A stretch of 64,000 nt of DNA from Monosiga brevicollis MX1. Its lineage: Eukaryota > Opisthokonta > Choanoflagellata > Craspedida > Salpingoecidae. This document shows positions 1-64,000 of the stretch, piece after piece. The stretch lies in contig NW_001865074.1 in assembly GCF_000002865.3 (NCBI RefSeq), forward strand, positions 111,722-175,721, written 5' to 3'. The notes under the pieces are model-generated. The model worked only from the letters and a program-made list of their open reading frames with translations. It searched no databases and was not told the DNA's origin. The position numbers and the translations under genes were made by a program. Each line of letters starts with the position of its first letter. Position 1 is the first letter of the stretch.

Positions 1-1110
1 ATTGGCGTGAAGTTGAAGAAGATGTACGGGCCAGAGTCAGGGCACAGGCGGGCCAGGTACTAGCCAATCAATTATCGGGTGGAAGGAGATACAACCTACC
101 AGATACATTGAGCTGGGACAAGGCAGGCCACGGTGCGCTGGAGGTTATAGCCATTGGACTGGCCCAGGCTGCATCGTCGTAGGCGGGCATGAAGATGGCG
201 GGATCAGCAGCACTCATGTTGGTCACCTAAACGCATCCAGATACCAGTCGTTCATCAAGGAAGTCGCTGGACTGAGCAGCGAGCAAAGACTTGGCTTGAA
301 AATGGGATCAATCTGGCCCGAGGCGGCAAGAGGTTGGGTCACCAACCTGCGGAAAGCGGATGCGATGGGCGCCTCCGGCGATACCCACAACTTGGGTATC
401 ATGCACAAGAAACTCGGGCGCCTGGTGATTGGGCCGGAAGCAGATTAGAAGGCGGTTCTGGCGTTCCGAGCAAGTCTGGGATACGTGAGCATACCGCCAG
501 CCAGCGCCAGTGGGTCGTGTCTGAGACCACGCCAAAATTAGAGTTAACAATGAGACCGGCTTGCACCTGGCCGGTGCGCTGGAAGCAGGTGATGTCTCCC
601 CAGTTATGATGGCGCACAACAAGGGCGTTCGTGGCACCGGGGGTCGCGTTGAGCGCTGCCGAGGGAACTGGATACCGGTCCCAAGTAATGCTGGTTTCCT
701 GGTAGCGAGTCACTTTGCGAGCGACGACGGCACCGTTGATCAAAACAGCGGCTTGACTATCTGCCGCCACCCAGAGCTCGAGGCCCTCTTCGGGTAATGC
801 AACACAGTTGAGAGGTGAGCGGATCATCAGCGTCAAGTCTCGAGCATGGCCCCCGATCAAGGGAGTGACCGAAGAGCGGCCTACGCACCAGCACCTGCGG
901 CAGGAGTGGCAAAGGTGGTACGAAAGTACGTAAACACATTCACGGGTGTAGCTGCCGGACCAGAACCAGCCTCGCGCCAGATCCATGTCGGATCTACCTG
1001 CTGCTCCTGATCCACAAGCCCCGCCCCCACCCGCAACGCCGCCAGCGCCACCAGCAACAGGGCGATCAGGACCAGAGGAGGTCGCCCCGAGCACGACGAG
1101 ATCATCATCT

Positions 1111-1114
<4 letters not shown>
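1..1114 (-). CDS. Secreted GH78-like (alpha-L-rhamnosidase-type) glycosidase, 3' end beyond window
   Basis: Minus-strand gene entering from position 1114 and leaving the window at position 1. The first exon starts MKMMISSCSGRPP and runs into a hydrophobic stretch (VLIALLLVALAALRVGAG), a clear signal peptide. It is followed by WIWREAGSG...VNVFTYFRTTFATP, the typical opening of GH78 N-terminal beta-sandwich domains (a WIW motif, then YFR.TF). The next exon, to about 640, carries LELWVAADSQAAVLINGAVVA, the carbohydrate-binding sandwich signature (ADSQ..VLINGxxV). The exon at 233-410 and a further one near 1-215 (PAYDDAAWASPM) continue the pattern in which such domains read FDDsxW. Known family role: hydrolysis of terminal rhamnose from plant or algal polysaccharides. 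The catalytic (alpha/alpha)6 barrel would lie outside the window, so activity is inferred. Another multi-domain lectin-like secreted protein remains possible. Confidence 0.6.

Positions 1115-1145
<31 letters not shown>
1115..1145. repeat. (CT)n microsatellite at the GH78-like start codon
   Basis: About 15 uninterrupted CT units on the plus strand (GA on the coding strand), directly upstream of the predicted ATG at 1114. The repeat stays open in the coding frame and could add an Arg-Glu run to an upstream in-frame Met near 1168. The hydrophobic signal peptide makes 1114 the better start, so this is probably 5' UTR. Confidence 0.9.
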
Positions 1146-1146
<1 letters not shown>

Positions 1147-1352
1147 AACGAAAGAAAACATCATTCACATGAACGCAGTGAGCATAACTGAATCTATTGT
1201 CAGACGTTTTCTACGGCGAGAGGACCTTAGGCCATCTCTGAACTGATGTGCTGGTTTGATCCGACCCTCTGACTTTTGTGCGAAGTTGATGCGTGGCGTG
1301 GTCAAAGTTGATCGCCATGAGAGGTGATCTCTGACTTCAACTCTGCACCGGT

Positions 1353-1565
1353 CTCTCTCTCTCTCTGTGTCTCTCATTTTTCTCAAGACCTTTTTGAGGT
1401 GTGTGTGCCGCGTCCCGTGTCCACTGGCAGCGGCGGGCGCGGGTTTGGGATTGACACATGAAAGATGCATTCAGGCGGCGGGCGCGGGTTTGGGATTGAC
1501 ACATGAAAGATGCATTCAGGTGGCGGGCACGGGTTGGGGATTGACGCATGAAAGATACGTTCAGG
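1353..1565. repeat. 45-bp minisatellite (3 copies) with adjoining CT tract
   Basis: Three head-to-tail 45-bp copies begin at 1431, 1476 and 1521. Each consists of a GC-rich head (cggcgggcgcgggtttggga) and a tail reading ttgacacatgaaagatgcat. Copies 1 and 2 appear identical, while copy 3 has several substitutions. A fourth copy starts at 1566 and decays within about 10 bases. A short CT tract lies at 1353-1376. The array ends about 140 bases upstream of the thioredoxin start codon. The interval 1146-1430 shows no supportable gene. Confidence 0.9.
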
Positions 1566-1707
1566 CGACGGGGGAGGGTGATGCAGTGTGGTTCTTGGAC
1601 CGTGGGCAATCTGCTGTGCAGCGACGCTTCGCGCAACATGATGACTTGCAGCTCACATGCCAGCGTTTACATCTGGTTGCAGACGACACACGACTACATC
1701 CCCAGCC

Positions 1708-2331
1708 ATGGCTTCTTTGCTGCGCCGCGCGCTTCCTCTGACGCGCATGTCTCCTGCGACAAGCGCTCTGCGTCAGCTTCGTCTGAGCTCGCACTCTATT
1801 CAGGTCAACAACGACAACTTTGATGAGACCATTGCCGAGGCCACCAAGCCTGTCCTCGTCTACTTCACGGCCAGTTGGTGCGGTCCTTGCCGTATGCTCA
1901 AACCCATTCTTGAGAAGGTCTGTTCTTCTGCCTCACGGCGTGTGTGACGCGCGTCGATCAATGACCTGCAATTCTGGCCCCGAGAGTATCTTTCCGCCGC
2001 ACCGTGTAAAGTCAAGTGCTGTGTATCGTCCTGTTAGGCTGTGGATGCGCGCAACGGAGACGTGGTCTTGGCCAAAATTGACGTGGACGAGCAGCAGGAA
2101 CTCTCGGCCCGCTTCCAGGTGGCCTCGGTGCCCCAGGTCTTTGCCGTCAAGGAAGGCGAGATTGTGGATCAGTTTATCGGTGCTCAGGTGCGTGTTCTGA
2201 TACCTGGGGGCGTGCGGTGCCCGGAAGGCAAAAGGGTGTGTCTGGCACTTTGCTCACTGTTCGGTCCCTGTCATGCTGAGTAGCCTTTGGACAAGGTGAA
2301 TTCGTTTTTGGATAAGATTGTCAAGGCCTAA
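1708..2331 (+). CDS. TXN2: Mitochondrial thioredoxin (TXN2-like)
   Basis: Three exons, 1708-1917, 2038-2187 and 2284-2331, joined at GT-AG introns of 120 and 96 bases, give a protein of about 135 residues. The N-terminus (MASLLRRALPLTRMSPATS) is rich in Arg, Ser and Leu without acidic residues, as in a mitochondrial presequence. The thioredoxin fold follows: VLVYFTASWCGPCRMLKP carries the WCGPC redox motif, VDEQQELSARFQVASVPQVF carries the cis-Pro (SVPQ), and the last exon ends LDKIVKA. Known function: disulfide reductase supplying electrons to mitochondrial peroxiredoxins, itself reduced by thioredoxin reductase. All catalytic residues are present. The next gene (FGGY) is convergent, with 178 bases between stop codons. 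Confidence 0.9.
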
Positions 2332-2509
2332 GGCCTGCTTTGCCGTGCTGCAGCGCGCGCGCTTGGTGGGCGCCTGACTACTGATTGCCGTAACGAAATT
2401 GAATGCCGTTGACAATGTTCACCATCAATCAAACTCTGCAGCGATCGACCATTCACCGGCATCACGATTTGGCATCGCACCGAGGCCATGGCTATTTTGG
2501 CGACTCTTG

Positions 2510-4981
2510 TCAACGAGCCTGAGCTTGAATCTGCTGCAGGGCCAAGTAGGTCTGGAACTTGCGTTCAAGGTACTTGGTCGCAGTTGTAGTGTCTGGCTCG
2601 AATACTGCACCCGACGCATTCATGGCCGTCTGCAAGGGCATAATGAACAATTAAAAGGGCGCCAAGGTCCTCAGCGCTCGAGCGCGACACCGCAGCGAGA
2701 CTGACCATGGCTTCGAGGACGGTCGAATACCCCCCTGCAGCCACAGCGCCCATGACCGCGGTGCCAACCAATACCTGTGGTCCGCGAAGATGAGTCTGGG
2801 CAAACTGATGATTGTCACGAGCAAACATTGGGCTCGCGTCTGACTGACCGCGTCTGCTTCTCGGGGCAGGCGAACTCGACAACCCGTGGCATCGGCGTGC
2901 AGCTGCAAATACAACCTGAATGTGCAATGAACCAAAATGCGCGGGTATTGAGTCCATGCCTCGGCACACTCAGCTCGGAAAGTGTGCCTACTTGTTTTGT
3001 GAAAGACCGCCGCACACGCATATCTCCCGGATGATGTACCCATTCTGTGTACCAGTGAAACCGTTGTACAGGTACGGGGTTAGATCAAATCCGCAATCGA
3101 GTGGCAAGGATACGAAAAAACAAAACCCTTCAACATGCGGAATAACACTCAAAACAAACAAAGTGGTCCAAATGCCCGGGCAAGTGCAGCGTTTGGCAAG
3201 CAACGCACATCACGCATGGCCTCAAGAATTTGCCGCGTGCCGAGCGCCAAGCCCGTCAGCGTGGCCAAGTAGAGCAAGAGACATTCGGTCGCCAATTCAG
3301 AGGTCAAGCTCAGGCCCACAATCACGCCCTATACGATTTGATGGGCATGCATTAGCCACGTTAATGGCAAGACGTTGCCCAATCAACTTGATATTATCCT
3401 GACGCGTGGGCCTACCTTCAACTTGGGGTCAGCCAGAGGTGAGCGGTTGCCATGAAAGTCCGGTACCACATGGATATCGGCGATAAGTTCGTAGAGATGG
3501 GAGGCCTTCTCGCCTGCCATCAAGTGGAGATGAGTGTGCAACAACAAAAGTGGTCCGGTGATGTCAGGATTGGTATTGCACCGTGGGCAAGAAGGACTCA
3601 CTTTGCTGCAGTCGTTGTAGGGCTTCGTTCATAATTTCGGTCACGTGACGACCTTCTCGCGCAGCTTGCTTGTGCCAATGGTCGGCGCCTAAACAGCCCA
3701 GTAGGTCCAATTCAGCGCTACCCGAGTGGCTCTGAGTCATCACAATATCAGCCATGGTGCTTACCAGCGTGGAGCGCGAGTACGCGGTCCAGCGCAGCGC
3801 CAGCTGCGCTCTGACCGCCTTCGACCAGCCAGTAATCGGGAAGGACAACGCCGTGATAGGGACCCCAAACACCGGGAACAAAAGCCAGGTCGGGGTGCAG
3901 CGCCAGGTGGCAGGCCGAGGTGCCAGCGATCAAACAAAGACGCTCGGTGATGGGCTGATTGGGAAGGAGCGAGGCTGCTAGACAACCCATCATTCCTGCG
4001 TGAGCGTCAATCAAAGAACTCGCTACAACGCAATTTGTCGTCAAGCCCAGCTCCCGAGCTGCGCGTGCAGTTAAGGTCCCGACAGCCGATCCGGGCTCCC
4101 GAACGTCCGTTCCAATGCGTTGCTGTGACTGAGCTAGGTCTTTCAGACCAATGTCGTTAAGGTAGCCGGTGTGCCAGCCGTCGTGGCCGGGGCATCCATC
4201 CACGTAGTTCCATTTGCAAATGACGGAGCAGCGCGAGCGGGCACCATTGTCAGTTGCGCGGAACGACAACCAGTCTGGCAGGTCGAAGAATCCGGTGGCT
4301 TGCGAATAGACGTCAGGTAGGTGCGTTTGCAGCCAGCAAAGTTTGGGCATTTGCATCTCCAGACTCACACCACCCCCTACAAAGCGCAGAACTTTGTGCT
4401 TGGTCGAGTTGATGGCTTGTGCTTCCTCACTGGCGCGATGATCCATCCACATGAGGACATCCGGCACATCTCCGATTTCTGCGGCCGCAAAGGTGTTTGT
4501 CGGGTCCACGCTCAGGCGCGGCCCTTGCGTGACATCTCCTGCTTCGACCACCATGGAGCAGGTGGCATCAAAGGCGATGGCCCGCACCTGGTCCGGGCTT
4601 GTGGCTATATGATGCAATTATTCAGTGTCACGGATACGGCGTTGTTCACATGTGCTCTGTTCAATCAAGGACACGTACCAGTGCGCTGTAGCAAAGCTTG
4701 GGTGGTGCTGCAGCATGCTCGCCAGATTTCCGCACTACTCTGCATCGCAAGCTCCGGCCCCGGCTGATGCACTTGAACCTCTTGCACGGCACGATCAAGG
4801 ATATGACCTGCCCGCCACGGCCCAACCCGTCCTGTCTGTGAGATCATCCTTCAGCGAACCAAGGCCCATCCATGCCTGTCCCAAGCATACCTGTTGGATC
4901 AACCAGCGCCGTCCGCACACTGGTCGTTCCCACATCCACTGCCAACACGAGCCATGCTGCCTCTGCCTCTGCCTCTGCCAT
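2510..4981 (-). CDS. FGGY: FGGY-family carbohydrate (pentulose) kinase
   Basis: The minus-strand start at 4981 gives MAEAEAEAAWLVLAVDVGTT, where DVGTTSVRTALVD is the FGGY/actin-fold ATP-binding phosphate-1 loop. The long exon 3748-4617 holds DVLMWMDHRASEEA, FFDLPDWLSFRATD and the LCLIAGTSACHLAL phosphate-2-like segment. Exons further down give HVVPDFHGNRSPLADPKLK (the FGGY signature 2 region, near 3430-3570), a helix VGLSLTSELATECLLLYLA (near 3240-3330), and LVGTAVMGAVAAGGYSTV (near 2700-2790). The final exon ends with a TGA at 2510-2512. Motif order follows animal FGGY, a D-ribulose/ribitol-type kinase of about 550 residues acting in pentose phosphorylation. Substrate is by family inference. 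The gene is convergent with thioredoxin; its 5' flank is only about 140 bases before the POLD2 stop. Confidence 0.9.
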
Positions 4982-4989
4982 CCTCCTCC

Positions 4990-5045
<56 letters not shown>
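4990..5045. repeat. Compound (GT)n(GA)n microsatellite in FGGY 5' flank
   Basis: A GT run of about 11 units from 4990 passes directly into a GA run of about 16 units ending near 5043, followed by an A-rich segment (5076-5104). It starts 9 bases upstream of the FGGY ATG, so it must lie in the 5' UTR or core promoter of that gene and in the short gap behind POLD2. Confidence 0.9.
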
Positions 5046-5048
<3 letters not shown>

Positions 5049-5120
5049 ATTGCGCAATCGTAACATCGTTCAAAACCAAAAAAGAAAGAAAAAGAAAAAA
5101 AAAAGGCTGAACACTCTTGT

Positions 5121-7698
5121 CTACTCTGCGGCCTGGTCCATGGCTTGGGGCGCCGTCTCGGCCACCATGTTGGAAAAGCATAGCGGGGTTGCCTCGAGCG
5201 TGTGCAGATCCAACAGCACGGCGGTCGCCGTTTTGCTGAAGTCGGGTACGCATACCAGTCGCACCTTTTGACCGTCCGGGCCTGTGCACGACACATGACA
5301 GGTCTCGAGTCACACAGGCCAGGAATCCATTCACAGCAGATTGTTACTTGGATGATGCAGTGATGGCGCCAACGCACCTGAGCACTCCTTGGTCGCAAAC
5401 TCGGGTTGGTTGCCTGCGAAAAACACGTGTGGACAGTCGCCAATCGCAAAAGGATCTTTGTGTTCGGTTGTATACGGATACACACCTATCAGCAAGCATT
5501 GTGATATCCCGCAGTTTGGGCCACCAAGACACCAGACAAGATGAGCGTCAAGCTTTCAAAAAAAAAAAAAAAAAAAAAAAGAACAAAAGCACACGACAAA
5601 GAGATTGGGTACAAGCCAAAGCCAAAGCGTACACAACGTATCAGGGGCGGTTGGAAAGAGGTGTCCCCAACGCAAGATCCGCTCCAAAAGCTCAAGCCTG
5701 TCCAGGGAACAAAGAGAACCAGACATGAGTCACCAGTGGCCCATGTAATCAGCACTTCCAGGTCTGATGGGACGCGGCACCCACCGGTCCTCGCTCTCTG
5801 TGAAGCGATATACGTCGTCAATGTTTTGGCCGGACGTGCCGAGGATGTGTACACCGTCCAACACGAAATCAGTGGGATTGGTCACGCCTCGCAAGCTGCC
5901 ATATTTGGTGGCTGTTGGAAACATGCACTTGTGCAAGGGCTGCTGCGGCACAATCTTGTTGGCCGGGTCGTGATCCCCAGGCATCATGTCCACAGGTACC
6001 GTGCTACACAACTGGGTCAAGATAAAGTCGAGTTCCTGCATAGCCAGCGCCAGTCAATGAGACGAGATGCATGCCCTCACTCACGTGACTCCGTCTTTTC
6101 TGATACCCTGCGGAATTCCGCAATGCCACATACCTTGACGTGCACCACGGTCTCTGGCTCCATGTTGCGCCGCTTGTATTGTGCCACTTCATCTTGCTCG
6201 CCGGTGGTCGCTCGAATCTGAGCGCATGGGCTGAATAAGTTGTGACGACAGCCCGGCGTTGTGTTGCAAAGCGGATGCAGGCTTGAAAGCCCAGCACACG
6301 TACGAGATTGCCAGCCAAGAGGACGCGTGCGACGCGTGCCATTTGCTGTTGCTGTTCAGGGCTACCCAGTTGCCCTGTAATCAAGTCGACAAACAGCTCC
6401 AGTGCAAAAAGATTCTGCACTCCAATCCAAGCCGCCAAATTCACGGTGACATTCACAAGCCCGCACGATGAACTAGACCAATAGATCCCGGGCGACGAAC
6501 CTTGGCCTGTGCGTCAATGTTGAAGCCCGAGGCAAGGCACAGATAGCGTTGCTGTGTCGGCACCTGTCGGGCGGCCTGAGGCCCCATATCGCAGAAACAA
6601 CACTCGTTCACCTCAAATTCGCCTACACAGACACACTCAGAGTCACTGGGTCGGGCCTTGTCACCGGTTCAGGTGCATATGCGCTCGCACCTTTGTCGTT
6701 CTCAACGCCCTTGGCGGCCATGACTACGCCCGACACGAGCTCGCCTGCACCCACGATTCACATGGGATGAGGCACAAACCGATTCAAGAGGAGTGTTGAA
6801 GGCTTGCAAACCAGATCATGCGACCAGGTGGGTGGGTAGCGAGGACGCACCGACGGGCAGGCCGGCGCCACTGAGTACGGTGCGACCAGTTTGGTCTTCG
6901 AGGATGATAACGTCGTCGTCAGCAAAATACTTTGAGCGCTCTGGAGGAGGTGCTTCATAGTTTTCGCGGGCGTTGAACTCGTCCAGAATGTTGGGCTTGA
7001 GCTTCATGTCTTTGTAAACCGTGCCCACAACAACACAGGGCTTGCCTCGCATGGCAGCCAGCCCCAGGATGTTGTCCGCCAGGGGAGGCGCGCCTACACG
7101 CATCAGGGTGGCACAGGCCATGGGAGATTAGCCGCCTTTTGTTGGTTTCTGCACGGTCTGGACGCTGCGTCGGTCGGTGCACTATGGTGCTGTGATGCAT
7201 ACCGGGTTGATCAAGCTGCCATTTGCTCTTGGCACGCGCGATCACGCTCTTGCGGAGCGTCATGTAGCGTGAAAAGTACAGGTTTGAATACTGTTTGTCA
7301 TAATTGCGATGCGCCGGCAAGCGGAAACGATCTGCGTGGGACTGAGAAGGACAATGCGCGCACATTGAGACGGACAAACACATTGGCCAAAAACAAACGC
7401 GGAAGACCCGAGATTAAAAATACAGAGGGAAAGCGGCTGAGAGACAAAGGTGTCGCCTTGGGTTACACTCGTTTTGCTCGAAGCACTAAAGCTGCCCTCA
7501 CCCGTACCTCATAGGTGGCCGACGCGCGCTGGGCCAGATCCTGTAACAGGCCACCCCGGAACGTAGCACGGTAAGCTACGGCCGTCAATTCATCAAGCGC
7601 AAAAAACAGGTTTCAAGGGGCAAGCAGCCAGGCCGAACCGGTGTCATGGTGCCGTCCACCTCGCTGGGCTCTGGCAAGGACATGAGAGCTTCCGCCAT
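5121..7698 (-). CDS. POLD2: DNA polymerase delta small subunit (POLD2)
   Basis: Multi-exon minus-strand gene. The start at 7698 gives MAEALMSLPEPSEVDG. Subsequent exons give YDKQYSNLYFSRYMTLRK (near 7225-7310), the OB-fold region CVVVGTVYKDMKLKPNIL and SKYFADDDVIILEDQTGR (6860-7060), and the calcineurin-like phosphoesterase-derived region LFVDLITGQLG and ARVLLAGN (6300-6400). These are followed by STVPVDMMPGDHDPANKIV and PQQPLHKCMFP, then HILGTSGQNIDDVYRF (5730-6041). Later exons read DPFAIGDCPHVFFAGNQPEF and a C-terminus near VCVPDFSKTATAVLLDL, ending at a TAG complement at 5121-5123. Each block corresponds in order to animal POLD2. Known role: regulatory B-subunit of replicative polymerase delta, bridging POLD1 and POLD3. 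The phosphoesterase site is degenerate in the family. The exact join between the first two exons (about 7560-7640) is unresolved. Confidence 0.93.
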
Positions 7699-7878
7699 GG
7701 TGCTGGTTTGAGCGTTGCCTCTAGAACAATCAGATCGTGTCCATCAAATACCATCTAGCACTCTCCATCCAACAACTGCATTCTCCTGACTCCTGCATGC
7801 ACAATTCCAACCCTCCTCTTTCCACTTCCCAAGCACTCGTGTTGAGCCCTCTGATCCGCCGTCGCTGCCATTACCGTC

Positions 7879-7910
<32 letters not shown>

Positions 7911-8073
7911 AAACTGCTTCAAGCTGTGTATTTTATCTGACAATTCAACGGCTAGTTTTCCGGTCGAAGCGAAAATTTGTATGATCGAAATGGAAATTAT
8001 GTAGCTCAGAATGATTCATATGGATTTGCCTTGCCAACTGTTTTTTTCTTGCTTTTTTGTGCGAGTCGTCGGG
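7699..8073. promoter_or_regulatory. Divergent promoter region between POLD2 and the XRRA1-like gene
   Basis: About 375 bases separate the two divergent start codons. It contains a near-continuous A tract at 7879-7913 (broken once by G) and a T-rich stretch at 8039-8055. No TATA box was recognised. The spacing suggests a shared bidirectional promoter; this is inference from arrangement only. Confidence 0.4.
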
Positions 8074-11064
8074 GCGCGAGCGCGATGGCGACCAACGCGC
8101 TCAAGGCGCGGCATCGCCCTTTTGGCGACTATCCAAAGCCAAAGTACGATGCTAATGCAAGCACGTTTGCGTGCAGAGGGCGGCTTTGATCATGCCGGTG
8201 CCCTTGGTATGGTCTTCTTTGCTCATGCTGCTCGGCGCTCTTCTGCGTCTTCTGCTCGAGCTAGGCTCGATGATCTACCCAATGATAAACCCCCGCCTCG
8301 TGGCGGCGGCTGGAAGACGGCCTACTATCGGCACCAAAAACAGGTCTGAGGGGTCACATGCGTCGTGCTTGTTTTTGGCACCGACTTTGACCAGAGCTTC
8401 CCCTCGTGGCTTTTTGCTCATTCGCCGTTCCCCATGCCTCAGCGTCTCAAGGGGTTGGAAAAGTCTCTCAATGTGTCTCAGCGCGAGCAGCGCCGTCAAC
8501 AGCGTGATATGAAAAACAAAATTGCTGCACGACAGGAAAAACCAGACCCTGCACCAAACGTCACTGCTTCCACAGGTGCCAGCGATGGTGCCGACGCCGC
8601 ATCTGGCCTTGCACTCAGCCCCACATTGTTGCTCGAAGTGAACCAGACCGAACAGGCAGAGGATGTGGCCATTGCCCGGATCGAGGGTTTGGAACTTTCT
8701 AGTGTGGAATTCGAGGGCTTGGAAGACTTTTTCAACCTCGTTGAAATCCGTGCCGGCCACAATCGTCTTAAACTGGAGGACTTTTCGGTCTTTCCAGCCC
8801 TTCGCTCTTTGGAGCTTCCGCTCAATCACATTACCAATCTTCGGGCCAGCGGCGTTGCCCAGCTGCGCTGGGTGACTCGACTTGATTTGAGTCACAACAA
8901 GCTCTCAAAGACTGGCCTTCGTGCGCTGGGTACCATGCCCGCGCTTCGCGAGCTAGATCTGACTCACAATGAGCTGCGCGCCCTGCCCATTAATCTGGGT
9001 GAGGACAATGGGGGGCGACTCCTGTTTCTGCAGCTACGACGTCTCTGGCTCGACGACAACCAATTACACGGACCCTCTGTGTTTCAAGCCCTTGCTCCAC
9101 TGCCCAACCTTCGTCATGTGACCCTGGAACGCAATCGCATTCGCTTTGTCCCCTTCCTGCAGGCGGCGGACGGCAGCTATGGCCAGGCCTTTGAAGCTCT
9201 AGAGCAGCTTGGCCTGGCGCACAATCGCCTCCACGAGGCCGCTGATATCATTGCCGTGGCTACTTGGCCTTGTCTGCAAGCCATACATGTTTGGGAGAAT
9301 CCGCTTGTGTATCAAAAGCGCGGGCTGCCCGCTGAGCTGGTGGAAGCCCTCACCCATCGCAACGGCATTGAGATTGTGACTGAGGAGCCCCAGCCCCAGC
9401 GCCCCGCGCCCATGGTCGATCGTCGGGCCTTGCGCAGCGTTGATGCGTCCGTGCCTACCTTGCCCGCTCTACCCCCGCCTCCCTCGGCTATGCCTGCGGA
9501 GCCTCGGCCCCTGGATTCGGAACGGCTCGCGCTACCACCTATCGCTGGGCCCGCCATTGCCGTCCAGGATTTCGAGTCAGGGATGGACTCCGTTGGCACC
9601 ACCTTTCTTACCGCCATGCTGGACGCAGACGAGCAACCCTCGTTTACCGAGGCGCCACCTCCAACAACCATGCAGACAGCGTCGACTCCTTTTGGCCTTG
9701 GTGTCAACGTTGATGATCTGCGATCCGATGCCGCTTCAGACCTAGTGAGCAACCTTGTTGAACCTGCCCAATCACTTGGTGCTCCCCCGAGTCTGGCCCC
9801 AAATCCTGCGCCGTCTCCAGAAGAGCTCGCTGATCCCTCGGCTTTGGCCAGAGCACGCGCAGCCATGCATGCTGGTAATCGCCCCCAGCGCTTACAGCCC
9901 GATGCAGTGCGCATGCCGGCCAACCCTTATTGTGCGCCGCGGCCGGCGCCGGCGTCAAAGCCGCCCAATAGCTTGCAGCGACGGGCTTCGCGCGGGCCCA
10001 CTGTTACCCATGGCTCACGGAACAGAGAGGAAGCTCTACGACTTTTGGGTCTTCTGAAGGAGAAGAAACCGGCTCCCGCGGAACCCGACGCCCAAGAGCT
10101 ACTCAGTCTCATTGGCACAATGCCCGCGGTGGACGCCGCTCATTCGACTGCAATTGCCAGCGACCCAGAGCAGGTGCGATTGGTGTTTTTCTTCCTGGAT
10201 CACGATAGAGCGTGTTCTTGCTTTGGCCTATTTGACGGCCCGACTGATGTTTCATCTACCTCATCAAAACTCCTCCCGTCGTGCCATCTCTCATCATGTG
10301 TGTGCTTTGGTGAACGTTGTCGACTATAGGTCGTTGCCGCCCTCGAGGTCGCCAAGTATCGCGGATTTGAGCAACTGCTCTTGTCCTCCGACGATGAGGA
10401 CGACGTGGAGGACGACGCTGCTGAGACCAATGGGGCCGGTGTTTCCGAGGCGCGATTGCCGGCCAACCCCCGCATGGCCGCCAAGGCTCTGGAGCATGCC
10501 TTGCAGCATCCCCCCCGCCTCCGGGACCGCGCACAGCACCGTCTGGTCAAAGCAGCGCTGCGAGAGTCGCAACAGCAACGCAAAGTGCCTGCACCCACGA
10601 CGTCTGCCGTGGCCACAGCCATGGCGCAGCTGCGCTTGACTTACGCACAAGCAGCTTCTGAAGATGTTGCTGAGGAGGCGCGTACTGTGCCAACACAATC
10701 CTCGGCATGGTCAACTTCGGCTCCAGCCAGTGTTGCTCCCTTGGCCTCTTCCGCGGGGCGTACTCAGGTCGGCGGCACAGCAGGTCTTGACGATGCAACG
10801 TCATCGGTCGCAGGCAGATCCTCAGTTGCTCAATCGCTGGTGCCGCGTCCCCTGAGCTACAAGGACCACTTGATCAGTCGGCTGCAGCAAGTTGATCCAG
10901 GACAGGCCAAACGCACAGCAAGCATAAATGCAAGTGAAATGTCGCTGTCTGCCCCAACAATGTCTCGGCTAGAGCTGCGCGCAGCGTCGTCTCGTGCCCG
11001 CACGGCCGAGCTCAAGAGCATCTTGCAGCAACTCAACAGCAATAACCCCAAGGACTGGGTGTGA
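8074..11064 (+). CDS. XRRA1: Leucine-rich-repeat protein, XRRA1-like
   Basis: A large exon (open from 8365 or earlier to 10173) and a last exon (10330-11064) are joined by an intron with GTGCGA donor and TATAG acceptor, preserving frame. A possible first exon starts at 8074 (MATNALKARHRPFGDY), but the joins between 8150 and 8400 are uncertain. A minimal start is MPQRLKGLEK at 8434. The protein has a basic helical N-terminus, then about seven leucine-rich repeats (RSLELPLNHITNL, TRLDLSHNKLSKTGL, RELDLTHNELRALP, RRLWLDDNQLHGP, RHVTLERNRIRFVP, EQLGLAHNRLHEA) ending at an LRR-cap-like ENPLVYQKRGLP. A long proline-rich low-complexity region follows, then an acidic patch (SSDDEDDVEDDAAE) before a helical segment (MAAKALEHALQHPP). 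This layout matches XRRA1, whose molecular role is poorly defined. Other LRR scaffolds cannot be excluded. Confidence 0.6.
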
Positions 11065-11590
11065 CGGGGCCGTTGTGCTACACCCGACTGTTACTTTTTT
11101 TTTTCTTGCCTGTTTTGACGTGGCATGTCAGGCGCTGAGCGCCCGCATTTTTTTTTTTCTGAGAAGAAATAATTGTCTGAACTACCAAACTTCATAATCG
11201 AGCTCTAATTGTGATGTTAAGTTTATTCTCTAATCGCGATCCCGCTATACCTGTGTGCAAATTGTACAAGGTGATAGCCCTTACATCGAGCCTTGGGTGG
11301 AGCTGTCCACAAAGGCTTGGAAGCATGCATAGGTGTTCAAGCTGTCCTCACACGCGATGGCAAAAGCCACGACGATTTATGCGCAGGTGCCAAGTTCGTA
11401 GACATCAAAGCGGTGATTAAGACCTGGGTGGGCGTGCATCTATAAGGAGGCATTGTGGCATGAGATCTGAAAAGCAAGATCCAGCGCACGGGCACAATCT
11501 CACCATAAAGTGGCTAGCAAAGCTACCGGTAGCGTTGGGCCATTGGAAGACGGCGCGCTGCACTCGCGAGTGCACCAGCGCCATAGCACA
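11065..11590. other. Intergenic, no gene seen
   Basis: Downstream of the XRRA1-like stop there are T tracts (11093-11104, 11149-11159) that fit a 3' UTR. No open reading frame with recognisable content was seen. Confidence 0.4.
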
Positions 11591-11596
11591 CCTGCA

Positions 11597-13142
11597 TCAC
11601 AACGCCGTTTGCTGAGATGTGACAAAGGATTGGGAGGCGGTTGAGAGTGGCATCCACGGGAAGGCAGCATACATTGGGCAGGGTTCAGTCGGCAGCACCA
11701 CGGTCAAGCCATTGAGAAGATAATCGCTGTCACGCCCTAGCTCGACGATGGAAACCGATGGTGAGTAAGACAGACAGCGAGCGCAGCCGGTCTCTCTGGG
11801 CCCAAAAAGTCTTTTCGTACCATGGAGTGTGGGTGGCCCTGATAATTGCTGCCGGGAGTCAGCTGTGTGTTGATTTTGCTGCTGCTCTTGCTGCTGGGCG
11901 GCCACCTGACCAATCAAGACCATAACTGGCACGGTGGAGGGCAGGTGGTTGATGAGAAGTAGAAGAGGGCGTGGTGCGCGGCAGGGTTTCTTCGGCGCTT
12001 CTCAAGCGCGGTGAACTCGACTGAACCACACGCTATGCATACCGGCATGCTGTAAAGGATGGCTTGCGTTTGGGAGCGCCGTGGCAACGACGCGGTGTGA
12101 GTCCCAGCGTATGGCTGCCGCAGCTGGGCTGCAGAGAAGGGCGCCTTCGGGTTTGTTTTCATGGCCCAGGGACGCCAAGACAGTCTGGAGAAACTGGTCG
12201 CCAAGAACATGCAACAAGAACAGATCAGGCGTGTGGCGTGCTGGGGCATGCCTGTCTGCTGGAGCAGGCTTTACCTGCCGTGTGCTGGGGGTGAGGACGT
12301 TGGGTAGATCGAGGGCACGGCCAATGCTAAAAAGCAAAACGCGAAGGTGACAATGCGCGCGTGCCACGCCAAGCGAGCAATTGTACTGCTGCGACGGGTT
12401 TGAAAAAGCTCACCTCTTGTTTTCGCGGAACGTGCAAGGCCTGGAAGGAGACAAGAAACGGCCGGGTTAGCTTGCGCGAGGGATTCGGAAACACAAAGCT
12501 GATAACTGGGGCCCCCGACACGACATTGGCAAGGGCATCGCACTCACCAGCTGTCTCGACAGGCTTCATATTGTGCACGGGTTTCTGGTGCTCGGGCCGG
12601 TACCGAGACTTTGGACACGGCGCCCAATGTGTCTGCAGGCGGCGCAGAGCCCACGATGGTCTCCCATACGGAGGGACCTGTTGAGGCAGACGGTATACTA
12701 CATTGAGCTGAAATCCGTTTCCTTTTTATGGAAAGATGAACAGAGTGCCAGCCAGTGCAAAGAAGCTCAACCTGTGGTTAACTGTGCATCAGGGGCAAGT
12801 AGCGTGTGTGGCCCGACGAGCAGCTGCAAACCTAAAGGAAAAAACGAATTTTGAGGCATTGCCCAAGTCTAATGCGCATGTGCCCAACACGGCGCTGACC
12901 TTCAGCTTTACGGATTCGACGGCAGTGTTGCAAGCCGTGCTGTTCAAGCGGGACACACCGCTGCAGTGCTCTATGGGCCAGACACACGGCATGAGACTAT
13001 GATACAAAGCACGAGCAGCAAATGACCAAGGCAGCATCACAAACTTGAGAAGGAGCGAGGACTGCTTGGGGTTTTCCACGGTGATGGCTATGGCTTCAAC
13101 TACACATGCCGCGAGGAAAAACGGCGGCGCAAACATTTCCAT
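11597..13142 (-). CDS. Unidentified multi-exon gene, possibly secreted or membrane-anchored
   Basis: Several minus-strand open segments punctuated by plausible splice sites suggest one gene. The most upstream segment (13142) begins MEMFAPPFFLAACVVEAIAI, a signal-peptide-like start. Another segment near 12850-12990 carries SVKLKVSAVLGTCALDLGN with NST and NAS glycosylation sequons. Around 12340-12480 two short exons can be read with AG acceptors after pyrimidine tracts and GTGAGC/GTAAAG donors. The last segment (11597-11910) has a glutamine-rich patch (AAQQQEQQQNQ) and ends in TGA. I do not recognise the family and could not fix all joins, so boundaries are approximate. It may instead be two genes. 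Confidence 0.3.
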
Positions 13143-13400
13143 GAGCTCTTTGTGCCTTCACATGCAGGACGTGCCAAGACTGCAGCGCATGCAGGCTCAC
13201 CAAATGGAACCGGCTCGCTATATCGAGCGGGTAGCACGCAGCGTGCATCGGGGAAGAGCGCCATCGTGGCACGCTACAGAATTTGGAACAACACGAAGCG
13301 AGGCCTCAACCCATTGATATAGCACCAATGTGCCCCTCCGCCACTTCCATCAAAAGACCTGCTGCCCTCCACGTCAGATCTGCCAGCACCTGCGCAGATG

Positions 13401-13435
13401 CTCAGCTCAGCTCAGCTCAGCTCAGCTCAGCTCAG
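13401..13435. repeat. (CTCAG)7 pentanucleotide repeat
   Basis: Seven perfect CTCAG units, about 220 bases upstream of the CDC40 start codon. Confidence 0.95.
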
Positions 13436-13655
13436 TCCAGGGCCCAGTCCGTCCTGTGCATCGGTGCTGACAACTGAGCTCGTCCGACAGCAGCATAAAA
13501 TGTCTGACATTCTGACAAACATGTGGTGCTTTGACGTACGCGGGAAAAACATGTGGTGAACGATTGTTGTGGCCAAGATATCCTTCTCTCCTTCTGCTGG
13601 TTCACTTTTTTCGTTTTTTTTTTTTGTGTTTCAGGGTGAACGTTGACCGACGGCG

Positions 13656-16600
13656 ATGGCGGCGTTGGGCAACTTGGCAGCCGCGTATGGCAGCGCCTCC
13701 TCAGATGAAGAGGATGAGGCGCCTCAGAATGTCAAGGGGCATGTGAAGACGAGCGCAAAGACGGCCCCGGCTACAAGTATGTGTTTTTTTGGACAAGAAT
13801 CAATCTGTCGGTCACTGTTCGTGCACCCTTTGGGTCCGTTCATCTCACGCGCTTGGTGCGCTGTGTCTATGCACCACCACAGGCATCGCAGTCAATACGG
13901 CACCGTCTGTTCCGGCTAGGGTAAGTTTGTGAGCATGGGTTTTGGAATTGTTGAAGGTGTTTTTTTCTTTTCTTGGGCACTTGATCTGATGCCCGGGTCC
14001 CTCCTCATTGTGATGGATGGTTTTGTGTTGCTTCATTGTCTCAGCCGACCGAGTCTGGCCTGTACCACATCAGTCCGGCACAGCGTGAAATCTCATACAA
14101 TCCCAAGGCGGAAGAACTGTTTGCACCAGTGGTAGGTGTTGCATGCTTCCCTCCTGCTGCCGCTGTTGTACGTTGATCCTCATGCGTCCACCTCTATGAC
14201 TTTGTAGGTGGGGCCGCGCCCCCGTTTTGAAAATCCTACCAAGCACATCCACTTCAACACCTACACGGGTGCGTGTTCCTTGGTTGACAATTTTTTGCAT
14301 GTTCGGCTGCCCCGCTCTCGGTCGCCCGGTCATGTGCCGTCTTTGAACTCAATCGCTCAGTCCCCCCCCCCCCCCCCTCTTTTCCTCTGGGCTAAATAAA
14401 CAGGTCATGTGGAGCAGGGCGATATTGATTCGTTCCATTTTGACGACCAACAGCGGACGTTTGCCGTGCGTGGCTACGCAGCCGATCCCAGCGTTTCACA
14501 CACCGTCGGCAACAATCGTTCGCAGGGTCATTGGTGACAAGGGTGCAGCTGCGGCGCATGACAGTGAGTCGCTCGTGCACACCAAACGCACAAAGGGCAG
14601 CAAGAAGAAGCACAAAGGCCAGCGCGAATCGCGAGGTGATCCAGCAGATTTGGATGCATATCTTGGTCCGTGGGCTGCACCCAAAACCGAGCAGCGCATT
14701 GCCAAGCCCAGCGAAGAAGAGCAAAAGATCCTGGATGAGTACGCTGAGTATCGCAAAAACAACAGCAAGAACAAGAAGAAGTCCCGCGATGATGAGGATG
14801 AAGATGCCAAGCATGCCAAGGACGAGGGCGACGAGTCCTCGATTCTCCATCGTGCGTTTAGTTGTCTGTGGACACGCTTTGAGCACGCGCGCTTCATCCT
14901 TCTTATTAACTTCTTGCTTGGAGCACACCCTTTACCCACCTTCACTTTGTCAACACTATCCTGCGATCATGCTCGCAGTCAAAGAGGAGTACGATTACCA
15001 AGGTCGATCATGGATGGAGCCGGGCCCGGTCGAAGATGTGTCGGTCCGTCTTTCCTGGTCATCCTTTCATGTTGACTATGATTTTCCCAGTGCGACATCC
15101 TTCTTTCTAATCGCGACTGTGGCCTGCACCGTTGTTTTTTTTTGTTTTTTTTATTTTTCAGTTTGGTGAGGCACCTGAAAAGTGCTATCTGCCCAAGACG
15201 CAAGTCCACACCTACGAGGGCCACACCAAGGGCGTCAATGCCGTGCGGTTCTTTCCTCGTACCGGTCATCTCCTCCTCTCCGCCGGCCTCGACGGCAAGG
15301 TCAAGCTCTGGAAGGTACGATTGTGTGCTTCTTGGACACGCAAGCACGCAACCCTTCTTCTTCTTCTTCTTTTTTTTTTTTCAACCTTTTTGCCAACTCA
15401 ATTTTTTCGCTTTCATTCACGTGGTCAATTGAAGGTGTACGATGATCGTCAAGTGGTTCGCACCTACCTGGGGCACACCCAGGGCGTGCGAGACATTTGC
15501 TTCAATCGTGACGGCACTCGCTTCGTCAGCTGCGGGTACGACGGTTCTGTTGCTCGTGCTTCATATTGAAATCAAGGCGCAGGCAGATAGCTTGCCTTTG
15601 CTTCTGTGTGACCCAAGTATTTATGCTTTCCCTTGCTCCTTCATTTCTGCTCATTGGAATTATGGTTTGCCTTTTCGTGTGTACGTGGCGCAGCTACGAC
15701 CGTTATGCACGACTGTGGGACACAGAAACGGGCCAGTGCCTGGGTCGCTTCACCAACCACAAGACTCCTTACTGCGTCAAGTTTCATCCTGATGAGGACA
15801 AGCAGGTATATTCGCGTTGTTCAGTGGACAGAGGTGCAGCCAGAAGGACTTTCGCAGCATGACACCCCACTTTTTGTCTCTGCGCACGTAGAACTTGTTC
15901 GTCGTCGGCACGCAGGATCGCAAAATCCTGACTTGGGACACCAACACGCAGGAGATTGTCCAGGAGTACGATCGGTTAGTTTTTCGTTTTGCCTCGTCGT
16001 CCATCCATGCCCGGTACATTTGGACTGATGACCCCCTTCTTCGTATGCAGTCATCTGGGGGCTGTGAACACCGTTACTTTTGTTGAGAACGGCAAGCGTA
16101 TGGTCACAACTTCCGATGACAAGTCCCTGCGCGTCTGGGAGTGGGATATTCCTGTTGATATCAAATACATTGCCGATCCCAACATGCACTCCATGCCTTC
16201 GGTGGCACTTCGCCCAGACGGTATGCACATTTTTCATCTGTGATCTTGACCCGAAATTAGTCTCGCCCTGATGAATACCTTTTTTTTCAGTCTTCAATCT
16301 GAAGCACTGTGCTGAAACCTTTTATTCTCATAAATTCTGAGCGTTATCAAGTCATTATTGCACTTTGCTTCCGTGTGCTCTATACCCTCACCTTTCTAAT
16401 GCTTGATTCGCATGTTTGATGGCAACACACGCCTCACAGGCAAGTGGCTGGCTTGTCAGTCCATGGACAATCAAGTGGTCATTTTTAGTGCGCAAGATCG
16501 CTTCCGGCCCAACCATCGCAAGGCCTTCAAAGGTATGTTTCGGAATCGCCATCGTTGTGTTCTTTCGTCAACAGGCCATGCGCCAACTCATCTTGGGGCT

Positions 16601-17003
16601 CGCATCTTTACCACGGGATAGGTCATCTGACTGCAGGCTATGCCTGTCAGGTCAACTTCTCGCCCGATGGTGCTTACGTGATGAGCGGTGACGCGCATGG
16701 TTACTGCTGCATCTGGGACTGGAAATCCAAGCGCATGTACAAGTGCGTAGCATTGTTTATCTTTTTACTTACAGTTCTCACGTCGCACATGACTGCATGG
16801 CTGAAGAGGGGTACATCCACTCATCCTCGTCTGATACCCCTTCCTCTGCGTCTTTTTTTTTGCGATCGACTGCCCCTTTTTTTGTCAAATGTAGCAAGTT
16901 CAAGGCGCACGACAAGGTTTGCATTGGTGTGGAATGGAATCCGTACCACAAGTCGACTGTGGCCACCTGTGGCTGGGATGGAAAGATCAAGCTTTGGATG
17001 TAG
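13656..17003 (+). CDS. CDC40: Pre-mRNA-processing factor 17 (CDC40/PRP17), WD40 protein
   Basis: Fourteen exons read by splice signals: 13656-13776, 13883-13920, 14045-14131, 14208-14268, 14404-14851, 14979-15043, 15162-15314, 15435-15535, 15694-15805, 15892-15974, 16051-16220, 16440-16532, 16622-16742, 16895-17003. The N-terminus [20 protein letters not shown] and [18 protein letters not shown] match the family, as do LGPWA and [15 protein letters not shown]. Seven WD40 blades begin at the [17 protein letters not shown] segment; [35 protein letters not shown] and [15 protein letters not shown] are near-identical to animal CDC40. Known role: second catalytic step of splicing, joining with PRP8 and SLU7 in the C* spliceosome. 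Oddity: exon 5 changes frame near 14527. A pyrimidine tract plus AG at 13612-13634 suggests a 5' UTR intron ending 22 bases before the ATG. Confidence 0.95.
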
Positions 17004-17164
17004 AGGAGCGGTCATTACAAGCAGACCCAGAGGACAAAGGACCCCCATTGGCAATGACGGGCTTGTAACTCGAGCCTTTGCCAAACTGGGGCAATTGATG
17101 AAGCAAATCGTGAAACATAATTAGCATTTAGAATTTCAAATGTTCCAGCTTCGACACACTATCA

Positions 17165-20125
17165 TCAATTCCGGCTGGCATTCTCCAGCTCCTCGTTGGG
17201 CTTTTCCCGCTTGGCCGCGTGTGGATCCGCAAAGCTACCATAAATATTGCAAGGCGAAAGAATGAGGGATGATAAAAATGCAGGCGGAGCCGCTTGGTGT
17301 TCAACCCGCACACTTGCGCACACTTACTCATCTGCATCTTCATTGCTGGTCTGTGTCCATTGTGTCATTTTGAGTGTTTCATGAGGAGACTCCGCCTCGC
17401 TCGTCGAGGCACTAAGTTTGAGCAAAGTTGAACACAGAATGCGGGTAACACAAACGATGCTTTGAGTCTGCTTGGGACTTCTTCGGGTTTCGTTTCCAAG
17501 AACCTGCCTTTCAAGGATCACAAGCAGCTTACCGTGTCGAATTCTTCTTGTGCAGCAGAAAATGCATTCGAATGCCTTCGGCCGTACCACAAATTGTGAT
17601 CAACTCTTTTTGATCCAAACCCATTAAAACAGATCCTGGGCACATGGGCGAGCACATTTTGTTGTTCATCAAAATCAAACGAGTCCTCGTTTCGAGCCAA
17701 ATCAGAAGGCAGAGTTGTCCTTGAAGGCACAACGGCAGAAGCAAAGCCAGCCTGTCCAAGCCGACGTACCATCATAATGTTCAAGGTCATGTAAAAAGTG
17801 ATGAAAGTGATTGTGAAAAAGCCACCGCTGTACATCGTCGGTTGTGCTCTGTGCTGTGAGCGTCACAGGGTCACTGGGACGCATGGGTGACGACTGTGCT
17901 CGGTGGGTGCGATCCTGCGGCGGCGGCAATGCTGCCGCCACGTCTGCCATCAGGGATACGCTGGAGGTAGGGGGCAACTGCATATTGGACGGTGAATGTG
18001 CGGGTGCCGGCCCCACGGAACGGCTAGACGTGTGGCCCGAGCGGAGCGAATCCAGCGAAAGCCGATCAAGAAGATCGTTATCTGCCAGGTCCTGAAATAA
18101 GTGGGAGGCCTGATCAATGCTCAAGGCCTGCAAGTTTTGATCCAGGGGTGCTGCTGTAGGCATCATGTGGTTTCCAGCACCCGGGATGGGCTCGCCACCT
18201 TGATCGCGCGCTTGCGCCGAATGGTTTGATGCTGCTAACGCGGTCGAATTGGAAGGTAAAGATGACTGCTGGTTTGGTGAGACAGCGATATTGTTTGCCC
18301 CGACGAAAAGGCGCTCGGGTATCATGTGAGGCTGTGGTGATGGCGAGTTTAAGGTCCAGTTCCCGGAGGGTATCGCTAGCGATGGGGTTGAGTGCTGATC
18401 GGGAACAGAAGCGCCGGCGACTTCGGTAGGTAGAGCTGGGCGGCCAGTAAATATTCAAGGGATACGTCAGCAGAGCCATGAGTCCAGAGCACGGGCGAAA
18501 GGAAAAGCGGCCGGCCCCAAGGAACTTTTAAGCAAAGAAAGGGTGGTAATAATAATCTACCTTGTGCTGCGTCGTGTGGCCGTGGGTGGGCCTGTGTCGA
18601 GTTGCTGCTCGGTAGGTATAGGCTTGGATTCACGGGCGCGGCAGTATTTAGGCTGGAGGTGGCTGCCAGTGTTTGTGGAGGAACCGCGGACGGGGCTAGA
18701 GGGCGTAGCGTGATGGGTTCGGGCAGTATCGACGGTACAGAAGTTTCGGAGAAGACTACGACCTCGTCATACTTGGCAATGTCCAGACCTGCCTTTGTGA
18801 GCTTGGCCAGATCTGACTGTAAACGCTTGCGGATGATGCCCTTGCCAGCAAAGACCTTGATGGCACAAAAACAAGAGTGTACGGGAACGCCGGAGGCCTT
18901 GAGAGCCGTGTCAACGCGCAATGCCAGCGTCACACCAGCCTGTCCGCCTCGCCCAGATACAAAGGTAGTACTAAGACAGTTGATCTAGTTGAAGGGTGTG
19001 TATGGAGGTCAGCCAAGCAGAGGTGCGATGTGCTGTCCAAGCGGATGGGGAGGTCAGAAACAAGTCACCTGAAAGCCAAAGCTGGCCCGCTGGCGCCCTT
19101 CCCAGTCAAAGGAGATACAACCCAGGTGCTGATCCGCCTCGTGGCCAATCTGAATGTGGTCCACAGACTGGGACATGTGTTGCACTGTAACAAAAGAAAC
19201 AAACACACGGATCAATGAGAGCTGGACCGATCGTTTGGTAGGGTCTAAACGGCGAGGGTGCTTCAAAGAGATGAGCGCGAGGCGAGGGCTGACCGTATTC
19301 GAGCATGGTTTGGTCCGGGTGTGATTTGTGCCAATCCTCGATAGCTGTCTGGGCCTGGGCGGCCTTGACAATGTCCATGATGCGCAGCGTCAAGCGGGAC
19401 TGTTCATTGAACAAGAGGCCATGAGATGCGATGCTTCAAGAGTAGTTACACGGAGCAAAACACAGCGATTGGAATGGGTAGCGGAAACCGGGCTGGTCTG
19501 GCAACGGACCGTGAGTTGCTGCGATGTGCTGCTGGACAACTGCAGCGCGTAGGGTTGAGCTACGACGAGGGTGCAAGCGCAGATGAGAGAGCGGGGCCAG
19601 GCGGGTAAGCACACCAAATCGCATAACGGTCGGTTGACCTAGCAAACCTACTTTGCGCCATGTAGGTGACATTGACGAGCTGGCTGCCAGACTTGGTGGG
19701 AATGGTTTCGGCATTGAGAGCGCATTCCACACTAGCACAGGGGATGGCAGTTGAGCATTGGCTGAGCGGCGTGGAAAAGGGGACATGAGCGGAGCTGCAA
19801 CATTGGTACAAGCTGAACACCAACCTAGGCCGAAGGCTTGTCTCCGTCTCGCTCGTGGTTTCACTTTGAAGACTGTGATTGGTCGATGAATCTGTGGAAA
19901 GAAGGCAGGGTCGTCATGTGCGGCACGCCGTTTGAATGAGGGGACGTGCGATATCGAGCCGCGCGGGTACGCGGGCCCTTGCCACCACTTCATTGCTAGC
20001 AGCCTGCCAACGCTACCTTCAAGAGCACAGCTCAGATTGCTCAGATCATCTAGATGGCTGGCTGCGCTGGGCGCTCGACTCGATGCCTGGCGCGGCTGCT
20101 CCAAGCCTGGCAGTGAATGGCTCAT
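17165..20125 (-). CDS. TFCP2: CP2/LSF-type (TFCP2-like) transcription factor with SAM domain
   Basis: Multi-exon minus-strand gene. From the N-terminus: a non-conserved stretch, then exons within about 19050-19750 (ALNAETIPTKSGSQLVNVTY, QPYALQL, FNEQSRLTLRIMDIV, HEADQHLGCISFDWEGR) that track the CP2 immunoglobulin-like DNA-binding domain. Around 18740-18960 GVTLALRVDTALKASGVPVH and FCAIKVFAGKGIIRKRLQSD match the end of the CP2 domain. A Pro/Ser/Asn-rich linker follows (18000-18700). Near 17790-17870 DVQRWLFHNHFHHFLHDL begins a SAM-like domain continued by ELITICGTAEGIRMHFLL (17530-17620). A short acidic, Lys/Glu-rich C-terminus ends at 17165-17167. The SAM domain favours the LSF/CP2 branch over Grainyhead. 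Known role: sequence-specific RNA polymerase II transcription factor. Start uncertain: 20125 (MSHSLPG) or in-frame 20203. Convergent with CDC40. Confidence 0.82.
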
Positions 20126-20317
20126 GTCGACCCGTTGCGTTGGCAAGAAGCCAGCCCTGGCTGCCAACCAGCAATTGTCAGTGACCAGTAATGCGCGTGT
20201 CAAAGGCAGATCGCCTCTTCCAGCATGGGTTAGCTGTCAGTGCCCAAGCCTCCACACCCTTGCCCTGGACATCCCGTCTCTTGACCCCCTCCCGCCTCAA
20301 TCAAAATCCTTGCAAGA

Positions 20318-20333
20318 GAGAGAGTGTGTGTGT

Positions 20334-20397
<64 letters not shown>

Positions 20398-20437
20398 TTG
20401 GTTTGGTCGGTAAGAGAGAGAGAGAGAGAGAGAGAGA

Positions 20438-20469
<32 letters not shown>

Positions 20470-20500
20470 AAGGTAAAGAAAGAGAGAGAGAGAGCGAGTC
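20318..20500. repeat. GA/GT microsatellite cluster in TFCP2-like 5' flank
   Basis: Long GA run at about 20338-20394, a second GA run at 20413-20438 passing into GT (20439-20452), and shorter GA runs to about 20495. The cluster lies 115-300 bases upstream of the more distal Met at 20203. The rest of 20500-20720 shows nothing recognisable. Confidence 0.9.
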
Positions 20501-20722
20501 GTTTGTTTTCACGGATGTGTATGTTTCATCAGCTACATATAGATGTTGGATATGTGCGTGTGCGCTTGCTCTTCTAATGACTGGTTTGAGGGCGCGCATG
20601 TTGGCTCCATGGGTGCAGCGGGGTGTGATGGAGATCTTTTGCTGTGTCATTTGTGTGTTGCTACGTGTTGGACTTGCAGAAAGGCGCCTAAATTGCAAGT
20701 GACAAGGAGACCCGAAGCGCAA

Positions 20723-22633
20723 CTAGAGGGCCTTGGGGACAACCACGGGGATGCTGAGGCGAGCGCAAAGGGCCTCCATGCAAGCGTGTAGGTCGCGTAG
20801 CTTGATGTCTTGCTCCTCGTTAAGAGTCGCACCACCTATGCCATGTCGACAACAAAGTAAAATTGAAAGCAAAGGAGCACAACGGCCGTGTCAAGGGTTC
20901 TGGTGCCGGCTGTGCCGAGCGAGACATTGCAGTGGCAATACATCAGCCACCGTGTGGCACGAGGTAGTCAACGCACCGACGCGGGTGCCCTCGGGCCCTT
21001 GCAAAGGTGCAAAGATTTGCTGGTAACGCTTGGCCGAGCGGGGATACTAAAGATGGGCAACACAAGGCAATCCAAAGAGGATGTATGGGCCATGCGCACT
21101 CGCCACCATCCCGGACGGTTCTGGCTGCGTGACGGGTGAGCACGTACCGTGTCGGCAACGACGTTTTCAAAGACGGACAAATGTGCTTGAACCTCGGCTG
21201 CCCTTGCGTCTCCCGCGTTGGCACAAAGCCAAACCAGCAGGTGTGGGTAAAAGTTGGCGCTGATGCCACTGAAGCCACTGCAAGACAGAAACACCACATC
21301 CAGACATGAGCCATTTCATGAAGAAGACTTTACCGGGCAAGGGCGAGCCCGCGGGGTCGTCATGCTTGGATCGCTCTTCACTCACTGGCCACCCTCTTGA
21401 ATGGACATGCGCAGCGTGGCCACGTTGGCGTTGTAGAAGCGAAAAGGCACAGCTTTGTCTAGAAGAGCCAAGGCTTGCAGCTTTTCCCGAATCGGCTGGA
21501 ACAATCGGAGCCAAATGGGTATGCGTGATGACGCGCCAAAGCAGCAAGGCGACCACGTCAACGATCGCGTGTTCTCCTTGGGTGGCCAGTGGCTTGGGCA
21601 GGAGCAGGGTAAATTGGACAGACCTGAGATTTGCAGCACGTGTCCTTGTGGAAGAAGAAACGGCCCGTGGCAGCTGCCCAAGCCAGGGTTGCAGGGGCCA
21701 GCAAGCGATGGTAGGGCTTGGGGCACTCGTAGAGGCCCAGGGGAATGCCCGGGGTCAAGTCAAGAAGCTTCTACTCGGGTGATTTGGGTGGATGCGGTCA
21801 GACGAAAGCGGTACAGATGACGTGCTGGGGCGCTGAGCAAAACTTTCACGCCACTGCTTGCTTGGAGGCCAATGAGCGCACCTGTACATTAGCTTTCCAA
21901 ACCTCATCCGACTCATCGGCCTTGGCGAGCTGGTTGACTACAACCTAGACAAGCGTGCCCAAAACGGAGCGTCAGATCGTCAAGTTGAGGAGATGAAGAC
22001 ATGGCGCTGGTGACGGCAGCTGGCACAAACAGAACACTTAAACTATCAGGTGGTGCTCTACCATGCTTGACACGCACCACCACAGCATCTGAGACACCGG
22101 CAATTCGCTTGATGTGCTCGGCCTGCTCCTCAATTGACTTGTTCAGACCTGGATTCATGCGAGCATGAGGAGCACGAAAGACGTTCATCAAAGTGAAGGT
22201 CACGGCAAGCAAACGTACCTGTGCCCGTGGATACCACCACAGCGCGCTTGTTTGTCTGTTCGTATACGACCTGCGTTGAACAAACAGGCGCAGACGTGGT
22301 TAAGGACGACGTTCTCTCTATGTATGATTGGTGCTGGGTGAACGGACCTTTGTGAGCTCGAGTTGCTCCTCATCGGTCAAGTTGAACATCTCGCTGCTGA
22401 GGCAGTTGGCAAAGAGGCCCGTGCAGCCGGCCTAGGCAGAGGGGGTACACGCCCTGAGCTGACAGCGATTTTGCTCTTGTCTCGATCTCTAGCTGAGCGG
22501 AGAACGCGGTGTGTACCTCGATGTACCACTCGGTCAGGGTGCGCACGCGCTTGAAGTCAATGGCGCCATCCTCAGCCATGGGCGTGATCATGGTCGGGAA
22601 ACAGCCCGGGGGCAGGGAGGTTACTTCCGCCAT
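20723..22633 (-). CDS. Dihydrodipicolinate synthase / N-acetylneuraminate lyase superfamily aldolase
   Basis: The first exon starts MAEVTSLPPGCFPTMITPMA followed by EDGAIDFKRVRTLTEWYIE, a DapA-type (beta/alpha)8 barrel opening (PT.MTP....G.ID). Next come GCTGLFANCLSSEMFNLTDEE (from about 22335-22435), HIKRIAGVSDAVVVRVK, and VVNQLAKADESDEVW. The exon near 21560-21758 has PLGLYECPKPYHRLL (the YxCPxPY substrate loop) and WAAATGRFFFHKDTC, where the Lys is the likely Schiff-base residue. NANVATLRMSIQEGG and GFSGISANFYPHLLVWL follow, then a C-terminal helix ending KAL at 20723-20725. Known chemistry: class I aldolase acting on pyruvate-derived Schiff bases. The substrate cannot be told. Sequence character is bacterial-like although introns are present, which suggests transfer followed by intron gain. 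Confidence 0.82.
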
Positions 22634-23383
22634 GGCAAAGGTTTGATCTGCAGCGATGCCAAGGTCTCAGCGTGAGTCTCGTGCCACCTCCTGGCCCTCC
22701 GTTGTTGGCCGATGCCGCCTCTCTCCCAGCCTCAATGCAATGCATTTGACCACTCAAACACAGGCATTTCACACCACACATGCAATCAGCATAGAATGCA
22801 TTCCGCAAATGGTCAAACGGTCACACAGGTAGACGGGCAGACGGGCAGACGGGCACACAGGTCTCGCAATGCCACTGATCTCACTCACCAGAAAAAAAAT
22901 GAAAAATTGAAAAAAAAAAAAAAAAAAAAACAGTGAAGATGTCAGATGTCATCATTTCCACGATTTTCAACAACGTTAGTATGGTGTTTATCTAGTAGAG
23001 CAGTATCGTCTTCATATCAAATTTTATCTTCATTTACTCGGTCTGATTTCCATTGTAACATGCTAGAACAACTTCATTAAACCTCGATTTTGCTTCATCT
23101 TCTTGATCATCTACTACATCTTCTTCCCTTTTCTCTTCATCTTCTCATCTCTCTCATCTCTCTCTCTGTTTGTGACCGTTACGGAAAGAGTGGCAGCGAG
23201 GTGAGCTGTGACGTCGGCGCGGGACATGGCAGCAGTGAGCTGGTAGCATCCATCATGGCTGCGGGTTGAGGCACGAGGCTGCCTTGATACAAGAAGAAGC
23301 GGTGGTGTCTCTATCCGCCGCCGGGTGGTCGTGCGTGCGTGCGGGCGTGGCGTTGAGGGTCGTTTCAGGTCAGCCCGGTATCG
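22634..23383. other. Intergenic between divergent aldolase and MMS22L-like genes
   Basis: About 750 bases with a short 8-bp tandem repeat (acgggcag, three copies, 22832-22856), a long A tract (22911-22930), an AT-rich block (22945-23100) and a CT-rich block (23095-23167) close to the plus-strand gene. Probably holds both promoters. No gene seen. Confidence 0.5.
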
Positions 23384-26300
23384 ATGGCGTCGACCCCGCC
23401 CAACTCCCCGCCGGCCTCTGCGACTCAGCCACCCGGCTCGCCAAGCTTTGGCGGTGGAGGACGCCGAGCTCGTAAGCGTGCCAAGCGACAAGAATCGGTG
23501 CCGGGACCCTCTCCAGAAGGGCAGGGCCCATCGCATGCGCACTCTCCTGAAGAACAAGACTCGGCGCCCGCGCGCTCTCCTGAAGCCCATGGTCCAGCAT
23601 CCTCTGCGCACCCCCCGAGAGCTCCCCCAAAGCCAATCGACCCATCAGGCCTTTGTCGGCATCTGACGGATCTCGTGTCTCAACTTGAAAGCACTCACCT
23701 GGCTCGGCTCAGCGACTGCTCAAAAGCAGCTGTCAGTCCCGAGGCGTGCATCTCAATACCTTTTGGCTGGGCGGGGCTAGAGTTTGACAGCCGAGGCACT
23801 GATCTCACAGGCACAATACTGCTCAAGGACTTCAGGGCCGAATCCTGGCTATCGGCGATAGAGACAGCGCTCAAACCTGGCCCACCCGTGGCTACTTGGG
23901 CCTCATTCCCGTCTGTTTCGCTCAGTCTTTTGCGCCTGCCACCTCCTTTGCCAGAGACCCACTTGGTCGCCCGCACCCATGAGCACATGCTTGCCGTCAC
24001 TGCTGGACTCCAGGCCACCTTGCGTTGCATACCACCGCTCAAAGGACAAAACGCGGACGAGGCCAACCTTGCTGCTCGCTTGCGACCTGCTCTCAACCTA
24101 CTGCATGACATTGCCATTCACGCGCGCTACCTGGCGCCCGAGCTATTGGATGCCACCACCCATCGTACCTTTCGCATCGAGCTTGCTCGTGCCATTGCAG
24201 CTGGCCTGGCCGCCTTGGTCAATGCCCATGATGATGTTGCCACTTCCAGCCCCGAGAGTGAGAGGGCTCAGCGTTGGCCCATTGCGTTCATCGACTGCTG
24301 CTTGGTGCTGGCTACGCTCGTGCCCCTTGCTGAAGCCAGAGACGGTCCACATTTGCTTCTGGCAATCCTAGATGGGTTATTGCACGTTCATCGTCGTCGG
24401 CCGTGGCTCTGGCGCCATCATGATTGCAATGTGCCACCAGAAGAACAGCTTGCTCAAGAAGGCACCCCCGAAATGAATGATTCCGAAGGCCCACTGTATC
24501 ATGCCGTCAAACTACTATCCCGCATCCTCCCCTCGCAAACGTTTTCAGTACTCTTGACCAAGATTATGCACAAGTTACAAAGCCTGCCGCTGAGCGGCCC
24601 TGAGTGCGTCCTACCCTGTGAACATGAGCTGAAGTCCAGATGGGATGTTGAAAGGGATGGTTGAAGGGAGACAGGGGAATCAGAGAGCTAGGTTATTGCG
24701 AGCTTGTCTTTGTCACTCAAAGTGTTGCACGGCTTTTTTTTGCTGGTCTTGGCCACAGAACGACTGTGCTGATAGCCTCGCAGGTGGAGGACGATTTATA
24801 TTTTCTTGCACGGTTGGCAAAGTTCAAGGTAGGATCTTGCACACTCGACGTGTCTTGCGCAGGTCCTGCAACACGTCGCAAGACCACGCTGCATCATCTT
24901 GCGCAGCCTCATCTGTGGCCTATCGACTTGTGCTGTTAGGGCGAGCAATCGGCCAGTGCTTCTCGCGTAGAATTGGGGCCTCTAGCTGCTGCTCTCGCAG
25001 CACTGAGCCAACAGCATACGGTGCGCTTCCCATGTCTTGATGGAGCCCTCGAAGCTTTTCTTCTCAATTCAGCACGATTCGTCGTTTAGGAGCCACTTTT
25101 GGACCGCATTATGCCATCCCTACGTCACTTGTCCTCTGTCATAGCACGTTCGTCTTGTCATGCCAACGGAACTGAACGCGGGCGTTCATATGCCACTATT
25201 CATTTCACTTTCTTCCTCGCTCATCTACCGCGCTTACCAACCTCTAGCCGAATTTGGCCTTGTGCAAGCGCTGTGGAACGAGCTTTCTCGCCCCTGCTAC
25301 TGGCATCGACAAGCGCCCCTTCTGGATCCCTTTTTGCAAGCCCCCTCAGCAGCAGTGCAAGGCCCAGTAGCTCATTTCGCTGTCTTGCTGCGTGACCTCG
25401 CGCAACAAGATGTCCAGCTGGCCATCCGCTTCATCAATCGGAACATGGCTCGCTTCCCAACGCAACCACATCCTGCTCGTCAACTTTATTGCCTCGACGA
25501 GAGCTTGAATCACTCCTTGTGTGGGATCTGCAATCTGGGCCACGTGTTACTTGCCTGTCTCAGTGCACTGTGGCATTTTCAGCTGCACGCTGGCGAGGAG
25601 CTGGGCAGCTTCCGGGGCAAAGTCCAGCGCTTGGCACAGCGTGTAAGCAGTATCTTTCACCAGTCGCTGTGGACACCTGAAGGCGCGGCGCGCACGGCTC
25701 GCAGCACTTGGTTGGCGTTGGTGTGCAAATTGGCGCATACTCAGCTCATGTACGGTATCGATCTTCAGCCTACGGGGCAGCTCTTGCGCGATCTTTGTGG
25801 GTTGGAGAGCCTTCAGCGTATGGATCCGCGTGTCTTACCTTGTCTTGAGGTTGTTTGGAAGGCCGCTGCACAGCGCGCGGTGCTCGGGGAGTACGAAGCT
25901 GCGGCCCCGCTACTCCAGCTCTTCATGCCTCAAGGCACAGCCGAGCTCCTTGCGATTTGGAATGCCGAGTACCTGCGCGCAACGCGAGCGCTGCCCGTCA
26001 GCGTGGTCATTTCTCTCCTCGAGACTGGGCTGCAAACTCCAACCGGCCTGTCAGCCATGGTCCGGCTTTGGTGTCTCAAGCGACTCCTGCCCCAACTTCA
26101 GCTGCTCCTCACTCAAGACAAACTGGACGCTAGTGTCGGCCCTCGGCTGGATCGTCTCTGGGTCCTTCTCTTGCTCTTGATGCAGCAAAACGATGCTGGT
26201 GCATCTGCACCTGAGCCTGATCATCCGCGCTTGCTGCGTCTACAAATTCTGGCCTGGTGGGCCGGACACGTGTCTACTCCCACCGCCCAATCCTGGGCCT

Positions 26301-29103
26301 TGGCTGCTCTGTTCTTACGCGACTGCCACCTCGAGCTCTGTGCAGCCTCCGTGGCACTCATGCTCTGGTCTGATCACCGGCAGCAAGTACGTGTTCACAA
26401 CTGCCTAGCACAAGGAAAAAACAAAGAACGTTCCACGGTGCTCGTGACCTCAAAAGCTGCAAAACCTTGCGTCAAAGTGTAGTTCCGCTCATCTCCCGTC
26501 CCGCATTCTGCATGAAATCGCCGCTCTGCTAGGGCTTGGATCAAGACGCAACATTGACGGCCGTGACGCTGCAGGACGACTTGGAATGGGCATCAACGTT
26601 GGCGCAATGGCAGGTCGCTGACCTGCCATGGGCAACACGCTTGGCCCTCATAGCCTCAGCGCTCAAAGCTGGACCGCAGCGTACCAGAACTTTTGAGCAA
26701 CAGCAACGGCGACGCCTTGAGCTCTTGCAGCGTTTGACCCGACGTGTTGTGCGTGATCCCAGTGTTCGGCTGGTCGACGATGTTGTCGTCAATGCCAACC
26801 GTCCCGTGGCGTTTCACGTTCAAACCATCGACGAAGCGGCGCGCACGCGGGTAGGCATTGGGCCCGATTTCACGAGGCGGTGCCAAATGGACAAACTATT
26901 GCAAATCGTCGTTGTTTGCATCCGCCTCTTCGTTGTCGACCTTCCTACCTTTGTCGTGGCTATGCCACCTCCACTCACCTTGGCCTGGTTGTTGCCTTGG
27001 TCTCTACATAGCTGGCCGAACTGTTGAGCCGCATCCCCAATGTTCCTGCCTCGGGCGCCGCAGGAGCACACCAAAGCGCCAACGTACAGCGACTCCATGC
27101 CCGCTTTTATGTGGAGGCCGTGGCCACTGTGCTGGTGGAAGCCGGTGCTGTCCTCTATCGCCAGCGTCACGAGAGCTTCTTCAATTGGGCCGTCAACAAG
27201 ATTTTCTGGCAGCCACCCCGTGCTGTAGGCGAATATGCTCGGGAGGAGCTGATGACCGTTTTTCTACCTGCTCTTTTTCGGGTTCTGGGCCAGCTTCAGC
27301 TGCCTGGAGATGCATACGTGCTTCGCATCCTCGACAAAATGTGCTTGCGCCCTTACTTTTACTCGGCGGCTTGCCCCACCTGCTTGGGGCTCTCCGACTC
27401 TCATCGCCGGCGAAGAGGCTTTGACAAGCACTTTGCAGAGGCTCTGTTGCAGCGAGCCAAGTTATTTGCCGAACTGGTGGGCGGCCACCCCTGCGAAGCT
27501 GGCAAGGCTTGGCTCCGCTTGTACTTGCTTGTGGGTCCCTTTCAGCACATGCTTTTACCGGAGGCCCCCCACGCACTTGCGGGCCCCCTCCTGCTCCTGG
27601 CCTGTCAAACGCTACGCTGGATTTCGCTACGTTACAAGGCGTGGGCCGACGGGGCAGCGCGGCAACTGATCAAGGCGATTGAGCATTCGGGGTCAAGCTC
27701 CGTTGGTACGTCCGCCGAGACCGGTCAAGAGGCTGCAACTGCAGCACGGGCGCAAGCAGCTCGCGCTGTCCTGACGACAGCTGCACAGAACGGAGCCGGG
27801 ACTGGTGTTATACCCGAGGCCATGCGCACGTTGATGCAGGTGTTTCGCCGTGCCGTGGACGAGACACACGTGACCATGGTTCCGCTCTTTAGTGCGCTAG
27901 CGCGTTTGGAGCATGATGCTCCCGCGACGGCCGTGGTGATTAGCACGCTTCGTCGCATGTTCAATACATATGTGGACATTCATGCCGCTGTGCAACACGT
28001 GCAACTGACCCTGGCACGCGAGCTCAACCTGACCACCCCTCCCACGCTGGTCACCCAAGCGGAAGCCGCGACGACAATGGTATGTTTTTTAGTTTTGCTA
28101 TCATTCACTGTCTCTCGTATTCACAAGAGGTCGCTTTGTTACTGCTTAGATGACGTTTTATCATGGGTTGCTTCAAAAAGAATGTCTTTGGCAGCTGTAC
28201 CGCATCAAACTGGCCGATCGCAAGGTACCGCTCAAAAGGGACTCAGCAGAGCCATGCTTTTGCTTGAGCTGTTTTTCGCAGCATCTCTAGCTTGGCTCGA
28301 ACAGGTTGGCGCGGCCATTCTGTGACACTGATGGCAGTCTGCTTCGGCCTTTAGGTCTCGCGGGAGGTGGCCAATTTGAGTGTGAGCGACCGGCGCGAAT
28401 TGCAAGACATGTTGGCCAAGTCCCAAACAGCTTTGCCACTCGGTGCGTGCTCTTGTGTCCTTGGCTTGAGTGGAGCAGAGAAGGGAGAGAGTTTGTTCGT
28501 GCGACAACGATACAGGCGAGCTTGCTAATATCATATCTGTGGTGCACCACACGCATAGCACGGCATGTGGAAACGTTGGCGCAAGCCAGCGCGCCCCCGA
28601 CACTGTGCGGGTGTGCAAGCGGAAACACGGCCGTTCCTATCCCACAAGCGCCTGCAGTAGAACGCTTGTGCTTTCTCGTTTTGAAGGTGGGCCCTTGCTT
28701 GACACACGGTGTGGCCGAGCACAGCCAATTTGCCAAACTCACCAGGCACTTTGATGACCAATCAGGACCGTGCGGCCGCTCTGCCCCAACCCGCCATGCA
28801 CTATGAACGTTTGGATCACGCTTTACGAGTTTTGACAACGGGTGTGTATGACTTATGATTTGTCTCATTTTCTCGCTGTCATTTGAGTGCGACGTACGTT
28901 GACAAAAGATTGACCTTACTTTCTCCCACTCTTTGTTGCTCTCGACCCCAGGCTCGGCGGCGGATGATCGTGTGGTGCAGGCCTTTGCACGATTTGGACA
29001 ACAACGACCGCCGGCACCGGCGATGACAGGCACCACCGCACCTGCTGGCATGGAGCCAGGAAATCATGCCGAAGTGTCACCCAGCACGCCTGAGATCGTA
29101 TGA
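23384..29103 (+). CDS. MMS22L: Large alpha-helical protein, MMS22L-like replication-repair factor
   Basis: Starts MASTPPNSPPASATQPPGSP with a disordered Pro/Ser and basic (GRRARKRAKRQE) N-terminus. Large open exons lie at 23384-24600, about 25100-26385 and 27010-28080, with smaller exons between and after, ending TGA at 29101-29103. The body is helical with no catalytic motifs. Segments that line up in order with animal MMS22L include ALWNELSRPCYWHRQAPLL, TWLALVCKLAHTQLM, LLQLFMPQGTAELLAIWNAE, FFNWAVNKIFWQPPRA with VFLPALFRVLGQLQLPG, LDKMCLRPYF, TLMQVFRRAVDETHVTMVP and TAVVISTLRRMF. Known role of MMS22L with TONSL: binding replisome-associated histones and loading RAD51 at stalled forks. Identity rests on remembered motif order and hydrophobic pattern only; another HEAT-like scaffold is possible. 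Small exons between 24600 and 25160 are only partly resolved. Confidence 0.5.
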
Positions 29104-29433
29104 AGACGGCACGGTTCAGCGGCTGAGCCGCACGGGTTGTTTTGAGCCATGGAAGGAAAAATTGACTGCTAAGCATCCGTTTATTGTTTATAGATTGAAC
29201 AAGGTTGCCTGCCTCCCCAATGGTCTTTTTCAAAGAAAACCGGCTGCATTGCAGGCGTGGGGCGAGAGCGTCACAAACATGATGCGTCGGCAAAAAAGGG
29301 AGAGCGAGACACAGGCAGGCTTAAAACCAAGAAGAATGCGGATGAGTGTGGGTGGTTTCCCCCCCACCCGTCCCAAGAAAAAAAAAATTATATCGCGTGC
29401 AAATGTTGACATGCAAAGATGCAGTGGGTGAAC

Positions 29434-30484
29434 TCAGTTCCAGAGCTTTGCTTTCTCAGCAAGACGTGCCCGGGCTTCAGCGCGCTGCTTCTTCTCTTCT
29501 TCCTCGCGCTTCTTCTTCTCGGCAGCCAGGCGCTTCTGTTCCTCAGCATAGGGGTCGCCATTGTCGACGGCCTTTTGGGCTGCCCGTTGCTTAGCACCGG
29601 CTTGAATTTCACGCTTGTTGCGCTCGAGCTGATCCTCGTTGCGCATGGCCTCGAGCTCAGCCTTGGCACGCATGCCCTTGACACCACCCTGCTCGGCTTG
29701 GGCCTCCAATTGCTTGATCTTTTCTTCGCGGGCCTGCTTCTCGGCAAGGGCTTGCTGGTAAGCATCAATGGCAGCCTCGAGGGCACGCAAAAGGTGCTCA
29801 ATCTGATGGTCCTTCTCCTCAAACAGCTCGGGCAGCTTCTTCTCATACTTGTACATGCAGTACTCGATAAAGCTGACACGGTTGTTGCTGTCGAGATCAA
29901 TCTCCTTCAGAGCTGCGCAAGACAAAACGGCAAGTCAGTTTGAAGTCGGAGCTGCTGCGAGAGATTGTGCGACTGTATGCTGCCAAGTCATATCACGAAC
30001 CGTCACGAAGCTCCTTGACGGTGAGCGTTTCGCCGCGGCGTTCGAGGAAGAGGTGCGCCTTGTCCTCTTCCAGCTCGCGAACCACGCCAGTACTATCAAC
30101 AACGGATCAGACATCAATGAGCATCTCATGTGTTCCTGTGATAGGAGCAAAGCACGAAGTGGGGGAGCGATGACAAACATACTCGGGGGCATATTTCTTA
30201 AACTCTTCAGCAAGGTCCAGAACCTCCTCAAACTTGCCCGAGAACTCGGAGACAAAGGCGCGAAGAAAAGTCTTGGCCTGCGCATCGATGGAAGTCGCCG
30301 TCACCTCCTAAAGTCCCCGTGCAAAACAGGGCCAAGTTTATACCAGCATTGGTGAGAAGCAGGCGCTGGGGACAAGGCACAGCAGGTAGGGTAGGGTAGG
30401 GTAGGACAGAGGGAACGAACGCACATCAAACTTCTCGCGGATCTCCTCCTCCGTGAGCGGGGGCTTCTCCTCCTTGGGGGGCAT
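29434..30484 (-). CDS. Ca2+-regulated actin-bundling protein (Dictyostelium ABP34-like)
   Basis: Start at 30484 gives MPPKEEKPPLTEEEIREKFD. The second exon has SIDAQAKTFLRAFVSEFSGK and FEEVLDLAEEFKKYAP (30180-30305). A third exon near 30000-30090 reads VVRELEEDKAHLFLERRGET. The last exon (29434-29915) opens with KEIDLDSNNRVSFIEYCMYK, containing a canonical EF-hand loop (D-x-D-x-N-x-x-V-S-F-x-E), then a long charged coiled coil rich in Glu, Lys and Ala, ending KAKLWN. The order of helical N-domain, EF-hand and basic/acidic coiled C-domain matches the 34-kDa calcium-inhibited F-actin bundling protein known from amoebae. Expected role: Ca2+-tuned bundling of filaments in the cortex or in filopodia/microvilli. 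Convergent with the MMS22L-like gene. Confidence 0.75.
30386..30405. repeat. Short (GTAGG)4 tract inside an intron
   Basis: Four tandem GTAGG pentamers within the intron of the actin-bundling gene. Superficially telomere-like (TAGGG) but too short and internal. Confidence 0.9.
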
Positions 30485-30794
30485 GATGCAGGTTATTTGG
30501 GGCAAGAAGAATGCGCACAGGACTTCTAGAGACAGGGTACGAGAAGCAGGTTACCGTAAGCTACAACACAAGCTGTCCCGCCCCGCCCCCGCCACACAGA
30601 GAAGACCAGAGCCACGTGCGCACAACATTACACAGCCAAGATAGGCCAACCCAATCCTACCCAGCACACCCCATCCCATCCCCCCTCTCCCCTCTGTCCT
30701 CCCACTGCGGCCCCACCCAACACCGAGCCCGTGTCAGTCTGCCACTGCCATATCCAGCAAAAAGCTCACCAGACGAGAAAAATGAATCGTGTGC

Positions 30795-30963
<169 letters not shown>

Positions 30964-31388
30964 AGGTGGAACAAAACAAAACAAAACTCCAACTCGACAT
31001 CAGCAGCAACAACTTCTCCATATTTTGCGTAAATAAGTCTCTTGGTTTCTCTGTGCGATATTGTGTAAGTGTTTTTGTTTTCTACATGTACTGTGTAAGT
31101 TACTGATAGAACTCGCCACACACACACACACACACAAAGGAAAAAGCGCGCTGGTTGTGCGTCATTGGCTTGCTTATTTTTCAATGCTTGGGATGCAATA
31201 CTTGACTCCTCTGCTTATTGACAAAATCGCAAAGAAAGCGCTGGTGCCTTTGATGTTTGCTTGCTTGCTTGCATTGGCCGTCATCGTAGCTCGACACGCG
31301 ACACAGCAGGGCCTCCATCTTCTGCTATTGGGCGCATGCCGTGCGGCCGTAGGGCAGCCTGCTGTATCGCGCATTAGCACTGAAGGGG

Positions 31389-33194
31389 ATGCGCTTCTGC
31401 CTTTGGACATGCCTTGTACTAGTCACAGCCCTCTGTGCTCATGGATTGACGCCACCCTCGCCAGCATGTCGGCGCGCCGTGGATGAGCTTGCCAGCCAGG
31501 CCCAGGTTCGCTTCGCGATTGATGCTCGTCATGTTGGCTCGCGTCTGCTCACAATAACATTGTCCTTGGGATGTGATATAGGTGCCCACGGCCTGGGGGC
31601 GGCAAGCTCTTGTTGTCATTGCCGTGTCGTACAATTTCCGCCACCTAGGTTTGAACTCTTTCCGAGCAGTTCAACGCTTCAACGTGAGCCATCCGTGCTG
31701 ACCCGCTTCTGCCGCTCGTGCCTATCGAGCAGACGATGCGCACCGAGCTCATGGCTCTTGGTGCATTCTTCGTGTCGACAATCATTGCCTGCTTTCTCTC
31801 ACATCTCCCCAAAGGCCCCTGCAAGTCCCCTCTGCTTGGATGAGCCAGCAGTTGCTTGGCTACTTCAGTATAACATATCCTGCCCGCTGGTGGTTCTCCA
31901 GGCGGAGCCGTCCATGTCCACCCATTCCGGCCAACGTGCTACTGACAAAAATCGCGCACAACAGCATGCTCGTCTCTGGACGCTTCGCATGCATCTCGTG
32001 GCTGGTCTCGTGGCACGCCATATCGATGTCTTTATTCTTGATGCAGACGCCGTTTGGAATAAAGACGTGCTTGCCTATCTAGTTCGTATCCTCCTGACAG
32101 CTTTGCCAGCAGCACCAAGTAGCCAACGGGCTCACCCGCATTCCTCACTCTAGGCACGGCTTCGTCGACTGTACGGCTCTTTGATTGGGCATGAGCAAGG
32201 GCCTGACATTGTTGGGCAACGTGGCTCGTACGTGACCCGTCCCAAACGCACTCGGTGTTGGACGGATGCAAGCTGCACGATACCCCCCCCCCCGGCAAAA
32301 AAACAAAAAAACAAAACAAAAAGAAACCCCCCCATTTCTGGTCACTTGGACTGGCTGCTCCTACCCTTTTTCAGTTTTCCATTAGCTCTGGGCCAAGCGA
32401 CCCTGGGCAGTACGCTATGTGGTGGCATGCTTTTCGTCCGTGCATCGACAGCCACGATTCAGGTAGGCCTTGTGCCCTCAACGACGGCGTTCAACTCGCC
32501 GCAGGGTCATGTGCGTCGGCGCTCTCTACGCTCACTTCAATCTTTTCCACGCTTCGTCTGGGCTCCATAGCTGTTCCGTGCTATTGCGATTCATATGGAT
32601 GAGTTTCAGTATGACGATCAGGTTTGTGGTTCACTCAGCATCCGGTGTCCAGCCTCAAGCGTTTACCAACGGCCGACTCACGTTGATCAAGCAGGTGGCT
32701 GTGAACGCGCTCCTTTTTCAAGCAGCAGGCGGTCAGAAGCTAGGCGCCTTGCGACAGCGCCAACCAATGCCCATGCCAGAGCGCTGGCTCTGGCTCACGC
32801 CTCAGGAGTTCCATGGCCCGGGTCTCGCCACAACGCACCTAGCTTATGTCCACTCTCGTCAACTGGCTCTTGCTCGGATATTACCGGGCCCAGTTATGGT
32901 GGGTCAGGATCTCATACAGCTTCAAACCAACATCACCGTACGTATCATGAAAGGCAACGCCGGCGGGTCGGTCTGGTTGCACAGTGAGCAAGGTTCTGCT
33001 GCAGGTGCCTCACGTTTCCACTGCTGCGCTCATAGGTCGGGTACCTGCCACACTCAACCTTCCCGCGGCGTTGCCCGGCCAAAATCAACCTTGCTGAGCT
33101 CATGGCCATTCACTGCTTTGGCGATGATGAGACTCAACGATACAACAGGCTCGTGGCACTAGGCCTCTGGTTTCTTGCCGTTCCACCAGCCTGA
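31389..33194 (+). CDS. Secreted or Golgi nucleotide-sugar transferase, copy 1 (PF03407-like)
   Basis: Exon 1 (31389-31505) encodes MRFCLWTCLVLVTALCAHGL, a signal peptide or signal anchor. The second exon starts at 31582 after TATAG and gives ALVVIAVSYNFRHLGLNSFR, the first GT-A beta strand and helix. A later exon has SPLCLDEPAVAWLLQYNISC and the metal-binding DxD motif in HIDVFILDADAVWNKDVLAY. Further exons give ATLGSTLCGGMLFVR and AVNALLFQAAGGQKLGAL, and the end is LMAIHCFGDDETQRYNRLVA (TGA at 33192-33194). This strand-DxD-helix order is that of nucleotide-diphospho-sugar transferases found in plants, algae and many protists. Donor and acceptor sugars are unknown. It is the first of a tandem pair with the next gene and shares intron positions with it. 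Confidence 0.75.
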
Positions 33195-33582
33195 ACGACG
33201 GAACAGCAACGGTCAAAAAGCATGTTATCCTTTTGGCTCCCATGTTCAGACAAGCTCGCCAGCGTTTTAGAGTTGCGCTTCATGATTATTATTGAAAAAG
33301 CATCAAAGCATGCATCCCGACCCCACCTGAAACTTCGATTCGAGTATCCCACACGCATGTTCTTGTTGCCACTCGCCAAGCCGTTCCTATGAACTGTCGC
33401 CAGATGCTGCAGTTTGTTCGTTTTGTGCAGATTGACTGGCTGCTGGCTCTATGTGTGAACGTTGAACGTGTCGAATTCATCCTCACACTTCATTACAATG
33501 TCATGTACATGTAATTAATTTATCATGTCACGTGCATTGGACTTATTTTTCATTGATTTGCTTGCTTCATCACACAGACATC
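33195..33582. other. Spacer between tandem glycosyltransferase genes
   Basis: About 390 bases, more AT-rich than the genes, with ATTATTATTG near 33285 and a TACATGTAATTAATTTATCATG palindromic AT-rich patch at 33504-33526. It must hold the 3' UTR of copy 1 and the promoter of copy 2. No gene seen. Confidence 0.5.
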
Positions 33583-35388
33583 ATGCGACTGCAAATTGGG
33601 TTTGGAGCATGCCTCGCACTCGTCTTGGCTCTCTGTGCTCATGGATTGACGCCATCTTCGCCGTCGACGGGGCCCGTCGTGGATGAGCTGGCCAGACTGG
33701 CTGGGGTTGGTTGAGCCAGGCAATCTTGATCTTGTCATGATGGATCGCTCACGTCGTCAGCTTGCTCACGTCTACTCACGGTCTCGGTGTGATTGTTCAT
33801 GTGTACGAAATAGGTGCCCAAGGCCTGGGGGCGTCCAACTCTTGTTGTCATCGCAGTGTCGTACAGTTTCCGCCTTCTCGGATTGAACTCTTTACGTGCA
33901 ACACAACGCTTCAACGTAGGCCATCCTGAGCTGGCTCTGCTGCTCGAGTGCATCTTGTTCCGTCCTCACAGAGCTTGCCATATTCTGTGTCTTGCATCTG
34001 GCGGTTCTTTTTCATGCTTTCCCTCGTATCTATCTACCAAGGCTCCGGCAAGCCTCTTGTGCTTGGATGAGCAAACTGTCGGCTGGTTACAGCAATACAA
34101 CATATCGTGTCCCCTTGTTGTTCTTGACGATGAGCCGTTTGTGCCCACCGATACAAACATTCACTCGAATAAAAAGCGTGCCGAGCAGCTATCTCGCCTG
34201 TGGGCTCTTCGCATGCATGTCGTGGCTGGCCTTCTTGCTCGCAACATTGACGTCTTTGTCCTTGATGCAGATGCCGTCTGGAATCAAGACGTGCTTGCCT
34301 ATCTGGTCCGTGCCGTTTTAACAGACGCATCGCCAGCAGTGCCACCGTGAACGTGACAATTCACCAGCGTCCCCCCTCTCGCTAGGCCGGAATTCGTCGA
34401 CTCTATGCCCCTGAGATTGGGCATGAGCAAGGCCCTGATATCGTCGGGCAACGCGGCTCGTACGTTATCCGTCCCAAAAGCATTCAACGCCATACTCGTG
34501 CTGGCTCATTTTGGGCCACAGAGACCCAACATTCTTCGATGGCCTGATCTGGTCTGGCCTGCTCTCTTTCAGATTCCCACAAGCTTTGGGTGAAGCGACC
34601 CTGGGCAGTACGCTCTGTGGTGGGATGATTTTTTTTCGTGCATCGCCAGCCGTGGCTCAGGTGCGGGTTTGCCTAAGCTATGCTTTCTGTGTTGTGGGCC
34701 AGCTCCGAAATCACCCAAGTCTTTCTCGTGCTTTGTTCCATAGCTCTTCGATGTCATTGCACATCACATGGACATGTTCGAGTACGATGATCAGGTCTGT
34801 CGCCTGTTCAGGAACCCGTGGTTGCTTTGTCAAACCTGAAGCATGCACCAACAGTTGGTTTGTCTGGGCAAACTAGGTGGCGGTGAATGCGCTCCTGTTT
34901 CAAGCAGCAGGAGGGCAGCAGCTAGCCCCTTTGCGAAAGCATAAGCATAACGCCATGCCCATACCAGATCATTGGATTTGGCTCACACCTTCAGAAAACC
35001 AGGACCTGAGTCCCACCGCGTTGCATTTAAATTATGTCGACTCTCGTCAGCTGGCCCTTGCTCGGGTAATTCCGAGCTCGGCTAAGTTGGGCCATGAAAT
35101 TGTCATGCGGCTTCAAGCCAACATCACCGTACGTATTGGGAAAGGCGGCGCTAGTTGTCGTGGGTGCATAGCTTGCTTTGCAAAGTGACAAATTTCGATC
35201 AGCTGCACCTCAAGCTTCTGATACGCTTATAGGTGGGGTATCTGCCGCATTCGGCCTTCCCGCGCCGATGCCCGACTGAAATCAACTCTGATGAGCTTGT
35301 GGCCATCCACTGCTTTGGCGATACTTCATCGTCACGCTATAACCGACTCGTCGCACTTGACCTCTGGTTTCTTGATTCATCGCCATAA
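33583..35388 (+). CDS. Secreted or Golgi nucleotide-sugar transferase, copy 2 (tandem paralogue)
   Basis: Starts MRLQIGFGACLALVLALCAH, a signal sequence sharing ALCAHGLTP with copy 1. The second exon begins after GAAATAG at about 33809 with TLVVIAVSYSFRLLGLNSLR. Then come ASLLCLDEQTVGWLQQYNIS, PLVVLDDEPFVPTDTN and the DxD segment NIDVFVLDADAVWNQDVLAY. The Cys-Gly loop ATLGSTLCGGMIFFR, FDVIAHHMDMFEYDDQ and VNALLFQAAGGQQLAPL follow, and WIWLTPSENQ and LNYVDSRQLALARVI come before the end at ELVAIHCFGDTSSSRYNRLV (TAA 35386-35388). All domain landmarks of copy 1 are kept in the same exon order, so both copies appear functional. The two proteins differ most in the region after the signal peptide and around the acceptor-side loops. 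Confidence 0.78.
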
Positions 35389-35680
35389 CATGCAAATGAC
35401 AAGACATTTAAAATTTTTACGATTGACTCGCGCGTGTATACGAGGAATCGAGCTGATAGACTTGATGATCCAATTGGACACAACCTTGTTCCCAGCCTCG
35501 GCTTCACATCTCATTGAAGAAAGACGACTTGGCAATGAGAAGCCATGGCCAAACACAAACAACAATGACATCAACTCGAAACAAAAAGAATCGTAACGAC
35601 CTTGAGGACGAGATGCACACTGCGGATTTCTACTCGCAAGGACGCAGCAGCTTCTCAAGTACAATAAGGAGGCTTCAACC

Positions 35681-38144
35681 TCACATGTCGGGCGCGGCCT
35701 GACCATCATCCAGATCCATGTTTTCAAACTCATCCAAGAGTTCGTCCACACCAATATGCAAATCATCCTCGCCCTCGCTCTCCGTAGAAGGGTGGTACTC
35801 GGCGTTCTTGTACAGGTTGAAGTTTTGGCGGTACTCACGATCCTCTTCAATATCGTCCATGAATGCATCCAAATCCCGCATGGCGGCATCCTCTTCGTCC
35901 GGTCGCACAGCCTCTGCACAGAACAAAAATGACAACAAACCGGCATGCGAGTTGGTGAGGCGCGGGCTGTAACTGCCCCCACGTTGATCGCAACAGGACG
36001 GGCGTCTGAGCACGCACCGTCTTCCTTGGGAAGCATGCGCAGCTTGAAGCGACGCTTGCGAGACTTTTTGCGACGGTCGGAATAGCTCTTCTTTACCAAA
36101 ACAATCTCTGGCAGGTGGTCTTGATTGAGCTTGTTGGTATGCTCATCGTTGACCACGGCCGTTGTCATATCAAAGCTGGAGAACCAATTCATCAAGCAAG
36201 GTGAGTGCACGGGGCCGATGCGCGCAAAAGGGGGTGGGGTTTGGATCAACATGACTAGCGCGTGCGACAAAGAGCACGGTGAACGCACCCCCAAACAAGA
36301 TCACCAGGCTGCAAGATGTTGCCGAGATGCGTGCGCACAAAGAATTGTTGGTCATTGGAGCCGAGATCGCGCTCGCGTGCGACGGTGGCCTCGGCCAACA
36401 CGTGCTACAAAGGCATAGGTCAAGAAGAGGTGGTCACATAGCGTAAGCAAAGCAAACAGCGCTGACATGTTTGGCAATGTGACAGACGGGACAACAAACG
36501 ACCAACGTACTTTGCCATGTTGAACGGGGCGGCCGTCAGGACCAAAGACGGGCTCAATGTCAAGGACCATAAATTCGGTGTAGCCACCGTGAGAGCAGAT
36601 GGCTCGGAACGGGTGGCGCCAAAACACGGTCGAGGTCACATCGGCAGAATGCAAGGTGAAGGGGTCCATAATGCGGACGGAGGTGCCCACGCGGTCGCAA
36701 ATGCCGATGGGGGCCATGCCGCCAAACTGACGCCGCAGAGCTGGAGGCAAGGTCACAACATCTTCCTTGCAGATGGGGACAATCTCGACGGAATATGTGT
36801 ACTAAGAATGGGTTTGTGCAAATGTTATACATGTGAGTGCCTCGTTGAAGAACGCACGATTATAATGAGAAAAGAAAACGAAAGGTTGGCAGAGGGCAAA
36901 AGGTGGGCGTCGAACCTTGTAGTTGAAGTTGTTGTTCTGAATGTCTGAGGAAATAAGCCGCTCAGAAGTTTTGTAGCGGCAGGGAACAACGGCCATGAGG
37001 AACTCGACCATGCGCTTGGCATCGGAGCGAGAGTTGAAGTAAAAGTCAATGCCATCTGGTACGCTCTTGATGCGCAGCGTTCGATCGTGCGCATTGTGCT
37101 TGATGATGAGTTGTTCAAGGTGGAAAAATGTCTTTTTGTGTTTGACCTGACGTAAACGGACAGATGACACGTGAGCACGCGTGCAGGGATGAGGAGGGCG
37201 TGAAAAGAACAACGACTTTGTGGCTGCTCTCAAGCACAGCGATCAACGAAGGGGCAAAGGGAGTCTTGTGGGACCGCACCTTCTGGCGGACTTGAACGCA
37301 AGCGTTCCAGGTGTCGGCGGCTTCTTGACGATGACATTCGGGGCAAAACTGGTGCTCCACTACGTATTCAACGACAAAGCCTTGTTCCAGGATGGCGCCC
37401 GAGAGAACCTGGCAGCGACACCCGACCGATGGCAAAGTAGGAGAATGAGTCGAGGAACCCACGGCTCACGAGCTCAGACTTGGCGGAATCAAACAAGAAA
37501 GTCAAGGCGGCGATGCAAGGCCAGATGACCGACCTCCTTTTGGATTGTCACCTTGACCTTGACACGACGGGAATGGGGTTCGGTCCACACAAAGGCAGCG
37601 TCGACCAGTCGGACCTAAATGGAATTTTCAGGAATGGAGTGACGTGAGCATCGGCTGAACAAGTTGATGCACAGGAGAGGGGGGTGCACATGCAGGCTTG
37701 AGGAGGAGGGCAAGACCTTATTGAGGCCACGCAAGCGCTTCAAGCAAAGCGCCAAGAGGTCGCGAGATTCAAGCTCGGCGTGAATCCAGGTGGTGGGCGG
37801 GTTGAGGTAGCGCTCGCAGCCACGGCAGAAATAGATGCTGGCATTCTTGGGGATGCCTTCACTGATGTCAACTTGGGTGCGGATGCAGTTGCCGCACATC
37901 GCCGCTGGATTGGGTGGGATGGCGACGCCGCATTGAATACACAAGCTACGCATCGGACGGGCGTGGCAAGACGGGTGACCGGATGAGCCCCAGATGCAAG
38001 CAGACCCAGGCACACAAGAGGTGAGCGATGGGCTGGGTCCACGCACATGGTATTGACGCGCTGTTGCTCGGGTTCAGGCTCGACGTCAAGCGCAAAGCCG
38101 TCGACGGCATTGCCAGCCATGCCCTGTTCACCGGTCACATCCAT
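35681..38144 (-). CDS. NMD3: 60S ribosomal subunit export factor NMD3
   Basis: Start at 38144 gives MDVTGEQGMAGNAVDGFALD, then the zinc-binding N-domain CIQCGVAIPPNPAAMCGNCI with further CxxC in FCRGCERYLNPPTTWIHAEL and ESRDLLALCLKRLRGL. Later exons give AFVWTEPHSRRVKVKVTIQ (37550-37615), a CxxC segment near 37290-37380 (FCPECHRQEAADTWNACVQV), FFHLEQLIIKHNAHDRTLRI, DGIDFYFNSRSDAKRMVEFL and CRYKTSERLISSDIQNNNFN. The C-terminal part holds NDEHTNKLNQDHLPEIVLVK, a basic stretch KKSRKRRFKLRML, and an acidic tail with YRQNFNLYKNAEY ending PDM (TGA at 35681-35683). All blocks match animal and yeast NMD3, the adaptor that links late pre-60S particles to CRM1/XPO1 for nuclear export. The 3' end lies about 290 bases from copy 2 of the glycosyltransferase, convergent. 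Confidence 0.95.
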
Positions 38145-38700
38145 GATGGCGTGGCGGGTGGTCCTGCTTTTTTTTTTCTCAAACACCAACACAGTGAGTG
38201 CCGACCCTTCAAAGCCTGGCAGTCACACTCAGTCGGTCGCTGCTCCAACGCCGCGCTGGTTCCGACCCGCTGCTGCGCCCACGACCGCGACACTTCTCGC
38301 CGCCTGTCACACACGGGTGCACGCGGTAAAAATGCAACAGCCAGCGTCCCTCTCTCTCTGAAACTGGCACATGAAAGCCTCGTTTCTCTGGCTGTGTGTA
38401 GGGAATAGAATAATCTCTGTATCAGCTTTAAAATCACTTTACCTTGTTTTCGCAGAAAAGCATCCCTCTTGATCCTTTTCACAAACCTGGCTATCTCTCA
38501 AGCTTGTTCTTTTTATTCCCCTTCTCTCTCCGCTTTTGTGTGATGAAGTTATGCAGTACACACACGTGTGTTGCTGTCATCTCTCGACGCGAGTTTCGTC
38601 TGACATGTGCTTAAGAATAGAGGGGATCGATGTGTTCTGTATTGTAAACCGATAAACTAGCCGTTGCAAATCACAGTCTCAAGCCCTCCGCGTCGCTGGT
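38145..38700. other. Intergenic between divergent NMD3 and RHL1-like genes
   Basis: No supportable gene. It contains a T run at 38168-38178 and an AT-richer block at 38400-38660. Likely promoter and 5' UTR sequence for NMD3. Confidence 0.4.
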
Positions 38701-38880
38701 CCTCTGATCCCTGGTCCTTTGATCCCTGGTCTCTTGCTGCCTGGTCTTCTGAACCTTGGTCTCTTGCTGCCTGGTCTTCTGAACCTTGGTCTCTTGCTGC
38801 CTGGTCTTTTGAACCTTGGTCTCTTGTTGCCTGGTCTTCTGAACCTTGGTCTCTTGTTGCCTGGTCTTCTGAACCTTGCC
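38701..38880. repeat. 30-bp minisatellite, five good copies plus a degenerate one
   Basis: Five tandem 30-bp units begin at 38731, 38761, 38791, 38821 and 38851, with the core ctcttgctgcctggtcttct and tail gaaccttggt. They differ by single substitutions (C/T at unit position 7, and one cttct to ctttt). A degenerate unit made of repeated gatccctggtc lies at 38701-38730. The unit is a multiple of three, and the array is open as Leu/Pro/Gly-rich decapeptides on the plus strand and as Asp/Gln/Gly/Ser-rich on the minus strand. It ends 130 bases upstream of the RHL1-like start codon. Confidence 0.95.
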
Positions 38881-39011
38881 TCCTTCTCCCGGGTGGTGGT
38901 GACGGCGCGTGTGTCGGCATTTGGCCGCCGGATCAACAGTCGCGCGTGGATTGTCTCTCAGCGCAAGTGCTGCACAGGTTGCACGTTTGCTTGACTACGC
39001 ATCGGGTGGCC

Positions 39012-41118
39012 ATGTCGAGCGTAAGTCATCATCGCAATTCAACCTCACGCCACAACGAAGCTCTCACTCTCGCGTATCGGCCATGCGACCCAGGCGGACA
39101 AGAAGGGCCGTCGCGCCCCCAAACGCGCCAAGAAGCAAGCCGTGGAGGACGACGAACCGGATCTCGACCAAGAACGCCGCCAAGAGTATGTCTTGCCGTT
39201 TACGAACTTCCCTTCGCACGCCACCTCCATTGAGGCCTTTGGCTGTGTTTCTTCTCCAAGCCAGTCATTTGTGGGCCTTGCTGCCAGACGCCTGCGCGCA
39301 GCTCTTCGCGTAGGGTTGGTTGGCAAACGTCAAGTGGAGGCTACCAATACAGCCATCCAAGAGGCCCTGGGATCGAGCGGAGGTTTGTCTTCCTTGTAGC
39401 TCTCTGACCCGATTGAGCGAAGCAAACGCCGACGATTCAAATGATATGGCAGGCATTCACGCCCCGCTGCCTCCTCCACCTGCACACACGCATTGCTGCC
39501 AGGCCTCAGCGCCTGCTCGGGTGTGGACGTGGTGCGCCCTCGTACTAACAAACAGCGCTTTCTCTTTGCCTTTCCCGGTAAGACGAGCCAGTGTGTTGTT
39601 CCCTCCTCAGGCGTAACAAGCCGTGCCTCATCATGTACCTGCTGCAACCAGGTTATCTACCCCTTGATCTCGCCAACGATAAGCTTGGGGAGGTCTACAA
39701 TCTTGACACGAACATGCCCAGCATGAGTCTTCACACTGCTCAGGTTTGACCCCGCAACAACACAAAAAAAAAAAAAAGACAAAATAATAAAATGCCAAAT
39801 GCGCGCGTTTGTCAGTGCCCCGCCTCACCCTGAACACCAACTTCCCCAGGGGCACGTTCGGCTTGAGGGAGTGCTGGCCTATCCCAAGCGCAACATTCTA
39901 ACATTGGAACAGCACAACAATCGTACGCCCCTCTTTTATTTCAAGTCATGCTTTTCCCGCACACTGCCCGGCCTCATGTGTAGCCAGCCACGGCCTTTCG
40001 TCACTCCTTTTCCCCGCTACCTTCCTCATCCCACCCTGAATCGCGGTCTCTCCAAATGAGCGCAGTGATCAAGTGCAACAATCAATTTGATTGCGTGGTC
40101 TTGTTCCCAGAAATACACCTGGATCCCGAACTGCAAGACGACCCACATTCGGTTTGTCCACGCATATCCCATTGCCTCTCAGCTGTACCCACTCGCGTCG
40201 TACCGGGGTTCTATCGTCTCACCCGTGCGGGTTTGTGCACCAAAGCTGAGCGGTCTTGAGCTGCAGGAGTTACATGGTACCCAGGGCACACTGGTTGGCA
40301 CGGCAAGCACCGCCGAGAGCCTGCCGGCTTCACAAGAAAGCGAGGGTGATTCTCAGCTGGAGGCACACGAGGACGAGGACGGGGACGGGGACGGAGACAG
40401 CCTTTCGGGCTCCCAGCGCCGCTCCAGCCGCCGCCGCTCCCGCGTCAACTATGCTGAAGGAAATGCCGAAGATGATGTGCAGATTGAGGAGGAGGATGGT
40501 AATGCTCAAGAGGACGACACATCAGCAACGCCGCAGTCCAGCACACGCCGGACGCCAGTCCGTCGCTCGACTGCACCCCTTCGTCCGAGCCGCGCGCCGG
40601 TGCAAGCTGAGGACAGCGAGGCTGAAGATGACGCAACAGTGGTGGTTGAAGACGATGAGGGTGACGATGGGGACGACCCCAACGATGCCGACTTTGACCC
40701 TGGATCGGCTGGCAAAAGCAAAGGTCGTGCGGCCAGTAGCAAGACCACCACGCCGGCACGGCGAGCGCGCTTTTCCCAAGCCAAAGCTCGTCGCTCAGCG
40801 CACCCCGACGAGGTGGAACCAGCTGACGAGATTGCCTTGAACTCGGGCCGATCTGCGCCACCTCTCCGGGTCGTGGTGGCACCAACGCGCCCCCGGTCCA
40901 CTTCGACCCGCAACACCAAAGGTCGTGGTCCCGCCGCTGCCCCTGGCGTACATATCCAGCTCAGTGATAGTGAGGATGAGGACACCCCGACCCCTCGGGG
41001 TGCTGGTACGGCCAAACGAAGCATTTCCCAGGCGCCACATGCTGCTGACGACTCGGAGGCAGATAGCGATGTGGAACTGGCCGAGGTATTGACGGGCCAG
41101 CTCCGGCTCTGCACTTGA
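39012..41118 (+). CDS. RHL1: RHL1-like protein (plant topoisomerase VI accessory factor homologue)
   Basis: A short first exon (MSS, donor GTAAGT) is followed by a basic exon (ADKKGRRAPKRAKKQAVEDD). Then come RPRTNKQRFLFAFPGK (near 39535-39580), KLGEVYNLDTNMPSM (39685-39725), GHVRLEGVLAYPKRNILTLE (39850-39920) and KCNNQFDCVVLFPE (40070-40115). The last exon has KYTWIPNCKTTHIRF, then RRSSRRRSRVNYAE inside a long acidic/basic disordered tail with TATRG-like and SDSEDED patches. Order and residues parallel Arabidopsis RHL1 (RKNRFLFSFPG, FPQGRMKLFG..LYPKNRYLTLQ, CDDYFDNMIVF, RQSQR...FNFAE). Known role in plants: DNA-binding partner of TOP6A/TOP6B and BIN4 in endoreduplication. No plant-style role is assumed here. 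Frame at the join near 40115 is unresolved, and the C-terminus may continue by splicing to about 41400. Confidence 0.7.
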
Positions 41119-41682
41119 TCATTGGCTCTGAAATTCGCCTGTTTACTCTTTTTGCCGCGCTCGTCGTCTCATGCTCGTCGTCTCATGATGGGGCCATACT
41201 TGCCCACGCAGGAGCAACGCTCGCCTTTTCGCCGCAGGCATCACGCTGTTCAACAAAGCCCCTCAGGTACGTCCTCCGTGCGCTCGGGCTAAACTGTGTC
41301 GAGCATGAATTACTTATCCAAGCTGCCGTCACGTAGGATCGGCCGCCAAGTCTCTGGGCTTTTGACATGGCTGCCTGTCCCCTAAAGACCATCCCTGTTT
41401 GTTGACAATTAAAACTCTTGTTTCGTCCTTTCGAGCAAGCAAAGTCCACCAATTCGTGCACACGCACAGAGTACACGGGAGCATGAGGTGGCACACGGTC
41501 CACATCCGACATGGGTATTCCCCTGAGCTCAGCTCATTCGATCGCAAATGGGCCGTTAATGACTCAAGGTCGCATTTTGATTTTGTCAGACAAACTGTGC
41601 TTCTTTGAATTTCTTGTGTTTATCGATTTTTTTTTCCATTTTTCCAACACAAGTGCGCGGTTCCCTGTGCCTCTTGCGCATC
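41119..41682. other. Region between RHL1-like and DNAJC8 genes
   Basis: Possible additional 3' exons of the RHL1-like gene lie here: an acceptor-like CGCCGCAG at 41232-41239 followed by ITLFNKAPQ, then a GTACGT donor, and an acceptor at about 41337. Otherwise it is 3' UTR and the DNAJC8 promoter. A T tract occurs at 41628-41636. Confidence 0.3.
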
Positions 41683-43092
41683 ATGGCAGCACCGGGCGAG
41701 GATGATGGGCTGAAGCTCAAGGCCTTTCTGGCACATGTAAGGCGTAGGGCGTTGGTTTTGGCACTGGCACTGGCTCTGGCTCTTTTTTTTCCTCTTGTCT
41801 TGGTGATGTCTTTGACCTTACATCGACGTTGAACGTCCGGAAACGCAACAATTCTCCGCAGGTGAATCAAGTGGCAGCGGATGACAGCCAGTGGACCAGT
41901 GAGCGACAGATTGAGCGCTTACTGCGCCCGGGCAAGAAGTACCGCAATCTCAACCCGTATGAGGTCCTGCAGGTGCCCTGGGATTGTGAGGACAGCGTGA
42001 TTAAGAAGCAATACCGCAAGGTCTGTTGAGGGCGCGGTGCTTGCTGGCCTTGACTAGCTGGGAGGGGTGTGTCTGGAACGTGTCCATCACCGCTCATGGC
42101 CCATTTCGGTGACAACTGCAGCTCTCCATCTTGCTTCATCCAGACAAGAATCGAGGCAACCCCGAGCAGGCGCAGGAGGCATTCGAGGGTGAGTGTGAGC
42201 GCGCCAGTTGATGCGAGTGCTAGCTCGCTCATGGGCCACGACTCACGGCCTTTGTCTGCTGCATGCGCATGCATGAACAGAGGTCAACAAGGCCAAGCAG
42301 ATGCTGGACGATCCAGAGAAGATGGGCTGGGTCAACATGATTCTGGAAGAGGCACAACAGAGCTTTCCATACTTGGTCAGCCCTTGATCTGCCCTGCTCT
42401 TGCATGTTTGCCTGTGCGATCAGTCTCACTCTTGTGACCTGACCCGGCACCACCAGCTGACGCAGCGACGCAAGGAGGCCAAGAAAAAGGGTGAAAAACT
42501 GCCCGAAGACCTCTCACAGGAACAGGTGCAGAGTTGCAGACAAAAGCGCACGTTGCTCTCCCCGCGCGCTTCTCTACTCTTGTCCCAAACGTGCTTCTGA
42601 TTTGTTTGAATGTGGTATCCTGCAGTACAACGAGTCCTTTCGGCGGCACACCATGAAAATGTTTGCGGAGAAGCAGAAAGAGCTGGAGGATCAAGTAAAA
42701 TTTGACCAGGAGCAAAAGTATGTGGAAGCAAGGATGTGATGCGCCAAGACTTGAGATTGAGCTGAATAATGTTGGGCACCCGCTGTGCGCCTAGGCGGCG
42801 ATTGGCCGAGGAGAAGGAAGCACTAAAAGAGGCCAGAAAGGCCAAGGCAGAGTATGAAAAGGCATGGGCGGTACGTGGCTTGGACGGTAATCGTTGTTGA
42901 TTTGTCGCCCCGGCACAAGCTTGTCTAACATCTCACATGCGTCGTGTGCAGGCGGGACGTGATGCGCGCATGGACGCTTGGGCCAAGTTTGAGAAAGCCA
43001 ACAAGGCTGACGAGAAGAAGAAGAAAAAGAAAGAAAAGAAGATCAAGAGCCACTTTCGCCCGCCCAAGCACAAGATGGAGCAACGCGATTAG
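41683..43092 (+). CDS. DNAJC8: DnaJ homologue DNAJC8 (spliceosome-associated J-protein)
   Basis: Exon 1 (41683-41736) encodes MAAPGEDDGLKLKAFLAH and splices over a 125-base intron to exon 2 (41862-42020): WTSERQIERLLRPGKKYRNL with NPYEVLQVPWDCEDSVIKKQ. Exon 3 completes the J domain with LSILLHPDKN; the HPD motif is intact. Then follow KAKQMLDDPEKMGWVNMILEE, LTQRRKEAKKKGEKLPED, the conserved FRRHTMKMFAEKQKELEDQ, and a Lys/Glu-rich coiled tail ending HKMEQRD (TAG 43090-43092). Every block follows animal DNAJC8, a nuclear J-protein that engages Hsp70 and copurifies with spliceosomes and SRPK1. The intron after exon 1 has a short gcactg/gctctg repeat. Confidence 0.93.
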
Positions 43093-43239
43093 GGCTCACA
43101 CACGACTCGGTCCCATGCTTGCCATTTCCCAATTCATGATGTACCTTTTTTTTCCCTCTACTTCTTTGGCTGTTGTCGCTGTTGTTACTCCCCTACGCTT
43201 TGCTTCGTGCCTTCAGATTCACAACCAGTTGCCAAAAAA

Positions 43240-44138
43240 AAAAAAGATGATGGAGGATTGGGTGGTGATGAGAATCACCGGTTGATCTTCCCCAGCTCAC
43301 AACTACCTGCCCGATATGCAAGAACCGCGTCCACTCAATCTGAGCTGGAAAGCACGGCCCCGGCCAGGCAGGAGACATGAGCTGGGCAAGGAAATGTTCG
43401 GTGCGAATGGGACCAGGACGGTTCCTTAACACCTCCTTGATAAACATCGTGGCTATAATGGGGGCCATCAGACCGCGTCTGCTCGAAAGAACGGCCATGC
43501 CGAGGCGGTGCGGTAACAACGGGGCTGGTCTGTCCGCTCGCGTCTCAGGCCCACACGCGCCTTCGCCCCCGGCCTCCGCCTTGGTTCGTGGTGTAGCCCC
43601 GATGTGTGTCACACCGGACGCAAACGCACAAAGGCAAGGAGCGGAGGGAGGGGCATGAAAGGGGCGGTGAGCGGAAACAGCAAGGGGACAGCGTCAGACC
43701 CCAGACCGTGACTTTGGGATCGCCAAAGCCAAACACCAAAAAAAACCTTGGGATGATCCCCGGAGCTCAACGATGATCAAGAGAGGCAAGAAACAACGCC
43801 CGCCGCGTCACAGAGGATGGCTCCGTGACGGGCGGTGCCTGGCGCCTGCCTGCCCCATCCCCAAAGCTTGGTCAGGCCAAGACCGCGGGGACAGACGGGA
43901 CAGGTGCCTCCGAACGGGGTTTGATGCCGCTGCCAAGAAAACATCACCTGGACCAGAGCGCCAGCCAACCCCAGCAACCCGAACCGTCAACCCCAGCAGC
44001 CTTCACTGAGTCGAAGTACCAAAATTTCAAGGCGAAGGCAAAGGGCTAACGGTACACGGGGCTGCCATCAAAGGCAGGAGCCGGGGTCGCGAAATGGGCC
44101 CGGCCAAGCAATGCCAGCAGCGACGATCGAAGGAGCAT
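43240..44138 (-). CDS. Possible small multi-exon gene with mitochondrial-type N-terminus (unresolved)
   Basis: A minus-strand Met at 44138 gives MLLRSSLLALLGRAHFATP, which looks like a mitochondrial presequence, ending at a plausible GTACCG donor near 44055. Downstream, a minus-strand open segment at about 43380-43600 reads RRGLMAPIIATMFIKEVLRN and TEHFLAQLMSPAW, protein-like in composition. The exons in between are not resolved, and plus-strand segments in 43770-44049 are also open, so strand and gene model are doubtful. No family recognised. Confidence 0.22.
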
Positions 44139-44801
44139 CGCTATGCATCGAAGAAGTCTATCTTGCTTTTTTCTTGCTTGTACCAATTTTCGAAACGAAG
44201 AAAGGCGGCCATTGCCTGCGAAGGCATGCCCGCCCAAACTGCACCCATAGGGCACAGGGAGCCATAAAGCCGCTCCATCGCTGGTTGCACAGTCTATCCA
44301 AGTCGAGCAGACCCTGTGAAACTGCCACTCCCACCCCCTTCACCTCTACTTGTACTCGTTCTCTCTGACGCCTCCTCTCTCCTTCTGCTTTTTTGCCTCT
44401 GCTTTTCCCTTTGGGGTGGTTTGATCTATATTTAGACAAATCGGCTGAATCGGGTGGTGCTATTTATAGACGGGGCTAACATTGGCGCGCGCGAGCCACG
44501 TGCTTTGGTGGGGGCGGTGATAAGGTGGATGGGCGACCTCGCTTACGGCGTCAGGGCGTCAGTGTGCTCTGACGACGCGCAAGGTAGCAAGACAACTGGG
44601 CAAGGTCAAACTCAATTCAAAAACTCTGTGCACAAAAAACGAAGATCCGGAGATAACATGTGGAACACAAGAAACAACACAGATGGCTCGAAAACTGATC
44701 GCCTGGTCTCCATAAGAATATTAAGGAAGATCAGGGTGCAGGAGGAGCGCCAACTGTCACGTCAACGACGGGGGGGCGGGGGGGGGACGGGGTGGCCAAG
44801 C
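44139..44801. other. No gene seen
   Basis: Contains a pyrimidine-rich block (44340-44410), a G run at 44770-44786 and unstructured open frames. Nothing recognisable as coding. Probably 3' flank of SLC8 and 5' flank of the uncertain gene to the left. Confidence 0.35.
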
Positions 44802-47800
44802 TCAAATGCTGGCAATGTAGCCCTCAACCTGGAGGGACGACATGAGCACGTAAAAGATCCACAACCCAATGAAGAAAAAGGCAAACTGGCGACTATAAGG
44901 TCCACCCAGCTCGGCACCAAACTTGTACCGCCGAAACAGTAGACTGCCCAAACACACAAGACAACAGCACGTGAAGATCACCACGCTAAAGGCCAGATCC
45001 CCGGCTGGTACGTAGAAGAACGCGCCGTCGTGTTTTTGCTGCAGACAGGTTGGCACCCGTGCACGCCACTGATCCGTTGCCCCCATGGCTGGCCAGTACA
45101 CGGCCGCAATGAACCAGGACAGACCGAGACCCAAAAACACCTGCATGGGCCCCCGTTGGAAAGTCATGAGGTTGAAGCGCCTGCCTTCAGCTCAAGAAGA
45201 AGCGCCGCATGCCATCGAAGGAAAACAAAAACAAAAAAAAAAAAGCTAGCCCCCACTCACGTTGACAGAGTTACTGCCCGTAACGTTGGTCACGGCAGCA
45301 TCAGCCGTTTTGGAAGCAAGGGTCGCCGAACGACTGGCAAAGGTGTCGGGAAGCGAAGTACCCAAGGCTACGAATGTAATCGCCGTAATGGTATCCTGCA
45401 AACCCCCAACCACGCAAAATTCACGATGAAGCTGTGTGTGCGGTGAAAACGGTCTCGTCAAGGACAGTGATGGCTTTGGTCCACATACCGCCAAGCCCAA
45501 GGAGCAGCCGAACAACGAAGCCAAATCACCGATCAAAGCCGTCACGAGGCCGATGAAGCAGAGGGCCACACCAAAGGCCACCCATCCATGGACAAAGCTA
45601 CAGGCAAAGCCATATCGCCACCACGGCCATGAAGCAGTGTGAGAGCCACGTGAAGCCACTTTTTTTTTTGGTTGCCTTTGGCCAAGCACATAACACATGA
45701 CGCTGCGCTCAGGCCAATGCCATGTCGGCAAGCACGTACACGGTCGGCGGAATACACGCAGCCAAAACCTTCCATGGTAGGGTGATCAGATGCATCACAA
45801 TGCCCAGAACGCCCGCCTCCCGCTCGGGCCACGCCACAGCATCGCGAAACTGCTGCTTCCAGTCGCTCGAGCCCACTCGAAAGCGATCCATGTTAATCTT
45901 CATTCGACGTGACACCTGGACAAAGCGCGTGCAGCCATCTCCCATTCAAATCCAGCGGTTCAAACGCTGGGTGGACACTAGGGCACAAGGGTGGAAACCC
46001 TCGTCTTCACAGAGATCGACGGGAGCTTCACAACACCCACCTTCTCCAAAAGGCGCTGCGCCTTGTCATCGTTCAGAATCACCACACGGCACACAGTCAC
46101 CTTGCCCAAAGTGGACCCTGAAACCTGAAGCATAACAGTCCCCGACCTTGGTGAGCAAAGTCCAGCAGGCATACCTCACTTCTTGGACACGAGCTGCCCC
46201 AAAAACACAACCAGCCTGACACCAGCGCATGTGTGCGTACCTCTTCCAAGTGAACCGTGAAGAACTCGTCCGGCTCGCACACATTGTCCTTAATGATCGG
46301 AATGCGGATAATTGAGGTGGCTTGGCCATCCTGAAATTGCAGTTCCCCAGAACTTCCTGCGGTCCACCATTTTGCAGTCAGTGCGTGAGTGACCAACCAT
46401 CAATGTTGCAAAGACCACAACAGCTGCGTGTGCGCAACAACAACAACAACAACAACAACAACACACACACACACACACACACACACACCTTCATAATCGT
46501 GTCCATCAATGGCCGAACCATTCCGCATAAAGTAGCGACATGCGACGGCACCCTTGGTACCGTTGCGGCGGCGAACCACCACCTCGCAGCAGCCGCAATC
46601 CTCCTCCACCTCCATCCGTGTCTGCTCAAACTCAATCTCCCCGGGCTTGTCATCATCAACAATGATAATCTTGGCCAACTCGCGAGCCGGAATCAAACGA
46701 TAGTTGTCAGGCTGTGGCTGCTTGAGCCGCGCCAGGAAAAACTCGTCGTCTTCGGGCTCATCATCGTCCACAATCTAAACCAGCCGCACACAACACGTGA
46801 GCCCGCACCACGTGCCTCACCCTGTCCTTGCAGCTCGTCCTGGCCGAGGCCTACCTCGATGGAGACGCGAGCCTCAGCCTGACCAGCCGCAAACTCAACG
46901 CGCCGGTCCAATGCCACGTAATCCTAGCCATCGACCACGTTAGTTGGAGATCAGGTGCCTTTGCACGAAGGGCCCAATCCAACACCAGACAAAGGCTTCA
47001 CTGTGTTCTTGCACCCTGCCACATTGAGCCGTGTCGATCTTACCGAGCCGGCTTTGGCCGTTCCCTCCTGGGTCTCAATGCCAATCCTACATGTACGAAT
47101 AAGACCCAGTGGTGCAGGTCAGGTCAGGTACACGTCTGTGAGGTCTTTCGAGATGAGTCAGGACATCCGACAGGAAGGACATCCGACAGGAAGGACATCC
47201 GACAGGAAGGACATCCGACAGAAAGGACATCCGACAGGAAGGACATCCGACATCGAGTCTCGGATGACTGGCGACGTACGAGGCTGACTGGGAGAGGTCG
47301 CCCGTGCGCACAATGGTCAGAGTCACGGCCCCAGCATCTTCGCGGACATGGTACTCAATGGTCATGAACCCGAACGTTTGCTCCTGGCGCAGCGCGGTGG
47401 CGCGATGCGCATAGTACGAATCTTTAATGGCACGCGACTTTTGCGTGTCGAGCAGAGCCCGCTGCCAATCTGGAAGCAGGGGCGCAGCCCCTCGCAAGCG
47501 GCGATTGGCATCAATGCGAAAGCGTGCTCGCGACACTTTGGTACCCTGCACAGGCAAAGAGGGCGGTTTTAAAATCCGTGAGCAAGAGCAACGAAGGACA
47601 CCTCCACTTCTGCCACGTACATCAATCTTGCGCGCGGCAGCAATGTTGGCAATCTCATCCTCGGTCAGCGCTTCCGTCTCCACGTCCTTGAGGACCACGG
47701 CCATGTCGTATGGATCAAAGGCAATGTTGCGTCCGTCCTCCGTGCGAATATTGATGACCTGCAGCTCTTCTTCATTGGGATGCCTATGACAAGTCATTCA

Positions 47801-49044
47801 ACAAGTACCGACATCAAGACCATGTGAGTATTTGACAACGGCTTTTTTTTTTTTTTGAACTCAAATATGCTCAATGTGCCACCAGGGCAAGGGCAGGTGC
47901 AGGTACGAACGGCTTTTGATCTCGAGAAAAGTCAAAGTAACCGCGGTCGGCCATGAGGGATAGGCCAAGCAGGATTGGAAAGAACAACAACGTCACGACA
48001 CCCTGACCAAAAGAGCAGCCCAAGAGTGAGGCCACATGATGAGAGCACTTCAAGGGCAAGCGCGTGCCAGAGGGCTGGCGGCATAATAGAACGGACCTCC
48101 CAAATCTCAATCACGTCCGGGCTCGAGGCGATGAGAATGATGAGAAGCCAAATGTAGGCAAAAATGGAAAAGATGGCCGTGACGAGGAAGACGCCCATGC
48201 TTTCAATGCGACGCACTTCCATGGCCGGCAAAGCGAGGAGACAGACGGCGATGATCACGAAAAGGTTAAAGGCGGCTGACCCCACAATGGTCGATGGGCC
48301 GAGCGCTCCGGCAAAGAACTCGCCGGCCACAATCTCAATGATCGAAAGGATGATTTCTGGCGCCGATGAACCCAGTGCCATGAGGGATAGATTGGCAATG
48401 GTCGGGTTCCAGATCTATCAGCGACGGGAAAAACGAGCAGGCGCATCAGCACAAAGACGTGGAGGATTGCTGTGCTTGAGGTCGCTTGTATCGGCATTCT
48501 ATCATCGGATCATCGGGGGCAGCGAAAAAAAAAAAAAAAAAACAATGGGCCTACCAAGACGGTGGTCTCGATGCCATCCACCATGACATGGCGCTCACGC
48601 GACGTGATGACCTCAATGGCCTCCATGAAAACGTCGGTAATGATACCCACCTAGACCCCGCCACCCCCACAGGGAAGGTCGTAGGTAGCACGGACATGTG
48701 TTGATTGTGAGAACCAAGGCGCAAGAGTCTGGGCACGGTGTTTGGTATTCAGGGTGTTCAGGACGGGTGTAACCTACGCCAGCAAAGGTCCACAAGAGAC
48801 CAACAAAGTAGAGAACGATTTTCAGACCCTCGGGCCAGTCTGCTTCACCATAGGCGTTAAAGGCTGGCAGCAAGGTCCCGCTGCCCCCTTTGCAGATTGG
48901 AGTCCCCTGGCTCAATACAGTATCGCTGCACGGCGGATCTGATGGACGCGGTTCTGGACCAGGGGCCTGAGCCAAGCCTGGCACTACACACGCAGCCACC
49001 AGCATGGCTAGAACCGCCCATGCAGGCCATGTCTGGGGCCGCAT
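44802..49044 (-). CDS. SLC8: Na+/Ca2+ exchanger (NCX/SLC8 family) with Calx-beta region
   Basis: Start at 49044 (MRPQTWPAWAVLAMLVAACV) gives a signal peptide as in animal NCX; an upstream in-frame Met lies at 49143. Then come Cys-containing extracellular GTPICKGGSGTLLPAF, TM1 EGLKIVLYFVGLLWTFAGVG, DVFMEAIEVITSRERHV and the alpha-1 repeat LMALGSSAPEIILSIIEIVA with GPSTIVGSAAFNLFVI. TM helices follow, including SIFAYIWLLIILIASSPDVI. The cytosolic loop (46000-47800) contains Calx-beta-like segments: GAVTLTIVRTGDLSQ, EIEFEQTRMEVEEDCGCCEV, DDDEPEDDEFFLARLKQPQ and IPIIKDNVCEPDEFFTVHLE. The alpha-2 repeat reads DTITAITFVALGTSLPDTFA and NVTGSNSVN, and the protein ends with helices to VEGYIASI. Function: plasma-membrane Ca2+ extrusion against Na+, with the Calx-beta loop sensing Ca2+. 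Alpha-repeat residues needed for transport are intact. Confidence 0.95.
46436..46489. repeat. (CAA)n(CA)n microsatellite in an SLC8 intron
   Basis: About nine CAA units (46436-46463) pass directly into about 13 CA units (46462-46488). Lies in the intron between two Calx-beta exons, ending near the acceptor side of the minus-strand gene. Confidence 0.9.
47145..47252. repeat. 16-bp tandem repeat array in an SLC8 intron
   Basis: Unit ggacatccgacaggaa starts at 47161, 47177, 47193, 47209, 47225 and 47241 (the last partial). One copy has caga for cagg. The 16-bp period is not a multiple of three, consistent with an intronic location just after the first Calx-beta exon (TIVRTGDLSQ). Confidence 0.93.
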
Positions 49045-49144
49045 GGCGACGGTTGACTGAGGCGGGCGGAACCAGCTCGTGAGCTGATCAGACAAGAGGA
49101 ACCAAAAATGTCGCCAAGCCAGCACCAGCTCCTCAATGCTCACC

Positions 49145-49455
49145 CTTCTTGACCGAGGCTGTAGATTGAGAGGGTGCGCTGCTTAAGACACACCCACACA
49201 CATACAAGGAGCTACATGCACCGCCTGTTGGCTGATGATGTAACGAGCCGGATGCCGTTGCCCTAGGGCAAGCATAACGGGAACATGATGGCTGTCAGCA
49301 ACTTTCAAGCAGGAAGGCTGCAAGGAGATGGTCATTGTGGCCATGCATCTCTCCAAGACCCCTTCCCGGACGATACCACGGGCACTGCCGATGCTACCGT
49401 CGATACCATCGAGGCATCGCCGCTGCCGTCGGAGCGATAGAGAGAGCGCGCGCGA

Positions 49456-49498
<43 letters not shown>

Positions 49499-50203
49499 GA
49501 TGGCCAAACATTAAATACAGGACTTTTTGCAGATATTTTGATAGTTGACGTAGATTTCATAATATTTGCCAAAGAAGTTGATGTTGCATGTTTTTGAAAA
49601 GCTGTCTCTTTTTTTGTCAGATTTACGCCCCTTTCCTTGACGATCCAGCTGTCACCCCATCAAATTCGGGTGTGGTCCTTTCTTCTTCAAGTGTGGTTCT
49701 TTCTTAGCATTCTACTATAAATTATAATGTGAATGTGTGGGATTCTGTGCATGGCGTGTGATCGGTAGCAGGAGCACATGTGGTGTGTCCGATTGTCGCC
49801 TTGATCAGCAATTGCCACAAGGCGACCGAGGCGGCCACATGGGTGACCCAGGCAACAACAACTGCCCGTACGGACCACTTTGCCCCTTCAGCCTCTGGTA
49901 CCATGACCTGCCTTTGGTGAAAGCGTACTCGTACACCTGGGGCCATGTCTTGTTGTTGAGTTCGGTTCAAGAATACCAAAAAAGGATAAATGAGGACATC
50001 TCTGTCCAAGACCATCGCCACCTGACTTACGATGTTCTTTGCCCGTATCGTGTTAACATAATAATATTATGTAAATAGGCGCATGTCATCTTACTCGCAT
50101 GAATCATGCTATCGATTGGCGGTTGAAACCAACGCACAGAACTCAGAGCGGGAAAGGGGGGCATACACAAGGGAAAAAAAAAATCTGCGAGTAGTGCATC
50201 GGC
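49145..50203. other. Intergenic with GA/CA microsatellite, no confident gene
   Basis: A GAGA/GCGC stretch at 49439-49456 leads into (CA)n at 49460-49495, about 400 bases upstream of the SLC8 start. The block 49500-49740 is AT-rich, and a T/A patch lies at 50048-50077. Open frames at 49720-50080 on both strands have no recognisable content. Probably SLC8 promoter/5' UTR and the 3' flank of the next minus-strand gene. Confidence 0.5.
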
Positions 50204-52324
50204 TTAGCCGCTGCGTGTGACCACGGTGGTTCCAGCCGTGTCCAGAATGAAGAGAGGGGCGTCCATTTCCCCTGTGGCTTGAGCTTCGTCCTCATTCTCG
50301 TCACCGTCCACCGGGGAGCATGCCAGCTACGAGAAAAGACCGCGGCCACAGAACAAAAGCCTCAAGGCGTAAGTTTTAACTCAGCTCAAACCAACAAGCG
50401 CGTGCGCTCATGCCCTGCCTTCCCAACGTAAATAGCGGGGATGTACGCACGTCAACAAACTGCTGAAACTCCTCGTCTTCGCTGTGCACGATGAAAAGCA
50501 CAACGTCACGACTGCAGATGCCACAAGTCGGTCGGAAAGGTGAGAAGGATGCTGGTGTCCGGACAACCCCGCCCATCTACTCGACGGCGACATGACCGTA
50601 CCTGTTGGCCTCCAGATCGGCAACCAAGGCAGGGCGCGCCTCTTGTAGAAAAGCCACGGCCATGTGCCGCGTTTTGAGAGCTAGACTGCGAACCCGAGAC
50701 AAGGCGACCGCTTCATCCAGCACCCGCAGTTGCCGCAAGACAAGCACCACGCGGTATGCCAAGGCTTGGGCGCCACTCGTATCCGCATGTCGCAAAAGGT
50801 TGCGCTGTGCCAAATCCAGCACTGCCTGCAACAAACCCAACAACACTGGTCGTGTCTCTGCTGGCTCGTACACGGTCACCTGTAGCGCTGCATCCAACGC
50901 CACGCGCACATCACCACCTAGAAGGACGTCCAACGTGAGTCGACATGCCCATGCTCGAGAGCCGGCAAATAAAAATCCAACGCCTGCAAGAAATGCGCCG
51001 ATGGCCGGCAGGCAGGGTAAAGTAGTAAGGGCAAAGAAAGGATGGAAACACCATCGCCACGTACGGGACAACACGGTCAGTTGGGCCACGGCTCGCGAAA
51101 CATCGACGGGCTCCTCGGCATGCATGCGCAACTGCATATCCAAGTGGTGTGCATACATGGCCGCGAGCACATCCCCTAAGCTGCAAATTGGACCCGAGAG
51201 CAACAAGTGAGGAACAAGCCAGTCGTTGGCAGCGTTTCCATCTGCGGTTTGTCTGGCCTCATCTGCCCTTTTATTGGCGGATAACACACACCTTTGAGTG
51301 AGGTGGGCACTGCGTAAAAGCGCGAGGTGGAAACGCGTGGTGTGATCGGCGAGTTGCCGCCAAGCAGTCAGCTCCTCTGGCTTTGAAGCTGTGTCCGCTG
51401 CCATGGCAAAGGCGCGGAGATAGAGCTGCAGGTTTGCCTCGATGGTCTTGATGGATGCACCCACGACCATGCACTTGTGACAGAGGGCCATCCAGCGCGC
51501 GGCCTCGGCCGCCGTTGGCGGCGGGCTGCGCGTTACAAGTTTTTGAGTAAGGGTATCCGCGATAGCGCGATATTCATCCCGCTTCAACACGGCAGCCAGC
51601 ATGACGCGCTCCCCTAGAGCACGGACGGGTGAGCAAGCCGTCGTCTACGCCCGGGGTGCTGGGCAACCTTAGTCACGTACAGTCTGGCAAGTTGCTGGCC
51701 TGAGCAGCAAGCGAGTGGCAGGCGCGTGCGCACGTCTGAGGACTGGCCAGAAATTCACTCTGCATGCCCACCAAGAGCCAAACAGCCAGGTGAGCGCGGG
51801 TCTCAGGGTCCTAGGACACTGCAAGGACCATGTGTGCGGGGTACCTGGGCATTTTGATTTCGACAATCCTTCAAAAAGCTGAACACCGACGAGGACAACC
51901 GGTCGTGAGGAGCAGCAAAGCGAGAGTCTGCACACCCGCTTCCGGCCTGAGCTGAGAGGGCCAACAAAGACAAAGCGGAATGCTGGAGACCAACGAGAGA
52001 CCAACCCGGCAAAGTGGCGCAGGGCCTGCGTCTCATTGGCCAGGATCTTGCGCTTGAGCGCGCTGGTGTCGGGCAACTTGTCAAGGAGCGCGCGCAGGAT
52101 CTGGCGTGTTTTCTGCTCTGTCACGGCAAATTCTACATTCAGCCACCGGAGACCATGAGGCCCAGTCACCATCACCGCCACCGACACATGCCATGTCCAA
52201 GCACAGACACCCACATACCAGCTGCATAGCGCTCGGCAAGTCGACGCAGCAGCTTCAGGGCCGCCGCATCCAGCCGACCCACAGCCGCCGTTCGTCCCGA
52301 CTTGGTCGCCTTGCCACCCGCCAT
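50204..52324 (-). CDS. Unidentified alpha-helical protein
   Basis: The start at 52324 gives MAGGKATKSGRTAAVGRLDA and LKLLRRLAERYAAG. Another exon has KTRQILRALLDKLPDTSALK and ANETQALRHFAG (52010-52120), and a short one LASPQTCARACHSLAAQASN (51665-51770). The largest open stretch is 50577-51602 (YRAIADTLTQKLVTRSPPPT, MALCHKCMVVGASIKTIEAN, AMYAHHLDMQLRMHAEEPVD), with likely introns at about 51180-51285 and 50920-51110. Later exons read DVVLFIVHSEDEEFQQFVD and a short acidic tail ending TVVTRSG (stop complement at 50204-50206). The content is leucine-rich helices throughout, with no catalytic motif, signal peptide or TM segment. I do not recognise the family. A tetratricopeptide- or HEAT-type scaffold is plausible. 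Confidence 0.6.
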
Positions 52325-52920
52325 GGCTTCCAGACCCGACGAAGCGTGTACCAAAAAAAAAAAAAAAAAAAAAAAAGGTCGGGGGGAAAAAACTGTGGTC
52401 GACGCTACACCTCTCCACCCCTAAGCACACGCCCCGTCCCGCTGCGACCGAAAGATGCGCCGCGACGTGCTCAAGACGATGATGATGCGAGACCGCGCCC
52501 TCTGCGTGTGTGTGCGAGAGAGAGAGAAGAGAGAGAGAAGAGAGAGAGAAGAGAGAAGAGAGAGACACGTGTGTGAGGTTAGAGAGAGAGAGCGATACAT
52601 GTAGAGAGAGAACTTCTTTTTACTTTAAAGAGGTAAGATGTCGTACCTCTAATTTGGATAATGTCTCCTTTTTCCTGCAAGTCCGAGGGATGTATTCAAC
52701 TTTAAATCATCAATCATCGTCATTAAATTTTTGTTGATGTCGTTACGTTTTACGGAAAAAAAAATAAAAAAATTCGGGCGGTGTGTGTGTGTGTGTGTGT
52801 GTGTGTAGGAGGGACAGGAGAACCCGAGCCGAGGGAGGCGGGGGAGGGGAACTGCGGAACGGATCAGCACCACCACTCGCTGCTCAGTCAGCTGATTCGG
52901 GCTGTGGTTCTAGAGGCTGG
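52325..52920. other. Divergent intergenic region rich in simple repeats
   Basis: Contains an A tract (52351-52376), a GAGAGAA-type purine tract (52515-52610), an A-rich patch (52755-52770) and (GT)n at 52782-52807. It separates two divergent unidentified genes (starts 52324 and 52921). No gene seen. Confidence 0.7.
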
Positions 52921-55110
52921 ATGTACACGGAGGAGTTGATTTTACTGTTTTTGAATGTGCTTCGACTGACTGGAGCAGCTGCCATCACTGCGAGCTCGCC
53001 CGTGATTACCTGGCTCCTTGACTGGTTGATTCGCGGGATTGAGGAACACTGTCTACGCAGTGCATTGTCCTGCCCGTCTGCAAGAGCAGTATGCGAGGTC
53101 GGCGGCGCCACCACGCATAGGCTGGGTGTCATCTGATCCGCACCCGTGACCGAACACCATGACCGGCCTGGCTACGCCACGCTGCTCCATCCCGGAGCAA
53201 AGTCACGAACCGCACATCATCTTCTGCATCAAAGTCAGCTCAATCTCCCCTACTCATCAAGCTATCCCACTCTTGTTGCTCTGATGAATCTCACCCGCCT
53301 GCCGTCTTGTTCACTGTCACACCGTAGGAGCGCGCCGTCTACCCACTGATCGATCGTCTCAGCACGGTACGTTACGCTCCCTGGTCACATATATCACGGG
53401 CCGTGGGCGGAGCCATCTACTCCATGTTGCCACACTGGGTCCTCCAGACCTGGGTTTGTCGGGCCTTGACCCGAATGACGACCGCTCATCGCGAGGGTCT
53501 TCTGCTCGCCCCGCTCATCGTCCGCCTCGTCCTTGACATTAGTATCGAGCGACCGTCCACCTGGTGCGCTGCCCCGACTGGCAGCTCATCCATCGACTCG
53601 AAGAAACCTTGCGCACGCTGCCGCGGCTTGTGCCTCGCATCATCATCATCATCCTGCTGCCCCTAACAGCCGAGTTGGCGACCGGCATCAAACTGGTATT
53701 TGCCCCACTACCTTGCCCACCCTGCGCTTCGGCTCGTGATAAACGCCAACCAAACGTGCCTTCATTGGTCTGCCCAGATGTTGCTCGGCCAACAAGGTAC
53801 AATGGAGATCATCAACAACATTGATGCTCTGGCCAAACTCAAGTCTGCCATCGACACGGCCAAGGCCCTGTGGACCCAGGACATTGATACACTGCCCGTC
53901 GTCGCTCTCGCCAGTTATCGTGTCTTTCAGGTCTGCGTCTTTGCCTTGGCTTCCGCTCTTTGTCACTACACCACGCTACTCACCGTGCAGTTTGTTTGTT
54001 GTTGTCTTCTTGCACTGGGTTTGCCCGTTGTTTTTTTTACAGCATCGTGGCCATTTGCTCCCACTGCCTGCCATCATTCACGAGGATTCAGACATGAACC
54101 TAGCTGTCTCCGAAGCGGTGGGTGTACCATGGGCGGCTGGACGGCTGGCCCAGCTTTGCGGCGTCCTTTCATTTTTAACGCTCTGGTGACAGGCGTCCAG
54201 CCCAGAAGAGCTGGAGCGCATCGTTGTGCGCCGCATCGATGCAGGACAGCGCCTTGCCGTGCGCGTACGTACCTGTGGAACTTGGCCGTGGCCAGCCCAA
54301 CGCGCTGAGTATTCCTCTCACCCATGGCTGAGCGCGCCCTTGCTCCAGGCTCAGATTAGTCCACAAGTACTTCATTCCGGGACCGGGCTTGTGCGCTGCT
54401 TGTTTGTACGAGGCCAATTTGGTGCTGCTTACCGAGTGACCGCTCCGACGAGTCGAGCGCCAGACCTTGACGTCGCTCTCGTCCCAATAGAGAGTAAGGG
54501 ACGAGCATTTTTTCTGCGTTCCACAGCGGCTTTTAGCCGACCCAACGCTCACTGCTGCGCACCCATCCACCCCCTAGGTGCACTGCGTTGTCATTCACTC
54601 TTTGGCGGCACACAACCTCCGAGCGTGCTCTGCCAGCGCCTCAATGCCATGGTATGAAGCTCGATCGCGACTAACAAACTCGCACACTAACCCGAGTATC
54701 ACATAGCATAGCCTATGCACCGCCTTTTTCGGGCGGCATTTTGTCATGCAGGCGTCCCTTAATCTCCTGGCCTTGTGCTCAGGACTTGGCGAGCCCCGTG
54801 CTACAATGGTGCAGTCGCCTGGACCTCGGCTTTGTTGCCATTGAATATATTCAGCAAGGGGATCAACTCATAGTTTGTGAGTTCTGGCTTGCAACGCGAT
54901 AGTGCTTGTAGGCGTGAGCGTGAGACATTCTCGTCTGCCTGGCCTTCTGCGTGGCCTGAATTCGCCTGTGACTCGCTCGCTCATGGCTCTGTAGGTGCCG
55001 TGGACGTGGAAAAGGCAGGCATGATTCCCGAGGCGCTCGGCGAGGATATTGCCAGCCACGTCTGGGAGCTGCTGCTGACAAGGGACCCCTTTGATGACGA
55101 AGAGGGTTGA
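52921..55110 (+). CDS. Unidentified multi-exon helical protein
   Basis: A candidate start at 52921 gives MYTEELILLFLNVLRLTGAA followed by SSPVITWLLDWLIRGIEE. Further exons read AVYPLIDRLSTVRYAPW (about 53325-53395), GGAIYSMLPHWVLQTWVCRA, WQLIHRLEETLRTLPRLVPR (53580-53640), LLGQQGTMEIINNIDALAKL with TLPVVALASYRVF (53780-53930), LPAIIHEDSDMNLAVSEA, ELERIVVRRIDAGQRLAVR, and a terminal exon VEKAGMIPEALGEDIASHVW ending with an acidic DPFDDEEG (TGA 55108-55110). Introns of 60-130 bases have good GT-AG ends. It is helix-rich, without recognisable domain or targeting signal. Exon frames fit a single product, but the family is unknown to me. Confidence 0.5.
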
Positions 55111-55257
55111 TAGGGGACAGAAACTGATTAGCACCCTTTGGTTTGGGTCAGCCTCTACCATAACGGAATGGAATTCGATTATTATAAAGCCCTTTTTTTG
55201 TTTATTACCCATACAGAATTGCAGTCGCAGCATGCATGGCGTGCCTCCGAGTCAGAA

Positions 55258-56698
55258 TTAAGCGTGGGCACGAGCAATCTGGGCCGCACACCGAGCTTGC
55301 TCCGCAGCAGCGGCCACCACACTCGGTGTTTCTCGGCCCAACCATTGAACAAAAGCCCCGCACGCCAGCGCACGGGTAACGTTCTCTTGCAGCTGCTCCA
55401 GCCACTCCTGGGCCCTATCAGGCCAGCGTACAACGTGGCCCAAAATGTGATCGCAAAAAAACCAAATAAGATATGACAACAATGGGGCGGGTACACTTGG
55501 CAACAAGTACGATGGTGCAAATGACAGCAGAGGTGCGCACCGAGTGTGCATCACAATGGCAAGTGCACCTTGATCCAACCAGTCGACCTGCTCGGCCACG
55601 AGTCGCTCCGGCACAGCGGTCAGCTGAGAGAGCGAGTCATGCAGAACAAATGGTAAGCAAGGCGTTGAAGACGTGGCACTGTTTTGTTGGCGCGTCCATG
55701 CTCTCACCCGCAAGTGCTTGTGCACGGCCGTGTGCACAGCGCTTCCAGCAAAGAGTGCGCAATGCTGGATCTACCGCCGAAACACTCTACAATGAGACAC
55801 GCAGCTGTACTCTGCCAACTATCGGGCCCCAAATACATGTATCCCAAGGCCCACGCGATCAAAGCACTCAAATTGAATGCCGACCTGATGCTGTTGGCGC
55901 GAACAATGCTCACGAAGCTCCTGGTTCAACCGCATGGTTGAGGAGGAGAGCTTTTTCTGACCTGTGCGCATCGTGATCATCAGGCGTGAGCATCTAGCGG
56001 TTCAACAACAAACTCGAGCTTGCGCCCGCCGCCTTTGAATTGTCTGCGAGTGGGAACGTACGAGCCCAGAGCACAATGCCAAAGCGAGGCACAAAGGCAG
56101 GGGTGGCTAGCGTGCCCAGAAGATCGAGCAGGAGGCTTGCGGTAATGCGGCGCGTGAGCCGGATATCTACACCCAGCCCCAAGCCAAAGCCCAGACAACA
56201 GGCCACTCGGTAGCCTTGCAATCCAGAGGGCACAGCATCGTGATGCATATCATGCTCCAATACCAATGACAGACGGCAGCGCTGCTGGCACAACCAATGA
56301 CAGACGGCAATCACCACATCCACGGCGGGTTCGTGTAAGCGAGCCGCCACCACCACATTTGAGCACGGTTCAACAACATGCCGCAGTGGCCGGTCCAGCT
56401 GCTGTACGTAGTCACGAAACGCCAACCCGTGCCGGTGGCGCTCCTGATAATAAAGAAGATGCGGCCGCCGCGGCCCCTGGCCTTCTCGTCGCCACCCGCC
56501 GCCGCTCGCCAGATCAACATCCCCATCCAGATGCCCACCCAGACCAACGTCAGCGTCGACATCGATCCCCGCGCGCTTGGCCCCACAATGCACATACACT
56601 GCTTGCCTTGCCGCCGGGTGGGTAGCCTCGGTGTGCGCCGCCACTGGCCCGCGCGGCGCCCTTGGCAAGCTACCCACCGAGACGATGTACTGCCGCAT
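55258..56698 (-). CDS. Unidentified gene, possible membrane protein
   Basis: Minus-strand open segments from 56698 to 55258. The long upstream one is open in two frames: one includes TLVWVGIWMGMLIWRAA, the other CCLGFGLGLGVDIRLTRRIT and LLLDLLGTLATPAFVPRFGI. A middle segment at 55704-55913 follows. The last segment reads LVAEQVDWLDQGALAIVMHT, LLSYLIWFFCDHILGHVVRW and WLEQLQENVTRALACGAFVQ, ending AHA at 55258. Two or three hydrophobic stretches suggest membrane association. Exon joins are not fixed. Convergent with the previous gene (stop-to-stop about 150 bases). Confidence 0.4.
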
Positions 56699-57267
56699 CT
56701 CCGTCCCGAGTCAGGCAGAAAAATGCTGACAATTCTCGCTCAACACAACCCGACTTCTTTAGGAAGAAAGTAAGTGCGACGTTGGGGTGTGATGGTGATG
56801 GGGTCGAGGGGAAAGGTACTGGAAGGAGGTTTCTTATGCATATCTTGTAGGGAAAGGGGAAGAGCGCAGAGCTCGGTGTCGATTTGTGCCACATTGTGGC
56901 TCGCAGGAGAAGAAAGCGAATGGGAGAGAGGAGGAGTTGTGCTCAAGAAGGGCGGTCAAACCCAAACCGATAACCGAAAAAAAAAAAAGGAAACCCCCTA
57001 CCCCTTGGCCCAGCGCTTTGCTCCAGACCACAAAGGCGCACGGCTTGAAAACGATCGACAACAAGGAAAGGACCGCTCATACGCAAAGGCCCTGCCTAAC
57101 ACGGCCCCTGACTAAAACAGGGACAACCTCGAACAGCTGCTCCCACAAAAAAAAGGGGGAGGCAAGCGCTCGAGGTTGAGACGAGATCACACACCATATC
57201 TAACAGGTGTGTGCTCTACTAAGCTCTTGGAAGCAGTCTGAACCAAGACGAGGCTCTTCAGCAACGC
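56699..57267. other. Intergenic, no gene seen
   Basis: Contains an A tract at 56978-56989 and another at 57147-57154. No reading frame of recognisable content. Likely promoter of the left-hand minus-strand gene and 3' flank of the P3-like gene. Confidence 0.4.
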
Positions 57268-57815
57268 TTAGTCAAAGAGGTCAAATCCACCCATGGCCTC
57301 GTCCTCAGACTCAGACTCGGGCTCGGCCTGCTTGGCAGCGGCGGCTGCCTTGTCGTCGCCGGCGGCTCCCTCAGCAGCGGCGGCTCCCGAAGCGGCCGAA
57401 CCGCCACCCAGGTGGCAGATCAGCACAGCCGACTTGGGGGTCACGGGGCTGTTGTTGACCATCATGGGGCCAGTCCACGAGTTGGCCTCGCGCACCTTCT
57501 ACTTGACACAGTCGCCAATCGTCCCGGCCCATCGATATAGCACGATACAAGATAAAGTAAAACCAAAAGAAACAAGAAAAGAAAGGAATGAGACCCGCCA
57601 AAGATACAAACGCGCACTCCACAAAGGCTGTCCAAAAGAATGACAGATGGCAAACGAAGAAGCAAGTGCGATCACGACAACGCTGCCCGTACCTCCTTCA
57701 AGGTCTTCTCGAGCTCGAGGGCGGTCGCACCCTCGGCCACGGCAAAGTCCTCATCGGTCGTGCACTTGGAAGTCCACTTGCCGCCGTCCTGCTTCAAGAT
57801 GAAAATGTGAACCAT
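57268..57815 (-). CDS. RPP3: P3-type acidic ribosomal stalk protein (plant RPP3-like)
   Basis: Two exons, 57815-57693 and 57498-57268, are split by a 194-base GT-AG intron in phase 0 and give about 117 residues. Exon 1 reads MVHIFILKQDGGKWTSKCTT with a following EGATALELEKTLKE. Exon 2 reads KVREANSWTGPMMVNNSPV, PKSAVLICHLGGG, an Ala/Gly-rich hinge, and the tail ESESEDEAMGGFDLFD. The tail is the universal P-stalk terminus (ESDDDMGFGLFD-type) that recruits translational GTPases. The N-domain is not P1 or P2; it matches plant P3 (VFTFVCR..GGEWTAKQ, YELQRKL, SMVSPSSAVF..I.GG) in motif order and length (about 119). Expected role: acidic component of the 60S lateral stalk bound to P0. Incorporation into ribosomes here is inference. 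Confidence 0.85.
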
Positions 57816-59060
57816 GATGTCGGTGTTGATGGGTTTTGGTCGAAGGTAAGCTCCTGTGGTTGAAGAAAAACGGCCCGCACACCACCACCACCACCACCGG
57901 AAGCAGCAGCAGCAGAGCGCGTCGTTGACACAACCAGTGATTGAAAAGCAGCGCGATGCCGTTGATCACAAAACCGCGCGCATGCATCCGACCGGGATGG
58001 TGCGGGGGCGCGAATAGGGGGCAGCCAAGCACAGCAGGACATAATGAGTGTTCCAGCAAAAAAAAAAGGTCAAGTATGGGAACAACTCAAAAGAGCTGAT
58101 CAAACAGATGGATACAAAAGAGGGATAACAAGAATAAGGATACACGATACACAACCATCACCGCTGGCGCCCGACTGCCGTTCCCGCTATCACGCAGGAA
58201 CCAGCCCATCGCCACACATACAACACATCGCCAGAGAGAGAGAGAGAAGAGAGAGAGGGAGGGAGAGGGAGAGACAAGAAAAAGAGAGAGTACCGTCCTC
58301 AAAGGCTGCCACTCCTCCTTTGGTAGGCATCGTCCCAAAAACGGCACAAAAGAAACAGACAATGGCAGCCCCCTCCCAAAGATTCAGTGGACACATGACT
58401 CTTGGCCGGCACAGGGTGAGCACGAGCCTCAACGACAGTTTGTCAAGCCAACTTCATTCCAAACAGCACCACCAGCACCACCAAAACCGCCGCCCTCGCC
58501 CTCCCGAGGCCACAACATCGCGCTGCCATTTTTGGCCCCAAACCCCCTTCAGCCCCCTACAGTGACCTGTAGCCCCCTATTCGGGCCCCTCCTGGTGACG
58601 CGATCCACACTCACCGCTGCTGAGTTCCACGCTCAAGTCTCTGAATGAAAATAGCGCTAGATTTTCCGTTCATCTCAATTCAGAAAACAGCAACGATCGG
58701 TTACCACCTGTCGACGATTTGCTACCAGCTGTTGGAAACACTAACATGTGGTTGTCATCTTACATTTGGTTGCTCCCCAAATAAACCGCCAAAAGCACAC
58801 TTTCACTCTCTCTCACACACACACAGTGACGGAACGACATCATGGCGCTCCGTTGTGCGAGTAAGTGTCGATGATGGATCAAACGGCAGCGCGCTCCCCC
58901 CCCCCCCCCCCCCACTGCTGATGGGAATGCCAGTGATCATGCGCGCCAACCGTTGTGCCTGTCTTGTCCACGTGCTTTTCTGGCCCCACCACGTCGCCTT
59001 TGAGCCACCCTTTTTGGTTCCGACACATGGGCACGGCAGCCGAGATGCGATTTTGAGCTG

Positions 59061-59103
<43 letters not shown>

Positions 59104-59236
59104 AAAGATAAAAAGACAAAGGAATAGCATTCAAATCCTGCCGTTGGCTCGCTTATCGGGATGGCAGCGGCAGCATTTCGCCTCTGGGGCCTTGTGTGCT
59201 CGCCTTTGCTCAGAGATGAGACTGACAGGATGGTGA
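57816..59236. other. Long divergent intergenic region with several simple repeats
   Basis: Separates the P3-like start (57815) from PRPF19 (59237). It holds a CCA/CAG triplet-rich patch (57880-57916), a GA/GGGA purine tract (58230-58285), a C run (58898-58914) and (CA)n at 59061-59101. No recognisable reading frame. Some 5' UTR exons could be present. Confidence 0.6.
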
Positions 59237-61521
59237 ATGACTCACTTTGTGCGTGCTGCGCCCTGCTGCTCAGTCACCGGCGATGTACCCAAGGTGGCGG
59301 TCATCTCGCCCAAGTCTGGTGCAGGTTCGTCATTCAACGTCGGAAATCGTCCAGCGCAACTTGTGGGCTTTCGACCCTTTGGCCGTCCGCTTATGCCTTT
59401 CCTCCGCCGCGCGTATGATGGCCATACCCAGTGTTTGAGAAGACGGTGATTGAGAAGCACGTTGCTTCTGCTGGCACCGATCCCATCAATGATGAGCCCC
59501 TCGATGTCAGCGAGCTGATTCAGATTCAAGGTTGGCGCTGCAACCGAGCACCTCTCTCTCGTCGCCTTGCCTCGAGCTGGCGCTTTGGTGGCAACCCCCA
59601 CCAACATGACTGGACTTGGTCCCGGCACAGCTGACTTGATTTAATGTTTCTTCTTAGCTCCTGAATTCAACGTGCCGCGTGCACCTGCTGCAACCAGCCT
59701 GCCCTCGCTCCTCAAGACGTTCCAGGATGAATGGGTCAGTGGTGCCATCACGCCTGACCTGATTTCCCGAGCGCCCTCATTCGTGTCTGACAACGTGTCT
59801 CTCATTTGGTCTCATCCCGGCATGCCTCAATCGTTGGTCGTGTGCTGCGCCGCTGGCCATCAGGATGCTGCCATGCTCGAGACATTCGAGCTGAAGCGCG
59901 AAAACCACAAGCTCACGCAAGGTGCGAAGATCACACTTGCGTTTCAATACGCCACTGATCCCTTGCTTTCGCTCATGGCCCCGCCCTTGATTCATCACCC
60001 GCACCCGGACATGTGCGCTTGCCCCCTTGGTGCCATAGAGCTCACACAGTCTCTGTACCAGCACGATGCCGCGACTCGCGTGATTGCACGCCTGATCAAG
60101 GAGCGTGATCAGGCTCGTCAGGCCCTCGAAAGCCTGCAGGCATCAGGTGTTGCTCCTGCCAACAACGCTGCTCCCGCCGCACAGTCTGAGGCCATGGACG
60201 CCAGCAGCGATGAATCCGCATCTGGTCTGAGCCCTGAGGTGGTGGCCCGCATCGACCAGACTTTTGCCCAGCTCAGCCAGGCTCGCCGCAAGCGCGAGAA
60301 GAACCCCGAGGGACTTGCTACCCCCGAGCAGATTGGCACTTACAAGCAGCAGGAGGTTATCAAGGGTGTACACAGCTCGCGTTCAGGCAACATCCACTCC
60401 CTATCCTACCGTGCTTCTGACAACATGCTCCTCACCAGCTCCTCCGACAAGACGGCGGCCCTTTACAACCTCGAGTCGAAGGAGGTCGTCGCTCACTACA
60501 AGGTACCCTTCTATTGCTGCTTCATCCGTTCCAACCAATAGCAAGCTGGCTCCCCCGCCGCTCCTCCATTTTTTTTTTTTTTTTTTTTTTTTTAAATTCC
60601 TCGCTGACCGTCACACTTGCTGATCAACACAACCCAACGTTTTGGACCCGCTCGTTTTGAATACTCGGAATCCACCATGTCCAGGGTCATGGCAAGAAGG
60701 TCTTGGATGCCCGCCTTCATCCCACTGCCGACGTTGCCGTGACCGGTAGCGCCGATAACCACGTCAAGATTTGGACCGCCTCCACCGGCGAGAATGTCGC
60801 TACACTCGAGGTTGGTCCATTTCACCCGGTGTGCCAGTACTGTCCTGGTGATCTTATCCAGTTGTACCACTACCTGCTCGGACCGCCTCATGCCCATGAA
60901 CAACGCACCCTGTGCTGTTTGAACACGCTTGTAGATGCATTCCCAAGCCGTGAACAACGTCAACATCCACCCCGAGGGCCAACTCGTGGTCAGCTGCAGT
61001 GACGACGGCTCATGGGCCGTGTCCGACATCGCCACACAGAGCAACATCACCCTGGTCAACGATGCCAAGGCCAAGAGCATCAAGGCGCTGCGCGTCCATC
61101 CTGACGGCGCCATCCTGGGCGCAGGTAACGAGAGCAGCACCGTCGGCATCTGGGATATTCGTACTGCCAAGTGTGAGGCCAGCTTCGAGGGCCACGGTGG
61201 TGCCGTGACCAGCCTTGCCTTCTCGGAAAACGGTTACCACATGGCCACGGGTGGCATCGACAGTACCGTTCGCTTTTGGGATCTGCGCAAGCTCAATGCT
61301 TTCCACACGCTCGAGTTTGATGCTGGGCACGAGGTGCGTGGCCCCAAATTCCTTGGCCCCCACGTGCTTCTGATTGGTACCTGATTGCCGGCTGGCCCAT
61401 TTTTGCTGTCGGCACTTGCTCACACTACCCCACCTGGAACCGTCACAGGTGAACAGCGTTGCCTTTGACCACAGTGGCCAGTATTGCGCTGTTGGTGGCT
61501 CTGACGTTCGGTGCGTACCCC

Positions 61522-61552
<31 letters not shown>

Positions 61553-61850
61553 CGTTTTTTTTGTTTTTTTTCTATGGTGCCCAGCGCCTCACCCCGCCTA
61601 TCCTCGGCAACCACTTCACATTCACTCTTTCGGCCATTGTGTGCTTGCCCTCATGTTACACCTAATTGCCCTGCTTGGCTTGATTTCCATGTTGTCCGTT
61701 TGCTTCAGGGTGTACATGGTCAAGAAGTGGAGCGAACTGGTCAAGCTGGAAGAGCACAAGAAGGCTGTGGCCGGTGTGGCTTGGGCCCCGAATGCGCAAT
61801 CCATCTTTTCCGCGGGCGCCGACTCGGTCATCATGCAGCACGGCTTTTGA
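59237..61850 (+). CDS. PRPF19: Pre-mRNA-processing factor 19 (PRPF19), U-box/WD40 ubiquitin ligase
   Basis: Nine exons: 59237-59324, 59432-59530, 59658-59734, 59864-59921, 60039-60502, 60685-60810, 60935-61333, 61449-61510, 61709-61850. The N-terminal U-box runs FVRAAPCCSVTGDVPKVAVI then FEKTVIEKHVASAGTDPIND and EPLDVSELIQIQ. The Prp19 coiled-coil is TSLPSLLKTFQDEWDAAMLE and LTQSLYQHDAATRVIARLIK. The C-terminal WD40 propeller includes GNIHSLSYRASDNMLLTSSS, VLDARLHPTADVAVTGSADN, AVNNVNIHPEGQLVVSCSDD, TVGIWDIRTAKCEASFEGHG and a last blade ending ADSVIMQHGF. Known role: tetrameric core of the Prp19/NTC complex, required for spliceosome activation, and an E3 ubiquitin ligase. The intron after exon 5 carries a 22-base T run and the one after exon 8 a 28-base T run. 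Confidence 0.95.
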
Positions 61851-62102
61851 GGGGTGAACCGGCTTGTTTCTTTTGTCTATTCCACATGTGTCTTTACCCA
61901 CCCAACTGCCTACGGCGGTGGTGAGGGGTACTCGAGCATCATGCCCAGAGAGCCTGGCGAGATGCCATCAAATTGAAATACAGAAAATTGTACAGCTTCT
62001 CGTCCTCGCCGTATTAAGGTTCTTGAGGGCATGTTTTTACACGCTCCAACACAGCGTTTGATGCCTTGCCTGCTGCGCTATAGCTGGTCCTTGCATTTTG
62101 AA

Positions 62103-64000
62103 TCACAAGAGCGAAGGATTGAGAGGGATGGCCATGTTCCAGGTCTTGTTTTGACTGCCGTCCAACTCCGTGTCCGTGGCAAAGTATGCCACAAGGGGGG
62201 AACCGTGCTCGTCCAGTAATACCTCAGGGCGCTCCTGCTTGTTCTGTACATCGGTGGTTCATTGGGTGAAAGAGTCAGTGCTGTTGATATATCTCACGCC
62301 GAAACCAACCGCCCTCTGTTCCCGCCCCCGCCCCCATAAAAAAAAAAAAAAAAAAAAAAACAGCCATCGAGCATCATTCGACTTACCATTCGGCGGGTAC
62401 GGCCATCCGACCACACATGACTGGTCCAATAGCTGAGGGCTGGTGTAGTGACATTGTAGTGAATCCCATCTGGGCTGATAAAATGAGCCCCAGAATAACC
62501 ATCGTGTGTCACCGTGCCGTATTCATCCTTGATAATCAAGTGATAATAATCTGGCAGGCGGCACACATTCCAAGGTCGCGGCGATGAAAAAAAAAAAAAT
62601 AGAAAGACAGCACGGTGAGAAAAAGTGCGGCAAAGAAGAACGGGTCAGGGCTTACCGCTATTTGGATCGTAGTAAACGCTGGGGTCTTCAAAGTTGAATG
62701 AATTGGCCGGGCATGGAATGATGGGATCGGGACTGAGGCGGGAAAAGTTGAATTGCCTCCAATCATCGATGCCAGCAACCCCCAAGCACACCTGTCAGAG
62801 CAAGATCGATGAGCAACTTGCAAAGAACTGACAGAAGAAAAAGGATTAATGGATTTTGGGAAGAGGCAATGGTTAGCTGCCCGTACCTGGGTTTGGGAGG
62901 CAGGTTCTGCACAGCAGCTAGCCTTGTAGACCATGAGCAGCCCACCATCAGGACGGACGGTGACGGCGCAATTGGTGGTGATGCGGCTATCCCAGGCGCC
63001 TGGGGGGGCCGGCTTTGGTGTTGACCAAAGAAGGGGTCATGAGGGACGGCGAGAACAAGCTACTGGCAATGATATGGCAGGGACTAGAGGCACCAACCTC
63101 AAGAACGGGGTGTGGCACGCGGGTAAAATTGCCGTCAACAGTGGCACTGTAGGCCATGCCCACACGCTGCAAGCCTTGATCGTCTGCGTCGCCTAGTTGT
63201 AGGAGGGGGGGAAGGGGTGTTGTCGTCAGGTGGCAAGGGCATTGAGCATTGTTGATGACGTTGGCAGTGTTGATGCCAAGGGTTGTATCCGGTATGAGTG
63301 TGGTGGGTGGGCCGTTCGTGTGCCCAGTGCTGATGAGACGTGTGCATACCTGTGTAAAACAGCAGGAAGGTGCCATCAGCTGCACGAACGATTTTGGGGT
63401 TCATGGGGTTCTTGTCCCAGCGGCCGGGGATTTGATCAAGGACGACGTTCTGGAAGGTAAAGGGTCCCAGCGGATGGGTGGCTGTCGCGCGAACAATAAT
63501 GGCATCATATAACCAGTTTTGGAAAAAGTTGAGCGAGGCATTGTAAGCCGAGGCAAACATGTGGTAAGTCTCGTTGACCTGCGGCCAAACAGGCACCAAG
63601 TGCGCGATGGGTTAGCTGTGGCGGGGCAAACAGATGGCGGGCCTGCGCCGATGGCCACAATCCCCACCTTGACCACCTGGGCACCCCAGATGTGATAGTC
63701 GTCCATGCGAAACCCACTGCACAGCAGGCAGGGAAGGAATCAAAAACGGGCGTCCCACGGGGCCAAAACACAGAGACCAAGCCAAAGAGCAGAAGAGGTA
63801 AGAGGAGAGGCTGTGACCATTCAAGGAGCGGGACTGGCCAGCACGCCCAGGATCGCTCAAAAAAAAGACATCCTGCTCAACACACACCTGTTTACGGGGA
63901 TGGTGAGATTGTTGAGCTGTTGACAGGCCTCTCCGGTGTAGCCCGTTTCACATTGGCAAGTGCCTTCATGGCATACACCTGCTGCAGAACAGTCCACATT
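62103..64000 (-). CDS. Secreted EGF-like plus five-bladed-propeller glycosidase-like protein, 5' end beyond window
   Basis: Reading in from the right edge, the first visible exon (64000 to about 63890) has CSAAGVCHEGTCQCETGYTG, an EGF-like module with six-Cys spacing. After an intron come exons with HVWGAQVVK-type text (63665-63720), ETYHMFASAYNASLNFFQNW and PGRWDKNPMNPKIVRAADGT with FLLFYTG (63350-63590). Then QRVGMAYSATVDGNFTRVPH (63085-63185), DYYHLIIKDEYGTVTHDGYS with GAHFISPDGIHYNVTTPALS (62400-62560), and a last exon NKQERPEVLLDEHGSPLVAY with TWNMAIPLNPSLL (stop complement 62103-62105). The repeated 'NP.I....GTFLLFYTG' and 'RPEVLLDEHG.P' features are those of the GH43/GH32/GH62-type propeller superfamily. 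Several N-glycosylation sequons fit secretion. Substrate and activity are unknown; catalytic acids cannot be assigned with confidence. A convergent gap of 252 bases separates it from PRPF19. Confidence 0.6.
62338..62360. repeat. A tract in an intron of the propeller-glycosidase gene
   Basis: About 23 consecutive A on the plus strand (a T tract on the coding strand), close upstream of an intron acceptor, so it is the intron's pyrimidine tract. Similar tracts occur at 5559-5580 (POLD2 intron) and 62586-62598. Confidence 0.8.

Follow-up and report, generated by a model that had tools for sequence, protein, structure and literature searches.

Whether the ribosomal stalk protein P3 occurs outside plants is the question raised by a gene in the 64,000-nucleotide stretch of Monosiga brevicollis DNA analysed here (the window). 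The founding paper on P3 is reportedly that of Szick et al. from 1998. Open-licence papers that use the term "acidic ribosomal protein P3" are all on plants, as far as their titles and the starts of their abstracts tell; one paper on Plasmodium P2 names P3, as a plant protein. One open-licence paper, PMC2871058, contains both the word Monosiga and the words acidic ribosomal. Among the titles of the open-licence matches listed, none reports P3 in a choanoflagellate or in another non-plant. The protein is called plant-specific in passages of PMC7075923, PMC5557506, PMC3585428, PMC7332886 and PMC8096920, in agreement with the sequence-only reading of the locus, which had taken P3 to be treated in this way. 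Reviews, in the passages concerned, count it as the single family of ribosomal proteins that plants add to the 79 shared ones (PMC3585428, PMC7332886). From the evidence set out below, we conclude with a probability of about 0.8 that M. brevicollis has a gene encoding a P3-type ribosomal stalk protein beside P0, P1 and P2.

The gene lies on the minus strand and has the following parts.

57693 to 57815, minus strand: exon 1, with the ATG and residues 1-41 (MVHIF...TLKE), the first half of the P3-type N-domain
57499 to 57692, minus strand: intron of 194 bases with GT-AG ends (GTACGG...AAGTAG), placed from the DNA alone
57496 to 57501, minus strand: tandem acceptor TAGAAG, of which the first AG gives 117 residues and the second AG 116 residues
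57268 to 57498, minus strand: exon 2, coding for residues 42-117 and closing with the TAA stop (57270-57268)
57403 to 57498, minus strand: the rest of the N-domain, residues 42-73 (KVREANSW...SPVTPKSAVLICHLGG), from the alignment with plant P3
57274 to 57402, minus strand: residues 74-116, forming the hinge and the acidic P-protein tail, matched by PF00428

The start ATG is at 57815. Exon 1 closes at GAG/GTACGG and the 3' end of the intron reads TGTGTCAAGTAG, with the second AG of the tandem acceptor sitting 3 bases past the first. Read from the DNA, the full product is MVHIFILKQDGGKWTSKCTTDEDFAVAEGATALELEKTLKEKVREANSWTGPMMVNNSPVTPKSAVLICHLGGGSAASGAAAAEGAAGDDKAAAAAKQAEPESESEDEAMGGFDLFD, of 117 residues. 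Its motifs follow one another in the order F5, GGKWTSK, ELEKTL, SPVTPKSAVL and GGG hinge, and the C-terminus ends in ...ESESEDEAMGGFDLFD before the TAA stop. The two-exon minus-strand gene proposed by the sequence-only reading at 57268 to 57815 is thus borne out, with correct coordinates and all of the named motifs present in the DNA; the predicted product also has the proposed length of about 117 residues and the universal P-stalk tail. Reading of the DNA confirms a real gene of two exons with a predicted product of 117 or 116 residues.

A PF00428 search of the genome, covering 39.5 Mb in 57 contigs, gave five matches, all above the cut-off of 28.1 bits. Four are P1 (C38), P0 (C52), P2 (C48) and the P3-type gene (C21, on which the window takes up 111722-175721). 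The identity of host P1 and P2 is confirmed by comparison with the PDB, while P0 was read from its frame. Since P0, P1 and P2 each have their own gene, the P3-type gene is an extra stalk gene, present on top of these three. A protein search brought up no second copy of it; in the same search, a tail match on C41 reached 14.3 bits (E 1.77). The fifth PF00428 match (C46, 28.3 bits) was set aside, three long frames nearby being read as tandem repeats. The stretch C46:668274-671417, near this match, is a tandem repeat that is open in several frames.

The protein carries both the hinge and the conserved acidic P-protein tail. In the genome search the tail scores 30.9 bits against PF00428, above the cut-off, and in a Pfam scan of the whole product the match is 21.7 bits (E 3e-4), below the 28.1-bit cut-off. 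Pfam coverage is confined to the tail, as it is for Arabidopsis P3. The C-termini of host P0, P1 and P2 are all MDGFSLFD and that of the P3-type protein is MGGFDLFD, so that M-x-G-F spacing is common to the four. In human P1 the M is followed directly by GF, and the M-x-G-F form of the tail is the host's own. The FDLF of the P3-type tail is also found in the Arabidopsis P3 tail as printed in a passage of PMC2778640.

The yardstick for the N-domain was a set of presumed plant P3 letters, on which all comparisons with P3 rest. When six of the presumed plant P3 strings were looked for in open-licence papers, the Arabidopsis tail was the only one matched in print (PMC2778640). Against three presumed plant P3 sequences, the first approximately 74 residues give local scores of 86, 75 and 85, none of which is reached by any of 5000 shuffles. 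Human P1 and P2 give 31 and 25, and the P1 and P2 of the host 20 and 25; these scores are reached by 212, 1256, 3558 and 1241 of 5000 shuffles, in that order. The N-domain thus resembles plant P3 as presumed, and an N-terminal domain of P1 or P2 type was not found.

Profiles give the same order. With a P3 profile built from the three presumed plant sequences and P1 and P2 profiles built from one human sequence each, the N-domain scores 27.6 bits for P3, 0.2 for P1 and -1.4 for P2; the best of 2000 shuffles reached 7.7, 7.4 and 7.2 bits, respectively. The N-domain therefore fits P3 best, as the sequence-only reading had proposed in placing it with P3 and not with P1 or P2, within the limits of the presumed plant letters. 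Clear as it is, the match to P3 falls far short of those of host P1 and P2 to the profiles of their own families, which score 95.7 and 103.6 bits. Use of the second acceptor AG slightly improves the agreement: the 116-residue form scores 95, 79 and 88 against the three presumed plant sequences, where the 117-residue form scores 86, 75 and 85. The shorter form loses one alignment gap, leaving an alignment over the full N-domain with a single two-residue gap. On these comparisons of predicted protein sequence, whose main weakness is the presumed plant yardstick, the identity of the protein as P3 is well supported.

A PDB search with the N-domain returned no stalk protein, its best matches being designed proteins (E 0.011, residues 22-53), and the presumed plant P3 N-domain matched nothing in the PDB, where no solved P3 N-domain was found. 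When a profile of the plant sequences and the window protein was run against the PDB, the P-protein matches spanned the hinge and tail and none covered the body of the N-domain. An NCBIfam scan of the protein gave weak matches alone, far below their cut-offs, and no relatives were confirmed in viral, prokaryote or plasmid collections. Two single-sequence AlphaFold models, of a confidence too low to build on (mean pLDDT 54.7 and 52.5), give the N-domain two strands followed by a helix and another strand. The N-domain of P1 and P2 is helical and differs from these strand-containing, low-confidence models. In a Foldseek search with the low-confidence single-sequence model, no match reached E 0.001.

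Two other accounts of the protein itself have to be weighed against P3. A strongly diverged paralogue of P1 or P2 would explain the tail, which is common to all stalk proteins, and would fit a short stretch at the hinge, from residue 65 on (AVLICHLGGG), that resembles human P1, the best of the four P1 and P2 controls (z 2.1). Over the N-domain, however, the P1 and P2 profile scores fall inside the shuffle range, and the host already has an ordinary P1 and an ordinary P2. With N-domain scores at noise level, we reject this account as very improbable. The N-domain might instead be unrelated to P3, a lineage-specific domain fused to a P-tail whose likeness to P3 arose by chance or convergence. 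The plant P3 letters are presumed and just 34% identical to the choanoflagellate N-domain, and a search with the presumed plant N-domain brought up nothing from the host genome, an empty answer that is uninformative given the coarse, exon-by-exon search. The likeness nevertheless runs over the full length of the domain, interrupted in the 116-residue form by one gap of two residues, and the plant P3 score was reached by none of the 5000 shuffles; a domain unrelated to P3 is unlikely. A P3-type protein remains our reading of the gene.

If the protein is P3, the gene could have reached the assembly in more than one way. Algal or plant contamination has a single point in its favour, namely the unexpected family. 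Against it, the gene sits approximately 169 kb into a contig of 333 kb, base composition is even across the window, and the same window holds a Prp19 exon approximately 2 kb away and a CP2 and SAM_3 pair approximately 39 kb away. The Prp19 splicing factor exon lies at 59645-60538 on the plus strand, opposite to the P3-type gene; the CP2 transcription factor and SAM_3 exons, of a grainyhead/CP2-type gene, lie at 17705-18984 on the minus strand, CP2 being a family typical of opisthokonts. The tail and the codon use of the P3-type gene are also host-like. Measured against host P0, its codon adaptation is 0.62, compared with 0.74 for P1 and 0.71 for P2; five further coding pieces of the window range from 0.25 to 0.54. 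With P0-P2 together as the reference, the value is 0.61, and 2000 random synonymous versions of the gene average 0.21 with a maximum of 0.36. An algal contig, which the sequence-only reading had named as a danger to its own proposal, is accordingly rejected on mid-contig position, even composition, neighbours and host-like codon use, and contamination is exceedingly improbable, the least probable of the alternatives considered here. Elsewhere in the genome, on C53 (1501-2007), is a gene with a STING ligand-binding domain (PF15009, E 1.9e-36), and the solved STING chains found for it are no more than distantly similar. A 57-residue fragment of the Unc18 gene of the genome matches UNC18 of PDB entry 2XHE (chain A) at all 57 positions, in support of M. 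brevicollis (Choanoflagellata, Opisthokonta) as the host.

The same P3 protein could also have been acquired horizontally, the donor being an alga on which an ancestor of Monosiga fed, a history suggested by the fact that P3 is otherwise described from plants. Identities to Arabidopsis argue against a recent green donor: with the presumed plant letters, the N-domain of the P3-type protein is 34% identical (24/71), whereas host P1 reaches 49% and host P2 55%. Between Arabidopsis and maize, the presumed P3 N-domains are 69% identical. The host-like codon use and tail speak against transfer as well, and "ribosomal protein" has no match in the main text of PMC4046809. We regard algal transfer as possible, a distant donor included, with the odds against it. 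Since the 34% identity lies below the values for P1 and P2, an old divergence fits better than recent acquisition from a green alga. P3 would then be an old eukaryotic stalk protein that predates the split between plants and opisthokonts and was lost in animals and fungi, and the choanoflagellate stalk would comprise P1, P2 and P3; to this history we give an even chance.

What an additional stalk protein might do can be proposed from its parts. The N-domain, which differs from that of P1 and P2, may attach the protein to the base of the stalk or to the P complex, or may bind RNA. The flexible hinge and tail would provide one more arm, or bait, for recruiting translational GTPases and whatever else binds P-tails. 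Serines beside acidic residues in the tail are likely phosphorylation sites, by analogy with the Arabidopsis P3 tail phosphopeptide printed in a passage of PMC2778640. Among the plant proteins, AtP3B is described in a passage of PMC5557506 as a chaperone of both proteins and RNA. The P3 reading of the gene predicts an altered stalk composition in M. brevicollis.

A P3 in a choanoflagellate, a close single-celled relative of animals, would mean that a part of the ribosome may have arisen earlier than assumed, or passed more readily from one lineage to another. If the reading is true, the extra family in the plant count would reflect loss or transfer and not an invention of plants, and M. brevicollis would offer an organism outside the plants, one that grows in culture, for testing where P3 sits on the ribosome and what it does there.

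Compared with known stalk proteins, the predicted product is closest to plant P3, as represented by Arabidopsis RPP3A (At4g25890) and RPP3B (At5g57290) and by maize P3. The N-domains can be aligned over their full length and share the GG-W-K, SxVxPxSAV and GGG features, and the proteins have in common a hinge, a length near 117 residues, an FDLF tail as in Arabidopsis P3 and a Pfam match limited to the tail. The choanoflagellate protein differs from plant P3 in its N-domain identity of 34%, in two extra residues before the helix, in the host-like M-x-G-F spacing of its tail and in its choanoflagellate host. With P1 and P2 it shares the hinge and the acidic C-terminal tail; in contrast, its N-domain resembles theirs at noise level, and ordinary P1 and P2 are encoded by separate genes. 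The likeness to P0 (uL10) lies in the C-terminal tail, whereas the P3-type protein is far shorter and lacks the P0 body, and P0 too has a gene of its own. The comparison gives good support to the view that the gene adds a member to the known P3 family, in an unexpected lineage.
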